A DNA stretch of 64,000 nucleotides. It comes from Ruminococcaceae bacterium R-25 (lineage in GTDB: Bacteria > Bacillota > Clostridia > Saccharofermentanales > Saccharofermentanaceae). The notes beneath the pieces are model-generated. The model did no database searches. It was not told where the DNA came from and was given only the letters and a program-made list of their open reading frames with translations. Location of the stretch: the NCBI GenBank assembly GCA_003149065.1, contig QGFZ01000002.1, forward strand, positions 434,001 to 498,000. The letters run 5' to 3'. The position numbers were made by a program, and so were the translations under genes. Positions 1-64,000 of this stretch are shown piece after piece. Numbering within the stretch: position 1 is the first letter of the stretch; the number at the start of each line of letters is the position of its first letter.

Positions 1-55
1 ATTTGGGCGTGAGAATCAGTTTTTCGCGCATAGAAATATACAGGAGGATTGCCTT

Positions 56-985
56 ATGGATAAGAAAAGACTTATTACCAGAAGCGATTTTGACGGTCTC
101 GTCTGCGCTATGCTTCTCAAAGAATTAGATATGATCGATGAGATAAAGTTTGTTCATCCTAAGGATGTTCAGGACGGTAAGGTCGATATTACCGAGAATG
201 ACATCACGACAAATCTTCCTTTCGATCCCAGAGTAGGACTCGCGTTTGACCATCACGAGAGCGAACTCGTAAGAAATAACAAAGAGGCTTTCGGCGACAA
301 GTTCATCTGTATCTGCGAAAAGTCTGCTGCCAGAGTCGTTTATAAGTATTATGGCGGCGCTGATACTTTCAAGACTGTCAACGAAGAGATCATGCAGGCA
401 GTCGACAAGGGCGATTCCGCTGACTTTACGATCGACGAGATCTTAGATCCAAAGGGCTGGGTCCTCATGAACTTCATTATGGACGCGAGAACAGGATTGG
501 GCCGTTTTCACGATTTCAGGATCTCAAATTACCAGCTCATGATGGAACTCATCGATTACTGCACAAACCACTCTATTGAAGAAGTTTTGGAGCTCCCTGA
601 CGTTAAGGAACGTACGGACTTGTATTTCGAGCAGCAGGAACTTTTCAAGAAGCAGCTTTCTGAGATCGTTAAGATCGAAGGCAAGGTTGCGGTCCTCGAC
701 TTAAGACCTTTGGAGACGATCTATACAGGCAACAGATTCATGATCTACGCCATGTATCCCGAGACCGAATTCAGCGTACATGTAGCCTGGGGTTTCAAGA
801 AGCAGAATACTGCGGTCATGATTGGCAAGTCTATTATCAACAAGGCCGGCACGACAGACATCGGCGAGCTTTGCCTCTCATACGGAGGCGGCGGACACAC
901 CAACGCAGGCACCTGCCAGCTCGACAATGACAAGGTCGATGCGGAGCTTCCTAACATAATAGCCAAGCTAAATGAACATAAATGA
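56..985 (+). CDS. DHH-family phosphoesterase (exopolyphosphatase-like)
   Basis: Protein of 309 residues. The N-terminal motif RSDFDG (residues 9-14) and the later FDHHES motif (about residue 65) are the metal-binding signatures of the DHH phosphoesterase superfamily, and the C-terminal GGGGHTNAGT (about residue 278) is the glycine-rich substrate loop of the DHHA1 domain. Members hydrolyse phosphodiester or phosphoanhydride bonds in nano-RNA, cyclic dinucleotides or polyphosphate with Mn2+; the exact substrate cannot be told here. No signal peptide or membrane segment, so cytosolic. AGGAGG at 42-47 sits 8 bases before the ATG. A strong terminator follows at once, so the gene ends its own transcript. 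Confidence 0.85.
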   Translation: MDKKRLITRSDFDGLVCAMLLKELDMIDEIKFVHPKDVQDGKVDITENDITTNLPFDPRVGLAFDHHESELVRNNKEAFGDKFICICEKSAARVVYKYYGGADTFKTVNEEIMQAVDKGDSADFTIDEILDPKGWVLMNFIMDARTGLGRFHDFRISNYQLMMELIDYCTNHSIEEVLELPDVKERTDLYFEQQELFKKQLSEIVKIEGKVAVLDLRPLETIYTGNRFMIYAMYPETEFSVHVAWGFKKQNTAVMIGKSIINKAGTTDIGELCLSYGGGGHTNAGTCQLDNDKVDAELPNIIAKLNEHK

Positions 986-996
986 TATATAATATG

Positions 997-1026
997 CCGG
1001 TCCCTGAAAAGGGACCGACTTTTTTT
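997..1026 (+). terminator. Intrinsic terminator after the DHH gene
   Basis: Arms CGGTCCCT and AGGGACCG around a GAAA tetraloop, followed by ACTTTTTTT. It separates the DHH gene from the lipoprotein cluster. Confidence 0.9.
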
Positions 1027-1042
1027 GAAAGGGAGCACAATA

Positions 1043-2323
1043 ATGCAGTTTTTAAAGAAGGCAGCTGCGGCTGTACTTGCTATGGCTATGGCTGCAGGTT
1101 TTACAGGTTGCTTCAATAGCGAAAAGAAGAACATTGATGCCGTTATCAAAGTAACGGACCAGTATGTTGAAGCACTGAGCAACTTTGACGCAGAAGGCGT
1201 TCTGGAACTCTCAAACTGGGATGAGGATGATGAAGAGTATCAGGAAGTCTCAAAGCTCCTCGATCTCGATTTTTACTCAACACAGGTAACCAAGGAAGAG
1301 ATCGAATACTACAAGTACATCGCTTCCACGATCACATACTCTTCTGATGACGGCAGGATCACTTTAGAAGATGATGAAGCTACTCTTAAGATCCAGTACA
1401 AGCTGGTCAACTGGAAGCCGGTCTTTGCCGAGACATACGATGATTTCGATGAGGTATTAAAGGCTCTCAAGGATTGCGACGATACCATCACCGTAAAGGA
1501 AACACTGAATTTCAAGAAGGAAAAAGACGGCTGGAAACTTACAAAAATATCCAAGCTCGGCGAGGCATTCAGCTTTGTATATGCGCTCCCCAATGTTATC
1601 TTAGAGCCCCAGCCCACAGGCGATGAGCCTTCAACTTCTGAAAGTTCCAGCCAGGTTTCGGATCTCTATAAGGAAGCGCGCGAGGCTTATCTTTACCTCC
1701 TCGGCACTAAGGAAGCTGCTATCAGGAAGGCAGAAAAGATCTACGGCAAGAGCTTCTGTAATTATGTCGATCTGAACGGAGACAGCGTTCCCGAACTTCT
1801 TTTCGTAAGCGCCGATAAACCGGATGACGATAACAGCTCCGCATCACTCCATGTCTATGAATATAACGAGTATGCAGGTGAGGTACTCGAAGTCATCACG
1901 ATCAATGAGATCGCTTATACGGCAGAGGGCGGAAGCTTCTTTATCTACACAACTGCAAGCAATCTCGTAATCACAACTCACAGCGGCGAATCATCTAACC
2001 ACCATGTAGTTACATATGTTTACGACCTGCACCTCGCACTTTCCGATACATATCAGAGAGATGAGCACTATAGCTACGATCCTAATACGGACAAGGAAAC
2101 CACAACTTACGAATATTACCAGGCAACAAAAACAGGAACAGTTTCCTGCGATGAGTCGATCTATAAGAATGCCATCCAGAAGCTCGTCGATAAGGTCGTT
2201 CTGGTAGTAGGTTACGATTACCTTCCTGTTAAGGATTCACTTGAGTATGCGATCAACAATGCAATAAAGCTTCCTTTCGAAAGTTATGACGATGTCACTG
2301 CAGAAATCAAAGCTGAAGGCTAA
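1043..2323 (+). CDS. Lipoprotein, paralogue 1 of a tandem trio
   Basis: 426 residues from the ATG at 1043; GGGAG at 1031-1035 decides this start over an upstream TTG. Lys-rich n-region, hydrophobic stretch and lipobox FTGC give a lipidated, membrane-anchored exported protein. The N-terminal half (VIKVTDQYVEAL to about residue 180) resembles that of the third gene of the cluster (3200-4480). The C-terminal half contains DLNGDSVPELLF, an acidic loop resembling EF-hand or dockerin Ca2+ loops, and matches all three neighbours. A Pro/Ser/Thr-rich linker (around PQPTGDEPSTSESSS) joins the halves. Function unknown; no enzyme motif seen. Confidence 0.8.
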   Translation: MQFLKKAAAAVLAMAMAAGFTGCFNSEKKNIDAVIKVTDQYVEALSNFDAEGVLELSNWDEDDEEYQEVSKLLDLDFYSTQVTKEEIEYYKYIASTITYSSDDGRITLEDDEATLKIQYKLVNWKPVFAETYDDFDEVLKALKDCDDTITVKETLNFKKEKDGWKLTKISKLGEAFSFVYALPNVILEPQPTGDEPSTSESSSQVSDLYKEAREAYLYLLGTKEAAIRKAEKIYGKSFCNYVDLNGDSVPELLFVSADKPDDDNSSASLHVYEYNEYAGEVLEVITINEIAYTAEGGSFFIYTTASNLVITTHSGESSNHHVVTYVYDLHLALSDTYQRDEHYSYDPNTDKETTTYEYYQATKTGTVSCDESIYKNAIQKLVDKVVLVVGYDYLPVKDSLEYAINNAIKLPFESYDDVTAEIKAEG

Positions 2324-2356
2324 CAGGCTTTGTTGAAAACGATATTAGGTTTAAAA

Positions 2357-2397
2357 TGTGGCTGTTGGAGATATCCGGCGGCCACTTTTTCGCAAGG
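2357..2397 (+). terminator. Possible weak terminator between lipoprotein genes
   Basis: GTGGC and GCCAC arms with a long loop, followed by TTTTT. Short stem, so it may be only a partial terminator inside the lipoprotein cluster. Confidence 0.45.
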
Positions 2398-2417
2398 GAC
2401 AAATGGAGGGGAATCGT

Positions 2418-3185
2418 ATGATGAAGCGCGCGATCGCTACGATCTTAACTGCTGCTGTGGTTTTGGGCATTTCAGGCTGTAATACAGATAATACCGAACC
2501 TACCGCATCGTTGTATTCGAAAGTTACCGAGAGCACGATCACTTTAACAGAAGACGGCAATAAGGCCGTTAACTGCTACAAGGAACTTTTGAAGCTCAAC
2601 CGTGATGTCATCCAGCCTGTCGAAAAGAATTTCGACACCGCTACATGCGGCCTTTATGACATCAATTCAGATTCGATCCCCGAATTCTTCTTTTTCGCTG
2701 CCACGGACGCAACGGCATATTCAGCAACGCTCTATGTTTTCACATACGATAAGACCAGCGATACCGCCGTTAAAAAGATCGAGATCCCCAACATCATGTA
2801 TCTGTCCGGCGGAGGCGGCGAATATGCTGTATTCACGTCACCTGTAGCACTCCTCATCACCCGCACGAGCGGCGAGGGCGAGTCTGTCACAGAGACCATC
2901 GTCTATGACATGAACCTCAATAAGAACGGCAGTTACAAGATGATACAGAGCCACGATTCCTCTACTGAGAGGATCGTAAACAAATATTATGCAAACGGCG
3001 CTCAGGCAGATCAGACAGCCTATGACCAGCTCGTTACTGTTCACCTTGAACAAGCAACAATGGTGCTTGCGAGCAATATTAAGGCGAAGTCCGAAGAGGA
3101 GAATTCACCCCTGCTGTCGAAGCCGCAATATAATATGATGAAGTACGAAAATATGCTCTCTTACATAATCAAGATAGCTAAATAA
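2418..3185 (+). CDS. Lipoprotein, paralogue 2 (short form)
   Basis: 255 residues from the ATG at 2418, chosen because GGAGGGG at 2405-2411 precedes it and because the signal peptide starts there (MMKRAIATILTAA, lipobox ISGC). It carries only the C-terminal module of its neighbours: DINSDSIPEFFF is the acidic loop equivalent to DLNGDSVPELLF in paralogue 1 and DIDGNGIPELYF in paralogue 3, followed by the same IPNIMYLSGGGGEY-type segment. It lacks the N-terminal module and linker of the other two. Exported and lipid-anchored; function unknown. Confidence 0.8.
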   Translation: MMKRAIATILTAAVVLGISGCNTDNTEPTASLYSKVTESTITLTEDGNKAVNCYKELLKLNRDVIQPVEKNFDTATCGLYDINSDSIPEFFFFAATDATAYSATLYVFTYDKTSDTAVKKIEIPNIMYLSGGGGEYAVFTSPVALLITRTSGEGESVTETIVYDMNLNKNGSYKMIQSHDSSTERIVNKYYANGAQADQTAYDQLVTVHLEQATMVLASNIKAKSEEENSPLLSKPQYNMMKYENMLSYIIKIAK

Positions 3186-3199
3186 AGGAGTAAGAATAA

Positions 3200-4480
3200 A
3201 TGAAGATGTTCAGGAAAACAGTTTCTTTGATCTTGGCAGGAGTACTCACGCTCGGCATTGCCGGATGTGATCTTTCCGGCTCCAAACAGGAGAAGGGCAA
3301 TGTCGACGACGTTATCCAGTCGTATGGCAAGGCGCTCCAGAAACTGGATGAAGAAAAGATCCTTGGCATGACGACTTGGGATGAAAGCGACAGTGAGTAT
3401 TCAGATTTCAAGGATTGCTTCACCTTCGATGCCAATGCCGAATATATCTGGGATGTTTATACGGCAACGGCAGGAACGATCGAATTGAATTATAAGGACA
3501 CCGCTATCAAGGTAAAAGGCGACAAGGCTTCAGTGGACGTTACTTACCTTATCGTTGACTGGAAGACACTTTATAAAGAGCAGTATTTTAGTGCCGACGA
3601 TCTTGTCAAAGCGATCAAAGACAGCATGAATGTTATTACAACTGAGGGTTCTATCGAGTTTACAAAGGACGGTAATGACTGGAAGATCTCCAAGATCACC
3701 AAGCTCGATGAATTAATGGAATTCGGAAGAACATGGCCTAACCTTGAGTCCAAGCAGTGGCCCACAATGCCGACTGATGATACTGAACCTACTGATGAGC
3801 CGACATTCCCTACAGGAACACAGTATGCTGACAGCTATCAGAAGGCTATCGCCGCATATCTCAAGGTCCTCGATGACAACAGGGCTGCAATAACAGCCGT
3901 TCAGGAAACTTACAGGATCGATCCGGTAGGCATCTACGATATCGATGGCAACGGCATTCCGGAGCTTTACTTCCTCGCAACCACAGGCGACAGCCCTGTC
4001 ATGAACAGCAGCTTTTTCATCTATTCCTACAACGAGAATGCAGGTGAGGCCCTGAAGCAGATCGAGGTTCCTGACATCATTTACATGGCAGGTTCCGGCG
4101 GACTTTACCAGATCTATGCGACATCAAACAGGCTCATAATCACACATGCCGGCGGCGAAGATTCTGACTTTAAGTACTGGACTGAGATCTACAATTTCCA
4201 GTGGGATCTTATAGCTTCCTACAGACGTAATTGCCTGTACGATTACAATGCTCCCGAAGATCAGGCATCGACCATAAAGTATTACGAAGAAGACGTTGAG
4301 ATAACTGAAGAGCAGTACAACAAGGTTTTCAAAGAAGACGCGAATAATACGGTTATAGTTCTTGCTAAGAATTACACACCTTCATCCGGCGACGTTGAGT
4401 ATCCGCTCGTAAGCAAGCCGTCTTTCACGATGCTCGCATATGAGAATGCTTATACATACTTAGAATCGCTCAAAAATTGA
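3200..4480 (+). CDS. Lipoprotein, paralogue 3 of a tandem trio
   Basis: 426 residues. AAAGGAG lies just upstream at 3184-3190, 14 bases after the previous gene, so the last two genes are probably cotranscribed. Signal peptide with lipobox IAGC. N-terminal module (VIQSYGKALQKLDEEKI, TTWDESDSEY) aligns with paralogue 1; a Pro/Thr linker (PTMPTDDTEPTDEPTFPTGT) is followed by the shared C-terminal module with DIDGNGIPELYF. The whole protein has the same length as paralogue 1, which supports tandem duplication. Function unknown; surface location is inferred from the lipobox. Confidence 0.8.
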   Translation: MKMFRKTVSLILAGVLTLGIAGCDLSGSKQEKGNVDDVIQSYGKALQKLDEEKILGMTTWDESDSEYSDFKDCFTFDANAEYIWDVYTATAGTIELNYKDTAIKVKGDKASVDVTYLIVDWKTLYKEQYFSADDLVKAIKDSMNVITTEGSIEFTKDGNDWKISKITKLDELMEFGRTWPNLESKQWPTMPTDDTEPTDEPTFPTGTQYADSYQKAIAAYLKVLDDNRAAITAVQETYRIDPVGIYDIDGNGIPELYFLATTGDSPVMNSSFFIYSYNENAGEALKQIEVPDIIYMAGSGGLYQIYATSNRLIITHAGGEDSDFKYWTEIYNFQWDLIASYRRNCLYDYNAPEDQASTIKYYEEDVEITEEQYNKVFKEDANNTVIVLAKNYTPSSGDVEYPLVSKPSFTMLAYENAYTYLESLKN

Positions 4481-4491
4481 GGTGGTTAAAT

Positions 4492-4540
4492 TGCGCCAGT
4501 GCGGGGTGTTTTTCACTCTGGAACTGAGGCGCTTTTATTG
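4492..4540 (+). terminator. Terminator after the lipoprotein cluster
   Basis: GCGCC and GGCGC outer arms with inner AGTG/CACT pairing, followed by TTTTATT. Ends the cluster 12 bases after the last stop. Confidence 0.6.
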
Positions 4541-4621
4541 CTCCAGAACTGAGGTACTTTACGGCAGAGCCTTTTAGCTGATAAAATAAATATTATATCT
4601 GCGAAGCCGGAGGGCAAAATT

Positions 4622-4966
4622 ATGGATGCATTATTGTTTGCTAAGGCAGCTAGAGAAGAGAAGGACGCGATGCTCGAGAACTATCTGAGCAGCACCGATT
4701 CCATGGCCGGTGAACAGATAGCTAAACTCAAGGCGGCAGGCGCCAGCGATGAACTCATCAGAGAGGTCTTCGATTCCGTCCTGACCGATTGCTTCTATAA
4801 CATTCTCCTTGGAATTGACGGCCAGATGCCGATCGGATCCTTAGGTGAGAGAAGTTACAGATTGCTTGCTCCGGACAGCACTGTAATCGCAAATGCTTCC
4901 GGAACACTTGCTGAAGCTGCTTACGAAGCTTTCTACGGTGAAGGCGAAGAAACGGCTGAAGGCTGA
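4622..4966 (+). CDS. Small cytosolic protein of unknown function
   Basis: 114 residues, start fixed by GGAGGG at 4609-4614, 7 bases before the ATG. The sequence is predicted mainly helical, acidic, with no signal peptide, membrane segment or metal motif. The middle segment DGQMPIGSLGERSYRLLAPD is the only part with a non-helical character and might be a small ligand or partner site. It stands alone between two terminators, so it is a single-gene unit. Not recognised as a named family. Confidence 0.65.
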   Translation: MDALLFAKAAREEKDAMLENYLSSTDSMAGEQIAKLKAAGASDELIREVFDSVLTDCFYNILLGIDGQMPIGSLGERSYRLLAPDSTVIANASGTLAEAAYEAFYGEGEETAEG

Positions 4967-4989
4967 CAGTTAAAATCAGTTAAATTCTG

Positions 4990-5020
4990 AAAAGGTTGTC
5001 TCCGCGTGAGGCAACCTTTT
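4990..5020 (+). terminator. Terminator of the AAGGTTG-hairpin type
   Basis: AAAAGGTTG and CAACCTTTT arms. Closely related hairpins recur at 50048, 51890 and 63595 in this window. Confidence 0.85.
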
Positions 5021-5058
5021 AGTTTGTTCCAGTGTAAATTCAGTGCAGTTTTGGGTTG

Positions 5059-5288
5059 TTTAACTTTTTGTCACCGTTTTTTCGATTTTGGTTGTACAAA
5101 AAGATAAAATGAGCCCCGATTTCAACTTTTAGTCACTGATTTTCCGATTTTCGTGAAACAAAAAGTGAAACATCCGGATGTGACGTTTTGCAGACGATTT
5201 TTCCGGTTTTCGTCATCAAAATGTGCAAAAATGATTGAATTTGCACGTTTTGCAGACGATTTTTTGATTTCCGTCAACAAAATGTGCA
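5059..5288 (+). repeat. Composite palindromic repeat, copy A (inverted order)
   Basis: Four stem-loop units of about 45-55 bases. Units at 5061-5104 and 5118-5172 have ACTTTTTGTCAC-type outer arms with GTGA or GGT inner partners; units at 5180-5227 and 5242-5287 have GTTTTGCAGACG with CGTC and CAAAATGTG partners. Read on the minus strand the order is the same as in the copies at 28830-29164 and 63327-63564. It lies between the convergent genes ending at 4966 and 5317. Confidence 0.8.
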
Positions 5289-5316
5289 TTCAGGTGCGGA
5301 AAGAGTAATCCGTGGA

Positions 5317-6594
5317 TTACTTCGGAGCCCAGAAGATCCAGACGAAGAGATAACCTGCGATTACTGCGGTGAGTGTGAAGGGAATGCCGATCTTCATAAA
5401 GTCGCCGAAGCCGACTTCGTGGCCTTCTTTTCTGAGCATACCGACGCCGGCGATGTTTGCGGAAGCACCGATAGGCGTTAAGTTACCGCCAAGTGTGGCG
5501 CCGACCAGGAGGCCGAAATAAAGGAAGTGCGGTTCGACATTCATTGCGGAAGCGACACCTGCCAAAAGGGGCAGCATCGTAGCGACGTAAGGAATGTTGT
5601 CGATGAATGCGGAGATTAATACTGAACCCCAGACGATGATAGTGAAGAGGACGAAGCGGTTGGATCCGCCGAAGCTTGCGATGAATTCTGCGATGTCATC
5701 GATGACGCCGACTTCCCTGATCGTGGCGATGACTACGAAAAGGCCTGTAAGGAGGAGCATCGTGTCGTAGTCCAATGCCTTTAATGAATGGACCATTCCC
5801 TTGGCGGACTTCTGCTTGATGAGCTCCCAGATGATGGTTAAGATGCCGCATGCCATGCAGATGATGCCGTTTGTCCATTCATGAGTGTTGGGGATGAATG
5901 ATGCGATGATGAGAAGGACTACGTGGCCGAGCATTGTGATAGTCGGAACGTAGTCGGTTACTTTGGTATATTCTGTTGAGTTGACGGTCTCTTTGTTCTT
6001 GCGGAACATGATCATCATGATGGGAATCGTGAGGACCGCGCCGAGCTCAACTGCGAAGAACATGCCGGGCTTGCCGTTCATGTAGAAGAAGTCGTTGAAG
6101 TTCATGTGGTCAGCTGCTGCGAGCATGATCGAAGTCGTGTCGCCGACGAGGGTTGCGGCGCCCTGGAGGTTCGATGAAACCGCGATACAGATGATCATCG
6201 GAACAGGGTTGATCTTAAGCTTTTTGCAGATCGCAAGGCCTACAGGAGCTACCATGAGAACTGTTGCAACGTTGTCGATGAATGCGGAAATGATGCCTGA
6301 GAATAATGACATCAATATCGTTACCCACATGACGTTTTTGGAGATGCGGAGGAGTGCTTCGGCGATCCTGTTCGGCATCTTGGATTCGATGAAATAATCG
6401 ACGATTACCATCGTGCCGAAGATCATCATCAGTACATTCCAGTCGATCGCGGGAAGGACTTTTCCCAATGGCAGGATCTGTAAGACCACCATTAAGACGG
6501 CGGCAGAAAGTGCTACGATCGCACGGCGTTTCGGCAGTACGACCATAAGGATATACATGATTAAGAATATTACGATTGCGATGATCTTTTGCAT
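5317..6594 (-). CDS. ArsB/NhaD-like (SLC13/CitMHS group) permease
   Basis: 425 residues with about eleven hydrophobic segments spread over the whole length. Typical features of the ion transporter superfamily are the paired hairpin-like regions AFIDNVATVLMVAPVGLAI (about residue 110) and AFIDNIPYVATMLPLLAG (about residue 335), which form an inverted repeat of the fold, and the small-residue stretch NLTPIGASANIAG near the C-terminus. Family members move dicarboxylates, arsenite or Na+ against H+; the substrate is not readable. AAGGAG precedes the ATG. It follows the glycosyltransferase gene by 15 bases and is the last gene of a minus-strand operon. Confidence 0.8.
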   Translation of the reverse strand: MQKIIAIVIFLIMYILMVVLPKRRAIVALSAAVLMVVLQILPLGKVLPAIDWNVLMMIFGTMVIVDYFIESKMPNRIAEALLRISKNVMWVTILMSLFSGIISAFIDNVATVLMVAPVGLAICKKLKINPVPMIICIAVSSNLQGAATLVGDTTSIMLAAADHMNFNDFFYMNGKPGMFFAVELGAVLTIPIMMIMFRKNKETVNSTEYTKVTDYVPTITMLGHVVLLIIASFIPNTHEWTNGIICMACGILTIIWELIKQKSAKGMVHSLKALDYDTMLLLTGLFVVIATIREVGVIDDIAEFIASFGGSNRFVLFTIIVWGSVLISAFIDNIPYVATMLPLLAGVASAMNVEPHFLYFGLLVGATLGGNLTPIGASANIAGVGMLRKEGHEVGFGDFMKIGIPFTLTAVIAGYLFVWIFWAPK

Positions 6595-6609
6595 TAAGAA
6601 CTCCTTGGC

Positions 6610-7722
6610 TTATTTCTTGCTTTTTGTCTTGCTGCTGAAGACGAATCTCTGCTGGATAGAATAACTGATGAGGAACAGGATCGTGTCTGTTATTGCCTTT
6701 ACGACAGTTTCTATAGAGCCGGGGAAGATCATGACTACAGCTGTTACGATGCCTGCGCTTAATGCCATCTGGATGACTGCAAGAAGCGCATATTTGGAAA
6801 GTGAAGTCGCTCTCGAAGCGTGGCTTTTGAAAACGAACTTGTAATTGATGAGATAGTTATAGACGGCCGATATGATCCTGGCGGCGACCGTTGCCATCGT
6901 TATATAGACTGCCGCGAATGAGTCCTTTAACAGGAGCACGAAAAGGTGGAACAGCAGTATGTCGATGACAAAAGATGAGAGCGATGCGAAGATGAACTTG
7001 ATGAACTTTTTGCCCAGGATCTTATAGATTCTTACAGAGTCCCTGATCGGCTTGAAATGGGTCTGGTGGGATTCTTTTGAATCGTAGATCGTCTGGATCG
7101 GGATCTCGGTGAGGTTATATCTTCCTGCACACTCCAGGAGCATCTGCATCTCGTATTCGAACCTCTCGCCCTTGCAGTCTATGAGCTCGGTCATGAACTT
7201 AAAAGGAATGCCTCTAAGGCCCGACTGGGTGTCGCTGACCTTCATGCCTGCGACGTATGAGAAAACCATGATGGTTACGGTGTTGCCGAACCAGCTCTTC
7301 CACGGGATGTCCTTTTTCTCGAACTTTCTGACGCCGAGAATGAGGTTATCGGGATTTGCCTTAAGGGTGTCGATTATCTTTGTGATGCATTCGGGCGTGT
7401 GCTGACCGTCGGAATCGGCGGTAACGCAGCCAATAGCGTCCGGCATATTTTCGCTGATGTAGGAAAATGCGGTCTTGAGAGCGCGGCCTTTGCCCCTGTT
7501 GGGACGGTAGGCTATGAACTTGCCGCCTAGTTTTGTGATGATGGACTCGGCCTCTTTGAAAATGGGATCGTATTTTTCATCCGAGCCGTCGTTTACGATT
7601 ATGACGGGGCCCATTTTCTTGGCATCCAAGTCTTTGAGCAAAGCAATAAGCCTGTCATCAGGCTCATAGGAAGGGATAACTATCGGAACCAATGCCGTCT
7701 GTCTGCTTTCATCTTTACTCAT
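6610..7722 (-). CDS. Family 2 glycosyltransferase with C-terminal GtrA-like membrane domain
   Basis: 370 residues. Residues 10-230 are a GT-A fold glycosyltransferase: VPIVIPSYEPDDRL at the N-terminus, VIIVNDGSDE for the nucleotide, and ADSDGQHTPE as the DxD-type metal site. This resembles polyprenyl-phosphate glycosyltransferases of the DPM1/GtrB type. Residues 240-365 hold four hydrophobic segments like GtrA, a flippase-like domain for lipid-linked sugar. The fusion therefore may both make and translocate a polyprenyl-phosphate sugar for surface glycan decoration (inference). The gene sits between antiporter and permease genes on the same strand. Confidence 0.85.
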   Translation of the reverse strand: MSKDESRQTALVPIVIPSYEPDDRLIALLKDLDAKKMGPVIIVNDGSDEKYDPIFKEAESIITKLGGKFIAYRPNRGKGRALKTAFSYISENMPDAIGCVTADSDGQHTPECITKIIDTLKANPDNLILGVRKFEKKDIPWKSWFGNTVTIMVFSYVAGMKVSDTQSGLRGIPFKFMTELIDCKGERFEYEMQMLLECAGRYNLTEIPIQTIYDSKESHQTHFKPIRDSVRIYKILGKKFIKFIFASLSSFVIDILLFHLFVLLLKDSFAAVYITMATVAARIISAVYNYLINYKFVFKSHASRATSLSKYALLAVIQMALSAGIVTAVVMIFPGSIETVVKAITDTILFLISYSIQQRFVFSSKTKSKK

Positions 7723-7742
7723 AGTCCCTATATTAGCATAAA

Positions 7743-7764
7743 CGGCTTCATACTCATGAAGCCG
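7743..7764 (-). terminator. Hairpin overlapping the end of the antiporter gene
   Basis: CGGCTTCAT and ATGAAGCCG around ACTC. The stop codon of the antiporter (7754-7756) is inside the hairpin. The T-run is short, so read-through into the glycosyltransferase gene is likely. Confidence 0.5.
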
Positions 7765-8929
7765 CCTTTTCTTTGTATAAGATCTTTAAAAGTACCGGAG
7801 CCAGGATCGAGCTCACCAATATCATGAGGATGACCGCCGTGAAATAGTCGGAGGTTATGAGCCCGGCGTGAAGGCCTTTCTGGGCCGTGATAAGCGCGAC
7901 CTCGCCGCGGGTCATCATGCCGATACCGATCTTCAGCGAATCTTTCCAGTTGAACCTGCAGAGTTTAGCAGTCGAGCCGCAGCCTATTATCTTTGATATG
8001 AGCGCCACGAAAACGAAAGCAATGGAGAAGAAAAGGAATGTCGGATTGAAGTTTTCGAAAGAAACTTTAAGTCCGATGCCTGCAAAGAAGATCGGCGCGA
8101 AGACCATGTAGGAGCTGACGTCAACCTTACGCTCAACATATTTAACATCGTGGAGGTTGCACAGGACCACGCCTGCGACATATGCGCCCGTGATGTCTGC
8201 GATGCCGAAATATCTTTCAGCGACATAAGCCATGAACAGGCAGTAGCACAGGGCAGCAATAGGGATTCTTCTCGTGTGTTCATATCTGGAATCGAGCCAC
8301 TTGAAAACCTTGTAAACAACAAAGCCGGAAACGATCGCGATCGCAAAGAAGAGGATCGCTTTAAGCATCGTGCCCCATACTGAAGAGCCTGTGCCCTTTG
8401 CACTTAAGACGAATGTGAGGACGATGATTACGATGACATCGTCGATGATGGCGGCACTGACGACAGTAGTTCCGACTGTGCTGCTGAGCTTGCCGAGCTC
8501 TTTAAGTGCAGCAACCGTGATGCTGACAGATGTGGCTGCCATGATCGTGCCGATGAAAAGGCCTTTGATGAACTGCTCGGAACCTATGGGACCGAAGCCG
8601 TAGAAACTCATGAAGAGGACAGCGCCCAGTACGATCGGGACGAAAACGCCTGCACAGGCGATCGCCGTAGCCTTAAGACCGGTTGCCTTAAGCTTTTTCA
8701 TGTCTGTGGTAAGGCCTGCTTCGAACATGAGCATAATGACGCCGATCTCGGCCATTTTGTTTATAAAGTCAGATTGGTTAACCAGTCCAATGACAGCAGG
8801 ACCCAGGATAAGGCCTGCAATGATCTCTCCTACGACCTCAGGAGCGTGGAGCTTACGCGCGAGGATTCCGAAAGCCTTTGCGGCAAACAGGATCAGGGCG
8901 ACATCAATAATAAAACGAAGACTTTCCAA
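7754..8929 (-). CDS. Cation:proton antiporter, CPA2 (KefB/NapA-like)
   Basis: 391 residues with about twelve membrane segments and no C-terminal TrkA-N domain, so it is the membrane-only form. Motifs LHAPEVVGEIIAGLILGPA near residue 28 and the SAAIIDDVIVIIVL segment (about residue 158, with paired Asp) are typical for the ion-binding core of CPA2 exchangers. The start is a TTG at 8929 supported by TTGGAGAAA 9 bases upstream; no ATG fits better. It exchanges Na+ or K+ for H+ and is probably used in pH and ion homeostasis. Confidence 0.85.
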   Translation of the reverse strand: MESLRFIIDVALILFAAKAFGILARKLHAPEVVGEIIAGLILGPAVIGLVNQSDFINKMAEIGVIMLMFEAGLTTDMKKLKATGLKATAIACAGVFVPIVLGAVLFMSFYGFGPIGSEQFIKGLFIGTIMAATSVSITVAALKELGKLSSTVGTTVVSAAIIDDVIVIIVLTFVLSAKGTGSSVWGTMLKAILFFAIAIVSGFVVYKVFKWLDSRYEHTRRIPIAALCYCLFMAYVAERYFGIADITGAYVAGVVLCNLHDVKYVERKVDVSSYMVFAPIFFAGIGLKVSFENFNPTFLFFSIAFVFVALISKIIGCGSTAKLCRFNWKDSLKIGIGMMTRGEVALITAQKGLHAGLITSDYFTAVILMILVSSILAPVLLKILYKEKAAS

Positions 8930-9017
8930 ATCAGTTTCTCCAAGTTAAAAAAGGGTATTTTACCCTTGCCGAATTCCACCGCTACTAGTTATATCACGCA
9001 AAAAAATTAGGGATAGG

Positions 9018-9046
9018 TTGCATATTACACAAACTTATTATTTAAA
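9018..9046 (+). promoter_or_regulatory. Likely promoter of the FkbH-ACP-MBOAT operon
   Basis: TTGCAT, 17-base spacer, TTTAAA. The leader to the first ATG is about 75 bases. Confidence 0.45.
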
Positions 9047-9129
9047 TAAGGTGTTCAAGGCGTAAAAATGATATTATTAAGTGTTGAATTATGACCTGGG
9101 GTATTTCCGGGTCTTGGTGGAGGCATTTG

Positions 9130-10923
9130 ATGAAACAGCTTGAATATCCTTATGATTCCGACTTTATCTTGCGCAAGAAAAAGGCGATCAAAAGAGAGCT
9201 CCTGGCAAGGGAAGGGGTCACATATATCGAAAAGAAGATCGCTATCTTAGGCGGTTCTACTACCAGCGATATCAAGCAGATCTTGGAATTGTTCCTGTTA
9301 AACTACGGCATCAAGCCCGAGTTTTTCGAATCTGAATATAATAAATATTTCGAGGATGCCGTTTTCGGCAATCCTGAACTGGATGAATTTGCTCCTGATC
9401 TCGTTTTCGTGCACACAACGACAAGAAACATCGCGAGATTCCCTCAGGTTACGGATTCTCCCGAGCAGATCGACGCCCTGATCGAAGAGACGATGGGCAG
9501 GTTCGAGCAGATCTGGGGAGCGTTGGCTGACCGTTTCAAGTGTACGGTCATCCAGAATAACTTCGAGCAGCCTTATTACAGACTCCTCGGAAACAGTGAC
9601 TTTACCAATATCCACGGCAGGCTGAACTTTATAAACCGCCTGAACGACAGGTTCTGTCAGTATGCCCAGAGCCACCAGAACTTCTTTATCAACGACATCA
9701 ACTACATCTCGGCTGTCTACGGCATCAAGAAGTGGGCAGATCCGGGTGACTGGTACAGATATAAGTACGCACTCTCAGTTTCTGCGATCCCTGATTTTGC
9801 ATTCAACTTATCGCACATCATCAAAGCCGTTTACGGCAGGAACAAGAAGGCATTTGCACTCGATATGGACAACACCTTGTGGGGCGGAATCGTCGGCGAT
9901 GACGGTCCGGAGAACATCAAGGTAGGCCATGAGGACGCAGAATCCGAGCTCTTTACGGAGTTCCAGCAGTACATCAAGTCCCATAAGGATCTGGGAATCC
10001 TTCTTACTGTCGCATCCAAAAACGACGAGGAGAATGCTCTGGCAGGCCTTGCAAGACCCGATTCGACATTAAAGCAGGATGACTTCATCATCATCAAAGC
10101 CAACTGGGACAACAAGGACATCAATATCGCAAATACCGCAAAAGAGATAAATATCGGCTCCGACAGCTTCGTCTTCGTTGACGATAACCCTGTCGAGAGG
10201 GCCCTGGTCGAAAACCAGATCCCCGGAATCTCCGTTCCTGAGGTCGGCGCACCTGAGACATATATCGACGTTTTAGACTCAAACGGATTCTTCGAAGTTA
10301 CGGGAATCTCCGAAGAAGACATCAAGAGAAGCGGCATGTATAAGGCAAACATGGAGCGTGCAAAGGCATCGGCCCAGTTTACTGACTACGACGAGTACTT
10401 GAGGTCACTGGAGATGACCGCTGAGATCAAGCCTTTCGCGCCCGTTTATATGGCACGTATCGCTGAGCTCACAAATAAGAGCAACCAGTTTAACCTTACG
10501 ACAAAGCGCTGCAGCCAGGCAGATATCGAGAAGATCGCTGCTGATCCTGCTTATATCACTCTCTACGGCAGACTTGAGGACAAGTTCGGCGACAACGGCG
10601 TCGTAGCAGTTACTTTCGGACACGAGGAAGACTACGGAAACGACAAGTTCTTCCATATAGACCTCTGGCTCATGAGCTGCAGAGTCTTAAAGCGCGGTAT
10701 GGAATATGCAATGATGGATGAGCTGATCCGCGAGGCAAAATCCAGAAATATTACCAAAATTAAAGGCTATTATTTGCCGACTGCAAAGAATAAAATGGTC
10801 AAGGATTTTTACGAGCTCCAGGGCTTCGATAAGATAAGAGAAATGGAAGACGGCACATCCGAGTGGATCCTCGATCTGGACAGCCCGCACAAGAGTGGAA
10901 ATGTTGCGATCAAGGTCAACTGA
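9130..10923 (+). CDS. FkbH-like HAD-IIIC protein with N-terminal SGNH-like domain
   Basis: 597 residues from the ATG at 9130; GGAGG at 9118-9122 favours it over an ATG at 9091. Residues about 35-210 contain IAILGGSTTSDI, resembling block I of SGNH hydrolases. Residues about 235-400 form a HAD domain with ALDMDNTLWGGIVGDDG (nucleophile and acid Asp) and VFVDDNPVERA. The last part is GNAT-like. FkbH relatives take 1,3-bisphosphoglycerate and load a glyceryl group on an acyl carrier protein. An ACP gene follows 27 bases downstream, and an MBOAT transferase after that, so the three likely act together: load, carry and transfer an acyl unit. Confidence 0.85.
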   Translation: MKQLEYPYDSDFILRKKKAIKRELLAREGVTYIEKKIAILGGSTTSDIKQILELFLLNYGIKPEFFESEYNKYFEDAVFGNPELDEFAPDLVFVHTTTRNIARFPQVTDSPEQIDALIEETMGRFEQIWGALADRFKCTVIQNNFEQPYYRLLGNSDFTNIHGRLNFINRLNDRFCQYAQSHQNFFINDINYISAVYGIKKWADPGDWYRYKYALSVSAIPDFAFNLSHIIKAVYGRNKKAFALDMDNTLWGGIVGDDGPENIKVGHEDAESELFTEFQQYIKSHKDLGILLTVASKNDEENALAGLARPDSTLKQDDFIIIKANWDNKDINIANTAKEINIGSDSFVFVDDNPVERALVENQIPGISVPEVGAPETYIDVLDSNGFFEVTGISEEDIKRSGMYKANMERAKASAQFTDYDEYLRSLEMTAEIKPFAPVYMARIAELTNKSNQFNLTTKRCSQADIEKIAADPAYITLYGRLEDKFGDNGVVAVTFGHEEDYGNDKFFHIDLWLMSCRVLKRGMEYAMMDELIREAKSRNITKIKGYYLPTAKNKMVKDFYELQGFDKIREMEDGTSEWILDLDSPHKSGNVAIKVN

Positions 10924-10950
10924 TAAAGGAACTGCCAAAAGGAGATAATT

Positions 10951-11193
10951 ATGACAAGAGAAGAGATCTACGGAAAGCTTAATGAAGTATTCCAGGACGT
11001 TTTCGATGACGAAGACATCACCGTAAACGATTCCACAGTCGCAGCTGACGTTGACGGCTGGGATTCATTGGAGCACATCAACCTCATCGTTGCAGTTGAG
11101 AGATGCTTTGGTATCAAGTTCACGATGGGCGAGACCACAGGCCTTAAGAATGTCGGCGAGATGGTCGACAGGATCATCGCTCACTTAGGCTAA
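10951..11193 (+). CDS. Acyl carrier protein
   Basis: 80 residues, four-helix ACP fold with DGWDSLEHINLI; Ser39 is the expected attachment site for 4'-phosphopantetheine. Acidic and cytosolic. It lies between the FkbH-like gene and the MBOAT gene, 10 bases before the latter, so it is a dedicated carrier rather than the fatty acid synthesis ACP. The start ATG has an AAGGAGAT site directly upstream. Which acyl group it carries is inferred from the FkbH neighbour (glyceryl-type) and not shown by the sequence itself. Confidence 0.9.
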   Translation: MTREEIYGKLNEVFQDVFDDEDITVNDSTVAADVDGWDSLEHINLIVAVERCFGIKFTMGETTGLKNVGEMVDRIIAHLG

Positions 11194-11203
11194 GGGTCGG
11201 TTA

Positions 11204-12748
11204 ATGTCGCTGGTATCGTCGTTATTTCTGGTCTTCGTTGCAGCAGTCCTTCTGCTGTACTATGTGCTGCCTAAGAGCTTCCGTTTCTGGGTGCTCCTTT
11301 TAGCGAGCCTTGCTTTTGCGGCATTTTTAGGTTTCTACACACTTTTATTCGTAGTCTGTTCAGCGGTGCTCTGCTATCTCGGAGGACTTCTGGCCGGCCC
11401 TTCAAACAAGACGGGTCTTCGAAACGCTGCAACAGTCATCACGGTAGTTATCAACATCGCACTTTTGTGCGCTGTCAAATACTATAACGTCATAGGCCTT
11501 GCCGCTGAGAGATTAAATCTCCTGTTCGGCGCAGTTGACGGAGCAAACAGTTTCTTTGCTTATGCAGTCCCTGTCGGAATGTCTTTCTACGTTCTCCAGA
11601 CAACGGGTTATATCCTGGACTGCAGATGGGAGAAGATCGCACCTGACAAGAATTTCTTCAAGGTATTGCTGTTCTCAACATACTTCCCGCAGCTCATGTC
11701 GGGTCCTATGAATACCTATGCAAACCTTTCCGAAAAGATCGAAAAGGTCAAGGAAGTAAAGTTCTCTTTTGAAAGGATCGCTGACGGTGCGGTCAGAGTT
11801 GCTTACGGCTTTTTCAAAAAGCTCGTTATCGCTGAACGTGCCGCAATGGTCGTCAACATGATCTATGCTGACCATCAGACCTTTACAGGCTGGTACGTAC
11901 CTTTGGGCGTATTCTTTTTCGCGATCCAGCTCTATACGGACTTCTCCGGATGCATGGATGTCGTTATCGGTGTATCACACATGTTCGGCATCGAGCTTCC
12001 CGAAAACTTCAATTGCCCGTTCTTTTCAAAGAACGTCAAAGAATACTGGAGAAGATGGCACATCACGCTTGGCGCATGGCTCCGTGATTACCTCATGTAT
12101 CCTGTCCTCAAGAGCACTCCGCTCATTAAGATCGGCGACTGGTCAAAGGCAAAGTTCGGCAAGAAGAACGGCAAAAAGGTTCCTACATATATCGCTCTTT
12201 TCATCCTCTGGTTCGCAGTAGGCTACTGGCACGGCGGCCTTTGGAATTACGTTATCGGCTCAGGCATCCTGCACTTTATCTACATTGTGCTCGGTATGAT
12301 CTTTGAGCCTCTGTTCAAGAAGATCAGACCCAAGATCGGAGCTGACAAGCTCTATTTCAGGATCTTCCAGTCTGTAAGAACATTTATCCTGATGCTCACG
12401 GGCTTCGTATTCTTCAGATCAGCTTCCGTTAAGGACGCAATCGACATGTATGCGGCTATCTTCCGCCGTGGCGGCGCGGCACTAAACTGGCCGAACTTCT
12501 GCGCTTCGGGCATGAATCTGGCACAGCTCATCGTCCTGATCGTTGGAGTATTGCTGGTTTTTGCAGTCGACGCTTACAAGTACCGTCCGAGCGAAGATGA
12601 GGAGCCGAAGTCAGCTATCGCATTTTTGAGGAGCAAGAGCGTTGTCCTTTTGTGGGCAGCATTCATGGTACTCTTAGTAGCTACGTTGGTTTTCGGAATG
12701 TACGGCTTAGGCTACGATTCCGGTTCATTTATTTACGCAAGAATCTAA
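11204..12748 (+). CDS. MBOAT-family O-acyltransferase (AlgI/DltB-like)
   Basis: 514 residues with about eleven membrane segments. The two MBOAT catalytic signatures are present: EYWRRWHITLGAWLRDYL with His286 and GYWHGGLWNYV with His343. Relatives transfer acyl groups across the membrane to alginate, teichoic acid or other surface polymers. Here the partner is the ACP encoded just upstream, similar in logic to DltC-DltB. No separate DltD or AlgJ-type SGNH protein is encoded nearby; the N-terminal SGNH-like part of the FkbH protein is cytosolic and may not replace it. The acceptor polymer is unknown. Confidence 0.88.
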   Translation: MSLVSSLFLVFVAAVLLLYYVLPKSFRFWVLLLASLAFAAFLGFYTLLFVVCSAVLCYLGGLLAGPSNKTGLRNAATVITVVINIALLCAVKYYNVIGLAAERLNLLFGAVDGANSFFAYAVPVGMSFYVLQTTGYILDCRWEKIAPDKNFFKVLLFSTYFPQLMSGPMNTYANLSEKIEKVKEVKFSFERIADGAVRVAYGFFKKLVIAERAAMVVNMIYADHQTFTGWYVPLGVFFFAIQLYTDFSGCMDVVIGVSHMFGIELPENFNCPFFSKNVKEYWRRWHITLGAWLRDYLMYPVLKSTPLIKIGDWSKAKFGKKNGKKVPTYIALFILWFAVGYWHGGLWNYVIGSGILHFIYIVLGMIFEPLFKKIRPKIGADKLYFRIFQSVRTFILMLTGFVFFRSASVKDAIDMYAAIFRRGGAALNWPNFCASGMNLAQLIVLIVGVLLVFAVDAYKYRPSEDEEPKSAIAFLRSKSVVLLWAAFMVLLVATLVFGMYGLGYDSGSFIYARI

Positions 12749-12763
12749 AGGGGGATTTGTTTT

Positions 12764-13372
12764 ATGAATATCGTTTGTCTTGATATGGAAGGCGTTCTGG
12801 TACCTGAGATCTGGATCGAGTTTTCGAAAAAGAGCGGCATTCCGGAACTTAAGAGAACCACCAGAGATGAGCCCGATTACGACAAGCTCATGCACTGGAG
12901 ATTAGGCATCTTAAGAGAGCACGGCCTGGGCCTTAAGGAGATCCAGGATGTTATCGCACAGATCGATCCGCTCCCGGGCGCAAAGGAATTCTTAGACGAG
13001 CTTAGAAAGGACATGCAGGTAATAATCATCAGCGATACTTTCACACAGTTCGCTATGCCCCTGATGGCAAAGCTCGGTTATCCGGCTCTTTTCTGTAACT
13101 CTCTTATTGTCGGTGAAGACGGCATGATCGAGGACTTCAAGATGAGGATCGAGAACTCCAAGCTGTCCACGGTTAAGGCTCTGCAGTCCATCGGCTTTGA
13201 CACTATCGCTTCCGGCGATTCATATAACGACCTTGCCATGATCAAGGCATCCAAGGCAGGTTTCCTTTTTAAGAGCACAGAGAAGATCATCGCTGATAAC
13301 CCGGATATTCCGGCATTTGAGGAATTCGATGAGCTTCTGGCTGCGATCAAGGCTGTACCAGATTCAAACTAA
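12764..13372 (+). CDS. thrH: Phosphoserine phosphatase/homoserine phosphotransferase ThrH-like
   Basis: 202 residues, the standard size. Begins with MNIVCLDMEGVLVPEIW, a ThrH-specific version of the HAD motif I in which DMEG replaces DxDxT. Motif II is around IIISDTF, and motif III/IV is ASGDSYNDLAMI. ThrH dephosphorylates phosphoserine and can pass phosphate to homoserine. It starts 15 bases after the MBOAT gene with a GGGGGA ribosome site, so it is probably cotranscribed, although a metabolic link to the acylation genes is not obvious. A terminator follows. Confidence 0.88.
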   Translation: MNIVCLDMEGVLVPEIWIEFSKKSGIPELKRTTRDEPDYDKLMHWRLGILREHGLGLKEIQDVIAQIDPLPGAKEFLDELRKDMQVIIISDTFTQFAMPLMAKLGYPALFCNSLIVGEDGMIEDFKMRIENSKLSTVKALQSIGFDTIASGDSYNDLAMIKASKAGFLFKSTEKIIADNPDIPAFEEFDELLAAIKAVPDSN

Positions 13373-13400
13373 GGTTTGATTACTGAATTTAAGATTTAAG

Positions 13401-13426
13401 GCCGCTCACACTGTGGGCGGCTTTTT
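13401..13426 (+). terminator. Terminator after thrH
   Basis: GCCGCTCAC and GTGGGCGGC arms around ACT, followed by TTTTT. Confidence 0.85.
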
Positions 13427-13490
13427 CACACTGTTTAATGACAGATGTTGACAGTTTGCAGTGATTTTTCCCTGCAAAGTTACCGTGCGT

Positions 13491-13640
13491 CGAGAACTTT
13501 GCGGGGATTTTGGCTGGTTTTAGGCGATTTTTCTCGACAAAGTCACCGTACATCGAGAACTTTGCGGGGATTTTGGCTGGTTTTGGGCGATTTTTCACTA
13601 CAAAGTCACCGTACGTCGAGAACTTTGCAGGGATTTTTAG
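13491..13640 (+). repeat. 63-bp tandem repeat between convergent genes
   Basis: Two complete copies (13491-13553, 13554-13616) and the start of a third (13617-13640) of a 63-base unit beginning CGAGAACTTTGCGGGG; copies differ at only a few positions. A partial unit precedes at about 13455. Each junction holds CAAAGT ... ACTTTG arms that can form a hairpin. The same CAAAG/CTTTG arms occur in the terminator at 34025. It lies between thrH and the minus-strand channel gene. Confidence 0.85.
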
Positions 13641-13668
13641 GGCCGGAAGAGGGTTGTTGCAAAAAAAC

Positions 13669-14328
13669 TTAATCCTTATACGCTTTCGGCAGGTTCCAGC
13701 CGTAGTGGGCTGCGCAGTATCTGATGACGCAGACGAAAAAGAAGCCGGCGAGCATTGCTGCTTCGGCTGAGCCCGTGAAGTAGTAAATGATATAGACAAC
13801 AGCAGCGCCGACGATCGAGGCGCATGCGTAGATGTGCTTTACGAAGATGTAGGGCATCTCGAGTGATAAGGCATCTCTTAAGACTCCGCCGCCGACACCT
13901 GTTACGACACCCAAAAAGATTACGAGGAAGGCATTGTTTGCGTGCTCGCCCAAAAGGCCTGTATGAACACCGTCTGCAGTAAATGCCGCAAGACCTGCCG
14001 TGTCGAACCAGAAGAAGATCTTCTCGTAGATCGCGCGTGTCTTGTCAGAGACCTCGCGCTTCTTCTTGTGCTGCCACCACACGAAAATGAATGTGATGTT
14101 GGCTGTGACCGCAGCGATGATTACAAATAAAGGATTCTTGAAAGCCATAGGAGGGGTGGAGCCCGTTACGAGGTCTCTTATGATGCCGCCGCCCGTAGCC
14201 GTGAGGAGCGCTAAAATGTTGACTCCGAATATGTCCATCTTCTTCCTGATTCCGGCCATGGCACCTGACACTGCAAAAGCTACAGTGCCGATGATGTCTG
14301 TGATCAAGATGAAGAGTTCGGTATCCAT
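13669..14328 (-). CDS. TRIC-family (YicG/YadS-like) channel protein
   Basis: 219 residues from the ATG at 14328. Seven hydrophobic segments arranged as two repeats of the TRIC/UPF0126 unit: AFAVSGAMAGIRKKMDIFG in the first half and AFTADGVHTGLL in the second, each followed by a glycine-rich helix (TATGGGIIRDLVTG; VTGVGGGVLRDAL). Bacterial TRIC proteins form trimeric cation channels. No clear ribosome site is visible in front of the chosen ATG; a GTG 19 codons upstream is the alternative but would add a non-membrane basic stretch. Single gene, convergent with thrH. Confidence 0.8.
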   Translation of the reverse strand: MDTELFILITDIIGTVAFAVSGAMAGIRKKMDIFGVNILALLTATGGGIIRDLVTGSTPPMAFKNPLFVIIAAVTANITFIFVWWQHKKKREVSDKTRAIYEKIFFWFDTAGLAAFTADGVHTGLLGEHANNAFLVIFLGVVTGVGGGVLRDALSLEMPYIFVKHIYACASIVGAAVVYIIYYFTGSAEAAMLAGFFFVCVIRYCAAHYGWNLPKAYKD

Positions 14329-14416
14329 GGCAGTTATTATATATGTTTTCGTTAGGAAAAAGTTGTAGTTTTTTTCTTTTCTCACACTTTATAATGTGTG
14401 CAGGGGGTACAAGGAT

Positions 14417-15097
14417 ATGAAGAATAAGAGTTTATCAGGCGCAGTTCCGATTGCGGTTTTACTGGCGGTATTTGTCCTCACATGCGCATTCAACCTTTGG
14501 ATCACACCTCAGGAAAAGGTTACCGTTTGGCAGTATCAGACCGTACTTTCCGAAGATGTCGTTTACTATAGCGACAGCGAATCGGAAGGGCCGTATTATT
14601 CTGAACCGGTCTTATTTCAAAAGGGCACCGCAATGAAGGTCGGTGCAGACATAACACCAAGAACAGCAGATTCCAAGCAGAATGGATCAGATTATTATTT
14701 CACTGAATCTTTCATTTACTGGGAAGATGGAAAGATAATGCCGGTGACTGTTACCACCGACCAGGCTTTATGCGGGCTGTATATCTCCGAAGGTTTCGAT
14801 AATGTTTATGTCAGCGCCATCCACATAAGCCGGGTGTATTATAATGAAAGGCTGATTCCAAGTTTTGAAGGAGCAAAGGACGACTGCATAAAGGAAGATA
14901 AAGATATGCGTCTGATGAACCTTTTGGTCGGAACTGTGCCGGCAATAGGTCTTGCCATAGGCATGCTGATCCTCCGCTACTTCATAGTGAAAAACGGCAA
15001 GTATGCCAATAAGCTTTTCTGGACATTCTTAAGCATTGACTGCTTATCAGTCGTATATGCTCTTATAAAACTGTTCCAGTGGATTTCCGGCAACTGA
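14417..15097 (+). CDS. Two-TM membrane protein of unknown function
   Basis: 226 residues from the ATG at 14417, with AGGGGG at 14402-14407. One hydrophobic segment at residues about 11-29 (PIAVLLAVFVLTCAFNLWI) and two near the C-terminus (about 163-183 and 197-217), leaving a roughly 130-residue extracytoplasmic domain between them. Tyr-rich and acidic (VVYYSDSESEGPYYSEP). The architecture resembles DUF3592-like proteins but I do not assign it to that family. Divergent from the TRIC gene, single transcription unit. Confidence 0.65.
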   Translation: MKNKSLSGAVPIAVLLAVFVLTCAFNLWITPQEKVTVWQYQTVLSEDVVYYSDSESEGPYYSEPVLFQKGTAMKVGADITPRTADSKQNGSDYYFTESFIYWEDGKIMPVTVTTDQALCGLYISEGFDNVYVSAIHISRVYYNERLIPSFEGAKDDCIKEDKDMRLMNLLVGTVPAIGLAIGMLILRYFIVKNGKYANKLFWTFLSIDCLSVVYALIKLFQWISGN

Positions 15098-15212
15098 GAT
15101 TGCCGCCTCTTTTCCGTACGCAACACCTCTTTTTATTATTATAATATTTGACAGTTTTCTGTAGTCAAAATACAATTAAACAATCTATTGCGAATGGAGA
15201 TAAGAAGGAAAA

Positions 15213-15644
15213 ATGGCAGCAATTACAGATTGCGAGCATCTCGTACAGTATTACGAGACTGACCAGATGGGCGTAGTCCATCACTCGAACTATATAAGGT
15301 GGTTCGAAGAAGCCAGGACCCAGCTTTTCGAAGAGCTTGGCTTGGGCTACAAAGGAATGGAAGAGATGGGCATCATAAGCCCTGTCGTAGGTCTTACGGC
15401 TAAATATAAGACAATGGCTAAGTATTGTGATACGGTCGTCATAAGGGCCGAGATCACCAGATATACGGGTGTCAGATTTGACATCAAGTACACGATCTTC
15501 GATAAGGAGACCGAACAGGTAAGATGCACGGGAACGAGCGAGCACTGCTTCATCAACAGGGAGGGCAAGGTCATCTCGATGCAGAAGGAGAAGCCCGTCG
15601 AGCACGCAAGGTTTGATGAGCTTGTTAACGGAAAGAAAGGCTAA
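15213..15644 (+). CDS. Acyl-CoA thioesterase, YbgC/FadM (4HBT) type
   Basis: 143 residues, a full hot-dog domain. The motif YYETDQMGVVHHSNYIRWFEE (starting near residue 12) carries the catalytic Asp and the NY segment typical of 4-hydroxybenzoyl-CoA thioesterase relatives; the GTSEHCFINREGK region ends the sheet. Hydrolyses acyl-CoA or acyl-ACP in the cytosol; chain preference unknown. trxB begins 4 bases after its stop, so the two genes form an operon with tyrS downstream. Confidence 0.85.
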   Translation: MAAITDCEHLVQYYETDQMGVVHHSNYIRWFEEARTQLFEELGLGYKGMEEMGIISPVVGLTAKYKTMAKYCDTVVIRAEITRYTGVRFDIKYTIFDKETEQVRCTGTSEHCFINREGKVISMQKEKPVEHARFDELVNGKKG

Positions 15645-15648
15645 TACT

Positions 15649-16560
15649 ATGGCAGACATCATCATCGTAGGAGCAGGTCCGGCAGGACTTTCGGCAGCCA
15701 TTTACGCAAGACGTGCGGGAATGGATACGGTCCTTTACGAGGGCGAGATGTACGGCGGTCAGATCGTCAACACGCCCGAGATCGAGAACTATCCTGCGAT
15801 CGCGAAGATCTCCGGTTTTGATTTTGCCAACGACCTTTATAACCAGGCAATTAACCTTGGCGCGGTCCTTGAGTTTGACCGTGTTGCCGCTGTCTCGAAA
15901 ACAGATACAGGTTTCGAAGTAACTCTCGATTCAGGCAAGAAGGATACCGCAAAGGCAGTAATCTTAGCTGTCGGCGCATCAAACCGACACCTTGGCATCG
16001 ACAGGGAAGACGCACTTCTCGGCAAGGGCATCTCCTATTGCGCCACATGCGACGGCGCGTTCTATAAGGGCAAGACTGTTGCAGTCAACGGCGGCGGAAA
16101 TACCGCAGTTGAAGATGCCATATATCTTGCAGGTATCGTAGACAAGGTATATCTTATACACCGCAGAAACGAATTCAGAGCTGACGAGGTTCTCGTCAAT
16201 GCGGCAAAAGCTTTGCCGAACCTTGAGATCGTAACGCCTTATACTATCGAGAGCCTTTTGGGCGACCCCAAGCTTTCAGGCGTTGAACTCGTAAGCAAGG
16301 AAGATGGCAGCAAGAAGCAGATCGACGTTGACGGACTTTTCGTTGCGATCGGCCAGGAGCCCAAGACAGCTGATTTCAAGGATCTTGTAACACTGCAGGG
16401 CGGTTACATCGAAGCAGGCGAGAACTGCAAGACAAATGTCGAAGGTATCTTTGCCGCAGGCGATGCAAGAGTAAAGAAAGTAAGACAGCTTACGACCGCT
16501 TGTGCTGACGGTGCAGTTGCGGCACTTGCTGCGATCGACTACATCAAGCTCGGTGTTTAA
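15649..16560 (+). CDS. trxB: Thioredoxin reductase
   Basis: 303 residues. FAD-binding motif [21 protein letters not shown] at the N-terminus, redox centre CATCDGAF (CxxC, about residues 133-136), NAD(P)H-binding [13 protein letters not shown] and C-terminal FAD motif GIFAAGDAR. Passes electrons from NADPH (or reduced ferredoxin in some anaerobic relatives) to thioredoxin. The start at 15649 follows the thioesterase stop closely with GAAAGG upstream. The NrdD protein in this window carries its own glutaredoxin-like domain, which could be a client (inference). Confidence 0.92.
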
Positions 16561-16586
16561 CAGATAACAATTTGTTGGAGGAATAT

Positions 16587-17819
16587 ATGTACAGAAATGT
16601 TTTTGATGTGCTTGAAGAGAGAGGTTACTTCTCACAGGCTACACACAGAGATGAGATCTATGAGCTTTTGAGCAAGCCCGGTGTATCTTTCTACATCGGA
16701 TTTGACCCGACAGCCGATTCACTTCATGTAGGCCACTTCGTCCAGATGATGGTTATGAGCCACATGCAGAAGGCAGGCCACAGACCGATCGCTCTCATGG
16801 GCGGCGGTACAGGTATGATCGGCGATCCTTCCGGGCGTACCGACATGCGCCAGATGATGACAGTCGAGACCATCGACCACAACGTTGAATGCTTCAAGAA
16901 GCAGATGGGCAAGGTCGTTGATTTCTCTGACGGCAAGGCTCTTATCGTTAACAACGCTGACTGGCTCAGAAACCTCAATTACATTGAGTTCTTAAGAGAA
17001 GTCGGTGCGCATTTCTCTGTAAATAAGATGCTTACGGCTGAGTGCTATAAGCAGAGACTTGAAAAGGGACTCTCATTCCTTGAATTCAACTACATGCTCA
17101 TGCAGGGCTACGACTTCTATTACCTCCACGAGAAGTACGGCTGCGATCTTGAGTTCGGCGGTGACGACCAGTGGTCAAACATCCTCGCAGGCATGGAGCT
17201 CGTACGCCGTAAAAAGGGTGAATCCGTTTACGGTCTTACATTTACTCTCCTCACAAACAGCGAGGGTAAGAAGATGGGTAAGACTGCTAAGGGTGCAGTT
17301 TGGCTCGATCCCGAGAAGACACCTGTATTTGATTTCTACCAGTATTGGAGAAACGTCGATGACGCTGATGTAATCAAGTGCATGAAGCTTTTGACATTCC
17401 TTGAGATGGATGAGATCAACGAGTATGCAAAGCTTAAGGATTCGGCTATCAACGAGGCAAAAAAGAGACTCGCTTTCGAAGTTACAAAGATCATCCATGG
17501 TGAAGAGGCTGCCCTGATCGCGAAAAAGACCGCTGAGGATCTTTTCGAGAATGCAGGAAGATCTGAAGACATGAAGACAACTGAGATCACAAATGATGAG
17601 CTCGCATCTGAAATGCAGATCGCTGACGCTCTCGTTAAGGCCGGCCTCATGAAATCCAAGGGCGAAGCAAGACGTATGATCCAGCAGAAGGGCGTTTACC
17701 TCAATGATGCAGTCGTTGAAGACCAGTTCTATGCTCTTAAAGAATCAGACTTCGATGCTAACGGTGAAGCTATCGTCCGTAAGGGCAAGAAGACATACCA
17801 CAGATTGAAGCTCGTCTGA
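16587..17819 (+). CDS. tyrS: Tyrosyl-tRNA synthetase
   Basis: 410 residues from ATG 16587 with GGAGGA upstream. Class I motifs: HVGHFVQ as the HIGH equivalent and KMGKT as the KMSKS equivalent; DDQW binds tyrosine. A C-terminal S4-like RNA-binding domain (about residues 345-410, [20 protein letters not shown]) is complete. No T-box leader is present in the 26 bases from trxB, so it depends on the upstream promoter. Terminator follows. Confidence 0.95.
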
Positions 17820-17845
17820 TAAGCTCTTTATAATCAGGTTTTTAA

Positions 17846-17879
17846 GTCCCCGGCATATGTTTATGTCGGGGATTTTTTA
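17846..17879 (+). terminator. Terminator after tyrS
   Basis: TCCCCG and CGGGGA arms with inner CATA/TATG pairing, then TTTTTT. Confidence 0.88.
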
Positions 17880-17915
17880 TCCGCATATTTGGTTAAGTTT
17901 GTAGGTCTAATTTCG

Positions 17916-17944
17916 TTGAAAAGGTTTTTTACGAGCGTTAAAAT
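17916..17944 (+). promoter_or_regulatory. Promoter of the 18-kb lipoprotein
   Basis: TTGAAA, 17-base spacer, TAAAAT. Confidence 0.75.
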
Positions 17945-17982
17945 AAGTTTAACTTTTCAAGTGTTTTCAGGAGGGTATGATT

Positions 17983-18537
17983 ATGAAGAAAATCCGGGCT
18001 GTTATAGCTTCTGTACTTGCTTGTGCAACATTGCTCTCATTTACAGGATGCAACAATTTCAAGGCTATTGAAGATGAAGACATCTTTTTCGATGCTTTGG
18101 ACAGTGCTGTAGGCATTGACGAGGACGAGACATCTCACATCAAGAATACTACAGTCGGCGGCAACAAGGCTGAGTATGTCATCACAGCAAAAGACGGCGA
18201 CAACACTTATATCTACATCAGATATAAGAAGGATGAGGACGCTATGGATTATTTCGAAGACATGTACGATGACTTCGAAGATATCTGCAAGGACAAGGAT
18301 TTCGAAGGTTCACACTCTTCATCCCTCAGCAAGACAAAGGGATACATCACATTCAACGGCGATGTTGAGAGCGGCTCAAGGATCGGCACCAGATATATGT
18401 CCAAGGACACAGAGATCTACGGCGGAATCTATGTAAACAAGAACGTTTACATAGAAGTATATTCCATCGAAGGCAGCAAGAGAGATAAGGAAAAGGCTTC
18501 CAACTTCTTGAAGGAGCTCGGATTCCCTAAGCCTTGA
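17983..18537 (+). CDS. Small lipoprotein
   Basis: 184 residues from ATG 17983; AGGAGGG at 17969-17975 is spaced correctly for this ATG and too close to an ATG at 17977. Signal peptide with lipobox FTGC. The mature part is rich in Asp, Lys and Tyr, and ends with SKRDKEKASNFLKELGFPKP. It could bind cations, but no recognised domain is present. It has its own promoter and a terminator, so it is monocistronic. Confidence 0.75.
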   Translation: MKKIRAVIASVLACATLLSFTGCNNFKAIEDEDIFFDALDSAVGIDEDETSHIKNTTVGGNKAEYVITAKDGDNTYIYIRYKKDEDAMDYFEDMYDDFEDICKDKDFEGSHSSSLSKTKGYITFNGDVESGSRIGTRYMSKDTEIYGGIYVNKNVYIEVYSIEGSKRDKEKASNFLKELGFPKP

Positions 18538-18636
18538 TGTTATTTCTCAGCGCAAGGCTTCCGCGCTCGCTTATGCTCGCTTGTGCAGAAGCGCTTCGAA
18601 ATAATCATCAGGCCTTATCGATAAGGTAGAAACTAT

Positions 18637-18667
18637 AAAGAGACTGGTTAATTCCAGTCTCTTTTTT
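18637..18667 (+). terminator. Terminator
   Basis: AAAGAGACTGG and CCAGTCTCTTT arms around TTAATT, followed by TTTT. Confidence 0.88.
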
Positions 18668-18781
18668 GTTTTGTGGACCAATAATCGGACACATGCGCGG
18701 AGGTGCGTTTTTCGGTATTTACAAACATATGTTCGGGGTGATAGAATGACGGCACTTCAAGATGAACAGGAGGAACAAAGC

Positions 18782-19513
18782 ATGGCAGACCAGGGCATGA
18801 GATATACGTATGACGGCACTTTCGAAGGATACCTGTGTGCAGTGCTTCAGGCCTTGAGGTCCGGCAAAGTGCCGGCCGCGATAACTGACAGGAGGAATGA
18901 AACAAGGCCCGATCTTGCCGTTAATGTTGCAACGAGCCTTAAGGACGCGGAATATCTTTATTCCACGATATCCGCAAGGAGCAGTGCCGAAGTCCAGCAG
19001 ATGGTGTCAGACTATTTTCTGACGGATTGCGCATCTCTTGAGATCAACCTTTATAAGATGATCTTCTGTTCTCTGAAGTATGGTGCGAAGATCGCCGAAG
19101 ATTATTCGAGCGAACTGATGAGCGGGATCCAAATGGCGATCAGAGACCTGTACAGGGAGGCCCAGTCGATACTGCAGGAACTGGATTTTTATCTTGGCGA
19201 AGAGGCGAGCTGCGCTGTGATTAATCCCAGGAATTCAGTCCTGCCGATAATAAGAAAACCTGTCCTTAAACGCCGTGATATCGATGATCTTTTAGTCTAT
19301 GACAAGAGGCATCATCTGCTCTTGGAGCGCTATTCAGAGCAGAATATGCTCTTGGACATTTCGGATTTTCCGATGCCTGAATTCAAAGATCCCAAAGAGG
19401 CATATGACTTTTTATGGCCTTTTGTAAGGGACAGGCGTTTTGATGTGAGGGTCATTCCCGGGCAGAAAAAAAGCGGCTCTGTGATAGAGCCGCTCTGGTT
19501 AAAAGCTTCTTAA
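18782..19513 (+). CDS. TIGR03915/DUF4130-like DNA metabolism protein
   Basis: 243 residues from the ATG at 18782, preferred because AGGAGG at 18768-18773 sits 8 bases upstream; an ATG at 18746 would add 12 residues and has a weaker site. The N-terminal YTYDGTFEGYLCAVLQAL is typical of the TIGR03915 family, usually encoded beside a radical-SAM DNA repair-like protein; that partner is not adjacent here. The C-terminal part includes YDKRHHLLLERYSEQNMLLDIS. The last codons of the gene overlap a terminator for the opposite strand. Confidence 0.7.
   Translation: MADQGMRYTYDGTFEGYLCAVLQALRSGKVPAAITDRRNETRPDLAVNVATSLKDAEYLYSTISARSSAEVQQMVSDYFLTDCASLEINLYKMIFCSLKYGAKIAEDYSSELMSGIQMAIRDLYREAQSILQELDFYLGEEASCAVINPRNSVLPIIRKPVLKRRDIDDLLVYDKRHHLLLERYSEQNMLLDISDFPMPEFKDPKEAYDFLWPFVRDRRFDVRVIPGQKKSGSVIEPLWLKAS
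19465..19494 (-). terminator. Terminator of the HTH-cupin-ligase gene, inside the 3' coding end of its neighbour
   Basis: On the minus strand, AGCGGCTCTATCAC...GAGCCGCT followed by TTTTTTT. It lies within the coding end of the 18782-19513 gene. Confidence 0.85.
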
Positions 19514-19522
19514 AGGTCCGGA

Positions 19523-21874
19523 TTACTTCTGCTCTTCAGAAGAAGATCTGATAGCCTTTCTCATGATCTTACCGTTGAATGTCTTAGGAAGTTCGTCTAC
19601 GAATTCAACTACTCTGGGGTACTTATAAGGAGCTGTCTTTTCCTTAACGTAGTTCTGGATCTCTTTCTTGAGTTCCTCTGTTCTTTCAGTGCCCTTAACG
19701 AGTGTGATCGTAGCCTTAACAACGATACCTCTTACGCCCTGAGGGTCAGGTACGCCCGTAACTGCGCACTCAAGAACATAAGGAAGCTCCATGATGACAT
19801 TCTCGATCTCGAAGGGTCCGATTCGGTAGCCGGAAGACTTAATGACATCGTCTGTACGTCCGACATACCAGAAGTAACCGTCCTCGTCTGCCCATGCAGT
19901 ATCACCTGTGTGATACCAGCCGTCGTGCCATGCCTCGTTTGTAAGTTCAGGTGCGAGGTAGTACTGGAGGAAGAGTCCCTTCGGATGGTAGTTCTGTGTA
20001 TTGATGCAGATCTCGCCTGTCTCACCGGGCTTGCATACATTGCCGTCGGGATCAAGGATCTTAACGTCGTAGAGCGGGTTGGGCTTACCCATAGAACCGA
20101 TACGGAGCTTAGCGCCGACGAGGTTTGCGATAGCAAGTGTTGTCTCTGTCTGTCCGAAACCTTCCATGAGACGGATACCTGTTGCTGCCATGAAGCGGTT
20201 GAATACCTCAGGGTTCAGAGCTTCGCCTGCAGTAACTGCATACTTGAGGGAAGACAGATCGTACTTGGAGAGGTCTTCCTTGATGAAGAATCTGAACATT
20301 GTCGGAGGTGCGCAGAATGTAGTGATATTGTATTTCTTAAACATGGGGAGGATCTCTTCAGCCTTGAAGCGGTCGAAGTCGAATGTGAAGACAGGTGCTT
20401 CGCAGAGCCACTGACCGTAGAGCTTGCCCCAGAGTGCCTTACCCCAGCCTGTATCAGAGATGGAGAAGTGGAGTCCGTTAGGATCGACGTTCTGCCAGTA
20501 CTTGGCTGTCGTGATGTGGCCGATAGCATACATGTAGGAATGCAGAGCCATCTTAGGATAGCCTGTTGTACCTGATGTGAAGAACATTACCATCGGATCG
20601 TAGCCGCATGCATAGTCAGCAGGACGCTCGAATACGTCAGAGCAGTTCTTGAACTCTTCATTGAAGTCGTGCCAGCCGGGTCTTGAACCGTTGCAGAGGA
20701 CCAGTGTCTCAACGCCGCAAACCTTTGCAGCCTTCTCGCACTCGTCGGCAGCATCGTCATCTGATGTGCAGAATACAGCCTTAACGCCAGCTGCGTTGAA
20801 GCGGTACTCGTAGTCGTGGTCACGGAGAAGGTGTGTAGCAGGGATAGCTACGGCGCCAAGCTTTTCCAAGCCCATCATGGCGAACCAGAACTGGTAGTGA
20901 CGCTTTAAGACGAGGACAACCTTGTCGCCCTTGCCGATGCCCAAAGACTTGAAGTAGTTCGCTGTCATGTTGGAATACTTCTTGATGTCTCCGAATGTGA
21001 ATCTCTTCTCTGTTACGCAGTCTTTTGCGACCCAGAGCATAGCGAGCTTGTTGGGGTTCTTGTCAGCGATGACGTCTACGCAGTCGAATGCGAAGTTGAA
21101 CTTCTTGCATGCGGGAACGTTAACGTCAACATCTACCAATGTGCCGTTCTCATCGAGAATACCGTTGAGATAGTGTGTGTAAACAGCATCTTCAAGGTTA
21201 GCTGCGTCAACGTTTGTAACGTTGTCTGTACGCATCTCTTCTGAGTTGTAAGGTGTGGTGTAGTTCTCACCCTTGCCCCATGCCTCAGGGTTTAAGATGA
21301 TCGCATAGAATACGCAGTCCTCACCGCCCAGAGCGAACTCGCCGTGGGGCTGTGTGGAGTCGAAGTAGATGCAGTCGCCTTCGTGGAGCACTTCGGAGGA
21401 ATCACCGATGATGACCTTCAACGTACCCTTAACGACGATGTTCATTTCCTGATAGTTATGTGAAACGAGGTGATACGGAGGATTCAAAGCCTCTTCAGAA
21501 TAAGGAACTACGACGCGGAAGGGTTCGCAGAGCTTGTTCTTGAATCTTGATGCAAGACGCTGGTACTTATAACCTGTACGTCTTGTGATAGGGCTGCCCT
21601 GGCCGTTTCTTGTTATTGCATACTCTGTAAGTGCAGGGGAGGAACCTTCCATGATGTCGGAGATCTCGACGCCTGCGAGGTTTGCGAATTTATAAATGAA
21701 AGTAAAGTTGAAGTCTTGGGTGCCTTCTTCAAACTTAAGATATTCCTCAGTGGAAATATCAAGCTTGGAGGCTACTTCCTCAGGTGTCAGACCCATGTCG
21801 AGTCTCAGGCCGTGAACTCTGTCGGCAACTTCTGCGAGTCTTAGCTCAACGTTGCTGTTGTTTGCTGTTGACAT
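19523..21874 (-). CDS. HTH-cupin-AMP-dependent acyl-CoA ligase fusion
   Basis: 783 residues from the ATG at 21874, which has AAAAGGAGAA upstream. Residues about 10-70 are an XRE-like helix-turn-helix (MGLTPEEVASKLDIS, GVEISDIM), 105-190 a cupin_2 barrel (VVKGTLKVIIGD, HEGDCIYFDSTQPHGEF), and 210-780 an AMP-binding ligase resembling medium-chain or benzoate-CoA ligases: FFTSGTTGYPKMALHS near residue 431, YHTGDTAWADEDG, and NGKIMRKAIR with the C-terminal catalytic Lys. It activates a carboxylic acid with ATP and CoA. A T-box leader precedes it. The HTH-cupin part may sense the acid or act as a regulator (inference). Confidence 0.85.
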   Translation of the reverse strand: MSTANNSNVELRLAEVADRVHGLRLDMGLTPEEVASKLDISTEEYLKFEEGTQDFNFTFIYKFANLAGVEISDIMEGSSPALTEYAITRNGQGSPITRRTGYKYQRLASRFKNKLCEPFRVVVPYSEEALNPPYHLVSHNYQEMNIVVKGTLKVIIGDSSEVLHEGDCIYFDSTQPHGEFALGGEDCVFYAIILNPEAWGKGENYTTPYNSEEMRTDNVTNVDAANLEDAVYTHYLNGILDENGTLVDVDVNVPACKKFNFAFDCVDVIADKNPNKLAMLWVAKDCVTEKRFTFGDIKKYSNMTANYFKSLGIGKGDKVVLVLKRHYQFWFAMMGLEKLGAVAIPATHLLRDHDYEYRFNAAGVKAVFCTSDDDAADECEKAAKVCGVETLVLCNGSRPGWHDFNEEFKNCSDVFERPADYACGYDPMVMFFTSGTTGYPKMALHSYMYAIGHITTAKYWQNVDPNGLHFSISDTGWGKALWGKLYGQWLCEAPVFTFDFDRFKAEEILPMFKKYNITTFCAPPTMFRFFIKEDLSKYDLSSLKYAVTAGEALNPEVFNRFMAATGIRLMEGFGQTETTLAIANLVGAKLRIGSMGKPNPLYDVKILDPDGNVCKPGETGEICINTQNYHPKGLFLQYYLAPELTNEAWHDGWYHTGDTAWADEDGYFWYVGRTDDVIKSSGYRIGPFEIENVIMELPYVLECAVTGVPDPQGVRGIVVKATITLVKGTERTEELKKEIQNYVKEKTAPYKYPRVVEFVDELPKTFNGKIMRKAIRSSSEEQK

Positions 21875-21912
21875 AACTTTTTCTCCTTTTCTGTCAATCT
21901 GTCTTGTCTGTT

Positions 21913-22233
21913 CCTTGTTGGGGCAAAAAAAAAGCCCCAACATCCTACTTGGACATTGAGACGAATATAAATCCGCGGTACCACTCAATTTGCAAACACG
22001 TTTGTTTGCCACTTACGAAGTCTAACAACTCCTTTGCATTAACGCAGCATCACGGGCACTGTCTACTAGGGATGATCCTTTTCGGAATGCCGGCTCGGAA
22101 GGGATAGCTTGATGCAAATATCGTCACGTGCCTCTCAGCAAATAGCACTTCTCTGTATTGAACGATTCTCTGCGGCTTTCTTCGTCACAGCCTTTAGAGT
22201 TATTCAATTGTTCGCATTTCATAGCCGAAATGT
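21913..22233 (-). promoter_or_regulatory. T-box leader (tRNA-sensing riboswitch) upstream of the acyl-CoA ligase
   Basis: Read on the minus strand: an upper Stem I helix (ATCGT/ACGAT and GTGC/GCAC) with an ACAGAGAA bulge and a distal TTTGCTGAGAG loop, then the T-box AGTGGTACCGCGG (plus-strand 21973-21985) inside the antiterminator arms ATTGAG and CTCAAT, and then CCAA/TTGG with nine T residues as terminator. The specifier cannot be fixed; ATC (Ile), followed by A, is the best-placed candidate (weak). T-boxes bind uncharged tRNA and allow read-through on amino acid shortage. Confidence 0.85.
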
Positions 22234-22239
22234 GACATA

Positions 22240-22269
22240 AGAATATATCTGCGTTACAGAAAAGTCAAC
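22240..22269 (-). promoter_or_regulatory. Promoter of the T-box leader
   Basis: On the minus strand TTGACT (22269-22264), 18-base spacer, TATTCT (22245-22240). Transcription would start near 22233. Confidence 0.6.
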
Positions 22270-22289
22270 AATCATTTTAAATTAGTTTT

Positions 22290-22318
22290 TGCACGTACCT
22301 TAATAAGAGTGTAAAATA
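22290..22318 (+). promoter_or_regulatory. Promoter of the SDR-repeat gene
   Basis: TTGCAC, 17-base spacer, TAAAAT. The leader to ATG 22439 is about 115 bases; it contains nothing recognised. Confidence 0.65.
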
Positions 22319-22438
22319 TACTTATCTTTTTATTATCCGATTTTATGCAATTTGACATATTTTCGGATAATGAATCAGAACGCACATCTAAGACCTTGCA
22401 TTGAACGAACAGCAAACAGTTAGCCGAGGAGAAATATT

Positions 22439-24799
22439 ATGGCGGTTAAATATCTTGTATCAGGCGGCGAAGGCGCATTAGGAAAAACTGTAATCAGTAT
22501 GCTTCTCCAGCGTGGAGAAAAAGTCAGAATCCTCATGAGCGAGCTCTCTGATACCAGGATCTATCGTAACAATCCGAACATCGAGATCTGCTACGGTATT
22601 TCCACTGACAAGGATTCCATGATCGAATTCTTCGATCTCGACGATCCCAGATCTGCAGTTCTTTTCCACACAGATGAGTATGTATCACTTTCTGATTCCA
22701 CTAATCTCACGATGAGAAGAGTTAATGTAATCGGCGCTGAAAACATCGTCGATATGTGCCTTAAGCGTAAGGTCGGCAAGCTCGTTTACTTAAGCTCTGC
22801 CTATGCTCTTAATCCTGAGGTCAAGGGTGAAGATATCACGATCCATTTCGACCGTAACAAGGTTGAAGGTGAGTATGCCAAGTCCAAAGCAGAAGCAGCA
22901 GCTTATGTCATGGAGAAGGTATCACTCAACAGACTCAATGCGGTTATGGTACTGCCTACATTCATCATCGGCCCCGGCTATTCCGAAGACTATGAGATCA
23001 ACAAGGTATTGAACAGTTATCTCAACAACGGAACGATCCCTCCGAAGGAAGGCGGACGCGCATTCGTCGACGTAAGAGATGTTGCTAACGCAATGCTTAC
23101 ATTGGCTGACAAGGGCGAGCCCGGCGCAGGTTATATCGTAACAGGCGACTATAAGACATCCAGCGAATTCTTCAAGGATGTTAACGAGATCAGCGGCAAC
23201 GATGCACCTGTAAAGACAGCATCAAAGCTCATCATGAGCAAGTCACTCGCTAAGCTCGTTGATTTCTACTACAAGATAACTCACAAGGAGAATCCGAAGG
23301 AAGCTTATACTCTCTTCAGCGATAATCCGGACGCACGTTTCGAAGATAACAGCAAGGGCATCCTGCCTGAGACAACCATCAGCTTTAAGGATTCGCTTAA
23401 AGACACCATCGAAGGCGCGCAGCATGGCGGAGTTCAGGCTGCAGCTGCCGCACAGACAACAACAGAAAGAAAGACATCTGCTGATGCTATGGATGCAAGA
23501 CTTAAGCAGCAGCAGAACGTTACTTCAAAAGCTCATGCCGTTTCAACCAGTGCCGAAACACCCATGAGACCTGCCCACACGAGACTCGCCCAGGCTGCAG
23601 CTGCAAAGGTTGCCGCAAGAGCCGCTGAAGCAGAGAAGGAAGAGAACAAGTCAATAAGCCCTCTGTCGACTCTGAAAGATCCTGATGAAAAACTCACTTC
23701 TGATGAAGACGAGCCTAAGCTCAACAGCGAGACAACTTTCAGATTCGGAGGTGCTCCCACAAAGTTTACGAAAGTTGAGACTCCCGCTCCTGAAAAGCCG
23801 AAGTCCATCATCCCGCAGGCAGGATCCAAGCCGGAAGCTCCCAAGGCTCCCGAAGTTAAGGCTGAACCTGCAAAATCGATAATCCCGCCCGCAGCTCCCA
23901 AGTCAGAGCCTGAAAAGCCGATAATTCCTTCTCAGGTTCCGAAGGCAGCACCTTCACCGGCTACAAAGACTGAGCCTATCAATTCTGCATTCAAGGCACC
24001 GGAACCTAAGGCGAAGGCAGCACCTTCTGCAGGTTTCCCGAGAGCAGGCGGATTTGCAAGGCCTACAACTCCTGCAGCTCCGGCAGCATCTGCTCCTAAG
24101 GCGGAGCCTGCACCGGCTACAAAGACTGAGCCCATCAATTCCGCATTCAAGGCACCGGAACCTAAGGAAAAGCCGGCACCTTCCGCTGGATTCCCGAGAG
24201 CAGGCGGATTTGCAAGACCTACAACACCTGCAGCTAATGCTGCTCCTAAGACAGAACCTGTAAAGCCTATTAATTCAGCATTCAAGGCACCCGAACCGGA
24301 AAAGAAGGCTGCTCCTGCAACTTCAGGATTCCCCAGACCGTCTGCAACTCCTTCAGCAGGAATTCCGAGACCTTCTGCTGCACCTTCAGCAGGTGTTTCA
24401 AGACCTACAGGCGCACCCACTGGTTCTACAGGATCTTCAGGATTTGGCGGAAGCACATTAGGAAATTCTTCAGTGAACTTCCCGAGTCCTGCAGCAGCAC
24501 CTTCGGCAGCTACAAAGACAGAACCCATCAATTCAGCATTTAAGGCACCCGGCGCAAGCGCAGCTTCTGATCCTAAGCCTTTCAAGTCTTCCGGAAATCC
24601 CACTTTCGGACAGCCTAAGGAAGAACCTGCAAAGCCTTCATTCGGAAGTCAGGCATCCGGCGCTTCTGCTTTTGCAAACGAACCTTCGGTTGATGATCTT
24701 TTCAACGATCTCGAAAAGGAGATAGAGAGCTACGGTTCTTCTGACGGACCTGTTGTTCCGCCCGGAATCTTTGCTCCTCCGCCGAAGCCGGGTCAGTGA
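22439..24799 (+). CDS. NAD(P)-binding SDR/epimerase fused to a long Pro/Ala repeat tail
   Basis: 786 residues. Residues 1 to about 310 are an extended SDR: VSGGEGALGKTVISML is the GxxGxxG-type cofactor site, VYLSSAYAL gives the Ser, and YAKSK the YxxxK pair. From about residue 335 the protein is low-complexity, rich in Pro, Ala, Lys, Glu. It includes three exact copies of KTEPINSAFKAP plus a variant, and several SAGFPRAGGFARP units, then an acidic C-terminus (SVDDLFNDLEKEIESYG). No signal peptide or TM. Substrate unknown; the tail may be a disordered scaffold (inference). maf overlaps the stop. Confidence 0.8.
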   Translation: MAVKYLVSGGEGALGKTVISMLLQRGEKVRILMSELSDTRIYRNNPNIEICYGISTDKDSMIEFFDLDDPRSAVLFHTDEYVSLSDSTNLTMRRVNVIGAENIVDMCLKRKVGKLVYLSSAYALNPEVKGEDITIHFDRNKVEGEYAKSKAEAAAYVMEKVSLNRLNAVMVLPTFIIGPGYSEDYEINKVLNSYLNNGTIPPKEGGRAFVDVRDVANAMLTLADKGEPGAGYIVTGDYKTSSEFFKDVNEISGNDAPVKTASKLIMSKSLAKLVDFYYKITHKENPKEAYTLFSDNPDARFEDNSKGILPETTISFKDSLKDTIEGAQHGGVQAAAAAQTTTERKTSADAMDARLKQQQNVTSKAHAVSTSAETPMRPAHTRLAQAAAAKVAARAAEAEKEENKSISPLSTLKDPDEKLTSDEDEPKLNSETTFRFGGAPTKFTKVETPAPEKPKSIIPQAGSKPEAPKAPEVKAEPAKSIIPPAAPKSEPEKPIIPSQVPKAAPSPATKTEPINSAFKAPEPKAKAAPSAGFPRAGGFARPTTPAAPAASAPKAEPAPATKTEPINSAFKAPEPKEKPAPSAGFPRAGGFARPTTPAANAAPKTEPVKPINSAFKAPEPEKKAAPATSGFPRPSATPSAGIPRPSAAPSAGVSRPTGAPTGSTGSSGFGGSTLGNSSVNFPSPAAAPSAATKTEPINSAFKAPGASAASDPKPFKSSGNPTFGQPKEEPAKPSFGSQASGASAFANEPSVDDLFNDLEKEIESYGSSDGPVVPPGIFAPPPKPGQ

Positions 24800-25428
24800 T
24801 GAATACTGTGGATTCTTTCAAGAATAACAAGAGAATAATCCTAGCAAGCGCGTCTCCCAGGAGGCGCGAATTGCTGTCTTTGGTTACCGATAATTTCGAA
24901 GTCCTGACAGCTGATGTCGATGAAAGAGCAGCAGAGATAAAGATGGAAGAAGACGGGGTTCCGGCCCTTAGAGTCAGCGAGCATCTTGCCGAGATAAAGG
25001 CAAAGGCTGTTTACGACACTTTAACTGAAGAAGAGAAAGAAAACTCTATAGTGATCGGCGCCGATACTTCGGTCATTCTGGACAACATCATTTTCGGAAA
25101 ACCTGCAGACAGGGAAGAGGCGGTAAACATGTTATCGCTCCTTTCAGGTCACACGCATGTGGTCGCGACCGGAGTGTGTGTTTTCGCAGGTCAGGAAAAG
25201 CTCGTATTTACCGAAGAAACACTAGTTGAATTCAACGAATTGGACGACTACCAGAAGGCCCTTATCGAAGCTTATATCGACACGGGATCGCCTTTCGATA
25301 AGGCCGGCGGATACGGCATTCAGGATATGGGCGCGCTCCTGGTCAAAGGCATCGACGGAGACTATGCGAACGTCGTCGGATTCCCCGTCTCAAGACTGGC
25401 AAGAGAACTATCAAACATGGTAAAATAA
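24799..25428 (+). CDS. maf: Maf-like nucleoside triphosphate pyrophosphatase
   Basis: 209 residues. LASASPRRRELL at the N-terminus is the Maf signature, with GADTSVIL and the KAGGYGIQ motif further on. Maf proteins hydrolyse non-canonical or canonical dTTP/UTP to the monophosphate and are linked to septum inhibition in Bacillus. The ATG at 24799 overlaps the previous stop by one base (TGATG), so translation is coupled to the SDR gene. Confidence 0.9.
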   Translation: MNTVDSFKNNKRIILASASPRRRELLSLVTDNFEVLTADVDERAAEIKMEEDGVPALRVSEHLAEIKAKAVYDTLTEEEKENSIVIGADTSVILDNIIFGKPADREEAVNMLSLLSGHTHVVATGVCVFAGQEKLVFTEETLVEFNELDDYQKALIEAYIDTGSPFDKAGGYGIQDMGALLVKGIDGDYANVVGFPVSRLARELSNMVK

Positions 25429-25467
25429 TCGTTGGAATAAAAGGGATTCCAAGGAGGAATACTTAAA

Positions 25468-25866
25468 ATGTTTGGGATAGGATTAGGTAATTTAGTTAGG
25501 ATAGGCTTCAGAGTAAGCGATCATATTCTTAAGCAGCAGGAGATAGAGCGCGCAAGGACAGCATCCGAGAAAGCTCGTCTCCAGGCTGAAGCTTCCAGAG
25601 AAAAGGCCATCGAAGAAAACGCAAGACACAGAAGAACACAGCTCGAAGACGAGATCGCACGTGCGAGCGTTGCTGTCGAGTGCCCTAACTGCGGTTCAAC
25701 AGGCAACCGTATCAGAAAGGGTTCTACAGGATTTTGCCAGTTCTGCGGAACGGCGATCCAGATAAGCGAGAGCGGCATTGCCTACATTGCAGATCCGATC
25801 GAAAAGGCCAAGGCTCTGGTCGCAGAAGAAATTAAGCAAAAGAGCGGGGTTAAGGATAATGACTAA
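25468..25866 (+). CDS. Coiled-coil zinc-ribbon protein
   Basis: 132 residues. Residues about 20-70 are rich in Glu, Arg, Lys and Ala and are predicted to form a coiled coil; then a zinc ribbon CPNCGSTGNRIRKGSTGFCQFCG with two CxxC pairs. No TM or signal peptide, so cytosolic or peripheral. It overlaps the next membrane protein gene by 8 bases (ATGACTAA), which suggests that the two products act together. Function unknown. Confidence 0.65.
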   Translation: MFGIGLGNLVRIGFRVSDHILKQQEIERARTASEKARLQAEASREKAIEENARHRRTQLEDEIARASVAVECPNCGSTGNRIRKGSTGFCQFCGTAIQISESGIAYIADPIEKAKALVAEEIKQKSGVKDND

Positions 25867-26449
25867 GACCAGCAAGAGCGGCGGAACCGCGGGCAACATA
25901 TTCGGATTGATCGGCATCTATATATTGATCTATATTGTCTGCTCGGTAATGTTTGTAGGCTTATTCCATACAGGACTTTTAAAGAATATGGAAGTCCTCA
26001 TGTACAGAGGAATAGCATTCATCGTTATAACAGGTGTCGTTGCAGCTGTCGTCATGGGCGTTATCAGAAAGTTCTGGGGTTTTATAACCATCAGGGACAT
26101 CATTATGATGTTCGTTATTTTCTGCTGCGTAAATACAGTTTTGTTTGTACTCGTTCCGGTTACCGTTGAGCGTTCTGTATCGGTATTCATGTTGAGCTAC
26201 ATGGAAGAGAACTCCGACCAGACCTTCACCCAGGAATCCGTCGGCGAAGTATTCACTTCAAAGTATGTTACGGATTACGGCGCATTCGAAAAGCGTTTCA
26301 ACGAGCAGGTCGAGACAGGCACCATCAAGCAGAATCCTGACGGCACTTACTCGATCACTGAGAGCGGCAAGCTCATCGTTAATGCATTCAGGAAAGTGGC
26401 CGAGTGGTTTGATACCGACAGGCGTCTGGTATATCCGAACGAGAATTAG
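25859..26449 (+). CDS. Membrane protein, partner of the zinc-ribbon protein
   Basis: 196 residues from the ATG at 25859, overlapping the previous stop. Three hydrophobic segments in the first 120 residues (around GLIGIYILIYIVCSVMFVGL, IAFIVITGVVAAVVMG and MMFVIFCCVNTVLFVLVPV), followed by a soluble, mostly acidic C-terminal part of about 80 residues (EENSDQTFTQESVGEVFTS). Orientation and function are not clear. Translational coupling with the zinc-ribbon gene is the only functional clue. Confidence 0.65.
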   Translation: MTKTSKSGGTAGNIFGLIGIYILIYIVCSVMFVGLFHTGLLKNMEVLMYRGIAFIVITGVVAAVVMGVIRKFWGFITIRDIIMMFVIFCCVNTVLFVLVPVTVERSVSVFMLSYMEENSDQTFTQESVGEVFTSKYVTDYGAFEKRFNEQVETGTIKQNPDGTYSITESGKLIVNAFRKVAEWFDTDRRLVYPNEN

Positions 26450-26471
26450 TTTTGGTTTGAATCTGATCTTT

Positions 26472-26500
26472 AAAGGCATCCTTTAAGGGTGCCTTTTTCT
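26472..26500 (+). terminator. Terminator with AAAGGCA hairpin
   Basis: AAAGGCATCC and GGGTGCCTTT arms around TTTAA, followed by T. A near-identical hairpin lies at 27618. Confidence 0.85.
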
Positions 26501-26550
26501 TTGGCGCGAAAATGTGGCAATTTCTGAAAATGAATAAAATTATATTGAAT

Positions 26551-26594
26551 TGCAATAAAATTTTATTGCATTACAAAATTGAGCGTGCTATGAT
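26551..26594 (+). promoter_or_regulatory. Promoter with a perfect 20-bp palindromic operator
   Basis: TGCAATAAAATTTTATTGCA (26551-26570) is a perfect palindrome. It overlaps the -35 element TTGCAT (26566-26571); after a 17-base spacer comes TATGAT (26589-26594). The position fits repressor binding. The regulator is not identified. Confidence 0.7.
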
Positions 26595-26622
26595 AACGGC
26601 ACATATGGGAGGAAAGAAAAAG

Positions 26623-27438
26623 ATGACACATATTAAACCGATAAAGAAGATAAAGATCTTGGCAGCTACTGCAGCGCTTTCAGTATCGTTCCTTTTTTCC
26701 GGCTGTTCTGAAATTATGGAGTATTTTGCCAAGGTACCTGAAATGCAGCCCAATGCCCAGTCTTTTAAGATGTACGATTCAGATCAGATGAACTCCATGC
26801 TGATCGACGTAAACGGCAGGACATATGCACCTTACGGCGTGGTTAAGATGTCAATGTCAAAGAGTTCGCTTAAGGAATGCATTGGCTATGTTAATGACAA
26901 TAAGGACTCGAGACTTTATACGCTGAATGAGGATCCTTTCGATAACTACCTTATACAAAAGAGTGTTAGAGGCTTTATGGATCCTGATACATTCTGGCGC
27001 GATATCTCGACCATCGAAGATGAAGTATTAACACCGGAATATATTGATCCTCTTAACTATGAGGAATGGGCCAAGTCCGGCTGCTATTCTGAAATGAAAG
27101 AGTTCAATGTAGACATCCTTTTGGACGCTGACGACGTATATGAGCTCTCGATGGACTATAAGGTCAACGGCGAAGACTGCGGTACAAGCGGAGTCAGGAA
27201 TGCCAATAAGACTGAGCTTAAGAAAGGCGATATCTACGACATGTCGATAGCTGAGATATCTATTTACGGAAAGTTCGATAAGGACGGACCTCTTGATGTC
27301 GAATGCCATTTCCACGTTGAGACTATGAGCGGCGAAATGCACGATCTGGAATATGTATTTAAAGACACGGTCGAGTTCGGAGACATGATCTCACTGACTC
27401 TGACAGGAAACGCACAAGACGGTTACACACTTAAATAA
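26623..27438 (+). CDS. Lipoprotein of unknown function
   Basis: 271 residues from ATG 26623 with GGGAGGAAA upstream. Signal peptide MTHIKPIKKIKILAATAALS with lipobox FSGC. The mature domain is unlike the other lipoproteins of the window; it is rich in Asp, Tyr and Met and contains two Cys beyond the lipobox (KECIGYVND, GEDCGTSG) which might pair outside the cell. It is controlled by the palindromic promoter upstream and followed 8 bases later by a small membrane protein gene. Substrate or function not recognised. Confidence 0.7.
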   Translation: MTHIKPIKKIKILAATAALSVSFLFSGCSEIMEYFAKVPEMQPNAQSFKMYDSDQMNSMLIDVNGRTYAPYGVVKMSMSKSSLKECIGYVNDNKDSRLYTLNEDPFDNYLIQKSVRGFMDPDTFWRDISTIEDEVLTPEYIDPLNYEEWAKSGCYSEMKEFNVDILLDADDVYELSMDYKVNGEDCGTSGVRNANKTELKKGDIYDMSIAEISIYGKFDKDGPLDVECHFHVETMSGEMHDLEYVFKDTVEFGDMISLTLTGNAQDGYTLK

Positions 27439-27446
27439 GAGATCGT

Positions 27447-27605
27447 ATGGGTTTTATAGTTCTTGGAATTCTGATCTTTGTAGCGATAATCGCATTTAAA
27501 AAGAAGATGTGGTTTCTCTTTGGCTTCATTTGTTTGCTGTTTTTGTTGGGACTTTTAGGTTTTGCTTATCTGGTCCATTTTGCAAACACTTTCAGCTTAC
27601 CCTGA
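27447..27605 (+). CDS. Small membrane protein, 52 residues
   Basis: ATG at 27447, stop at 27603. MGFIVLGILIFVAIIAFKKK is a first membrane segment, then WFLFGFICLLFLLGLLGFAY is a second; a short tail LVHFANTFSLP ends it. It lies 8 bases after the lipoprotein and before a terminator, so it shares its transcript. No clear ribosome site, translation may depend on the upstream gene. A two-TM hairpin of unknown function. Confidence 0.55.
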   Translation: MGFIVLGILIFVAIIAFKKKMWFLFGFICLLFLLGLLGFAYLVHFANTFSLP

Positions 27606-27617
27606 CCATAAATACAA

Positions 27618-27645
27618 GAGGCATCCTTAGAGGGTGCCTTTTTCA
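27618..27645 (+). terminator. Terminator with AGAGGCA hairpin
   Basis: GAGGCATCC and GGGTGCCTTTTT around TTAGA; similar to the terminator at 26472. Confidence 0.85.
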
Positions 27646-27691
27646 TGATTAGACAAAAACTGAATATAAATGTGCTGTTCTTCAATATACG

Positions 27692-27715
27692 AATTATATT
27701 TGACACAATATAATT
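27692..27715 (+). promoter_or_regulatory. Candidate OhrR operator upstream of gpx-ohrR
   Basis: Perfect inverted repeat AATTATATT-TGACAC-AATATAATT, located 31 bases before the glutathione peroxidase ATG and containing TTGACA. An AT-rich palindrome beside a gene pair that includes ohrR fits OhrR autoregulation, but binding is inferred. Confidence 0.6.
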
Positions 27716-27746
27716 TAATCAAACATAACCGAAAGGAGAACACACA

Positions 27747-28289
27747 ATGTCCATATATGATTATTCAGTACCGACACCTAAGGGCGAGGAGATCTCTTTA
27801 AGAGATTACGAGGGTAAGGTTATCCTCATCGTAAATACTGCAACAGGCTGCGGCTTCACGCCTCACTATAAGCCGATCGAGCAGATGTATGAAGACCTTC
27901 ACGACAAGGGATTCGAAGTTATCGACATTCCCTGCAACCAGTTCGCAGGACAGACACCCGGCACTGATGAAGAGATCCACGAGTTCTGCCAGCTAAAGTA
28001 CAAGACACAGTTCCCTCAGATGAAGAAGTCTGATGTCAACGGTGAGAACGCACTTCCTCTGTTTAAATATCTTAAGGAGCAGAAGGGCTTCGAAGGATTC
28101 GGCAAGGGTCCCACAGCACTCGTTATGAGCAAGATGCTCGCAAAGAGCGACAAGGATTATGCGAGCAAGCCTGACATCAAGTGGAACTTCACGAAGTTCG
28201 TGGTAGACAGAAACGGCAATGTTGTTAAGCGTTTCGAACCTACAGCAGACATGAAGGAAGTAAGAGCTTTCGTTGAGAGCCTTATCTGA
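27747..28289 (+). CDS. gpx: Glutathione peroxidase-like thiol peroxidase
   Basis: 180 residues. Family motifs: VNTATGCGFTPHY with the active Cys35, IPCNQFAGQTPGT and WNFTKFVVDRNG. The codon at the active position is TGC, so this is the Cys form, not a selenoprotein. It reduces lipid or organic hydroperoxides, probably with thioredoxin since glutathione is rare in Clostridia; trxB at 15649 is a possible donor. It lies 12 bases before ohrR in one operon with a palindromic operator in front, so it is very likely induced by organic peroxides. Confidence 0.92.
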   Translation: MSIYDYSVPTPKGEEISLRDYEGKVILIVNTATGCGFTPHYKPIEQMYEDLHDKGFEVIDIPCNQFAGQTPGTDEEIHEFCQLKYKTQFPQMKKSDVNGENALPLFKYLKEQKGFEGFGKGPTALVMSKMLAKSDKDYASKPDIKWNFTKFVVDRNGNVVKRFEPTADMKEVRAFVESLI

Positions 28290-28301
28290 CAGGAGATATG
28301 C

Positions 28302-28727
28302 ATGAAGATCGATGAATCCATGAAACTTGATTCGCAGCTTTGTTTTCCCCTCTATGCAGCGTCAAGAAAAGTGGTAAACTTATACACGCCCTATCTAAAG
28401 CCTTTGGGCATTACGTATACGCAATACATAATGTTTCTGGTGCTTTGGGAGAAGGACGGCATCACGGTTGGAGAGCTTTGCAGAAGGCTTATGCTCGACA
28501 CCGGAACAGTTACTCCGATGCTCAAAAATACGGAGAAGCAGGGACTCATCAAGAGGACCAGAAGCGAAGAGGATGAGAGGGTAGTAGTCATCTCCCTCAC
28601 GGATGAAGGCAAGGCACTTTATAAGAAGGCCAGACAGATTCCGGAAAAGATCGGCTCATGCGTGAAGCTCGATAAGAGTGAAGCGGTGGCACTATATAAG
28701 ATTTTATATAAGCTCCTTAAAGAATGA
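28302..28727 (+). CDS. ohrR: OhrR-type MarR family peroxide sensor
   Basis: 141 residues. Begins MKIDESMKLDSQLCFPLYAA; the Cys14 in DSQLCFPLY is in the place of the reactive Cys15 of OhrR. The winged helix follows (TVGELCRRLMLDTGTVTPML; RTRSEEDERVVVISLTDEG). Oxidation of the Cys by organic peroxide releases the repressor from DNA. The gene is cotranscribed with gpx and likely binds the operator at 27692. A regulator of the 2-Cys or 1-Cys type cannot be decided; only one N-terminal Cys fits. Confidence 0.88.
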   Translation: MKIDESMKLDSQLCFPLYAASRKVVNLYTPYLKPLGITYTQYIMFLVLWEKDGITVGELCRRLMLDTGTVTPMLKNTEKQGLIKRTRSEEDERVVVISLTDEGKALYKKARQIPEKIGSCVKLDKSEAVALYKILYKLLKE

Positions 28728-28789
28728 GTAACCCGACCAAGATACGACATTCGTTTAGTTGCCTATTTAAGATCGAAAACAAAAAGAAG

Positions 28790-28822
28790 AACAAGCTGTC
28801 TCAAATGAGGCAGCTTGTTTTA
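28790..28822 (+). terminator. Terminator after ohrR
   Basis: AACAAGCTG and CAGCTTGTT arms with loop, then TT. Confidence 0.7.
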
Positions 28823-28829
28823 GTTTACT

Positions 28830-29164
28830 CATTTTGAAGACGAAAATCAGAAAATCGTCTGCAAAACGTGCAAATCAACGCGTTTTTGCACATCCTGTTG
28901 ACGAAAAATGAAAAATCGTCTACAAAACGAGCACACCCGGGTGCTTCACTTCATGTTGAATGAAAAAACTTCACCCAAATGTCGACTGCCCGGATGTTTC
29001 ACTTTGTTGCACTGAATTCCTTCACCCAAACATAGACTGCTGAAGCTGTTTCACATTTTGTTTCACGAAAATCCGAAAATCAGTGACAAAAAGTTGAAAT
29101 CAGGGATCATTTCAACTTTTTGTACAATGAAAATCGGAAAAACGGTGACAAAAAGTGAAACAGC
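28830..29164 (+). repeat. Composite palindromic repeat, copy C
   Basis: Four stem-loop units in the order GACG-type (28830-28876), GACG-type (28881-28930), CACG/GTGA-type (29046-29101) and again CACG/GTGA-type (29107-29162). Between the second and third is an extra segment (28931-29045) with TTCACCCAAA repeats. It is located between the convergent ohrR and XRE genes. Confidence 0.8.
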
Positions 29165-29449
29165 CCTTCAGGACCTTATTTGAGGCGAGAAAAAGAACCC
29201 CTGCACACCCCTCGGATAACACGCATGACGGCCTTAGAGGACTTTTTAGTGCACTAAAGACAAAACGGATATTTCGGGAACATATCCTGTTTGGTAATTT
29301 GGTATATACGATTTTTATGGACAGGATATATCGGGATTTCTTAAAATCTAATTGGAGAAAGGGAAAGGGTCAAAGCCCTACGGAATAGGGGCTTTGGCAT
29401 ACAAAAAACGCAATATTGGCGATAAGGGAGTAGATTTGGGAAAAGAAAG
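29165..29449 (+). other. Non-coding stretch with a 9-bp inverted repeat
   Basis: No convincing gene: a 77-codon frame at 29155 has no ribosome site and lies within repeat DNA. ATATCCTGT (29282-29290) and ACAGGATAT (29321-29329) form arms around a 30-base AT-rich loop, and AAAGCCC/GGGGCTTT (29372-29395) forms a further hairpin without a T-run. Function unknown. Confidence 0.4.
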
Positions 29450-29478
29450 AAGGAGATGAAGTCGTCATCTCCTTTTTT
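29450..29478 (-). terminator. Terminator between convergent genes, mainly for the XRE gene
   Basis: AAGGAGATGA and TCATCTCCTT arms with T-rich flanks on both strands. It lies 26 bases after the minus-strand XRE stop. Confidence 0.75.
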
Positions 29479-29503
29479 CATGCTGTTGTTTGTGCGGTGA
29501 TCT

Positions 29504-30379
29504 TTATGCGGCCGCCTGTGCCTGTGCTGCGAGCTTCCTTTTCTTCAGAAGCGTAATCGTCTGATAGATGATCAGGGCATAAACCGCAATGTTGAGGATC
29601 AGGCTGAGTGTGTTCTGCAATGTATAAGACTCGTTGTATCTGGTAAGCATCGTACCCGTGCTGACGGCCTGCATCAGTATCAGCCAGGAAGATGTCAGCA
29701 TGATAAACACAGGCCAGATCTTATGCTTGCTGTTCTTCATGAAAAAGAAGAACGTTGCAAGAGTACCGAGAATTCCCGGTAACATCAGGAGTACAAAGAT
29801 TGCAGTGACATTGAGAAAATCCCCGTTCTTAAATTCCACACTGAGAATGTTGCGAGGAAATACCCTCGTTAAGGTTTCTGCGCTTGTAATGCACATGGCT
29901 GTGAAAAATGCTCCGATGACTGCTCCCATTCTTTTGGGTGACAGGGAACCTTTTATAGCGTTGACCAATCCATAACCAAAAGCAAAAACTTTAAGAGCAA
30001 ATGCGATCAGGGTTACTACAACGGTTGAAGTAAGAATGTCTATACCCATATCACGCGTCAGCATGGCATTGAGCATAGGCACGATCAAACCGATGAGCGC
30101 CACTGCATAGAGCGCGATCATGATGTTGTTTGCAGTCTTGTTCTCAACTACAGGATTTCTTTCTACTACTTTTTCCATTTCTTTTCCGGATAAAAGGTCG
30201 TCAAGGCTCACTTCAAGGATCTGAGCAATCTTTGTGGTAGTAAGAAGGTCAGGGTAACGGTCGCCGCACTCCCATCTGGAAACAGATTGTCTTGTTACAT
30301 ATAACTGTTCTGCCAGAGACTGCTGCGTCATCCCCTTTGCTTCTCTTGCTCTTCTTAACTGTTCGCCAAATTCGACCAT
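29504..30379 (-). CDS. XRE-family regulator with a membrane domain
   Basis: 291 residues. Residues 1-62 are a helix-turn-helix: GEQLRRAREAKGMTQQSLAEQ, YVTRQSVSRWECGDRYPDL, ending LDDLLSGKE. From residue 85 on there are six or seven hydrophobic segments without known enzyme motifs. Such proteins join a DNA-binding head to a membrane sensor. A single gene, convergent with ohrR. The signal and target are unknown; an inverted repeat near its 5' end was not found. Confidence 0.8.
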   Translation of the reverse strand: MVEFGEQLRRAREAKGMTQQSLAEQLYVTRQSVSRWECGDRYPDLLTTTKIAQILEVSLDDLLSGKEMEKVVERNPVVENKTANNIMIALYAVALIGLIVPMLNAMLTRDMGIDILTSTVVVTLIAFALKVFAFGYGLVNAIKGSLSPKRMGAVIGAFFTAMCITSAETLTRVFPRNILSVEFKNGDFLNVTAIFVLLMLPGILGTLATFFFFMKNSKHKIWPVFIMLTSSWLILMQAVSTGTMLTRYNESYTLQNTLSLILNIAVYALIIYQTITLLKKRKLAAQAQAAA

Positions 30380-30496
30380 GTCAAATCCGTTCCTTTCGTG
30401 AAATCACCTGCAGATGTGAGTTTAGTATCGTCTTCGGCCTCGAAAACATCAAGCACCACCCTGTAAGAATCGTGTCACCAATACGGTGCGCTCCGT

Positions 30497-30521
30497 AAAA
30501 ACACGTCAACTGCGCGTGTTT
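30497..30521 (-). terminator. Bidirectional hairpin AAAACACG
   Basis: AAAACACG and CGTGTTTT arms in the gap between trpS and the XRE gene start. A possible second terminator for trpS. Confidence 0.5.
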
Positions 30522-30528
30522 TGCCACA

Positions 30529-30559
30529 AAAAAAGCTGTCCCAGAAACCGGAACAGCTT
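30529..30559 (-). terminator. Terminator after trpS
   Basis: On the minus strand AAGCTGT and ACAGCTT arms with a T-run of seven. Confidence 0.85.
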
Positions 30560-30584
30560 ATGCAATTTATTCTGAAATCAATCC

Positions 30585-31574
30585 TCAGATCCTGCCGAAT
30601 CCGACTGCCTTTCTTACGAGCTCGTACTTTTCCTTTGCGATCTCGTTTGTATAATCGCGGCCTGCGTCAAGAATATCGTTGATGATGCCGCTGTTAATTA
30701 CTTCGTTGTACTTTTCCTGGAAAGGAACGACCTTTTCAACAACTGCGTCTGCAACTGCCTTCTTGAGGTCGCCGTAACCGCCGCCTTCGAACTTGGCAAC
30801 TGCATCTTCGATCGTACAGCCTGTGAATACTGAGTAGATCGTAAGAAGGTTGGATACGCCGGGCTTCTCGTCCTCGTCGAACTTGATGATGCCGTCTGAG
30901 TCAGTAACTGCGCTCATGATCTTCTTTCTGATCGTCTTCTCAGGATCAGAGAGGAAGACAGATGCCTTCGGGTTATCTGTGGACTTGCTCATCTTCTGTG
31001 TAGGAGTCTGAAGGTCACGGATCTTGGCGCCGATCGTAGGGATCAGGGGCTCAGGGATCTTGAAAAGTTCGCCGTAACGGTTATTGAACCTGATAGCGAG
31101 GTTTCTTGCGAGCTCAACGTGCTGCTTTTGGTCGATTCCGGTAGGAACGTACTTAGGATCGTAGAGAAGGATATCAGCTGCCATAAGGTCAGGATATGTT
31201 ACGAGGCCTTCTGTGAAAGCTTCGTGAAGTGCTGACTTAGCCTTGAACTGATGCATTCTCGTAAGATCGCCGTGAGGTGTGTGGCATTCGAAGATCCAGG
31301 ACAGATTTGCGTGATAGAGATTCTCCGACTGAATGTAGATGTGCATGTTGGGAAGATCCGGATCGACGCCGCAAGCGATATACATTGCGATTGCGTTGAT
31401 GATGTTCCTGTGCAGAGCCTCAGGATCCTGGGGTACTGTGATTGCATGCATATCAGGGACGAAGAGCAATGTCTCATAGTCTTTCTGATAGTTTACGACC
31501 TGCGAGATGCCACCCGCATAATTTCCGATCGTAAGCGAACCGCTGGGCTGAAGGCCCGTAAGTAATCTGTCCAT
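30585..31574 (-). CDS. trpS: Tryptophanyl-tRNA synthetase
   Basis: 329 residues, usual length. LTGLQPSGSLTIGNYAGG carries the HIGH equivalent TIGN; KMSKSTDNP is the KMSKS loop; GIDQKQH binds the adenylate region. Charges tRNA-Trp in the cytosol. GGAGG lies upstream of the ATG at 31574. No T-box is seen upstream: the divergent gene starts only 81 bases away. Single gene with terminator. Confidence 0.95.
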   Translation of the reverse strand: MDRLLTGLQPSGSLTIGNYAGGISQVVNYQKDYETLLFVPDMHAITVPQDPEALHRNIINAIAMYIACGVDPDLPNMHIYIQSENLYHANLSWIFECHTPHGDLTRMHQFKAKSALHEAFTEGLVTYPDLMAADILLYDPKYVPTGIDQKQHVELARNLAIRFNNRYGELFKIPEPLIPTIGAKIRDLQTPTQKMSKSTDNPKASVFLSDPEKTIRKKIMSAVTDSDGIIKFDEDEKPGVSNLLTIYSVFTGCTIEDAVAKFEGGGYGDLKKAVADAVVEKVVPFQEKYNEVINSGIINDILDAGRDYTNEIAKEKYELVRKAVGFGRI

Positions 31575-31655
31575 AACTAACCTCCGTTGTCTTAAAGACG
31601 ACTAATATTAACACTTTATAATATAATTATCAAAAAACAAACTGGGGTTTACCGC

Positions 31656-32384
31656 TTGCTTTATATACTTACAGCTCTGAAATGCGAAGCATCTGCACTC
31701 ACCGGACTTTCCGGCGAGATAGTCGTCACGGGCGTCGGCGGATGTGCAATAAGCACGATCTCGAAAATCGGATTGACCCCAAACGATTATGTTCTCAACG
31801 TCGGCATCTGTGCAGGAAAAGATATCGGGAAAGGTTATCTAATCAATCAGGTGATCTCAGATGTTACCGGCAGAAGGTTTTATCCGGACATCCTTTTCGA
31901 ATCGGGCGCACCTGAGATGAGCATTACGACATCTTCGGAGGTCGTAACATCTGTGGAAGAAGGCATGCTTTACGACATGGAATCCTCGCTCGTATGCGAT
32001 ACGGTCTTGAAAGTGATCCCGCCTTCAAATCTCGCACTCTACAAAGTCGTTTCCGACAGCGGTGAAAAGTTCCCTTCAAAGAATGAAGTGACAGAACTGA
32101 TAAGAGCGCATGTTGATGAGATAAAGAAGATCGCTGAATTGCTGGCCGGTTCTGACATGCTGAAGAGTTATGAGTTCCTGCCTGAAAGCGTTTTCGAAGA
32201 GATGCGCCTGACGCAGTATATGCGAAATGAATTAAAAGATATCGAGCATTATTGCGTTGCAGCAGGAAGAGAAGATGAGCTTATGGCCTTGCTCGAAAAG
32301 CTTCGCAAAGAAGAAAGGCTCCCCGTAAAGGATAAGAAGGCCGGAAGGGAGGTGCTCGATGAGATTTACTCATATCTACGTTGA
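31656..32384 (+). CDS. Nucleoside phosphorylase/MTAN-superfamily protein
   Basis: 242 residues from a TTG at 31656, since no ATG fits. Resembles the PNP/UDP phosphorylase fold: an N-terminal YILTALKCEASAL, the central VLNVGICAGKD loop and GMLYDMESSLVCDTV, in which DMES is the equivalent of the MEGAA-like ribose-binding Glu motif of MTA/SAH nucleosidase. It would cleave or phosphorolyse a nucleoside. The next gene, a radical-SAM lyase-like protein, overlaps its 3' end by 26 bases, so the two are coupled. Possibly it removes 5'-deoxyadenosine made by radical SAM turnover (inference). Confidence 0.7.
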   Translation: MLYILTALKCEASALTGLSGEIVVTGVGGCAISTISKIGLTPNDYVLNVGICAGKDIGKGYLINQVISDVTGRRFYPDILFESGAPEMSITTSSEVVTSVEEGMLYDMESSLVCDTVLKVIPPSNLALYKVVSDSGEKFPSKNEVTELIRAHVDEIKKIAELLAGSDMLKSYEFLPESVFEEMRLTQYMRNELKDIEHYCVAAGREDELMALLEKLRKEERLPVKDKKAGREVLDEIYSYLR

Positions 32385-33333
32385 GGAAAGAGCATTTGAG
32401 TTCCCTCTGACAAATGAGATCCTCGCAAAGCTCACGGACGCCAGCGTTATAAAGATCCGTCACTACAAAGATGTTTTCGACAGGAAGAGGCAGAACAGCG
32501 TTTTGCAAAGAAATCACCGCTCGCTGATCCTCGCAGTAAGGGACGGCAACAGGATCTTTAAGGGCGCGCCGGTGTGCCAGTCCATGGGGCAGAAGAATTT
32601 CTACTACGCGAGTTCCATGATGAACTGTCCTTTCGACTGCGAATACTGTTATCTCAAGGGCATGTATCCGTCTTCGAACATGGTCGTTTTCGTAAACCTG
32701 GAAGACTACAGAAAAGACGTCTGTGAGAAATTAAAAGAAGGGCCGATGTATGTCTGCGCTTCATATGACACTGATCTTCTCGCCATGAACGGCCTTACGG
32801 GACACGCTGATTTCTGGACAGATCTTTGCCTTACGCACGATGACCTCCTCGTGGAATTAAGGACCAAAGCAGCGCCGTCTGTTTTTAAGAATGTGCCAAA
32901 CGTAATATATGCTTTTACCGTGTCGCCTGAAGAAGTCGTCTCAGGATTTGAGAGCGGCACGGCGGGTATCGGCGCGAGGATAAATGCTGCTTCAAAAGCA
33001 ATTGAAGCGGGTGTAAAAGTCCGCCTTTGTTTCGACCCCATAATCAAGATCCCTGACTGGGAAAAGGCATACGGAAAGCTGATAGCTGAGTGTGTTTCTT
33101 CGATCGATTTCGGTAAGCTCACGGATGTCAGCGTCGGTACTTTCAGGATCTCGGCAGATTACTTAAACAAGATGCGCAAGTCATATCCTGATTCAAAGAC
33201 CGCGTGGTATCCTTATGTAATAAAGGACGGCGTCGCACAGTACGAACCTGATACTGATAAGGCGATGCAGGAGTACGTTTCGGGACTTCTCGAAAAGCAT
33301 ATCGGAAGGGAGAAGATCTTCACATGGAATTAA
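32359..33333 (+). CDS. Radical-SAM protein of the spore photoproduct lyase family
   Basis: 324 residues, start ATG at 32359 with GGGAGG upstream, inside the previous gene. CPFDCEYCYLKGMYP is the CxxxCxxC [4Fe-4S] cluster; the preceding YYASSMMNC and following YPSSNMVVF match spore photoproduct lyases (SplB). SplB repairs the spore thymine dimer in DNA with SAM. No other spore gene is in the window, and the protein has unusual company (nucleosidase, SDR), so a different substrate is possible. The end overlaps the SDR gene by 10 bases. Confidence 0.8.
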   Translation: MRFTHIYVEERAFEFPLTNEILAKLTDASVIKIRHYKDVFDRKRQNSVLQRNHRSLILAVRDGNRIFKGAPVCQSMGQKNFYYASSMMNCPFDCEYCYLKGMYPSSNMVVFVNLEDYRKDVCEKLKEGPMYVCASYDTDLLAMNGLTGHADFWTDLCLTHDDLLVELRTKAAPSVFKNVPNVIYAFTVSPEEVVSGFESGTAGIGARINAASKAIEAGVKVRLCFDPIIKIPDWEKAYGKLIAECVSSIDFGKLTDVSVGTFRISADYLNKMRKSYPDSKTAWYPYVIKDGVAQYEPDTDKAMQEYVSGLLEKHIGREKIFTWN

Positions 33334-34019
33334 AGACAGCGATCGTCACCGGAGCGTCATCCGGCATCGGACTTGCGATAGCAAAGATGCTCTCATCTGA
33401 AGGTTATAAGGTCTACGGCATCGGCAGGATCTTTCCTGAGGATGCGGACTTTTTCGAGAAGAGGTTGTCGTTAGATATACGAGATACGGATATTCTTTTA
33501 AAGAAAATATCTGAAATAAAGAAAGTCGACCTCCTGGTCAATGCTGCAGGTTCGGCTTACTACGGCCTTGCAGAGTTCAATACGGCTGACCAGATAAAGG
33601 AGATGTGCAGGGTAGACTTAGAGGCTCCCATGATCCTCACGTCTGCATTGCTTCCTAAGCTCAAGGACACAAAGGGCATGGTGATCAATATCGCATCAGT
33701 CACCTCAACGAGGATCAATACGCACGGCGCGGCATACGGCGCTCTGAAGGCAGGTCTTCGAAGCTACGGCAGAAGTCTTTACGAAGAGGTCAGGAAGACC
33801 GGTATCAGAGTCGTTACGGTCTGCCCGGATCTCACGCTCGGAACCAAGCTCTACAGGAACGCCGACTTCACGCCGTCTGAAGAAGAGGGCTGCTTCCTGC
33901 TCCCGGAAGATACCGCCGAGTGCGTCAAATCGATCATCAACATGCGTGAGGGCGCGGCCGTCACAGAGGTCGAAGTCAGACCCCAGTTCAACAGGATCGA
34001 GAAGAAGAAGAAAGGCTGA
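33324..34019 (+). CDS. Short-chain dehydrogenase/reductase
   Basis: 231 residues. Classical SDR: TGASSGIGLAIAKML binds NAD(P), LVNAAGSAYYGL (NAAG) and ASVTS are the inner motifs, and YGALK gives the catalytic Tyr and Lys. It starts inside the end of the SplB-like gene with GGAAGGGA upstream, completing a three-gene operon. The substrate is unknown. Close coupling in one operon suggests a pathway with the radical-SAM product. Confidence 0.82.
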   Translation: MELKTAIVTGASSGIGLAIAKMLSSEGYKVYGIGRIFPEDADFFEKRLSLDIRDTDILLKKISEIKKVDLLVNAAGSAYYGLAEFNTADQIKEMCRVDLEAPMILTSALLPKLKDTKGMVINIASVTSTRINTHGAAYGALKAGLRSYGRSLYEEVRKTGIRVVTVCPDLTLGTKLYRNADFTPSEEEGCFLLPEDTAECVKSIINMREGAAVTEVEVRPQFNRIEKKKKG

Positions 34020-34024
34020 GACTG

Positions 34025-34072
34025 AAAATCCCCGCAAAGTTCCCGACTTGCAGTGACTTTGCAGGGATTTTT
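34025..34072 (+). terminator. Terminator of the nucleosidase-Spl-SDR operon
   Basis: AAAATCCC(C)GCAAAGT and ACTTTGCAGGGATTTT arms, followed by TT. The arm CAAAGT/ACTTTG is the same motif as in the 63-bp repeats at 13.5 kb. Confidence 0.85.
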
Positions 34073-34184
34073 TATGCCTGCCCAAGTCTTGTGGTCAAAC
34101 CGGCCAATTTTCGCGGTGAGAAATATTACATTTTTCCAAAAAATTTATCGAAAAAAATATAAAAAAGTCTTGAAACCCTATTGT

Positions 34185-34275
34185 TTGACAGATTTCTGCT
34201 CGTTTATTACAGTACGATTACAAGCACAATATATTGGGTTTTGCCATTGACACAACCACAACATATAGGTAATCT
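34185..34275 (+). promoter_or_regulatory. nrdGD promoter with two NrdR-box-like sites
   Basis: TTGACA (34185-34190), 17-base spacer, TACAGT (34208-34213). Two similar boxes follow: GCACAATATATTGGGT (34224-34239) and CCACAACATATAGGTA (34256-34271). Their starts are 32 bases apart, the helical spacing known for tandem NrdR boxes. A second TTGACA at 34247 overlaps the site. NrdR would repress nrd genes when dATP/ATP is high. Confidence 0.7.
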
Positions 34276-34345
34276 TTAAGAGCGTCACGGAGAGTACCGG
34301 GGCGCATTCGCACCTATTTTCAATCTAGAAGCGAGGTATTGGGGC

Positions 34346-35044
34346 ATGATCTTAGGCGGACTTCAGAAGTTAACACTTTTGGACTTCCCCGGGAACGTGG
34401 CTTGTACGGTATTTACCGTCGGCTGCAACTTGAGATGTCCCTTCTGCCACAACCCGGCATTGGTTTTCAATCCCCCGGAAGAGTACAGGATCAGCGAAGA
34501 CGAGTTTTTCGCTTTTCTCAAGAAAAGACAGGGGATCCTTGACGGAGTTGCTATCACAGGCGGCGAACCGCTTCTGCATCCTGACATTGGTGAGTTTATC
34601 GCAAAGATCAAGTCGATGGGTTACAAGGTAAAGCTTGATACCAACGGTACGTTTCCGGACAGACTGGAGAAGATCCTCTCTGAAGGCAATGTCGATTATG
34701 TGGCGATGGACGTTAAGAACACCTTTGACAAGTATGCGGAGACTGTCGGGATCAAGAACTTCGATGTGGAACTCATCAAGAGGAGCATCAAGGTGATCAA
34801 GGACAGCGGAGTCGCCCACGAGTTCAGAACCACTGTGGTATCGCCCCTGCATAAGGCCGAAGATTTCGAAAAGATCGCAGGTCAGGTGGAAGGAACTGAG
34901 AATTACTTCCTCCAGAACTTCGTAGATTCAGGAGATCTTTTAAACGGCGAAGGGTTAACAGAGCTGCCGCGCGAAGAATTGGAAAAAGCTTTGGAAGGTG
35001 CAAAGAAAATAATACCGCAAGCAAAAATCCGCGGAGAGAGTTAA
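34346..35044 (+). CDS. nrdG: Anaerobic ribonucleotide reductase activase
   Basis: 232 residues, a radical-SAM protein. GCNLRCPFCHNPAL is the CxxxCxxC cluster, ITGGEPLL the GGE motif, and KLDTNGTFPD a third radical-SAM motif. It uses SAM to generate the glycyl radical on NrdD. Placed before nrdD rather than behind it, 10 bases upstream, which is the less common order. It has tandem NrdR-like boxes in front. Similar proteins activate pyruvate-formate lyase, but the direct nrdD neighbour decides the assignment. Confidence 0.9.
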   Translation: MILGGLQKLTLLDFPGNVACTVFTVGCNLRCPFCHNPALVFNPPEEYRISEDEFFAFLKKRQGILDGVAITGGEPLLHPDIGEFIAKIKSMGYKVKLDTNGTFPDRLEKILSEGNVDYVAMDVKNTFDKYAETVGIKNFDVELIKRSIKVIKDSGVAHEFRTTVVSPLHKAEDFEKIAGQVEGTENYFLQNFVDSGDLLNGEGLTELPREELEKALEGAKKIIPQAKIRGES

Positions 35045-35054
35045 GGAGAGGACC

Positions 35055-37460
35055 ATGTTTCAAATCATCAAGAGAGACGGCAAAGTCGTAGAGTTCGACT
35101 TAAGCAAGATTTCGGGAGCTATCGAAAAGGCTTTCATTGCACAGAAGAGAGAGTATAACTCTCAGATCATCGATATGTTGGCATTGAATGCTGTATCAGA
35201 TGCCGAGAAGAAGGCAGAGAACGGCAGAGTAGATGTCGAATCCATCCAGGACAGCGTAGAAGCTACACTCCAGAGAATGGGTTATGAGGACGTAGCTAAG
35301 GCTTACATCCTCTATCGTAACCAGCGCGAAAAGATCCGTAACATGAATTCAGCTCTCTTGAACTACAAGAATCTTGTAGACAGCTACGTCAAGGTTGAAG
35401 ACTGGCGTGTAAAAGAGAACTCAACTGTTACATATTCCGTAGGCGGCCTCATCCTCTCTAACTCCGGCGCTATCACAGCTAACTACTGGCTTTCTGAGAT
35501 CTACGACAAAGAGATCGCAGACGCTCACAGAAACGCTGATATCCACATTCACGACCTCTCCATGCTCACAGGTTACTGCGCAGGATGGTCATTAAAGCAG
35601 CTCATCCAGGAAGGTTTGGGCGGCATCGTAGGCAAGATCACATCTGCTCCTGCAAAGCACCTCTCCACACTTTGCAACCAGATGGTTAACTTCCTCGGCA
35701 TCATGCAGAACGAGTGGGCAGGCGCTCAGGCTTTCTCCTCTTTCGATACATACCTTGCTCCTTTCGTAAAGGTTGATAACCTCAACTACAAGCAGGTTAA
35801 GCAGGACATCCAGTCCTTCATCTATGGCGTTAACACACCTTCAAGATGGGGTACACAGAGCCCGTTCACAAACATCACTCTCGACTGGACAGTACCGAAC
35901 GACTTGGCTGAGCAGAACTGTATCGTCGGCGGCAAGGAGATGGACTTCAAGTACAAGGATTGTAAGGCCGAGATGGACATGGTCAACAAGGCTTTCATCG
36001 AGATCATGATCGAAGGCGACGCTAACGGCCGTGGCTTCCAGTATCCTATCCCTACATACTCCATCACAAGAGACTTCGACTGGTCAGAGACAGAGAACAA
36101 CAAGCTCCTCTTCGAGATGGCTGCAAAGTACGGTATCCCTTACTTCTCCAACTACATCAACTCCGACATGGAGCCTTCCGATGTACGTTCAATGTGCTGC
36201 CGCTTAAGACTCGACCTTCGTGAACTCCGTAAGAAGTCCGGTGGTTTCTTCGGTTCAGGCGAATCCACAGGTTCTGTCGGCGTTGTTACTATCAACATCC
36301 CGAGAATCGCTTATCTCGCAGCAGATGAGAAAGACTTTTACAACAGACTTGACCACCTCATGGATATCGCTGCAAGATCTCTCAAGATCAAGAGAAACAC
36401 GATCACAAAGCTTCTCGACGAGGGTCTCTATCCTTACACAAGACACTATCTCGGAACATTCAATAACCACTTCTCCACGATCGGTCTTGTCGGCATGAAC
36501 GAAGCAGGCCTCAACGCAAAGTGGATCAGAAAGGATCTCACTCACGAAGAGACACAGGCATTCGCAGCTGACGTTCTCAATCACATGAGAAACAAGCTCT
36601 CCGAATATCAGGAGAAGTACGGCGACCTCTATAATCTTGAGGCTACACCTGCAGAGTCTACAGCTTTCCGTCTTGCTAAGCACGACAAGGCTAGATATCC
36701 CGACATCATCACAGCAAACGATGCTTCCGGCGTATACTATTACACCAACAGCTCACACCTTCCTGTCGGCTACACAGCAGATATCTTCGAGGCTCTTGAT
36801 GTTCAGGATAATCTCCAGACTCTCTACACATCAGGTACGGTATTCCACGCATTCTTAGGCGAGCGTCTCCCTGACTGGAAGGCTGCTGCATCTCTCGTAA
36901 GAAAGATCGCCGAGAACTACAGACTGCCTTACTACACAATGTCTCCTACATACTCCATCTGCTCCGTTCACGGATACCTCCCCGGCGAAGTAAAAGCCTG
37001 CCCTGAGTGCGGCGGCCCGACCGAGACATACAGCCGTATTACAGGTTACTACCGTCCTGTTAAGAACTGGAACGACGGTAAGCTCCAGGAGTTCAAGGAC
37101 AGAAAGACATACAACACATGCGAGTCTTCAATGAAGCCCAGAACAGCTACTGTTACGATCAGCAAGACAGAGGAAAAGGATCTTCCCGAACTCAAGCCCG
37201 CTCCGGATGCAGTAGGAACAAAGCCGATGCTCTTCACAACACACACATGCGCTAAGTGCAAGGCTGTAAAGGCTATGTTCGATGAGCAGAGATTCGACTA
37301 TGAGCTGATCTACGCTGATGATGATGCAGAGCTCGCAAAGCAGTTCGACATCGTTAACGTTCCTGTACTCATCATCCCGGACGGCGACGGCGTCAGAAAG
37401 TACACAGACATCGGCCCCATCAGACAGTATGTCAACGAGTGCAAAGGTATTAAGTCTTAA
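35055..37460 (+). CDS. nrdD: Anaerobic ribonucleoside-triphosphate reductase with fused glutaredoxin-like domain
   Basis: 801 residues. Residues 1-90 are an ATP-cone (MFQIIKRDGKVVEFDLSKIS, regulation by ATP/dATP). The catalytic barrel follows, then a Zn-site region CSVHGYL...CPECG, and the radical motif RITGYYRPV with Gly664. Unusually, residues about 722-801 form a thioredoxin/glutaredoxin-like domain: MLFTTHTCAKCKAVKAMF with CxxC and NVPVLIIPDG with the cis-Pro. It makes dNTPs without oxygen. The extra domain may deliver electrons in place of formate, as shown for thioredoxin-dependent class III enzymes (inference). Confidence 0.93.
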   Translation: MFQIIKRDGKVVEFDLSKISGAIEKAFIAQKREYNSQIIDMLALNAVSDAEKKAENGRVDVESIQDSVEATLQRMGYEDVAKAYILYRNQREKIRNMNSALLNYKNLVDSYVKVEDWRVKENSTVTYSVGGLILSNSGAITANYWLSEIYDKEIADAHRNADIHIHDLSMLTGYCAGWSLKQLIQEGLGGIVGKITSAPAKHLSTLCNQMVNFLGIMQNEWAGAQAFSSFDTYLAPFVKVDNLNYKQVKQDIQSFIYGVNTPSRWGTQSPFTNITLDWTVPNDLAEQNCIVGGKEMDFKYKDCKAEMDMVNKAFIEIMIEGDANGRGFQYPIPTYSITRDFDWSETENNKLLFEMAAKYGIPYFSNYINSDMEPSDVRSMCCRLRLDLRELRKKSGGFFGSGESTGSVGVVTINIPRIAYLAADEKDFYNRLDHLMDIAARSLKIKRNTITKLLDEGLYPYTRHYLGTFNNHFSTIGLVGMNEAGLNAKWIRKDLTHEETQAFAADVLNHMRNKLSEYQEKYGDLYNLEATPAESTAFRLAKHDKARYPDIITANDASGVYYYTNSSHLPVGYTADIFEALDVQDNLQTLYTSGTVFHAFLGERLPDWKAAASLVRKIAENYRLPYYTMSPTYSICSVHGYLPGEVKACPECGGPTETYSRITGYYRPVKNWNDGKLQEFKDRKTYNTCESSMKPRTATVTISKTEEKDLPELKPAPDAVGTKPMLFTTHTCAKCKAVKAMFDEQRFDYELIYADDDAELAKQFDIVNVPVLIIPDGDGVRKYTDIGPIRQYVNECKGIKS

Positions 37461-37490
37461 GGACTTTGGTGGTATAAAGTAAGCAAAAAA

Positions 37491-37525
37491 CTCCCGCAGT
37501 GATAAGTTGCTGCGGGAGTTTTTAT
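37491..37525 (+). terminator. Terminator after nrdD
   Basis: CTCCCGCAG and CTGCGGGAG arms, then TTTTT. Confidence 0.92.
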
Positions 37526-37598
37526 ATTGATAAAAATATTATTGTTACACCAAAGTCACATCATCTTATCAAAAATTTCACCACTTATCTAAAAATCT

Positions 37599-37607
37599 TG
37601 ATATAAT
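37599..37607 (+). promoter_or_regulatory. Extended -10 promoter of the PqqD-like gene
   Basis: TGATATAAT, a full extended -10 element 57 bases before the ATG. No convincing -35 element. Confidence 0.6.
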
Positions 37608-37663
37608 TACAGAGAATTAATATTTGTAATCTTTATGAAAGCAAGTGACCAAGGAGTATAACT

Positions 37664-37921
37664 ATGAAACTCAAATCTTACTTCATCGCTCACAATTCGT
37701 CTGACGAGTCCTATCTGGTGTCTACTTCGAGCGCTGAGTTTTTGGAAGTCGTAAAAAGCAATAAGACTCTCGGTGCGATTATCGGACTGCTTCAGGAAGA
37801 GACGACAAGAGACCAGGTCGTTGATGCAATGAAAGCGCGTTTTGAAGCACCTGAAATCGTAATTGAGAGGGACGTTGACCAGGTTATCTTCCAGCTCCTA
37901 AAGGTTGGCGCACTCGAGTGA
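37664..37921 (+). CDS. PqqD-like stand-alone RRE protein
   Basis: 85 residues. The C-terminal two thirds, NKTLGAIIGLLQEETT, RDQVVDAMKARFEAPE and VIERDVDQVIFQLLKVGALE, match the helical part of PqqD (PF05402), the RiPP recognition element that binds the leader of precursor peptides. The start has AAGGAG upstream at 37650-37655. No radical-SAM, lanthipeptide or lasso enzyme is next to it; only tiny ORFs follow. A terminator comes directly after, so it is a monocistron. It may act on a distant peptide or be a remnant. Confidence 0.72.
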   Translation: MKLKSYFIAHNSSDESYLVSTSSAEFLEVVKSNKTLGAIIGLLQEETTRDQVVDAMKARFEAPEIVIERDVDQVIFQLLKVGALE

Positions 37922-37953
37922 CATAATCAGTATACTAATAAGAGAAAACAAAC

Positions 37954-37981
37954 GGAACTGTCTTAGAACAGTTCCTTTTTT
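37954..37981 (+). terminator. Terminator after the PqqD-like gene
   Basis: GGAACTGT and ACAGTTCC arms, followed by TTTTTT. Confidence 0.9.
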
Positions 37982-37991
37982 ATGTGGAATT

Positions 37992-38066
37992 ATGCTGACA
38001 AACAAATACGATTTTGCAGGAAAGACAATAGAAGTGAATTCACTCAATGATGCAGTTCACAAATAA
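37992..38066 (+). pseudogene. Possible 5' remnant of a kinase-like or RiPP-associated gene
   Basis: A 24-residue frame, MLTNKYDFAGKTIEV then NSLNDAVHK and stop. The YDFAGKTIEV start resembles the beginnings of HPr-kinase-like proteins that often accompany PqqD proteins in peptide clusters. No good ribosome site and no continuation after the stop, so if real it is a broken fragment. Low confidence; the similarity is from memory of family starts and needs a search. Confidence 0.3.
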
Positions 38067-38094
38067 TGTGCCTACGGCATCATTTGTGTGATGT
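38055..38094 (+). terminator. Hairpin at the end of the remnant frame
   Basis: CACAAAT-A-ATG and CAT-C-ATTTGTG arms around TGCCTACGG, followed by TGATGTTTT. A weak terminator. Confidence 0.45.
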
Positions 38095-38178
38095 TTTAAT
38101 TACGAAATAAAATGTAATAAAAATTTTTGAACAAGTAGTAGTAGAATACGAGAAATAACTTAATAAGGCGTTTCGGTT

Positions 38179-38313
38179 ATGGAAGACTATTCTTACGATC
38201 ACAGTGTTGAAAGCGAACAGAGCAACATCACAATGCTCGACTATCTCATTGAAGAAGCTGAACTCGACAGAGTCGATCACGAAGCCTTCATGGAAGAGAT
38301 AAGAGTCAGCTGA
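38179..38313 (+). CDS. Small acidic peptide, 44 residues
   Basis: ATG 38179, stop 38311. It reads MEDYSYDHSVESEQSNI then TMLDYLIEEAELDRVDHEAF, ending MEEIRVS. Strongly acidic, amphipathic helix in the middle, no Cys. An AAGG lies 10 bases upstream. It follows the PqqD-like gene by 257 bases in the same direction. Precursor peptide, small regulatory protein, or chance frame are all possible; the terminator at 38347 directly after it supports an expressed unit. Confidence 0.4.
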   Translation: MEDYSYDHSVESEQSNITMLDYLIEEAELDRVDHEAFMEEIRVS

Positions 38314-38669
38314 TAAGGCATCTATTCGCGGTTACTATATAGAATTAAGGGGTATTAGCCCCTTTTTTTATGGTTGAGAATAGGGTGTGCGGGTGTGCGG
38401 TGCGTCTCCCGCGTGTTTCCCTCGCGTCAACATTCCGGAAAAAAGCCCGACCTGGTCGTAACTATTGCCGAACATACACTTCAGAATGACTCAAACAGTG
38501 AATAATTTCCCTGAAACAGTCATTGCCGGACACGCCACAGTCAACTTTTCGCCTATGTTAACTGCACAATCGCCCCGACTGAAAATAATGCATTTACCGA
38601 CTTACAAAACGGCTCCGGAGTTCTCATAATTAATAGTGTAAGAAAATTTTTAGTAATAGGAGGTCTCTT
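38314..38669 (+). other. Non-coding gap before the polyphosphate phosphotransferase
   Basis: After the terminator at 38347-38369 the stretch shows no gene, no repeat family of this window and no recognised riboswitch. The leader just before the ATG is AT-rich (TAATAGTGTAAGAAAATTTTT) with an AGGAGG at 38659. Confidence 0.5.
38347..38369 (+). terminator. Terminator after the 44-residue frame
   Basis: AAGGGG and CCCCTT arms around TATTAG, then a T-run. Confidence 0.85.
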
Positions 38670-40157
38670 ATGCTAAAGGATTTTGTTAAGGCAGCTAAGC
38701 CTGAAGAGGAAGAATTTAATAAAAGATTGGAAGATGAGAGGGCGAAGCTTTTCGCCTCCCAGATGAAGATAAAGGAAGCCGGGCTTCCCGTAATGGTTAT
38801 GTTCGAAGGCTGGGGCGCGGCAGGAAAAGGCAGCGTCTTAGGAAAGATCATTAAGAATATCGATCCGAGATTTTTCAGGGTAAAGACTTTCCCGAAGCCG
38901 ACGAAGGAAGAACTCAGGTATCCGTTCCTGTACCGCTACATGAAGGAGATCCCCGAGAAGGGCAAGTTCGCGTTCTACGACACTTTCTGGATGGAGGAGA
39001 TCACGGATGCGAGGGTCGAGGATTATCTCGAAGACGACGAGTATGAGGAGATGATCAATTCGATAAACAAGACTGAGAGGACGCTCGTTGATAACGGCTA
39101 TCTCGTAATGAAGTTCTTCTTCCATATCAGCAAGAAGGAACAGAAGGAGAGACTTGAAAAACTCCTGGACGACAAGGATACGAAGTGGCGTGTCGATAAG
39201 GGCGACCTGTACGAAAATAAGCACTACGACGACTGCCTTGAGGTTTACGACCAGTACCTGAAGGATACCAATAATCCGACGGCGCCGTGGTACATCATCG
39301 ACAGTAAGGATAAGAAGTTTGCCGAGCTTCAGGTTTTGGAGTTCCTCAATCAGGGAATTGAGACGGCATTAAAGAACCAGAATACGGCAGCTCCGATCCT
39401 GCAGAATGTTTTCCCTCTCAAGAAGACTCCGCTCCTTAAGGAAGTTGATCTTAAGGATAAGACTCTCACGGACGAGGAGTATGAGGAGAAGCTCGATAAG
39501 CTCCAGGATGAGCTTCGTGATCTCCATAACAAGCTTTACAGGAAGAAGATCCCTGTCATCATCTGCTACGAGGGATGGGACGCTGCAGGCAAGGGCGGCA
39601 ACATCAAGCGCATTACCGGGGCGCTCGATCCGAGAGGATTTGAGGTGCTTCCAATCGCGAGTCCTGAACCGCACGAAAAGAACAGACACTTCCTGTGGAG
39701 ATTCTGGACAAGGCTTCCGAGGACCGGCCACATCGCGATCTTCGACCGCACATGGTACGGCAGGGTCATGGTAGAGCGTATCGAAGGCTTCTGCTCCGAA
39801 AACGACTGGCAGCGTGCATATAACGAGATCAATGAGTTCGAAAAAGAACTCGTTGACTGGGGTGCGGTCGTCATCAAGTTCTGGGTACAGATCGACAAAA
39901 AGACGCAGCTCAAGCGCTTCAAGGAGCGCCAGGCAAATCCCGAAAAGCAGTGGAAGATCACTGATGAGGACTGGCGCAACCGCGAAAAGTGGGACAAGTA
40001 CGAGACGGCGATAGACGAGATGATCAAGAAGACGTCGACCGAGTTCGCGCCATGGTACATTCTGGAGTCCGTCGATAAGAAGTATGCGCGCATCAAGGCA
40101 CTCGAGATCGTGATCGACAGGATCAAGGAAGCGTGCGAGAAGGGAAATAAGGATTAA
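38670..40157 (+). CDS. pap: Polyphosphate:AMP phosphotransferase, two PPK2 domains
   Basis: 495 residues, twice the size of a single PPK2 domain. Walker A motifs appear in both halves: EGWGAAGKGS at residue 46 and EGWDAAGKGG near residue 302. The Walker B-like Asp is FDRTWYGRV in the second half (FYDTFWMEE in the first, degenerate). The two-domain class II form phosphorylates AMP to ADP using polyphosphate. The C-terminal half is usually the active one; here it is better conserved. AGGAGG upstream. A single gene ending in a terminator. Confidence 0.92.
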   Translation: MLKDFVKAAKPEEEEFNKRLEDERAKLFASQMKIKEAGLPVMVMFEGWGAAGKGSVLGKIIKNIDPRFFRVKTFPKPTKEELRYPFLYRYMKEIPEKGKFAFYDTFWMEEITDARVEDYLEDDEYEEMINSINKTERTLVDNGYLVMKFFFHISKKEQKERLEKLLDDKDTKWRVDKGDLYENKHYDDCLEVYDQYLKDTNNPTAPWYIIDSKDKKFAELQVLEFLNQGIETALKNQNTAAPILQNVFPLKKTPLLKEVDLKDKTLTDEEYEEKLDKLQDELRDLHNKLYRKKIPVIICYEGWDAAGKGGNIKRITGALDPRGFEVLPIASPEPHEKNRHFLWRFWTRLPRTGHIAIFDRTWYGRVMVERIEGFCSENDWQRAYNEINEFEKELVDWGAVVIKFWVQIDKKTQLKRFKERQANPEKQWKITDEDWRNREKWDKYETAIDEMIKKTSTEFAPWYILESVDKKYARIKALEIVIDRIKEACEKGNKD

Positions 40158-40190
40158 AAGCGCTCCTATACAAAAGCGAAAATCATAATG

Positions 40191-40235
40191 AATGCCTGCG
40201 GGAACTTTTGAAAAGCTCCTGCAGGCATTTTAACT
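40191..40235 (+). terminator. Terminator after the PPK2 gene
   Basis: GCCTGC and GCAGGC arms with inner pairing, followed by ATTTT. Confidence 0.8.
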
Positions 40236-40437
40236 GCTCAAAAAACGGGGGCAAAATGTGGGCAAAGTCGAATGAACACCGCGAAACAGAGCGTTTTTTG
40301 TCGAAATTGTCTACCACATACTTGACAGAACCGTGCTAAAATAAATCTTGTAGTATATACCATAATCCGATTTTTACAAATAGTTTTTTCATACTTTTTA
40401 AAATATTTTTTAGAAATTCTAAGAAAGGCAGGTTCGT

Positions 40438-40959
40438 ATGGGCTTTAAGATTGGCGACAATATCGTTTATGCCGGCAGCGGCGTTTGTCAAATAGACGAC
40501 ATCAAAGACATTAGTTTTTTCAAAGAGAAACCTCAGAAATACTATGTTCTTAAACCTCTCTTTGTAGCAAGGTCCCAATACGTTTACGTGCCGATCGATA
40601 ATGAGGCCCAGGTAAGCCGCATCAGACCTGTAGCTTCAAAGAAGGAAGCTATCGCCCTCATAGATAAGCTCCCGATCGATAACTGCCAGTGGATCGAAGA
40701 CCGCAATGAGCGCAAGGCTACATTTACGGATATCATCGTAAACGGCAGCAGGGAAGATATCGTAGGATTGATCTACCTTATCAACAGACATGCCGAGCAG
40801 CTCTCAAAGGAGGGCAAGCATTTGAATGCGCAGGACGAGCGTGCCCTGACTGATGCGAGAAACAGGATGAACAATGAGATCGCAGTTGCGCTTAATATGG
40901 AGCCTGACGGAGTCGTCGAACTTATACACGAGAAGACCGGTCTGGAAGATTTTGCGTAA
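40438..40959 (+). CDS. CarD/CdnL-family RNA polymerase-binding regulator
   Basis: 173 residues. N-terminal Tudor-like domain: GFKIGDNIVYAGSGVCQIDDI, as in CarD and the RID of TRCF, followed by a helical C-terminal domain (VASKKEAIALIDKLP through to the end). CarD proteins bind the RNA polymerase beta subunit and stabilise open complexes at promoters, including those for rRNA. AAAGG lies upstream of the ATG. It is a single gene placed directly before the aro leader, but the aro promoter is separate. Confidence 0.88.
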   Translation: MGFKIGDNIVYAGSGVCQIDDIKDISFFKEKPQKYYVLKPLFVARSQYVYVPIDNEAQVSRIRPVASKKEAIALIDKLPIDNCQWIEDRNERKATFTDIIVNGSREDIVGLIYLINRHAEQLSKEGKHLNAQDERALTDARNRMNNEIAVALNMEPDGVVELIHEKTGLEDFA

Positions 40960-41002
40960 AGAACGAAGCAGAAGGACAAACCTATTAAATTGGTATTAGT
41001 TG

Positions 41003-41031
41003 TTGCAATATGCAAAAAGGTGTGATTTAAT
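41003..41031 (+). promoter_or_regulatory. aro operon promoter
   Basis: TTGCAA, 17-base spacer, TTTAAT. The transcript would start near 41038, 24 bases before the leader peptide ATG. Confidence 0.7.
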
Positions 41032-41061
41032 AACCGCAGTTTTGATTTAAGGAGATTCCTT

Positions 41062-41124
41062 ATGAAGACTGCGGTTTTCTTTTATGCGTATAGCTATTAC
41101 TACTACTTTAGGGAGAAGAACTAA
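41062..41124 (+). CDS. Tyr/Phe leader peptide of the aro operon
   Basis: 20 codons reading MKTAVFFYAYSYYYYFREKN, with TAAGGAGA 7 bases upstream. Six Tyr and three Phe residues crowd positions 6-16. It is followed by an intrinsic terminator and then by aroF, so ribosome stalling at Tyr/Phe codons on shortage of charged tRNA would decide between termination and read-through. This is the classical attenuation layout. Too short for routine gene calling. Confidence 0.85.
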   Translation: MKTAVFFYAYSYYYYFREKN

Positions 41125-41136
41125 AGCGGCTTTTGC

Positions 41137-41214
41137 TAGCGCCAAAAAGAACCAAAGATATGATTTGATTTGAATAACGCTGCAGGGTACGCTAAGAGCC
41201 CCGCAGCGTTTTTT
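41137..41214 (+). terminator. aro attenuator: antiterminator segment and terminator
   Basis: Terminator: AACGCTGC-A-GGG (41175-41187) pairs with CCCGCAGCGTT (41200-41210) and is followed by TTTTTT. Upstream TAGCGCC (41137-41143) can pair with GG-TA-CGCTA (41186-41194), which would break the terminator 5' arm. The pairing is inferred from the sequence and not folded by program. Confidence 0.75.
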
Positions 41215-41274
41215 ATTCAAGTTGAATCAGGAAATAAATAGGGATATCCGAACCCTTAGAAGGAGATAATTAAC

Positions 41275-42273
41275 ATGATTGCAGTACTTAAGAACACGGC
41301 AACAAAAGAACAGATCGCGAGCCTCATCTCATGGTTCGAGGATAAGGGCCTTAAGGTAAATGAGTCAAAGGGTGAATATTGCACCGTATTAGGCCTTATC
41401 GGTGATACATCAACAGTAGATATCGATATGCTCCAGGGCTTGGATATCATCGAGAAGGTTACGAGAGTATCCGAGACATTCAAGAAGGCGAACAGAAAGT
41501 TCCATCCTGAGGACACGGTAGTTGATGTCTCAGGCGTTAAGATCGGCGGCGGAAATTTCGCAGTTATCGCAGGTCCCTGCTCAGTAGAGAGCGAGGAGCA
41601 GATCATGAGCGCAGCAAAGGCTGTTAAGGCAGCAGGCGCTACGATCCTTCGTGGCGGCGCGTTCAAGCCCAGAACATCACCTTACGATTTCCAGGGACTT
41701 CACGAGGAAGGAATCAGACTTCTTCTCGAAGCTAAGAAAGAGACAGGTCTTCCTATCTGCTCCGAGATCATGAGCCCTGAGCAGATCCCGGTTTTCGAAG
41801 AAGTGGATTTCCTTCAGGTCGGTGCAAGAAACATGCAGAACTTCGACCTTTTGAAGGCCCTCGGTAAGACAGGCAAGCCGATCCTCTTAAAGCGCGGTCT
41901 TTCCGCTACTATCAAGGAGCTTTTGATGAGCGCCGAGTACATCATGAGCGAAGGTAACCCGAACGTTATCCTCTGCGAGAGAGGTATCAGAACGTATGAG
42001 ACTTACACGAGAAATACTTTCGACGTAAGCGCTATCTCAGTATTGAAGCAGATCACACACCTCCCTGTCGTAGGTGACCCTTCACATGCAACAGGCAAGT
42101 CAAACCTCATCAAGCCGATGTCCATGGCAGCGGTAGTTTCCGGTGCGGACGCTCTCGAGATCGAGGTCCACTGCAATCCTGAAAAGGCCCTCTCCGATGC
42201 AGCACAGCAGCTCACTCCTGCGCAGTTCGGAGATGTAATGGAAGCAATCGCGAAAGCAAGAAGCATTCTGTAA
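41275..42273 (+). CDS. aroF: 3-deoxy-7-phosphoheptulonate (DAHP) synthase
   Basis: 332 residues. The first 75 residues are a ferredoxin-like regulatory domain ([18 protein letters not shown]) as in the Thermotoga enzyme, where Tyr and Phe bind for feedback control; the barrel begins at [13 protein letters not shown] and includes [12 protein letters not shown] and KRGLSAT. Joins PEP and erythrose-4-phosphate, the first step of the shikimate pathway. AAGGAGA upstream. It is controlled by the Tyr/Phe attenuator in front. A terminator after it suggests that only part of the transcripts goes on to tyrA. Confidence 0.94.
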
Positions 42274-42279
42274 AGTTAT

Positions 42280-42308
42280 GACGCTGATTTTTGTCAGCGT
42301 CTTTTTTT
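42280..42308 (+). terminator. Internal terminator between aroF and tyrA
   Basis: GACGCTGA and TCAGCGTC around TTTTTG, then seven T residues. It may reduce expression of the downstream genes or need a second promoter. Confidence 0.88.
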
Positions 42309-42345
42309 ACCAACATAAATAATTATCTAAGGAAGTATAAACAAT

Positions 42346-43188
42346 ATGAAGATGACAGTCGGTGTAGTCGGTTTAGGTCTAATCGGAGCCTCATTTGCGA
42401 AGGCTTACAAGAGTGACGATGAAGCTGTGGTTTACGGCTGGAACCGTACGAAGAGCATTACCCAGATGGCTAAGATGCAGGGCATCATTGACGATGAACT
42501 GACAGATGAGAACTTGGGAAAATGCGACCTTGTTATTCTCTCGCTCTATCCTGAAGCCAGCATCAACTGGATGGAAACACATAAGGATCATTTCAATAAG
42601 GACGGCATGATCATTGACGCATGCGGCACCAAGAGAATGGTCTGCGAAAAGTGCTTTAAGATCGCAGAAGAAAACGGCCTTCTTTTCGTAGGATGCCACC
42701 CGATGGCAGGAACAAAATTCTCCGGCATGACTTATGCCAGGGCAGACATGTTCTTCGGCGCTCCGATGGTTGTCGTACCGCCGAGATTCGACGATATGTT
42801 CCTGCTCGACAGAGTAAAGGATCTCCTGTCACCTTGCGGTTTTGGCAGCTACCACTTATCACACGCTGATGAGCACGACAAGATGATCGCCTTCACTTCA
42901 CAGATGGCTCACCTTGTTTCAAACGCGTACATCAAGAGCCCTTCATCAAGAAACCACAAGGGGTTCTCTGCAGGTTCATACAAGGACATGACGAGAGTTG
43001 CATGGCTCAATCCCACGATGTGGACACAGCTCTTTTTGGAGAATAAGGACAACCTGATCTTTGAGATCGATCATCTCCAGGAAGAACTTTCGAAGTACAG
43101 AAAGGCTTTGGAAGAAGACGATTTCGACGGTCTTCGTGACCTGCTCGATGAAGGCAGAAAGATAAAAGAAGAGGTTGACGGTATATGA
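42346..43188 (+). CDS. tyrA: Prephenate dehydrogenase
   Basis: 280 residues. VGVVGLGLIGASFAKAY is the NAD(P) site, and GCHPMAGTKFSGM the substrate-binding region. It oxidises and decarboxylates prephenate to 4-hydroxyphenylpyruvate for Tyr. No ACT domain at the end, so feedback at protein level is not expected; the attenuator supplies control. AGGAAG lies 10 bases before the ATG. aroB overlaps its stop by 4 bases (ATGA). Confidence 0.93.
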   Translation: MKMTVGVVGLGLIGASFAKAYKSDDEAVVYGWNRTKSITQMAKMQGIIDDELTDENLGKCDLVILSLYPEASINWMETHKDHFNKDGMIIDACGTKRMVCEKCFKIAEENGLLFVGCHPMAGTKFSGMTYARADMFFGAPMVVVPPRFDDMFLLDRVKDLLSPCGFGSYHLSHADEHDKMIAFTSQMAHLVSNAYIKSPSSRNHKGFSAGSYKDMTRVAWLNPTMWTQLFLENKDNLIFEIDHLQEELSKYRKALEEDDFDGLRDLLDEGRKIKEEVDGI

Positions 43189-44252
43189 GAACAGTCCGCG
43201 TAAATGCAGCGTCAAAAAGCTACGATGTTCTTATCGGAAAGAATGCCGCTAAAGTTCTTGGCGATGAGGCGAAAAAGGTTTGCCCGGGTGCAATAAAGGC
43301 CCTCATCGTTTCCGAGACAAATGTTGCTCCGCTCTATCTGGACCTTGTTAAGGCTGAGCTCGAGGGCGCCGGTTTTGAGGTCATCGATTATGTTTTCGGC
43401 GCGGGCGAGCAGAACAAAGGCATCAATGAGATCGCCGGCATGTGGAATAAGATGGCTGAAGCAGGCTTCACGAGAACTGACTTTGTAGTTGGCCTTGGCG
43501 GCGGCGTAACGACCGATATGGCCGGCTTTGCGGCTGCTACATTCCTTAGAGGGATCAAGGTTATCCAGCTTCCCACATCACTCCTTGCCATGGTCGATGC
43601 ATCAGTCGGCGGCAAGACGGGAATCGACATCCCGATGGGAAAGAACCAGGTCGGCGCTTTCTGGCAGCCGTCACTCGTTGTAGAAGACATCTCATTTTTG
43701 AAAACGCTTCCTGATGAGGTTTTCACGGAAGGCATGGGCGAAGTTACAAAACATGCTTTCATCATGGATCTGGACCTTCTGGAAAAACTCGAGAAGGCCG
43801 CAGGTGATATCAGATCCGATGAAGATCTTTTAGAAGAGATCGTCTACATGAACGTTTCTGACAAGGCAAGCGTTGTAGGTGAAGATGAGAATGATAACGG
43901 CAGACGCCAGACACTTAATTACGGTCACACGGTAGGCCACGTTATCGAGCGCGACAGCGGCTTTACGAAGCCTCACGGGATCTGTGTCGCAAAAGGCATG
44001 GGAATCGTTATGGATGCATGCGTCAGAGCAGGAACTCTCGCAGCAGATGATGCGGAGAGAATGAAGGCTCTCTTAAAGCTCTATAAGCTTCCCATAACTG
44101 ATGACATTACTCCCGAAGCAATCGTTGAAGGCGCCATGAACGATAAAAAGAAACGCGGCGATACTTTATCGGTTATACTTGTAAATAAGATCGGCAACGC
44201 CGAGATAAAGAAGATGACAAAAGAGGAGTTCCTTAAGTTTTTGTCCATATGA
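43185..44252 (+). CDS. aroB: 3-dehydroquinate synthase
   Basis: 355 residues. GLGGGVTTDMAGFAAATFLRG is the NAD-binding glycine-rich stretch, KTGIDIPMGKNQVGAF the substrate site, and GHTVGHVIE the metal-binding His pair. Converts DAHP to 3-dehydroquinate using NAD and Zn2+. Translationally coupled with tyrA (ATGA overlap) and with aroA (ATGA overlap at 44249). Confidence 0.95.
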   Translation: MRTVRVNAASKSYDVLIGKNAAKVLGDEAKKVCPGAIKALIVSETNVAPLYLDLVKAELEGAGFEVIDYVFGAGEQNKGINEIAGMWNKMAEAGFTRTDFVVGLGGGVTTDMAGFAAATFLRGIKVIQLPTSLLAMVDASVGGKTGIDIPMGKNQVGAFWQPSLVVEDISFLKTLPDEVFTEGMGEVTKHAFIMDLDLLEKLEKAAGDIRSDEDLLEEIVYMNVSDKASVVGEDENDNGRRQTLNYGHTVGHVIERDSGFTKPHGICVAKGMGIVMDACVRAGTLAADDAERMKALLKLYKLPITDDITPEAIVEGAMNDKKKRGDTLSVILVNKIGNAEIKKMTKEEFLKFLSI

Positions 44253-45493
44253 AAATATCATGCAGAAATCTGAATCTTGATATCAAAGCGCCGCTTTCAA
44301 AGTCGGTCTATCACAGGGAGCTCATCGTTAACTTCATCTTAGGTGCACGCGGTAATTTCCTTAACGAGTCCGAAGACGATAATGACGATATAAGAGCTAC
44401 CAAAGCATGTCTTCGCGCGCTCGAAAATACAAACGCAGAAGAACTTATCCTTAACTGCAACGAGAGCGGTTCCACGCTCCGTTTCATGATCCCCGTAGCA
44501 CTCGCAGCAAAGTCTTCTAACGTTAAGAAGCTTATCTTCAAGACAAGGGGAAGGCTTATCGAGAGACCTATAAAAGAACTCGCTGACTGCCTCGCGCCTT
44601 TCGGTGTTTCCATCACGAAGAATATAGAAGCAAATGAGATAACTGTTACAGGAAACATAGAGCCCGGTCAATATGTCATCGACGGCAGCGTTTCGTCGCA
44701 GTACATATCAGGACTTCTGATGGCTCTTTCAAAGTTTGATAAGCCTTCGGTTATAGAAGTCACAAACGGCATTGCATCCGTTCACTATATCGAGCTTACT
44801 GTGGACGCGCTTTCCAAGTACGGAATCAATATAGTTAAAGAAGGCGACACTTATAAGGTGCCTGCAAACTCAATAAATGAAATGCCTGACGGCAACTTCG
44901 AAGTTGAAGGCGACTGGAGCAACGGAGCATTCCTCCTCTGCCTGGGAAGCCTTATTCAGGGCGGCTCAGCCAAGATAACCGGACTTAGAACAGATTCTGT
45001 TCAGGGCGATAGGGAGATACTTCATTTCTTAAAACTTGCAGGTGTTACTTTCCTTAATGAAGGCGATATCTTTTTCGTGCAGGACAGCCATACAAACACA
45101 TTGAGAAAGATCCTTGAGATGGACTGCAGCGACATTCCCGATATCGTTCCCTATATGGCAGTCGTCGGTGCGTTCAGATCTGAAAAGACAGTCCTCAAGG
45201 GCATTAAGCGTTTGAGGATAAAAGAGTCTGACAGAGCAAGAGCGATAACGGAAATGTTATCTGCGATCGGCGGGAAAGTTACGCTCGAAGAAGACATTAT
45301 TACGATAGAATATATAGATAAGATCCCTGGTGATATCGTGCTTACTTCGTCAGGCGATCACAGAATGGCTATGGCAGCTGTGCTTTGCGCGGCAGCCACA
45401 GGCAAAGATATCGAACTCGATGATATCGATTGTCTCAATAAGTCTTTTCCTGAATTCAGGAAAATCGTGGAAGAGGAGATGATCTTAAAATGA
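44249..45493 (+). CDS. aroA: EPSP synthase (3-phosphoshikimate 1-carboxyvinyltransferase)
   Basis: 414 residues. Signature segments: PLSKSVYHRELI with Lys/Ser for PEP, NESGSTLRFMIP, SSQYISGLLMAL, RIKESDRARAI and GDHRMAMAAVL. Transfers enolpyruvyl from PEP to shikimate-3-phosphate. Overlaps aroB and aroC by 4 bases each. The usual LFLGNAGTA motif reads LNCNESGSTLRF here, suggesting the class II type with lower glyphosate affinity (inference). Confidence 0.94.
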   Translation: MKISCRNLNLDIKAPLSKSVYHRELIVNFILGARGNFLNESEDDNDDIRATKACLRALENTNAEELILNCNESGSTLRFMIPVALAAKSSNVKKLIFKTRGRLIERPIKELADCLAPFGVSITKNIEANEITVTGNIEPGQYVIDGSVSSQYISGLLMALSKFDKPSVIEVTNGIASVHYIELTVDALSKYGINIVKEGDTYKVPANSINEMPDGNFEVEGDWSNGAFLLCLGSLIQGGSAKITGLRTDSVQGDREILHFLKLAGVTFLNEGDIFFVQDSHTNTLRKILEMDCSDIPDIVPYMAVVGAFRSEKTVLKGIKRLRIKESDRARAITEMLSAIGGKVTLEEDIITIEYIDKIPGDIVLTSSGDHRMAMAAVLCAAATGKDIELDDIDCLNKSFPEFRKIVEEEMILK

Positions 45494-46581
45494 GCATGAG
45501 CAGTACATACCAGGGCGATGCCTTAGACATAATGATCTACGGTGAGTCTCACAGCGAGACGATTGGAGTTTATATCAACGGACTTCCTGAAGACGTAACA
45601 CCCGACCAGGCAAAGACCGCTGCCTTTATGGCAAGAAGAGCGCCCGGAAAGAATGCGTGGTCCACTCCGAGAAAAGAAGCTGATGAAGTCATCTTCGAGA
45701 GAAACGGTGCAATGCTCCACGGCTACATCGTAAACACGAATACAAAACCCAAGGATTATTCATCCATCTTAAACTGCCCCAGGCCTTCTCATGCCGATTA
45801 TGCGGCAACGCTTTTATATGGCGATGAGGCTTCGAAATCAGGCGGCGGAATCTTTTCCGGACGTATGACGGCGCCCCTTTGCATTGCGGGTTCCATTGCT
45901 TTGCAGGAGCTTAACAAGAGAGGCATCCAGATCAGTGCGCACCTCAAAAAAGTTGCCGGAATCTGTGATGATTCTTATTTCGATCACGGTGTAAATGACG
46001 AGTCTTTCAGAAATGCACTCGCTGTTGTTGAGAATAAGGATTTCCCTGTTGTTAACGACGAAAAGGGCGAGCTCATGAAAGCTAAGATCGAGGAAGCCAG
46101 GATGGAAGGCGATTCTGTCGGAGGCGTGATCGAATGCGTCATCTACGGATATCCCGAAGGCATCGGAGGACCGATCTTTGATGGTATCGAGGCTAAGCTT
46201 GCGCAGATCCTTTATGCGATCCCTGCAGTTAAGGGCGTCGAATTCGGAAACGGATTTGAAGGTTCAGATCTCAAGGGTTCCGAGAATAACGATGCTTTCA
46301 CTTTCGATGAAGAAGGAAATCTCACATTGAAGACAAACCACAGCGGCGGCATCCAGGGCGGCATAAGCCTCGGTGATGTTGCTCCCATTGTTTTCGATGT
46401 TGCAATGAAGCCTACACCGTCTATCTCAAAAGCGCAGGAGACGGTCGATATGGCAGCACATAAGAATACAACGATCAGCATAGAAGGCAGACACGATCCC
46501 TGCGTCGCACCGCGCGCGGTACCGGTCGTCGAAGCCGCAGCAGCTATCGCACTCTACGATCTTTTACTTGTATCAATGTAA
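45490..46581 (+). CDS. aroC: Chorismate synthase
   Basis: 363 residues. GESHSETIGVYINGLP at the N-terminus, RAPGKNAWSTPRKEADEV for the FMN and substrate, SGGIQGGISLGD and RHDPCVAPRAVPVVEA. Removes phosphate from EPSP to give chorismate, using reduced FMN; in many anaerobes a separate reductase supplies it. The ATG overlaps aroA by 4 bases. Confidence 0.95.
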   Translation: MSMSSTYQGDALDIMIYGESHSETIGVYINGLPEDVTPDQAKTAAFMARRAPGKNAWSTPRKEADEVIFERNGAMLHGYIVNTNTKPKDYSSILNCPRPSHADYAATLLYGDEASKSGGGIFSGRMTAPLCIAGSIALQELNKRGIQISAHLKKVAGICDDSYFDHGVNDESFRNALAVVENKDFPVVNDEKGELMKAKIEEARMEGDSVGGVIECVIYGYPEGIGGPIFDGIEAKLAQILYAIPAVKGVEFGNGFEGSDLKGSENNDAFTFDEEGNLTLKTNHSGGIQGGISLGDVAPIVFDVAMKPTPSISKAQETVDMAAHKNTTISIEGRHDPCVAPRAVPVVEAAAAIALYDLLLVSM

Positions 46582-46595
46582 CGGAGGAAAAGCCC

Positions 46596-48161
46596 ATGAG
46601 CGAGAGACCTGACTTAAACGAACTCAGAAAAAAGCTGGACGGTATCGACAACAGCATATTAGATCTCCTCGAAGAGAGAATCGCAACATGCCGCCAGATC
46701 GGAAACTATAAAAGAGAAAACGGCATGGATGTTTATATTCCTGCCAGGGAAGAAGAGAAGTTTAAGGCATTGGAAGAGATCGCAGGTTTCGAGAGCAAAC
46801 CTTATGTAAGAGATCTTTTCAAGACTCTTATGGATATCTCGAAAACTCACCAGAACAAGCCCGCATTCGGCGTTTTGGGCAGAACTCTTGCTCACACTTA
46901 TTCACCTGAGATCCACAGTCTTTTCGACTCATCTTACTCATATTCCGTAATCGAGCGCGAGCCCGAAGAACTTGAGACACTTTTCAAGAGCGGCGTTTTC
47001 AAGGGCTTCAACGTCACGATCCCTTACAAGAAAAATGCATGCGCAATGTGCGATGAATTAGACGATGCTTCGAAAACCACAGGCAGCGTTAATACCGTTC
47101 TTTTCGAAGACGGTAAGGTTAAGGGCTGGAACACAGATTACTTCGGATTCATCTACATGCTCACCAGAAAGGGCATCTCCGTCGGCGGCAAGAAGGTCCT
47201 CGTGCTCGGCACAGGCGGCGCCGCATCCGCAGTTTTCTATGCCCTTAAGACATTGGGCGCAGCAGAGACTTATGCGTGCGACCTTGAGACTGACATCAAC
47301 TATTCCAATGTTTACGACAGGGCAGGTGATGCTCAGGTAATCGTTAACTGCACACCTGTAGGAATGTATCCGAAGGTCGACAATTCACTTCTGGACCTTA
47401 CGAAATTCCCTGCTCTCGAAGCATGCGCAGACGTTGTTTATAACCCTTCAAGAACCAGGTTCTTACAGGATGCGGAAGACCTCGGCCTTAAGACATGCGG
47501 CGGCCTCGCAATGCTCGTTGCACAGGCTTATAAGTCTTCAAGAGTTTTCGCAGGCGACATCGCCGGTGCAGAAGCTTTGGGAAATCCCGACAGCGAGAAA
47601 GGTGCGGCATACGTTCCTGATGAAGCGAAAGAGAAGATCGAGAATGTCATCAAACTCCTCGAAAACCGCATGCGCAACATCACGATAATCGGCATGCCCG
47701 GTTCCGGCAAATCACTTCTCGCAAGAAATATCGCAGCAGTTACAGGCCGTACGCTTGTTGACCTTGATATCGCTTTTGCGGAGAAGTTCGGACAGACTCC
47801 TGCAGAAGTCTTAAACGGCCCCGGTGAAGACGCATTCCGCGAGATGGAGTGCGAGATCGCAGCAGAGTTCCTTCCGAAGAGCGGACTCGTTATCTCCTGC
47901 GGCGGCGGTATCGTTACACGTGACGTCAACAAGTTCTATGTACGCTGCAATTCAAACGTATTCTATCTTGAGCGTCCTCTGACAGCGCTGACAGACAAAA
48001 ACAGACCTATATCCCAGCTCCACGGCGTCGAGAAACTCTATTCACAGCGCAAGGACAAGTACGAGTCCTGGTGTGATTACAGATTCTTCTACGACAGATT
48101 CGAAGAGAAGAACGATTTCTACGACAAAGCAATTTCGGACATTCTGGGAGTTTTGAAATAA
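46596..48161 (+). CDS. aroQEK: Trifunctional chorismate mutase - shikimate dehydrogenase - shikimate kinase
   Basis: 521 residues in three modules. Residues 1-88: AroQ-class chorismate mutase, LRKKLDGIDNSILDLLEERI and RQIGNYKRENG. Residues about 92-340: shikimate dehydrogenase, HTYSPEIHSLFD, KGFNVTIPYKK, GTGGAASAVFYAL. Residues about 362-521: shikimate kinase with P-loop IGMPGSGKSLLA, DLDIAFAEKFG and SCGGGIVTRD. The fusion supplies three steps in one chain. A linker KEKIENVIKLLENRMR precedes the kinase. It sits between aroC and aroQ. The gene symbol is descriptive. Confidence 0.93.
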   Translation: MSERPDLNELRKKLDGIDNSILDLLEERIATCRQIGNYKRENGMDVYIPAREEEKFKALEEIAGFESKPYVRDLFKTLMDISKTHQNKPAFGVLGRTLAHTYSPEIHSLFDSSYSYSVIEREPEELETLFKSGVFKGFNVTIPYKKNACAMCDELDDASKTTGSVNTVLFEDGKVKGWNTDYFGFIYMLTRKGISVGGKKVLVLGTGGAASAVFYALKTLGAAETYACDLETDINYSNVYDRAGDAQVIVNCTPVGMYPKVDNSLLDLTKFPALEACADVVYNPSRTRFLQDAEDLGLKTCGGLAMLVAQAYKSSRVFAGDIAGAEALGNPDSEKGAAYVPDEAKEKIENVIKLLENRMRNITIIGMPGSGKSLLARNIAAVTGRTLVDLDIAFAEKFGQTPAEVLNGPGEDAFREMECEIAAEFLPKSGLVISCGGGIVTRDVNKFYVRCNSNVFYLERPLTALTDKNRPISQLHGVEKLYSQRKDKYESWCDYRFFYDRFEEKNDFYDKAISDILGVLK

Positions 48162-48162
48162 T

Positions 48163-48588
48163 ATGAAGATACTCGTACTTAACGGACCGAACCTCAACAT
48201 GTTAGGCATCAGGGAGCCCGATATCTACGGCGCTTCGACCTACGATGACCTGATCTCCATGATCACTTCCCACTGCTCCGAAAAGGGCATTGAGGTCAAG
48301 TGCCTTCAGAGCAACCACGAGGGCGATCTGGTCGACTACATTCAGCAGGCATATTTTGACAAGGTCGACGGAATCGTAATCAATCCGGGCGCTTACACCC
48401 ACACGTCCGTCGCACTTTTAGATGCACTTAAGGCAGTTTCGATCCCTGCTGTCGAAGTCCATATCTCCAAAGTAAATGAACGCGAGGCTTTCCGCCAGGT
48501 ATCCTACGTTTCTTACTACTGCTCGAAAACAATTACCGGCAAGGGCTTTGCAGGTTATATCGAAGCGATAGATTATCTTTGCGGGTAA
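48163..48588 (+). CDS. aroQ: Type II 3-dehydroquinate dehydratase
   Basis: 141 residues, typical for the dodecameric type II enzyme. NGPNLNMLGIREPDIYG, NPGAYTHTSVALLDAL and VEVHISKVNEREAFR. Dehydrates 3-dehydroquinate to 3-dehydroshikimate. It begins directly after the fused gene (1 base gap) and ends the operon. Together with the genes before it every step from PEP and erythrose-4-phosphate to 4-hydroxyphenylpyruvate is encoded; only prephenate dehydratase for Phe is missing. Confidence 0.93.
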   Translation: MKILVLNGPNLNMLGIREPDIYGASTYDDLISMITSHCSEKGIEVKCLQSNHEGDLVDYIQQAYFDKVDGIVINPGAYTHTSVALLDALKAVSIPAVEVHISKVNEREAFRQVSYVSYYCSKTITGKGFAGYIEAIDYLCG

Positions 48589-48618
48589 GATATTTTCCGG
48601 TGCATGAAAAAACACTTT

Positions 48619-48650
48619 CAGGGGTGCCGTTGTGTGCGGCCCCCTTTTTA
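48619..48650 (+). terminator. Terminator of the aro operon
   Basis: GGGG-T-GCCG and CGGC-CCCC arms, followed by TTTTT. Confidence 0.88.
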
Positions 48651-48653
48651 GTT

Positions 48654-48767
48654 CCAGTGTAGATTTAGTGCGCAAATCAGGTGTTTTACGCACTGTTTTT
48701 ACACTACAAGCCCTCCAGTGTAAATTTAGTGCGCAAATCAGGTGTTTTACGCACTGTTTTTACACTG
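48654..48767 (+). repeat. Tandem palindromic repeat, two copies of 53 bases
   Basis: Copies at 48654-48706 and 48715-48767, period 61. Each has nested arms AGTGTA/TACACT and AGTGCG/CGCACT around an AATCAGGTGTTTTA loop. A related start CCAGTGTAAATT occurs at 5029. A third palindrome, TTCGTACCTG/CAGGTACGAA (48799-48830), follows. Confidence 0.85.
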
Positions 48768-48941
48768 AACATAAACCGGTTTAAGCATGCTTACCTTTTT
48801 CGTACCTGAAACCGCGAAAACAGGTACGAAACAGGTATTTTGACACCTGAAATGCCTTTCACGCACTTAAAACAACTGTTTTAGGCACGCAAGATGTAGT
48901 ATTATCTAATTTATGAAGCAAATAATTGGGAGGATAATAAT

Positions 48942-50024
48942 ATGGCTAAGTTTTGTACCAACTGTGGTAACCAGGTAAAAGATACAGCTTCCTTCTGCGC
49001 TAAGTGCGGAGCAAAGTTGAATCCTACTCCTGCAGCTGCTCCTGAGGCACCCGCAGCTCCTGTTGCAGAGGCAGCTCCCGCTCCTGTAGCTGAGCCTGTC
49101 GCCGCACCTGCACCTGTAGCTGAACCTGCTCCCGTAGCAGAGCCTGTTGCAGCAGCACCTGCACCCGTAGTTGAACCCGCACCTGTTGCAGAGCCTGTCG
49201 TTGAGGCAGCTCCCGCACCTGTTGCAGAACCCGTTGCAGCACCTGTTGCTGAACCCGCTCCCGTTGCACCCGTAGTTGCTGCAGCTGTAGCTCCTGAAGC
49301 AGCACCTGCACCCGCACCGGCACCTGTTGAGGCAGCACCTGTAGCAGCACCCGTTGAGGCAGCTCCTGCAGCAGCTCCCGCACCTGCTCCTGAAGCACCC
49401 GCTGCGGCAGAACCTGTTCCTTTCGAAGCACCTTCCGGTCCCGTTCCTACAGCAGCTCCTGTTACAGCAGCTGAACCTGCTGAGCCCAAGAAGAAGGGCA
49501 AGGGCGGCCTTATCGCAGTCTTTATCGGAGTTGGCGTTCTGGCTCTGGGACTTATCGCTGCAGGCGTAGTTTTAATCCTTAATGGCGGTTTCGGCGGAAA
49601 TATCCTCGAGCGCATCGAGAAGAAGGATGCAGTTGAATCCGGCAAGAAGTTCACCATTTACGATGAGGACTTCAACGATTACGTTATCGAAGCAAGATGG
49701 TGGGATTATGCAGACTACATGGATAAGCCCGGTGTTTACAGCTCAGATGCTGATACATTGGCCTTCTCTATCGAAGTTAATGAAGATGCTGACGAAGAGA
49801 TCTACTATGCTTACTACTACAGTAAGGATAAGGAGTTCGACAAGGACGAGCTGGCAAAGCCTGTTTTCTCTGACGATATCGTTCCTGTTGAATACTATAA
49901 CGGCAAGATCTTCTATAACGTAGATAACTCCAAGAGCATCAAGAAGGGCTATTACGTAGTAATCATTGCTTCTGATTCTTCTCTCAAGAGACCTTACGCT
50001 GTAGCTTACGCAGAAGTTAAATAA
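48942..50024 (+). CDS. Zinc-ribbon membrane protein with an Ala/Pro repeat
   Basis: 360 residues. Residues 1-27: zinc ribbon CTNCGNQVKDTASFCAKCG. Residues about 28-185: a low-complexity APVAEP-type repeat, 5-6 residue units, rich in Ala, Pro, Val, Glu. A single membrane segment at about 193-215 (LIAVFIGVGVLALGLIAAGV) follows a KKKGKGG stop. The last 140 residues are a soluble domain probably outside, with EARWWDYADYMDKPGVYS and Asp/Tyr-rich strands. Function not recognised; the repeat acts as a flexible spacer (inference). Confidence 0.72.
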   Translation: MAKFCTNCGNQVKDTASFCAKCGAKLNPTPAAAPEAPAAPVAEAAPAPVAEPVAAPAPVAEPAPVAEPVAAAPAPVVEPAPVAEPVVEAAPAPVAEPVAAPVAEPAPVAPVVAAAVAPEAAPAPAPAPVEAAPVAAPVEAAPAAAPAPAPEAPAAAEPVPFEAPSGPVPTAAPVTAAEPAEPKKKGKGGLIAVFIGVGVLALGLIAAGVVLILNGGFGGNILERIEKKDAVESGKKFTIYDEDFNDYVIEARWWDYADYMDKPGVYSSDADTLAFSIEVNEDADEEIYYAYYYSKDKEFDKDELAKPVFSDDIVPVEYYNGKIFYNVDNSKSIKKGYYVVIIASDSSLKRPYAVAYAEVK

Positions 50025-50047
50025 GATTATCTATAATTGTTCTTTCA

Positions 50048-50079
50048 GGAGGTTGCCTTATTTGAGGCAACCTCTTTTT
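50048..50079 (+). terminator. Terminator of the GGTTGCCT hairpin type
   Basis: AGGAGGTTGCCT and AGGCAACCTCTTTTT around TATTTG. Confidence 0.9.
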
Positions 50080-50144
50080 GTATCCTGTGCTATAATCTAT
50101 CGGCAAGAGTAATGGAAACAGTTTCTGATTGTAGGAGAAAAAGA

Positions 50145-50726
50145 ATGAAAAAAACGGGATTTAGGAATTCTTTAGTGGCAGTATTTCTTATTGCTGCGCT
50201 GGTTCTTGCAGGCACAGGCTGTGACAGGAAGATATCTTCAAGCGATACAGCCAATAAAACAGTTGAATATGTCGACCCGCTGTCTTATGGTGCGGTCGAT
50301 GCAAAGATGCGTGAATATACTTTCGGTATCAACGAGTATATGAGAGAGCATTCGGCAGATGTTGTTCAGAAAACTAAGAAGGGTACAACTCCCGGCGGCG
50401 TTCCTGCTGATTGTGTCTATACATTATCTCCTGATAGCAAGTATGAGTCTCTCCAGATGGAAAAGAGCGTCGAAAACGGTGTCCAGTACGATGAGTACTT
50501 CAACATGGGCGATTCTATCTTTATCACACGTACTACAGTCTATGACGACGGCGGCTTTGATCCCGTTGACAAGTACTACATTATTGCCGGCGTTCTCTAT
50601 AAGGTAGACATCACGGACCAGACGGTTACTAAGCTCGTTGACCTGAGCGATCCTGCTGCCGCAGAGACTGCAGCAAATATAGATATCTATCTATCTTTCG
50701 AGGAAATAAGAACAATTTATGGCTGA
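50145..50726 (+). CDS. Small lipoprotein
   Basis: 193 residues from ATG 50145 with AGGAGA upstream. Signal peptide KKTGFRNSLVAVFLIAALVL, lipobox GTGC. The mature part contains GAVDAKMREYTFGINEYMREH and several short strands; no recognised domain. Overlaps the AzlC-AzlD gene by 8 bases, which would couple translation. A link between the lipoprotein and the branched-chain amino acid exporter is possible but not proven. Confidence 0.7.
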   Translation: MKKTGFRNSLVAVFLIAALVLAGTGCDRKISSSDTANKTVEYVDPLSYGAVDAKMREYTFGINEYMREHSADVVQKTKKGTTPGGVPADCVYTLSPDSKYESLQMEKSVENGVQYDEYFNMGDSIFITRTTVYDDGGFDPVDKYYIIAGVLYKVDITDQTVTKLVDLSDPAAAETAANIDIYLSFEEIRTIYG

Positions 50727-51885
50727 TTCTCCAAAAGAGACTGATTTTAAAGGATATACATTAGGGGAGGGCGTCAGAGACGGTCTCCCCATTGGTTTAG
50801 GGTACCTGTCGGTATCCTTTACTTTCGGTATCCTTGCTGTCTCGAAAGGCTTGTCCTGGATACAGGCAGGTTTGATCTCATTACTTAATATCACTTCGGC
50901 AGGACAGGTAGCAGGCCTCGGAATAATGACAACGGCAGGTGGGATCCTTGCGATGATCATCTCCCAGATCGTTATCAATCTCAGATATTCACTGATGGGC
51001 ATATCATTGTCGCAGAAGGCCGACAAATCCATGACGCCGCTCCTCCGCATGCTCCTTGCATATGGGATCACGGACGAGATCTTCGGTGTTGCGGTCAGCA
51101 AGAAATATGAGTTCGGTGCCAGATATTTCTTCGGACTTACTGTCCTTCCCATATTAGGCTGGGTGGCAGGCACGGTAATAGGCGCATTGTTAGGCCAGAT
51201 TTTCCCGCCGTTCCTTACAAATGCCCTTGCTATCGGTATCTACGGTATGTTCGTATCGATCGTCATGCCAAAGGCAAAGCACGACAAGGTCATCCTCACG
51301 AGTTCTTTATTGTCCTGCATAGTATCGGTACTGCTTTTCTACATACCATTCCTGTCCGAGCACATTACTTCTGGCTTTGCGATAATAATTGCCGCTGTGG
51401 CAGCCGCACTTACCGGCGTAATTGTCAGGGACAAGCTCTCAGGAAAGCAGGGCACCGTTATTGCAGTTATCACGGGCGTCATTCTTGTCGCATGCATCTT
51501 CATCCTGGCACCTTCCTACAAAGTTCCTGAAGCTGCAGAAGTAACAAATGAAGGAATTTCCGGCGCGCTTGATAACAAGATCTTTATCCCGCTCCTGATT
51601 ACTATGGCAGTCACGACTTACCTGGTCCGTATGATCCCGTTCACTTTATTCCGTAAAAAGCTCGAAAAGCCTTCGATCAAGGCCTTTTTCGATTACATTC
51701 CTTACACGGTCTTATCTGCAATGACATTCCCTGCGATCCTTTATGCCACGGGTTCTGTCATTTCCGCAGCCATTGGCTTTGCAGTTGCGCTGGTTTTGGG
51801 ATTTTTCGAGAGATCACTTATCGTCGTTGCGGTCGGAGCATGTTTGGCGTCGCTCGTCGCCGGCGTCGTAATGATGTATATCTAA
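50719..51885 (+). CDS. azlCD: AzlC-AzlD fusion, branched-chain amino acid exporter
   Basis: 388 residues. Residues 1 to about 235 are AzlC-like: EGVRDGLPIGLGYLSVSFTFG, NLRYSLMGISLSQ and YGITDEIFGVAV. Residues about 280-388 are AzlD-like: MAVTTYLVRMIPFTLF and YIPYTVLSAMTFPAIL. In Bacillus the two subunits are separate proteins that export Leu, Val or the analogue 4-azaleucine; here they are joined into one chain with a short connector. About ten membrane segments. The gene ends in a bidirectional terminator shared with the tRNA-Thr gene. Confidence 0.88.
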   Translation: MADSPKETDFKGYTLGEGVRDGLPIGLGYLSVSFTFGILAVSKGLSWIQAGLISLLNITSAGQVAGLGIMTTAGGILAMIISQIVINLRYSLMGISLSQKADKSMTPLLRMLLAYGITDEIFGVAVSKKYEFGARYFFGLTVLPILGWVAGTVIGALLGQIFPPFLTNALAIGIYGMFVSIVMPKAKHDKVILTSSLLSCIVSVLLFYIPFLSEHITSGFAIIIAAVAAALTGVIVRDKLSGKQGTVIAVITGVILVACIFILAPSYKVPEAAEVTNEGISGALDNKIFIPLLITMAVTTYLVRMIPFTLFRKKLEKPSIKAFFDYIPYTVLSAMTFPAILYATGSVISAAIGFAVALVLGFFERSLIVVAVGACLASLVAGVVMMYI

Positions 51886-51889
51886 AAAT

Positions 51890-51920
51890 AAAGGTTGCCT
51901 CGATTTGAGACAACCTTTTT
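51890..51920 (+). terminator. Bidirectional terminator between azlCD and tRNA-Thr
   Basis: AAAGGTTG and CAACCTTT arms with T-runs on both strands. Same hairpin as at 63595. Confidence 0.9.
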
Positions 51921-51924
51921 ACTA

Positions 51925-52000
51925 TGGAGCCCCTATCCGGACTTGAACCGGAGACCTCATCCTTACCATGGATGCGCTCTACCTGCTGAGCTATGGGGGC
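51925..52000 (-). tRNA. tRNA-Thr (GGT)
   Basis: 76 nt including the encoded CCA. D-arm GCTC/GAGC, anticodon stem CATCC/GGATG with loop ATGGTAA, T-arm TCCGG/CCGGA with GGTTCAAGTCC, acceptor GCCCCCA/TAGGGGC with one mismatch. Anticodon GGT reads Thr ACC/ACU. Confidence 0.95.
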
Positions 52001-52016
52001 AAGTCAAAGCCTATGA

Positions 52017-52045
52017 AGTATAACACAGTAACAGGGCGTTGACAA
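52017..52045 (-). promoter_or_regulatory. tRNA-Thr promoter
   Basis: On the minus strand TTGTCA, 17-base spacer, TATACT. Confidence 0.8.
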
Positions 52046-52075
52046 TAAATCTTAGGGGCAATCCCCATTTATAAG

Positions 52076-52104
52076 TTGACAACTGAACTCAAAGATTATA
52101 CAAT
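52076..52104 (+). promoter_or_regulatory. tRNA-Ser promoter
   Basis: TTGACA, 17-base spacer, TACAAT; the tRNA starts 23 bases after the -10 element. Confidence 0.85.
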
Positions 52105-52127
52105 CATTGAGCAATTTTAAGAACTAT

Positions 52128-52220
52128 GGAGAAGTCGCCTAGCCTGGTCGAGGGCGCACGACTGGAAATCGTGTAAACCCCAAAAGGGTTTCGAGAGTTC
52201 GAATCTCTCCTTCTCCGCCA
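52128..52220 (+). tRNA. tRNA-Ser (GGA)
   Basis: 93 nt with encoded CCA and a long variable arm (AACCCCAAAAGGGTT). Acceptor GGAGAAG/CTTCTCC, anticodon stem CACGA/TCGTG with loop CTGGAAA. Anticodon GGA reads Ser UCC/UCU. Confidence 0.96.
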
Positions 52221-52225
52221 CAAAG

Positions 52226-52258
52226 AAACCTCTCAAGCATTTGCCTGAGAGGTTTTTA
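52226..52258 (+). terminator. Terminator after tRNA-Ser
   Basis: AAACCTCTCA and TGAGAGGTTT arms, then TT. Confidence 0.9.
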
Positions 52259-52276
52259 ATTTTCCTGTTATTCAGA

Positions 52277-53146
52277 TCAAATCTTCCCGCAACCTGCTTT
52301 TTTCTCTTTTACATACTTTCTGATTATGATGATAAAGATCGCCAGGAAGACGATCCACGCGATCATAAGAGGAGTGTTATCCAGCAAAGTGAGGAGCTTG
52401 CTGCCTGCTGAATTATCCAGCTTATTCTTTGCATTACTGATCGCAAAGCGGAATGCTTTCTCGAGAGCATCACCGGGATTGGCACCCGTAAGGCTGTTGA
52501 ACTTAAGCACGCCGTTGAATTTCCACTGCGTAGGAGCACGGAGGATCGGATAAGTAAGATCTCCCTGAACTGTACGTACCTTGTTCGTGACATTCTTGAT
52601 TCCGCCGTTAGCTGTAGCACCGGCTTCATCCTTCGGCACTGAATAAACGATTACAAAATATGTTTCATCCGATGCTGAGTTCGAATACTGTTTCATGGCA
52701 TATTCAGAGAAACTGCTTGTATCGCCGGTCTTCCATTCCTCTTCGTATACCGTATAGATCACGGGAGTGATTCCCGTAAGAGTACGGTACTCATTAAGCG
52801 TTCCCAGGAGCTTTTCCTCATCGGCAATAATGTTTGCATTGTCGCAGATCACAGGCTTTGCGCTTTCAGATGCAGCAAGCTTTTCCGCGCTAAGAGGGAA
52901 AGCAATCGATAAAAAGACAGTCAGTATTATGGCCAGAACCGCAGTAATAACCATCGATCTTACGAATGCTTTTTTTGCCTTGGCGAGTGAAGTCTTTCCG
53001 AGATAACGGTCAGAACCGTCATTAGGATCTTCAATCCGGTTTCCGGAATCTCCGTAATAATATTTGGTGCCGTGGATGACATTGCCAATGTTATTGGCGT
53101 TAAAACCACCGCCACCAAGAGAACCACCACCTGATACATGTGGCAT
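52277..53146 (-). CDS. Membrane protein with TPM-like domain
   Basis: 289 residues. Begins with a Gly-rich stretch (SGGGSLGGGGFNANN); a first hydrophobic segment is at about residues 63-85 (VITAVLAIILTVFLSIAFPL) and a second near 262-282. Between them is a TPM domain-like region, ICDNANIIADEEKLLGTLNEY then TLTGITPVIYTVYEEEW, and a strand with FVIVYSVP. TPM domains occur in membrane-anchored proteins, some linked to photosystem repair or stress. GGGAGGA lies 9 bases before the ATG. Function unknown. Confidence 0.7.
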   Translation of the reverse strand: MPHVSGGGSLGGGGFNANNIGNVIHGTKYYYGDSGNRIEDPNDGSDRYLGKTSLAKAKKAFVRSMVITAVLAIILTVFLSIAFPLSAEKLAASESAKPVICDNANIIADEEKLLGTLNEYRTLTGITPVIYTVYEEEWKTGDTSSFSEYAMKQYSNSASDETYFVIVYSVPKDEAGATANGGIKNVTNKVRTVQGDLTYPILRAPTQWKFNGVLKFNSLTGANPGDALEKAFRFAISNAKNKLDNSAGSKLLTLLDNTPLMIAWIVFLAIFIIIIRKYVKEKKAGCGKI

Positions 53147-53328
53147 GATATTTTCCTCCCTTATTCCTACGTGTTCCGCTCTTTAGCAGAACAACCCCAA
53201 CCTTATTCCTAAGCAATATTCTATATTTAGGTGAATGGGTTTTCAATAAAAATCGGTGCCGGCAGGGGGTGCAGAGTACTATTCAAAATCTTATTTGTTA
53301 TCATATTTTCTTATATGGGGAAAAATCT

Positions 53329-53356
53329 TGTAACGTTTTGGGGACTCGTGCGTTAT
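53329..53356 (+). promoter_or_regulatory. ECF-type promoter of the sigma/anti-sigma pair
   Basis: TGTAAC, 16-base spacer, CGTTAT. This matches the TGAAAC/TGTAAC and CGT elements used by group IV sigma factors, so the operon is probably autoregulated. Confidence 0.7.
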
Positions 53357-53377
53357 TAAGGTGAAAGGAGGAAAACG

Positions 53378-53869
53378 ATGCTTTTCGAAGAGATATACGA
53401 GAACTATTTCAAAGACGTCTGCCGATTGAGCTTCAGTCTTACAAAAGATGAAGTATCTGCAGAAGATCTTGCACAAGAGACTTTTGTTAAGGCTTTGGCT
53501 TCGATAGATTCTTTCGATGGTTCAAAAGATATCAGAGCATGGCTTTTTACTATCGCCAAGAACACCTTTTACAGCGAGTGCCGGAAGAGAAAATGGATTT
53601 CAGATGACGAACTCCCTGAAGAGATACCTTCTCCTGAACAGGATTTTCTGGAGGTTATCTCTGATAAAGAAAGAGCAGTATTGATACACAAATATCTGCA
53701 CAGCATGAAGGATCCGTACAAAGAAGTGTTCCATTTGAGAGTATTTGGGGAATTGGATTTTGAGGTAATAGGAAACATATTCGGTAAGAGTGCCAGCTGG
53801 GCCCGCGTCACTTTCTACCGTGCCAAAAACGAGATCAAGAATTATATGAGTGAAATAGGAGAGACATAA
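53378..53869 (+). CDS. ECF RNA polymerase sigma factor
   Basis: 163 residues. Region 2: ENYFKDVCRLSFSLTKDEVSAEDLAQETFVKAL; region 4: LHSMKDPYKEVFHLRVFGELDFEVIGNIFGKSASWARVTFYRAKNEI. No region 3, as expected for ECF factors. AAAGGAGG lies upstream. The anti-sigma gene follows after one base, and an ECF-type promoter is in front, so it likely drives its own expression. The signal is unknown. Confidence 0.92.
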   Translation: MLFEEIYENYFKDVCRLSFSLTKDEVSAEDLAQETFVKALASIDSFDGSKDIRAWLFTIAKNTFYSECRKRKWISDDELPEEIPSPEQDFLEVISDKERAVLIHKYLHSMKDPYKEVFHLRVFGELDFEVIGNIFGKSASWARVTFYRAKNEIKNYMSEIGET

Positions 53870-53870
53870 C

Positions 53871-54497
53871 ATGAAAGTTAAATGCGCAGTAATAAATGAT
53901 CTGTTGCCGTTATATGTTGATGATGTTCTTTCGCAAGAGTCCAGAGAACTTGTCGAAGAGCACATCAAGGAATGCGAGGCGTGCAGGAAAACGCTCGAAA
54001 ACATGACCGGGAAGATAAGCATTCCCGTCAACAAAGAACTCAGGATGGATGAGACAAAGTCACTTAAGGGACTGAAGAAGATAGTCACACGCTACAAAGG
54101 TCTGGCTATTGCGTTTGCCATCATTGCAGTGATTGGGATCATGTTCTCAACTGTCTTGATCATGTGCCGCATTAGTTATGATATTCCTTATGATGGAAGC
54201 AACATAACATTCGACGAGCATGATGACGGTTACTATATTCATTACCATGGCACCGGCGGGATCGCGTACAGCGCCAACGGAACAGGTGTTGACGGAGAAT
54301 GGGAGATCTCTTTCTCACAAACTGCATTTGATAAGATAATCCGCCCGATCTACCGTCACGATGACGATGTGATCAAGTTCGGTTATGAAAAAGCCTCTAT
54401 AACAAAGCTTTCCACGCGTGACGGCGTTGTGATCTGGGAAGCAAATGAGGAACAGATGAAGGCTCATGAAGAATGGCTTAAGGAGCGCGAAGCGTAA
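53871..54497 (+). CDS. Zf-HC2 anti-sigma factor
   Basis: 208 residues. Residues 1-40: CAVINDLLPLYVDDVLS then EHIKECEACRKTL, the HxxxCxxC zinc-finger of zf-HC2 anti-sigma proteins. One membrane segment at about residues 77-102. An outer domain of about 100 residues with a Gly/His/Tyr-rich patch (DEHDDGYYIHYHGTGG) could be a metal or envelope-stress sensor (inference). Directly downstream of the sigma factor gene. Confidence 0.88.
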   Translation: MKVKCAVINDLLPLYVDDVLSQESRELVEEHIKECEACRKTLENMTGKISIPVNKELRMDETKSLKGLKKIVTRYKGLAIAFAIIAVIGIMFSTVLIMCRISYDIPYDGSNITFDEHDDGYYIHYHGTGGIAYSANGTGVDGEWEISFSQTAFDKIIRPIYRHDDDVIKFGYEKASITKLSTRDGVVIWEANEEQMKAHEEWLKEREA

Positions 54498-54564
54498 TAT
54501 TGGGGAATAGGTATTTGTTGTAAAGGAAATACGGGCGGTGTCTTTAAAGGCGCCGCCTGTTCAT

Positions 54565-54662
54565 TTGCACTATCGCACAGGCCTGTTTTTTCGAGCAATA
54601 ATTATATAAAAAAGCCGATTTATATAATTATTGATCCTTTTTGGTCCCCTATGCGATAGCAA
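54565..54662 (+). repeat. Nested inverted repeat after the anti-sigma gene
   Basis: Inner arms CAATAATTATATAA (54596-54609) and TTATATAATTATTG (54620-54633), ten-base loop. Outer arms TTGC-AC-TATCGCA (54565-54577) and TGCGATAGCAA (54652-54662). About 98 bases in all, no coding capacity. It may end the sigma operon or be a mobile palindromic element. Confidence 0.7.
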
Positions 54663-54685
54663 TGCGCCGCTTCAAATAAGCTAAT

Positions 54686-54747
54686 CTTAATGCTACGTTA
54701 ATGTTTGCCTATCTTCCCGTTAAGGATAGGTGGCTATCATATAGCCA
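54686..54747 (+). promoter_or_regulatory. Regulatory region of the ABC exporter
   Basis: Direct repeats CTTAATG (54686), GTTAATG (54697, 11 bases later) and GTTAAGG (54719, another 22 bases) are spaced by helical turns as for OmpR-type regulators. CCTATC/GATAGG (54708-54730) and TGGCTAT-CAT-ATAGCCA (54731-54747) are inverted repeats. The OmpR-type regulator encoded at 56597 is a candidate binder (inference). Confidence 0.55.
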
Positions 54748-54772
54748 TAATCACACGGGAGGATAATTTGGA

Positions 54773-55681
54773 ATGAATGACACCATCTTAAAGATCAGCA
54801 ATCTCTCTAAGACATATGGCGCGAAAAAAGTATTGGACAATGTGTCTTTTGAGATCAAGAGAGGAAAGATCTACGGCTTTATCGGAGAAAACGGAGCAGG
54901 CAAAACAACAGCGATCAGGGCGATCACCGGTTTAAGCCCAATCGAACAGGGTACGATCGAACTTTTCGGAAAATCTGATGAGAAAGGTCTTGTTGAGGCC
55001 AGAAGAAAGCTCGGATGCCTTGTTGAGAAACCTATATTAGAACTGAACAAGACCGCAAGGGAAAACCTTATGTCTTCGCAGCTCCTTTACGGAAACAATG
55101 ACAGTGACAAGATCGACAAGGTCTTACAAAGAGTCGGCTTAGGCGATGTTAAGAATAAGAAGGTCGGCAATTTCTCGCTCGGCATGAAGCAGAGATTGGG
55201 AATCGCACAGTCGCTTATAAACAACCCGGAACTCCTTATTCTCGATGAGCCTGTAAACGGCCTCGATCCGATGGGAATGGTGGATGTCAGAGAACTCCTT
55301 ATCTCTTTATGCAGAGATGACGGGATCACGATCGTTGTCTCATCCCACATCCTTGCCGAGCTCTACCAGCTCGCGACAGATTACATCATCATCTCGCACG
55401 GCAGGATAATCTCCACGTTCTCGAAAACCGATCTTGATGACCTCTGCACGACGCACATCATCATGGAGACCGAATGCAATGACACCGCAGTCGAGATCCT
55501 TGCAGCAAACGGCCTGTGCGGTGTTGATAACGACGAAGGATCGATCATGATCTTCGATAATGTTGATACAAAGGAAGTTGCCGAACTCATGCGCGACCAC
55601 AATCTGCTCGTAACGCATTTGGCAAAGCATGAGAGGACACTTGAGGAATACTATATTGAACTTTTAGGGAGGGGCGCATAA
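54773..55681 (+). CDS. ABC transporter ATP-binding protein
   Basis: 302 residues. Walker A GENGAGKTTAI, Q-loop region, signature FSLGMKQRLGIAQ, Walker B LLILDEPVNGLD and a late His (SSHILAEL). C-terminal extension of about 80 residues as in BcrA-like exporters. Powers export of peptides or antibiotics with the membrane partner encoded next. GGGAGGA upstream. The two-component genes 56597-58950 are likely its regulators, similar in logic to BceRS/BceAB, but the permease is of a smaller type. Confidence 0.92.
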   Translation: MNDTILKISNLSKTYGAKKVLDNVSFEIKRGKIYGFIGENGAGKTTAIRAITGLSPIEQGTIELFGKSDEKGLVEARRKLGCLVEKPILELNKTARENLMSSQLLYGNNDSDKIDKVLQRVGLGDVKNKKVGNFSLGMKQRLGIAQSLINNPELLILDEPVNGLDPMGMVDVRELLISLCRDDGITIVVSSHILAELYQLATDYIIISHGRIISTFSKTDLDDLCTTHIIMETECNDTAVEILAANGLCGVDNDEGSIMIFDNVDTKEVAELMRDHNLLVTHLAKHERTLEEYYIELLGRGA

Positions 55682-56418
55682 TGGGTACTTTATTAAAGTG
55701 GGAGATGAAGCAGACATTCGCTTCAAAATCATTCTGGATAATCGGCGGAGCACTTGTGACGCTTCCCGCACTGATGCTTTTTGCAGCACTCTCATTCGCA
55801 AGCGAGTTTACAGGTTATGACGCTTTCCTTGAAGGATTGAATAACTACAATGCATTCGTTATCTTCCTGATCGGTGTTTTCGCCGGCATACATGTAACAG
55901 GCGCGTTTGAAGGACGTAAGATCCAGTCGGCAGTCATGGCAGGCAACAGCAGATTCAATATTCTCCTGGCAAAGTTCATCTCATACGCAACCGCAGTCGC
56001 TATTTACAGCGTTATCTCAATGGTTATCACCACAGCATTAAGCTTCGCAATGGGCGGTGTTACAGGTCTTGACGGAAGCTTTGCAAGAATGATCATCGCA
56101 AGAGCAGCCGTATTTACAGTTGTCGAGATCGCTTATGCGGCAACATGCTTCTTCGCATCAATGTTCATCAGACACCAGGGCGGCGCTATCGGCCTTAATA
56201 CTGGACTTATGTTGATGTCCAATGTCGGAGCACAGATCCTTCTTAACTTCGACTGGGCAGAGAAGTTCGTAAGACTTACACCTGCAGGACAGTCAATGTT
56301 CATTATCGCTGACATGAGCAACAGCAACATCGCTATGGCACTTGCAACTTCAGTAGTTGCTATCGCAGCAGTTATCGCTCTTTCTTATGTTAAGTTCAGA
56401 AGAGAAGAACTTAAGTAA
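55681..56418 (+). CDS. ABC-2 type permease
   Basis: 245 residues with six predicted membrane segments (LVTLPALMLFAALSFASEF, AFVIFLIGVFAGIHVT, YATAVAIYSVISMVITTA and others). Starts on the stop codon of the ATPase gene (TAATG). No large extracellular domain, unlike BceB, so it forms a BcrAB/ABC-2-like exporter with the ATPase. Probably a homodimer. Substrate unknown. Confidence 0.85.
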   Translation: MGTLLKWEMKQTFASKSFWIIGGALVTLPALMLFAALSFASEFTGYDAFLEGLNNYNAFVIFLIGVFAGIHVTGAFEGRKIQSAVMAGNSRFNILLAKFISYATAVAIYSVISMVITTALSFAMGGVTGLDGSFARMIIARAAVFTVVEIAYAATCFFASMFIRHQGGAIGLNTGLMLMSNVGAQILLNFDWAEKFVRLTPAGQSMFIIADMSNSNIAMALATSVVAIAAVIALSYVKFRREELK

Positions 56419-56443
56419 TATCTGATAGTTAATATGTTCGCAG

Positions 56444-56474
56444 AAGGCGGCTGGATTTATCCGGCCGTCTTTTG
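56444..56474 (+). terminator. Terminator after the ABC genes
   Basis: GGCGGCTGGA and TCCGGCCGTC arms with G-T wobble pairs, then TTTT. Confidence 0.7.
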
Positions 56475-56596
56475 TTTGGATTGAAGTATAATTAAACTTG
56501 TTTGGGGAAGACATTCGAAAATGTTTAATTAAGGCATTTTAGGACATATAAAGGACACATGCACATTGTAGATTATTCCCGTAGGAGGGAATTCTG

Positions 56597-57265
56597 ATGG
56601 CCAGGATATTGATAGTTGAAGACAACGAAGAGCTGCTTAATCTTGTCGCTGATTTTTTCGAGGACAAGGGCTCTTTTGAAGTCGACACCGCTCCTGACGG
56701 CAATCGTGCACTAAGCCTCATCAGCGAAAAAGAATACGACATCGCTATATTGGACATCATGCTTCCCAGTGCAAACGGATTTGAAGTCTGCAAGGCTCTC
56801 AGGGGCAAAAGCCAGTGTCCCATTGTGTTTCTGACAGCTCTCGGAAACGAGGACAACATCCTTAAAGGTTATGAGATCGGCGCCGATGAATATATGGTAA
56901 AACCGTTCTCTCTTAAGGTGCTTTATGCCAAGTGCTTAGCGCTACTCAGCAGGTCTGAAGCAGACCTTCGAAAAGAATTAGTGCTCGAATCGGGCGACAT
57001 AAAACTCTATCCTTTGCGCATGGAAGTTGAAGCCGGCGGACGTGAGATTACGCTCGCTCCCAAAGAATATTTCCTCCTTAAGGTTCTTATGGAGAACAGG
57101 GGGATCGTACTTGGAAGAGACAGACTTTTAGACCTTGTGTGGGGTTATGGATTTGACGGATCAGACAGAGTCGTAGACACCCACATCAAGAAGTTAAGAA
57201 AAGCTCTGGGAACTTCAGGGGATACGATCAGGACTGTAATCGGAGGAGGATATAAGGTCTTATGA
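56597..57265 (+). CDS. OmpR-family response regulator
   Basis: 222 residues. Receiver domain: LIVEDNEELL with the acidic pair, phospho-acceptor Asp53 in AILDIMLP, MVKPFS with the Lys. Winged helix from about residue 125: EITLAPKEYFLLKVL and VDTHIKKLRKALG then TVIGGGYKVL. GGAGGG lies upstream. The histidine kinase overlaps its stop by 4 bases (ATGA). Confidence 0.93.
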   Translation: MARILIVEDNEELLNLVADFFEDKGSFEVDTAPDGNRALSLISEKEYDIAILDIMLPSANGFEVCKALRGKSQCPIVFLTALGNEDNILKGYEIGADEYMVKPFSLKVLYAKCLALLSRSEADLRKELVLESGDIKLYPLRMEVEAGGREITLAPKEYFLLKVLMENRGIVLGRDRLLDLVWGYGFDGSDRVVDTHIKKLRKALGTSGDTIRTVIGGGYKVL

Positions 57266-58950
57266 TAACGGGAAAAACTAAGAGTAAAACCAAAAGAAAG
57301 ACATCCATTGTTGAGCCTAAGTTCGGAAAGATATTCTGGGTAAGATTCCTTATCATGCTGGCGGTGTTTTCGTTAGTTGCAGTCTATGCATGGAAAAAAC
57401 TGGACGATCATGTCGAAGAGATGGTAAACGTTGAATTGTATACGCTCATAGATGACATAGAATTATCGATCAAAGATCTGTACAACACCGATCCTGATTC
57501 AGATGAATATCAGGAAAAACTGGCTGATTTGAAAATATGGATGGCAGTATTCCAAAACCTTAATTACACATATGCAGAAGTAACGGTTGGTGATTTGAAA
57601 CTTACCACTGAAGATGCGTCTTTTTATTCATCGACAAGAAAGGACGATTCCGGACGATCTGTCAGTGATACCTATTTCATAGAAGACATGTCTTATTATG
57701 AACCGTTGACTTCTTACAAGGATGGATTGTTTGATCCAAGAGTTGAATGGGAGCTGTATAATAGCTGGGCAAGGGACCCTTTATTCAGGGAGATGGGTTT
57801 GTCACATGTGGGTAAATATGATTTTTTCGAATCTACTGAACTGTTAACAGCATACATTAACAGAGAAAAACACACTTTTATTCCCGGCATTATCAGAGTG
57901 ACTTATATGGACGAAACATATGAGATCGACTGCACACCTGCCGATACAAAAGGCTACGAAAAGGCAGTCTTTAGTGACGACTGGGAACCGGGTGAAGTGT
58001 CAAGGTGGTTTGGAATATCTTATAAGAATGCTCCTGAGCTTTCTTCGAAAAACATAACGGCGGTTTGCTTTTGTGATCCTGACGGTATTACAAGCTGTTT
58101 GGACAGAAGTGAATTCGAAGAAAAAGTAAACAGTGGTGAGCTGAAAAATCTTACATGGACCATAGGTTACTATATTCCGGAATATAAGCATCCCGATTCT
58201 GTATTAAGATATGCACCTTTTTCCTGTGCACTTATCGTTATCGCATCATTGCTTTCTGCTTTGGCCGCCGCATTAGTTTGGTCAATCGTAAAATACCAGA
58301 AAGAAAAGACCGTCTGGGAGATCTTTGAATACAGGACAAAGACAACCGAAGCAATGGCTCACGATCTGAAGACTCCTTTGGCAGCAATAATGGCATATGC
58401 AGAAAACCTGGAGGCATCTTCCGAAGATCCTTCAAAAGTGCGCGAGTATTCGAAGAACATAAATGAGAAAGTAAGCACCATGGATCACATGATAGGCGAT
58501 ATTCTGTCTTTCTCACGGAGCGAAACGGGTAAGATCGATATCGTAAAAGAAGAATTAAGCATCGCAGAGATTATTAATGAAAGTCTCAGTGCGCTTCCTG
58601 AAATGAAGGCTGATCTGAAGGGCGATGCCAAGATAGAAACAGACAGGAAACTTCTTAAGCAGGCAATAGATAATCTTCTTTCCAACTGCGACAGATATGG
58701 TGATAAAGAAAGCCCTGTGGACATAACGGTAGATTCTGAAAACATTCTCATCATCAATAAAACAGATAAGACTTACGATGATGCAGATTCGCTCAAAAAG
58801 CCCTTTGTAAAAGGCGAAGATTCCAGAGGCGGCAAGGGCACAGGGTTGGGTCTTGCCATAGCAGATAACAACCTCAATATTCTGGGTTATAAGCTCGAAC
58901 TCATATCCGAAAAAGGAATTTTCAAAGCCATAGTGAAGTTTAAGATATAA
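57262..58950 (+). CDS. Sensor histidine kinase
   Basis: 562 residues. First membrane segment about residues 28-46, a large outer sensor domain (47-315) rich in Asp and Tyr, second segment about 318-340. The H-box EAMAHDLKTPLAAIMAYAE has phospho-acceptor His367; N, G and F boxes appear as NLLSNCDRYG, GKGTGLGLAIA. The extracellular part is unlike BceS (which has none). Signal unknown. It acts with the regulator upstream and likely controls the ABC exporter. Confidence 0.92.
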   Translation: MITGKTKSKTKRKTSIVEPKFGKIFWVRFLIMLAVFSLVAVYAWKKLDDHVEEMVNVELYTLIDDIELSIKDLYNTDPDSDEYQEKLADLKIWMAVFQNLNYTYAEVTVGDLKLTTEDASFYSSTRKDDSGRSVSDTYFIEDMSYYEPLTSYKDGLFDPRVEWELYNSWARDPLFREMGLSHVGKYDFFESTELLTAYINREKHTFIPGIIRVTYMDETYEIDCTPADTKGYEKAVFSDDWEPGEVSRWFGISYKNAPELSSKNITAVCFCDPDGITSCLDRSEFEEKVNSGELKNLTWTIGYYIPEYKHPDSVLRYAPFSCALIVIASLLSALAAALVWSIVKYQKEKTVWEIFEYRTKTTEAMAHDLKTPLAAIMAYAENLEASSEDPSKVREYSKNINEKVSTMDHMIGDILSFSRSETGKIDIVKEELSIAEIINESLSALPEMKADLKGDAKIETDRKLLKQAIDNLLSNCDRYGDKESPVDITVDSENILIINKTDKTYDDADSLKKPFVKGEDSRGGKGTGLGLAIADNNLNILGYKLELISEKGIFKAIVKFKI

Positions 58951-58980
58951 TTAAATAAAACATCAGATGAGGAGGCGTTT

Positions 58981-59994
58981 ATGAGAAATTACACTTTAGG
59001 CCGGACCGGCATTACCGTTCCGCAAAATGCTTTCGGAGCGCTTCCTATCCAGAGGATCAGCCACGAAGATGCTGTTAAGTTATTGCGCAAAGCTTACGAC
59101 GGCGGCATGAGATTTTTCGATACCGCGAGAGCATATTCCGACAGTGAAGAAAAGGTCGGATTGGCTTTCGAAGGCATGAGAGATAAGGTGTATATCTCAT
59201 CGAAAACCCAGGCCACCACTAAAGAGAAATTCTGGTCAGATCTGGAGACCTCGTTAAAGCTTCTTAAGACAGATTATCTGGACATCTATCAGCTTCACTG
59301 CGTTGCAAGATGCTACGGTGAGGGCGACGATCTCTACGAGTGTCTGAAGGAAGCTAAAAAGCAGGGAAAGATAAGACATATCGGAATCACTGCGCACAAG
59401 ATCGGTGTCGCTGAAGACATCATTAAAAGCGGTCTTTATGAGACTCTTCAGTTCCCGTTCTCATACTTGGCTTCAGAAAGAGACATTGCTCTCGTCAATA
59501 ACTGCGCCAAGGCGGGCATGGGATTCATCGCAATGAAGGGCCTGTCAGGCGGCCTTCTTACCAACTCCGAAGCATGCATGGCATTCATGAGCGAATATGA
59601 AGCACTTCCTATCTGGGGCATTCAGAGAGAGTCTGAACTGGATGAATGGCTCAGCTTTTTCGGGCGCGAAATAACCATGACAGATGAGATAAGAAACTTC
59701 ATCGAAAACGACAGAAAAGAACTCCTGGGCGAGTTCTGCAGAGGGTGCGGCTACTGCATGCCGTGCACGGTCGACATTACGATAAACCAGTGCGCGAGAA
59801 TGAGCCAGATGATCAGGCGCGCGCCGTCCGAGAACTGGCTTACGGAACACTGGCAGAATGAGATGTTGAAGATCGAGAACTGCATCGACTGCGGCATATG
59901 CAAGACCAGATGTCCCTATGAACTCGACATACCGAATCTCCTGAAGAAAAACCTGAAAGATTATAAAGAGATACTTGCTGGAAAAGAAGTATAA
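58981..59994 (+). CDS. Aldo/keto reductase with a C-terminal ferredoxin domain
   Basis: 337 residues. N-terminal AKR barrel: TARAYSDSEEKVGLAF with Asp and Tyr of the active site, IGITAHKIGVAE. The C-terminal part (about 240-337) has two cysteine groups, CRGCGYCMPC and CIDCGICKTRCPYELDIPNLL, typical for [4Fe-4S] clusters in iron-sulfur AKR-like oxidoreductases of anaerobes. It probably couples aldehyde or ketone reduction to ferredoxin. GAGGAGG upstream. A single gene, followed by a terminator. Confidence 0.9.
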   Translation: MRNYTLGRTGITVPQNAFGALPIQRISHEDAVKLLRKAYDGGMRFFDTARAYSDSEEKVGLAFEGMRDKVYISSKTQATTKEKFWSDLETSLKLLKTDYLDIYQLHCVARCYGEGDDLYECLKEAKKQGKIRHIGITAHKIGVAEDIIKSGLYETLQFPFSYLASERDIALVNNCAKAGMGFIAMKGLSGGLLTNSEACMAFMSEYEALPIWGIQRESELDEWLSFFGREITMTDEIRNFIENDRKELLGEFCRGCGYCMPCTVDITINQCARMSQMIRRAPSENWLTEHWQNEMLKIENCIDCGICKTRCPYELDIPNLLKKNLKDYKEILAGKEV

Positions 59995-59997
59995 AAG

Positions 59998-60030
59998 AGG
60001 CCCCGGAGCGATCCGGGGCTTTATCTTTAA
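59998..60030 (+). terminator. Terminator after the aldo/keto reductase
   Basis: GCCCCGGA and TCCGGGGC arms around GCGA, then TTTATCTTT. Confidence 0.88.
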
Positions 60031-60107
60031 TTTATATTATCACGCGAATATATTATAATATTTATTTGAGAGGTAATAATTATATTACGAGACGCTGGCA
60101 GGTTGTT

Positions 60108-61691
60108 ATGCATACGACAGAATCTTTGAAGCCCGGAATAAGCACAGGCTTTTTTCGAAAAGAGATAAAGATCACATTCAGCAATTTCTTCATTGCTGCA
60201 ATGCTCTATCTCGTGCTGCCTGTCGTAATTTTTTTCATAGGATACCTGAAAATCGTATGGGCTTTGCTGTTTTCGGTTATTACTGTAGGGTGCGCAGTAT
60301 TGTCATTCCTTGATATAGCTAAGAAGAAGCCCGAAAATGCACTTGAAGAGCGTTCAGTAACGCTTAAGGTTTCTTACTTTATATGGCTTGTTCCGTTTGC
60401 CTTGTTTTTCATATATTTAAGCGGTGTCGGCGAGTTTTCGTGGGCTGTCAGCGACCATCGTGTCCGTTACGCGATCCTCAATGACCTGATAAATTATAAG
60501 TGGCCTGTAATCTACGATTTTTCCACGCAGCATAACCCGGTTGTTTCTGAGGCATTGGGCGAGGGGCAGGTTGCGTTCGCATACTATTTTGTTTTCTGGA
60601 TGGTTCCTGCCTTATTCGGAAAGCTCTTTGGCCTTACAGCAGCCAGAATAGTTTTGCTGTTGTGGTCAGCAATCGGATTAATGCTCGTTACCATTGGTGC
60701 GTTGCTGATATACGGGAAACAGTCCAGATTCTTATTCATAGGACTAATGCTTTTTGCAGGGTTTGATGTATTCCCGTATTTCTACAATGAACTAACCGGA
60801 TTCGGAGCTACATGGGAGGACTGGACCTGGCATCTGCGTGTAGTCGGCAATTTCTATCAGCTGATGAATGTATTCCATCAATCGATTCCCGGATGGCTTA
60901 TTACCATCGTCCTTTTATTGTGTACAAACTCAAAATGCGTCGGATTACTAGGCTCCCTTATGTTCTGTTATTCGCCATGGGCGGCAATAGGCATCCTTCC
61001 GATGTGCATCTGCAAATTGGTTGTCGCCAACAAGAATTTGAAGGCCAAGGAAGTCCTTAAGAATATTTTTTCTGTCGGCAATACAATCGTATGCGTCGTG
61101 TTCTTTATATGTTTTGCATCTTTCTATACTGCAAACACAAACTCTGCAACCGAATATGGATTCATATGGACTTTCTATAGTTCATGGAAAACTTTATTGA
61201 TTGATTATATTGCTTTTGTCGTTTTCGAATTTGGCATATGGGTATTGCTCATACACAAAAAATACAAGAAAGACTGGATGTTCTATGCGGCGGTCGCAAC
61301 GATGGTCATACTCCCGGTCTATAAAATGACCCCGCCAAACGATCTGCTCATGAGGGGCTCAATGGCGCCGCTCTTTACGATATCGCTTTATGCCGTGATG
61401 TATGTAACAGACAACTTCAATGAGATGATGGAAAAGGGCAATAAAAAGGTTAAGCCGAGACTTATCGTATTGGCGCTTCTCGTTGCTGCTTATTCCAGTT
61501 TCAATTTCATGTTGACATCAACACTCTTTACAACCATGATATATGCCAAACTTGAGCCTGAAACGGATATAACAACAGGTATTGTTTCTTTCGGCGATAT
61601 TCGTGATGAGGAACATATAGATATGGTAAAGAGGCAATTCTATATATACGATTACGAGGACAGCTTCTTCTTTAAGTATCTTGCGAAATAG
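60108..61691 (+). CDS. Polytopic membrane protein, possible GT-C glycosyltransferase
   Basis: 527 residues from ATG 60108; an upstream TTG at 60066 is possible but has no good ribosome site. Ten to twelve hydrophobic segments, with two Asp-rich loops close to a membrane edge (NDLINYKWPVIYDFS, then WEDWTWHLRVVGNFYQ). The fold is reminiscent of integral membrane GT-C transferases, but I do not see a clear DxD signature. Function uncertain. The methyltransferase gene follows 36 bases downstream. Confidence 0.55.
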   Translation: MHTTESLKPGISTGFFRKEIKITFSNFFIAAMLYLVLPVVIFFIGYLKIVWALLFSVITVGCAVLSFLDIAKKKPENALEERSVTLKVSYFIWLVPFALFFIYLSGVGEFSWAVSDHRVRYAILNDLINYKWPVIYDFSTQHNPVVSEALGEGQVAFAYYFVFWMVPALFGKLFGLTAARIVLLLWSAIGLMLVTIGALLIYGKQSRFLFIGLMLFAGFDVFPYFYNELTGFGATWEDWTWHLRVVGNFYQLMNVFHQSIPGWLITIVLLLCTNSKCVGLLGSLMFCYSPWAAIGILPMCICKLVVANKNLKAKEVLKNIFSVGNTIVCVVFFICFASFYTANTNSATEYGFIWTFYSSWKTLLIDYIAFVVFEFGIWVLLIHKKYKKDWMFYAAVATMVILPVYKMTPPNDLLMRGSMAPLFTISLYAVMYVTDNFNEMMEKGNKKVKPRLIVLALLVAAYSSFNFMLTSTLFTTMIYAKLEPETDITTGIVSFGDIRDEEHIDMVKRQFYIYDYEDSFFFKYLAK

Positions 61692-61727
61692 CTGACAGGA
61701 TCAGAAAAACACTATGGGGAATTATGT

Positions 61728-62543
61728 ATGGAAGACATTAAGAATGTATTTGATTTTTATAACAGCGGTGCTGAGATCGGACGTCTCGAAAGAGGTCTCG
61801 GAGTAATAGAGTTTTACAGGTCAAAAGAGATTATTTCATCGTATCTTACAGGCGAAGGTCTGACCATCTGCGATGTTGGCGGCGGCATCGGCCGCTATTC
61901 CGGGTGGCTCGCTGAACAGGGTCATAAAGTTACCCTGATAGAACTCGCTCCTGTTGCAGTCGAATACGCGGAAAAGGAAATGACGACACCTTATGTTGCA
62001 AAAGTAGGTGATGCGAGGGCTTTGAAAATACCTTCTGATTCCTGTGATGTGGTCCTTCTCATGGGACCTCTCTATCACCTGATGAATCTGTCTGACAGGA
62101 TGACTGCAATCCTAGAAGCTTACCGCATTTTAAAGCCCGGTGGACTTTTATTTGCTGCAGGCATCTCCAAATTCAGTTCTGCCACATGGGCATTATCCGT
62201 CTATGGAAACGGTGTCGATTTTATCGATGACGATGTCTATATGGATATGCTGAAGCGCGAAATGTCTACGGGCGAGCACATCCGTCCTGAAACTTATCCC
62301 AGGATAATCGCAGACGCATACTTCCACACACCGGAAGGACTCTGTTCAGAACTTGCAGACGGCGGCTTTTCTGTTGTTGGCAAGCACGCCGTAGAAGGAT
62401 GTATCTGGTTTACTCCTGAGCTCAACAACAAGTGGGAAGATCCCGACAGACGCGCGAGACTTCTTGAGATCCTGCACGCATCTGAGACTGATGATTCGAT
62501 GATGGGTATCAGTCCGCATTTCCTGATCGTAGGGAAAAAGTGA
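61728..62543 (+). CDS. SAM-dependent methyltransferase, class I
   Basis: 271 residues. Motif I ICDVGGGIGRYSGWLAEQGH, then VTLIELAP as motif post I, DVVLLMGPLYHL and LKPGGLLFAAG as motifs II-III. Cytosolic. Substrate unknown. The next gene begins at the base following its stop, so the three genes 61728-63310 form an operon. Confidence 0.88.
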   Translation: MEDIKNVFDFYNSGAEIGRLERGLGVIEFYRSKEIISSYLTGEGLTICDVGGGIGRYSGWLAEQGHKVTLIELAPVAVEYAEKEMTTPYVAKVGDARALKIPSDSCDVVLLMGPLYHLMNLSDRMTAILEAYRILKPGGLLFAAGISKFSSATWALSVYGNGVDFIDDDVYMDMLKREMSTGEHIRPETYPRIIADAYFHTPEGLCSELADGGFSVVGKHAVEGCIWFTPELNNKWEDPDRRARLLEILHASETDDSMMGISPHFLIVGKK

Positions 62544-62819
62544 ATGTCAATAATATCGAAAAGCAATAACGGCTGGGAACTGCATACTGTTTCTAACGGA
62601 AGTCTCTCTTGTGAGAATTCAAAATTGGACAGCAACGATATAGATATTGTCGAGAAAAAGATCCTGCCGGAATATGGTGAACGAATGAAGAAGGAACATG
62701 TATTTGTTTCCTGGGATAATTGGTCCGGTGTATTCATTATGGCTCTTCCGGGATTACATACAGACAACTCAGATAAACTGATTAAAGAGTTATTTGAACG
62801 GTTGAGGGATAACTCATGA
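62544..62819 (+). CDS. Small protein of unknown function
   Basis: 91 residues, start directly after the methyltransferase stop. Contains a cluster FVSWDNWSGVFIM followed by a helix (SDKLIKELFERLRDNS). No signal peptide, TM or metal motif. Overlaps the kinase-like gene by 4 bases (ATGA). Small partner or immunity-type roles are possible, but nothing in the sequence decides. Confidence 0.6.
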   Translation: MSIISKSNNGWELHTVSNGSLSCENSKLDSNDIDIVEKKILPEYGERMKKEHVFVSWDNWSGVFIMALPGLHTDNSDKLIKELFERLRDNS

Positions 62820-63310
62820 ACGTAATTGTTATTAACGGCCCGATGGGCATCGGGAAAACAACAGTAGGGACATATATCGCGGATTCAAATCCCGGCACGG
62901 CCTTTATTGACGGCGATTGGTGCATGGATCTTCATCCGTTTGTCGGCAATAAAGAAACCAGAGATATGACAGTCAACAATATCCTTCACATGATCAGCAA
63001 TTACAAGGATTGTTCTGTCTGCAAAATGGTAGTTGTTGCGTGGATCATGGATGATGAACAAGTTCGCGAGAACTTAATAAACGGCATCAGAGATATGGGC
63101 TTGAATGTAAAGTCTGTTACTCTTGTAAGTGATGATGAACAGTTAAGAAAACAGTGGGAATCGGATGTCACCTGTCCGTGGCGCACAGAAGAGTGGTTCA
63201 ATGTTTCACTGAAGTCTTTGAAGTATTTTTCGAGCCTGGATGATTGTATATACACGACCGGAAAGTCTGTAGAGTCAGTTGCAGATTTGATTATGAATGG
63301 TATTGATTGA
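62816..63310 (+). CDS. P-loop kinase-like protein
   Basis: 164 residues. INGPMGIGKTTVGTYIAD is a Walker A motif; FIDGDWCMDLHP resembles the substrate-binding Asp of small-molecule kinases such as AAA_33 or shikimate-type kinases. The rest is short, with few family signatures. Likely phosphorylates a small metabolite or antibiotic-type molecule (inference). Last gene of the operon with the methyltransferase. Confidence 0.72.
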   Translation: MNVIVINGPMGIGKTTVGTYIADSNPGTAFIDGDWCMDLHPFVGNKETRDMTVNNILHMISNYKDCSVCKMVVVAWIMDDEQVRENLINGIRDMGLNVKSVTLVSDDEQLRKQWESDVTCPWRTEEWFNVSLKSLKYFSSLDDCIYTTGKSVESVADLIMNGID

Positions 63311-63326
63311 CTAGTGTATTGCGCTG

Positions 63327-63564
63327 TTGCACATTTTGTAGACGAAAAACGGAAAATCGTCTTCAAAACGTGCAAATTCAAGCGTTTTTGCTCATTCTGT
63401 AGACAAAAATCGTGATATCGTCTACAAAACGTCAACAATAGCCCGGTTGTTTCACATTTTGTATCACGAGAAACGGAAAATCAGTGACTAAAAGTTGAAA
63501 TTGACCCTCATTTCAACTTTTTGTATCACGAAAATCAGAAAAACGGTGACAAAAAGTGAAACAG
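63327..63564 (+). repeat. Composite palindromic repeat, copy F
   Basis: Units at 63327-63377 and 63385-63435 (GCACATTTTGTAGACG and CGTC...CAAAACGT arms), 63447-63502 and 63509-63564 (TTTCAC...GTGACAAAAAGT arms). Same order as copy C at 28830 and, on the opposite strand, copy A at 5059. Located between the convergent genes ending at 63310 and 63628. Confidence 0.82.
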
Positions 63565-63594
63565 CTACACTGACTCAAAACTGCAATAAAGAAT

Positions 63595-63623
63595 AAAGGT
63601 TGCCTCGATTTGAGACAACCTTT
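63595..63623 (-). terminator. Bidirectional terminator before the carbohydrate-binding gene end
   Basis: AAAGGTTG and CAACCTTT arms with T-rich flanks; the same hairpin as at 51890. It is placed 4 bases after the minus-strand stop. Confidence 0.85.
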
Positions 63624-63627
63624 GTTT

Positions 63628-64000
63628 TTAAGTAGTAGTTTCGCTTGGTTTTGCGGGAGGCTCACCGCCGTTGCCTCCAGGACCGCCTGACGGAGGATCT
63701 CCCGGAGGGTTCCCTGAAGGCTTCTCGCCTGACGGAGGATCACCGGGGAAGTCACCAGAGGGTTTCTCGCCGTCTGGCTTGCCGCCTGAAGGAGGTTCAC
63801 CGGGCATTCCGTCCGGTTTTCCGGATGATTCTGTTGCTATCGTAATAGCTGTTCCTGTTGAAGATGTGCCCGCTGTGTATTCGGTGCCGCCTACGTAGAG
63901 CTTGTGTCCGTTAAGATCAACCGCATCAGCTTCGCAGGTGAGGCCTGTGATATATGAATCGCCTGTGAGGACCCAGGTGGAACCCTTTTCGATCTCTACA
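63628..64000 (-). CDS. Cthe_2159-like carbohydrate-binding protein, 3' end only
   Basis: Partial gene; the frame runs off the window at 64000 and has stop TAA at 63630-63628. About 124 residues are visible. They start with GSTWVLTGDSYITGL and CEADAVDLNGHKLYVGG, which fit the parallel beta-helix of Cthe_2159-type carbohydrate-binding proteins, and end in a flexible tail of GEPPSGGKPDGEKPSGD-like repeats rich in Pro, Gly, Ser. The family binds polygalacturonate-like polymers at the cell surface. The signal peptide is beyond the window. Confidence 0.75.
   Translation of the reverse strand, partial: VEIEKGSTWVLTGDSYITGLTCEADAVDLNGHKLYVGGTEYTAGTSSTGTAITIATESSGKPDGMPGEPPSGGKPDGEKPSGDFPGDPPSGEKPSGNPPGDPPSGGPGGNGGEPPAKPSETTT

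Follow-up and report, generated by a model that had tools for sequence, protein, structure and literature searches.

We describe a four-gene operon that probably serves an acyl relay of the Dlt type, in which a carrier protein feeds a membrane O-acyltransferase (MBOAT), an FkbH-like enzyme would act as the loader, an SGNH transferase encoded in trans would complete the transfer, and a surface polymer would be the acceptor. The genes lie on the plus strand of the window, by which we mean the whole stretch of 64,000 nucleotides that was analysed: FkbH at 9130–10923, made up of an FkbH_N (SGNH-like) domain, a HAD-IIIC domain and a C-terminal part; a stand-alone acyl carrier protein (ACP) of 80 aa at 10951–11193; a DltB-like MBOAT of 514 aa at 11204–12748; and, last in the operon, a ThrH-like HAD phosphatase at 12764–13372 (TIGR02137, 234.1 against a cut-off of 223.4). 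The intergenic gaps measure 27, 10 and 15 bases, and a terminator hairpin followed by a T run marks the end of the operon at 13398–13424, also on the plus strand (−18.6 kcal/mol, z −5.8). The hairpin is not among the output of the consensus scan. Family matches, short gaps and a recurring gene order bear out the preliminary description in taking FkbH, ACP and MBOAT for real genes of one operon, although its list of three was incomplete and lacked ThrH, which stands before the hairpin. The longest open frame of FkbH opens at 9091 and has 610 residues. The ATG at 9130 nevertheless appears to be the likelier start, because alignments with full-length relatives begin at residue 13 or 14 of the longer frame in 11 of 18 cases (in the remaining seven at residues 6 to 12) and because GGAGG lies six bases upstream of it.

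The FkbH protein is recognized by TIGR01686 (274.5 bits, cut-off 146.65) and by PF21211, FkbH_N (46.2, cut-off 27). By the latter match, the SGNH-like N-terminal domain pointed out earlier is the standard FkbH_N domain, for which a single solved relative was found (BF1531, 3slr), and as such it was ruled out as an SGNH transferase. Counting residues along the 610-residue frame (subtract 13 for the 9130 start), D258, D260, T262, S309, D364, D365 and C530 are invariant in 84 of 84 aligned relatives, as are D, D, N and T of HAD motif I (DMDNT, 9862–9876), with many rows in this and the other conservation alignments being near-identical. We take the HAD residues to be catalytic, and the invariant Cys of the SCRVL stretch (C530, codon 10678–10680) is a candidate acyl-accepting residue. 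The ACP matches PF00550 (22.4 bits, cut-off 20.8), and its phosphopantetheine attachment site, Ser39 (codon 11065–11067), is kept in 68 of 68 aligned ACPs. The window FkbH would probably load glyceryl from 1,3-bisphosphoglycerate onto the carrier.

The MBOAT matches PF03062 (44.2 bits, cut-off 27). Its sole NCBIfam match is DltB (TIGR04091), at 142.7 and thus under the equivalog cut-off of 375, and DltB is also the closest solved structure both by sequence and by fold. The catalytic histidines are in place, His286 and His343 being found in 55 of 55 aligned rows; the alignment holds 56 rows, of which 55 or 53 count in a given column, some rows stopping at contig or locus edges. The protein ends in FIYARI (12728–12745, with the Tyr511 codon at 12734–12736), a putative fused acyl-shuttle motif resembling FxYxxF, the C-terminal shuttle motif described in the accessible part of PMC12148441. 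F509 and Y511 are kept in 53 of 53 rows reaching that column; the last Phe of the motif is Ile in the window MBOAT and in 35 of 35 complete rows of the genus, while 17 of the 18 complete rows from elsewhere have F. The Ile in that place and the low confidence of the tail in the MBOAT model, with pLDDT below 50, count against the shuttle reading. The 10- and 15-base gaps flanking the gene leave no space for a separate DltX.

The gene order FkbH-ACP-MBOAT is not due to chance. The best 80 of 104 relatives comprise 35 loci of the Saccharofermentans type and 45 from other bacteria, and the order is seen in 33 of the former, the contigs of the other two ending at FkbH, and in 19 of the latter, where an SGNH gene lies within 300 bases of MBOAT in 14 of the 19. 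One locus from Bacilli (L081) carries FkbH, ACP, MBOAT and a Cys-type SGNH in a single run. No MBOAT of the window type is found within 8 kb of FkbH in 26 of the 45 non-genus loci, some of them on short contigs; FkbH would serve other ends too, because its relatives are not always accompanied by MBOAT. Genes for MaoC, SDR, a split transketolase and VOC recur in the clusters of relatives, and the group finally transferred may therefore be something other than plain glyceryl. The same relay might accordingly carry another cargo, if further enzymes (a putative VOC epimerase and, in Lachnospiraceae, MaoC, SDR and transketolase, the first two likewise with putative roles) first converted the FkbH-loaded glyceryl or other acyl group, for instance into L-glyceryl or lactyl, and it was then transferred. 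A VOC-cluster gene does lie between ACP and MBOAT in one locus (L056), a VOC-like frame noted by eye follows ACP in another (L187), and a third (L051) has a gap of like size. The window operon, however, contains no MaoC, SDR, transketolase or VOC gene, and the ACP-MBOAT gap is at most 10 bases in 31 of the 33 Saccharofermentans-type loci; we regard such a conversion as unlikely, though not negligible.

The phylogeny of the MBOATs follows their loaders. The tree has 48 rows, including 13 FkbH-type members of the genus, and leaves out proteins of at most 440 aa, those at or below 100 bits and most near-identical genus members. Within it, 17 MBOATs from the FkbH loci of other bacteria and the 13 chosen genus members form one group (100/99); ten MBOATs of the genus that go with adenylation enzymes lie apart from it. 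Of 23 MBOATs encoded at FkbH loci outside the genus, five are generic, and that of L082 lies just outside the FkbH-linked group. The two other MBOATs of the genome were considered as users of the FkbH ACP and set aside, each having its own partner gene; both are also outside the FkbH-linked group.

The likely extracellular partner of the window MBOAT is a DltD/PatB-like SGNH encoded elsewhere in the genome (G000:C1:1648032-1649126, minus strand; match E 4e-78), to which the SGNH of the L081 locus is 46% identical. As the gene is outside the operon, the pairing is suggested by co-occurrence, trees and synteny. The SGNH was found in 57 of 59 sampled congeneric genomes, which, belonging to one genus, are not independent (the match in G027 carries one stop codon and that in G003 is a fragment). 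In all 49 rows read for the genus, 45 of them distinct, the nucleophile slot holds Cys in place of the expected Ser. Of 16 aligned SGNHs belonging to FkbH loci outside the genus, 15 have Ser and the sixteenth, that of L081, has Cys. DltD itself was sought in the genome and rejected, PF04914 being absent, with positive controls in B. subtilis and L. lactis.

The reading of a surface relay is strengthened above all by the exchange of its front end with a DltA-like one. We profiled the same 59 genomes throughout, drawn from a larger group. The FkbH module was called by FkbH or by its MBOAT at no less than 54% identity (G022 and G030 by MBOAT only), and a module of adenylation enzyme, carrier, MBOAT and SGNH was called by the adenylation enzyme at no less than 56% identity (the match in G061 holds two stop codons, that in G027 is in two pieces). 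The FkbH module is present in 40 genomes and the adenylation module in 21, four having both and two neither, and these last two are the sole genomes without the SGNH; among the 33 genomes at least 90% complete the corresponding numbers are 23, 11, one and zero. The hypergeometric figure for the tally, 3e-9, ignores relatedness and is not a usable probability. The genome of the window has no match to the congeneric adenylation enzyme at E ≤ 1e-80, and the earlier remark that no DltA-like ligase is present holds for the operon, as judged by open frames and Pfam/NCBIfam profiles.

While the MBOATs sort by loader, the SGNHs do not: those of FkbH and adenylation modules cluster together in a tree of 41 rows from chosen loci. 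The adenylation module often adjoins an Asp/Glu racemase gene. All eight SGNH loci read from FkbH genomes are free of racemase, adenylation enzyme, carrier and MBOAT, and their gene frame overlaps that of the ten adenylation-module loci read. Two of the genomes with both modules, G067 and G074, have the FkbH-type SGNH in the radical SAM-RplM frame and the adenylation module outside it, so a simple in-place loss is not demonstrated for every lineage. This pattern suggests that across the genus the front end was swapped and the back end kept. The displaced part would have consisted of adenylation enzyme, carrier and MBOAT, its substrate being perhaps a D-amino acid, as the racemase is often present. 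With a confidence somewhat short of even, we tentatively hypothesize that this amino-acid front end gave way to an FkbH front end drawing glyceryl from glycolytic 1,3-bisphosphoglycerate without separate ATP activation, and that the same Cys-nucleophile SGNH, hence a thioester intermediate, was kept and adapted. The result would be a second class of carrier-protein-fed MBOAT-SGNH systems beside Dlt, in Saccharofermentans, Lachnospiraceae and Bacilli.

Proposed from the families, motifs, operon structure, exchange pattern and synteny, the relay would begin with FkbH taking an acyl phosphate, most likely 1,3-bisphosphoglycerate, with its HAD domain stripping the 3-phosphate, and attaching the resulting glyceryl to Ser39 of the carrier. 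From there the MBOAT would bring the group across the membrane to Tyr511 of its FIYARI tail, and the membrane-anchored Cys-nucleophile SGNH would hand it on to a surface polymer. Related species would rely for the first two steps on an adenylation enzyme and a carrier belonging to it, which would feed a closely related SGNH. The earlier proposal, with FkbH loading the ACP and the MBOAT passing the acyl group on to the surface, thus gains from the conserved catalytic residues, the recurrence of the cassette, the MBOAT tree and the putative shuttle motif, and is tempered by the SGNH candidate being in trans. For the acceptor polymer there is no more than a lead, three matches to CDP-glycerol glycerophosphotransferase in the genome.

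Could the product instead be a small secreted molecule or a lipid, as in natural-product tailoring? FkbH and MBOAT co-occur in cyanobacterial suomilide/aeruginosin clusters, where the accessible parts of PMC13122637 and PMC10143770 propose separate steps for them. We consider this quite improbable for the window operon, whose open frames include no synthase gene and whose exchange partner is a Dlt-like module. The L081 SGNH, furthermore, has a predicted N-terminal helix, and its model adopts an SGNH fold shared with DltD (E 1.6e-5) and PatB (Z 12.4), although esterases and acylhydrolases score better than either; none of the SGNHs scanned reaches the cut-off of a named Pfam or NCBIfam family. 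More improbable still is a metabolic unit for serine or glycerate, made up of all four genes, in which ThrH would matter and MBOAT would be incidental: ThrH does follow MBOAT after 15 bases in the window, and 32 of 33 loci of the genus have it behind MBOAT (the contig of the 33rd ends inside MBOAT), but it is present in 52 of the 59 genus genomes, at other positions in those without FkbH, and has no match in FkbH-ACP-MBOAT loci outside the genus, so that we rejected it as a part of the system and judge it a housekeeping neighbour.

The open-licence literature searched holds no description of an FkbH-loaded MBOAT-SGNH relay. FkbH together with MBOAT or O-acyltransferase was met only in aeruginosin/suomilide work (including PMC8609519) and FkbH-like proteins together with polysaccharide only in apparently unrelated work, as far as the accessible parts of these sources go; no work turned up there on gellan together with glyceryl and acyltransferase, or on MBOAT and SGNH in combination with an acyl carrier protein. 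If the proposed relay exists, Dlt is not alone in drawing on a carrier-protein donor: bacteria can charge a surface relay with an intermediate of central metabolism and so tie the decoration of their envelope directly to the flux through glycolysis. Natural swapping of front ends before a conserved SGNH offers a ready means of testing which part of the relay picks the acyl group, and with the Cys nucleophile one can test how SGNH transferases escape hydrolysis.

The Dlt pathway, comprising DltA, DltC, DltB, DltX and DltD, is responsible for the D-alanylation of teichoic acids. The relay proposed here resembles it in the carrier-protein donor, the DltB-like MBOAT, and the tyrosine shuttle motif and the extracellular SGNH transferase (both candidates in our case), and congeneric species possess a version that has a DltA-like enzyme and a closely related SGNH. 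It differs in having FkbH in place of DltA and the putative shuttle motif fused to the MBOAT in place of a separate DltX, and in a genome without PF04914 DltD, where the SGNH is in trans and has Cys instead of Ser. Peptidoglycan O-acetylation by PatA/PatB also combines an MBOAT bearing a fused C-terminal FxYxxF with a separate SGNH, but PatA uses acetyl-CoA and no carrier protein, and MBOAT/SGNH pathways other than Dlt have none, according to the accessible part of PMC12148441. The glyceryl-ACP modules in polyketide pathways of the tetronate and methoxymalonate type likewise pair an FkbH-like protein with a stand-alone ACP (accessible part of PMC7489565); in contrast to them, the window operon has no FabH-like, dehydrogenase or methyltransferase gene among its open frames and Pfam/NCBIfam matches, and the presumed consumer of its loaded ACP is the MBOAT.

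The operon lies in a genome of 3.07 Mb (window, G000:C2:434001-498000) and comprises, on the plus strand and with clear family assignments, FkbH (9130-10923), ACP (10951-11193), MBOAT (11204-12748) and a ThrH-like phosphatase (12764-13372). The preliminary description had placed FkbH, ACP and MBOAT together in one operon, and their common strand and gaps of 27 and 10 bases bear this out; ThrH follows after 15 bases. Past ThrH, a strong hairpin and an adjoining T run mark the end of the operon. ThrH is probably co-transcribed with the other genes and was set aside as a part of the mechanism because it is a genus-wide gene. Near the cassette, one minus-strand gene (6610-7722) combines a family-2 glycosyltransferase with a GtrA-like membrane domain and is a possible candidate for a glycan link. 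Behind the operon, three copies of a unit containing AAAGTCACCGTACGTCGAGAACTTTGC (at most two mismatches) are spaced at 63 bases (13476-13628), with five more copies at three other places in the genome and none for the reversed control; the unit is a dispersed short repeat. Further on, a single 829-aa frame (19523-22012, minus strand) joins an HTH-like stretch, scoring just below the Pfam cut-off, and a cupin domain to a complete acyl-CoA synthetase, and so reads as an AMP-binding enzyme with a regulator-like part in front.

Across the alignments, the HAD residues and one cysteine in the C-terminal part are invariant among 84 FkbH proteins, ACP Ser39 is kept in 68/68, MBOAT His286 and His343 in 55/55, and the C-terminal F509 and Y511 in all 53 MBOAT rows reaching those columns. 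The MBOAT ends in FIYARI, similar to FxYxxF, a hexapeptide known as an acyl shuttle. At its sixth position all 35 genus rows that are complete have Ile; of the 18 complete rows outside the genus, 17 have Phe, and only the Bacilli locus L081 does not. DltB is the nearest solved structure to this MBOAT both by sequence (E 3e-22) and by predicted fold (E 1.2e-12; mean pLDDT of the model 85, its tail below 50).

The best 80 of 104 FkbH loci, 35 of genus type and 45 from Lachnospiraceae, Bacilli and others, were taken for comparison. The closest relatives of the window in the named collection bear the titles Saccharofermentans, Ruminococcaceae, Oscillospiraceae or Clostridiales and are mostly MAGs, many of rumen and gut source. 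Of the 35 genus-type loci, 33 have FkbH, ACP and MBOAT together, and the remaining two end at a contig edge. Outside the genus, ACP occurs in 31/45 loci and an MBOAT of the window type in 19/45, always with ACP; an SGNH gene lies within 300 bases of the MBOAT in 14 of these 19 cassettes. The 26 loci that show no such MBOAT indicate that FkbH has further uses. In the Pseudobutyrivibrio loci L064, L073, L077 and L104, FkbH is followed by a frame resembling an ABC-2 permease on visual inspection, and its surroundings gave no match to ACP or MBOAT; these loci may represent another such use. MaoC, SDR, split transketolase and VOC genes are variously present in the non-genus clusters. Split transketolase accompanies FkbH and MBOAT in L063, L068, L075, L078, L088, L097 and L102, mostly with MaoC and SDR genes, possibly forming a carrier-bound small-acyl pathway that reaches past glyceryl. 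The FkbH operon of genome G067 has, after a VOC-like gene and before its MBOAT, a 446-aa frame with zero Pfam or NCBIfam matches (L187, 6133-7473).

What could receive the acyl group from the MBOAT? The FkbH operon contains no SGNH gene and the genome no DltD. A profile built from SGNHs adjoining FkbH-linked MBOATs matches two of its proteins. One adjoins another MBOAT on contig C3; the best match (E 4e-78; C1:1648032-1649126, minus strand) has no neighbouring MBOAT and stands behind two glycosyltransferase genes. Relatives of this candidate occur in 57 of the 59 sampled genus genomes, and the two SGNH-less ones (76% and 79% complete) are also those with neither an FkbH nor an adenylation module. 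A row of several similar Ig-like/transglutaminase-like proteins, one of which was scanned, flanks the gene (L109, 2768-8794 and 12349-16219); such a gene was matched at 17/18 genus SGNH loci read.

Of the 59 genomes, 40 have the FkbH module and 21 the adenylation module, counting in each case 4 that have both; 2 have neither. In FkbH-less genomes the SGNH is preceded by an amino-acid adenylation enzyme (TIGR01733 327.1 against a cut-off of 317.4; DltA 291.2, below 559.85), a carrier whose best NCBIfam match is DltC (31.8, below cut-off) and an MBOAT whose last residues are FIYNQF or FIYTQF. The ten such loci read run, completely or partially, from radical SAM (5), PurF (5), Ig/transglutaminase protein (9) and Asp/Glu racemase (7) through adenylation enzyme, carrier, MBOAT and SGNH (10 each) to a small lipoprotein (7) and RplM (6). 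The SGNH loci read from FkbH genomes, some cut by contig ends, have an overlapping frame (radical SAM 6/8, PurF 2/8, Ig/transglutaminase protein 8/8, SGNH 8/8, lipoprotein 8/8, RplM 7/8); none of the eight has a racemase, adenylation enzyme, carrier or MBOAT. In the MBOAT tree, 13 genus FkbH-operon MBOATs, the rows chosen, form one group with 17 from FkbH loci elsewhere (100/99). Generic MBOATs fall outside it, and so do the ten MBOATs of this genus that are linked to an adenylation enzyme, which form a group of their own (100/100); the L082 MBOAT falls just outside the FkbH-linked group (87/39, weak support). SGNHs of FkbH genomes group together (13 rows, 98/98), nested with adenylation-module SGNHs and L081 (24 rows, 99/99). 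As the MBOATs cluster by loader and the SGNHs of both modules cluster together, the front end appears to have been exchanged and the back end kept. Both SGNH kinds occur in genomes G030, G067 and G074, where both modules are present; in G067 and G074 the FkbH-type SGNH occupies the radical SAM-RplM frame, with the adenylation module at another place.

GDC is present in every one of the 49 SGNH rows read from the genus, 45 of them distinct. Ser takes the place of this Cys in 15 of the 16 SGNHs that were aligned from FkbH loci outside the genus, and all 16, like 23 aligned genus rows, retain the last-block His and Asn. Locus L081 combines, in a single run, FkbH, ACP, VOC, an MBOAT with the ending FIYSRI and an SGNH of the GDC type. 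The predicted model of this SGNH (pLDDT 82) adopts the SGNH fold and matches DltD and PatB, among others. Because acylhydrolases and esterases with this fold match it better, the fold by itself is no proof of transferase function.

We consider it fairly probable that an FkbH-loaded, carrier-fed MBOAT relay discharges to the SGNH in trans; the G067 and G074 synteny and the better esterase matches lowered our confidence slightly. FkbH would load ACP, as suggested by its family and by the chemistry with stand-alone ACPs proposed in PMC7489565; the MBOAT, by homology and its shuttle tail, would transfer the group; and the SGNH, on co-occurrence, tree and synteny, would be the partner. We infer glyceryl as the most likely acyl group. 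Three CDP-glycerol glycerophosphotransferase matches in the genome make a teichoic-acid-like acceptor polymer possible.

The individual parts belong to known kinds. Their combination, in which a carrier loaded by FkbH feeds a DltB-like MBOAT bearing its own shuttle tail and the SGNH is encoded in trans, turned up in none of the open-licence PubMed Central papers searched, and according to PMC12148441, MBOAT/SGNH pathways other than Dlt have no carrier protein. According to the same paper, the FxYxxF hexapeptide of Dlt is carried by the microprotein DltX, whereas here the motif would sit on the MBOAT's own C-terminus; in PatA the hexapeptide is auto-acetylated on its Tyr, and the window MBOAT ends in a similar motif with the last Phe replaced by Ile.
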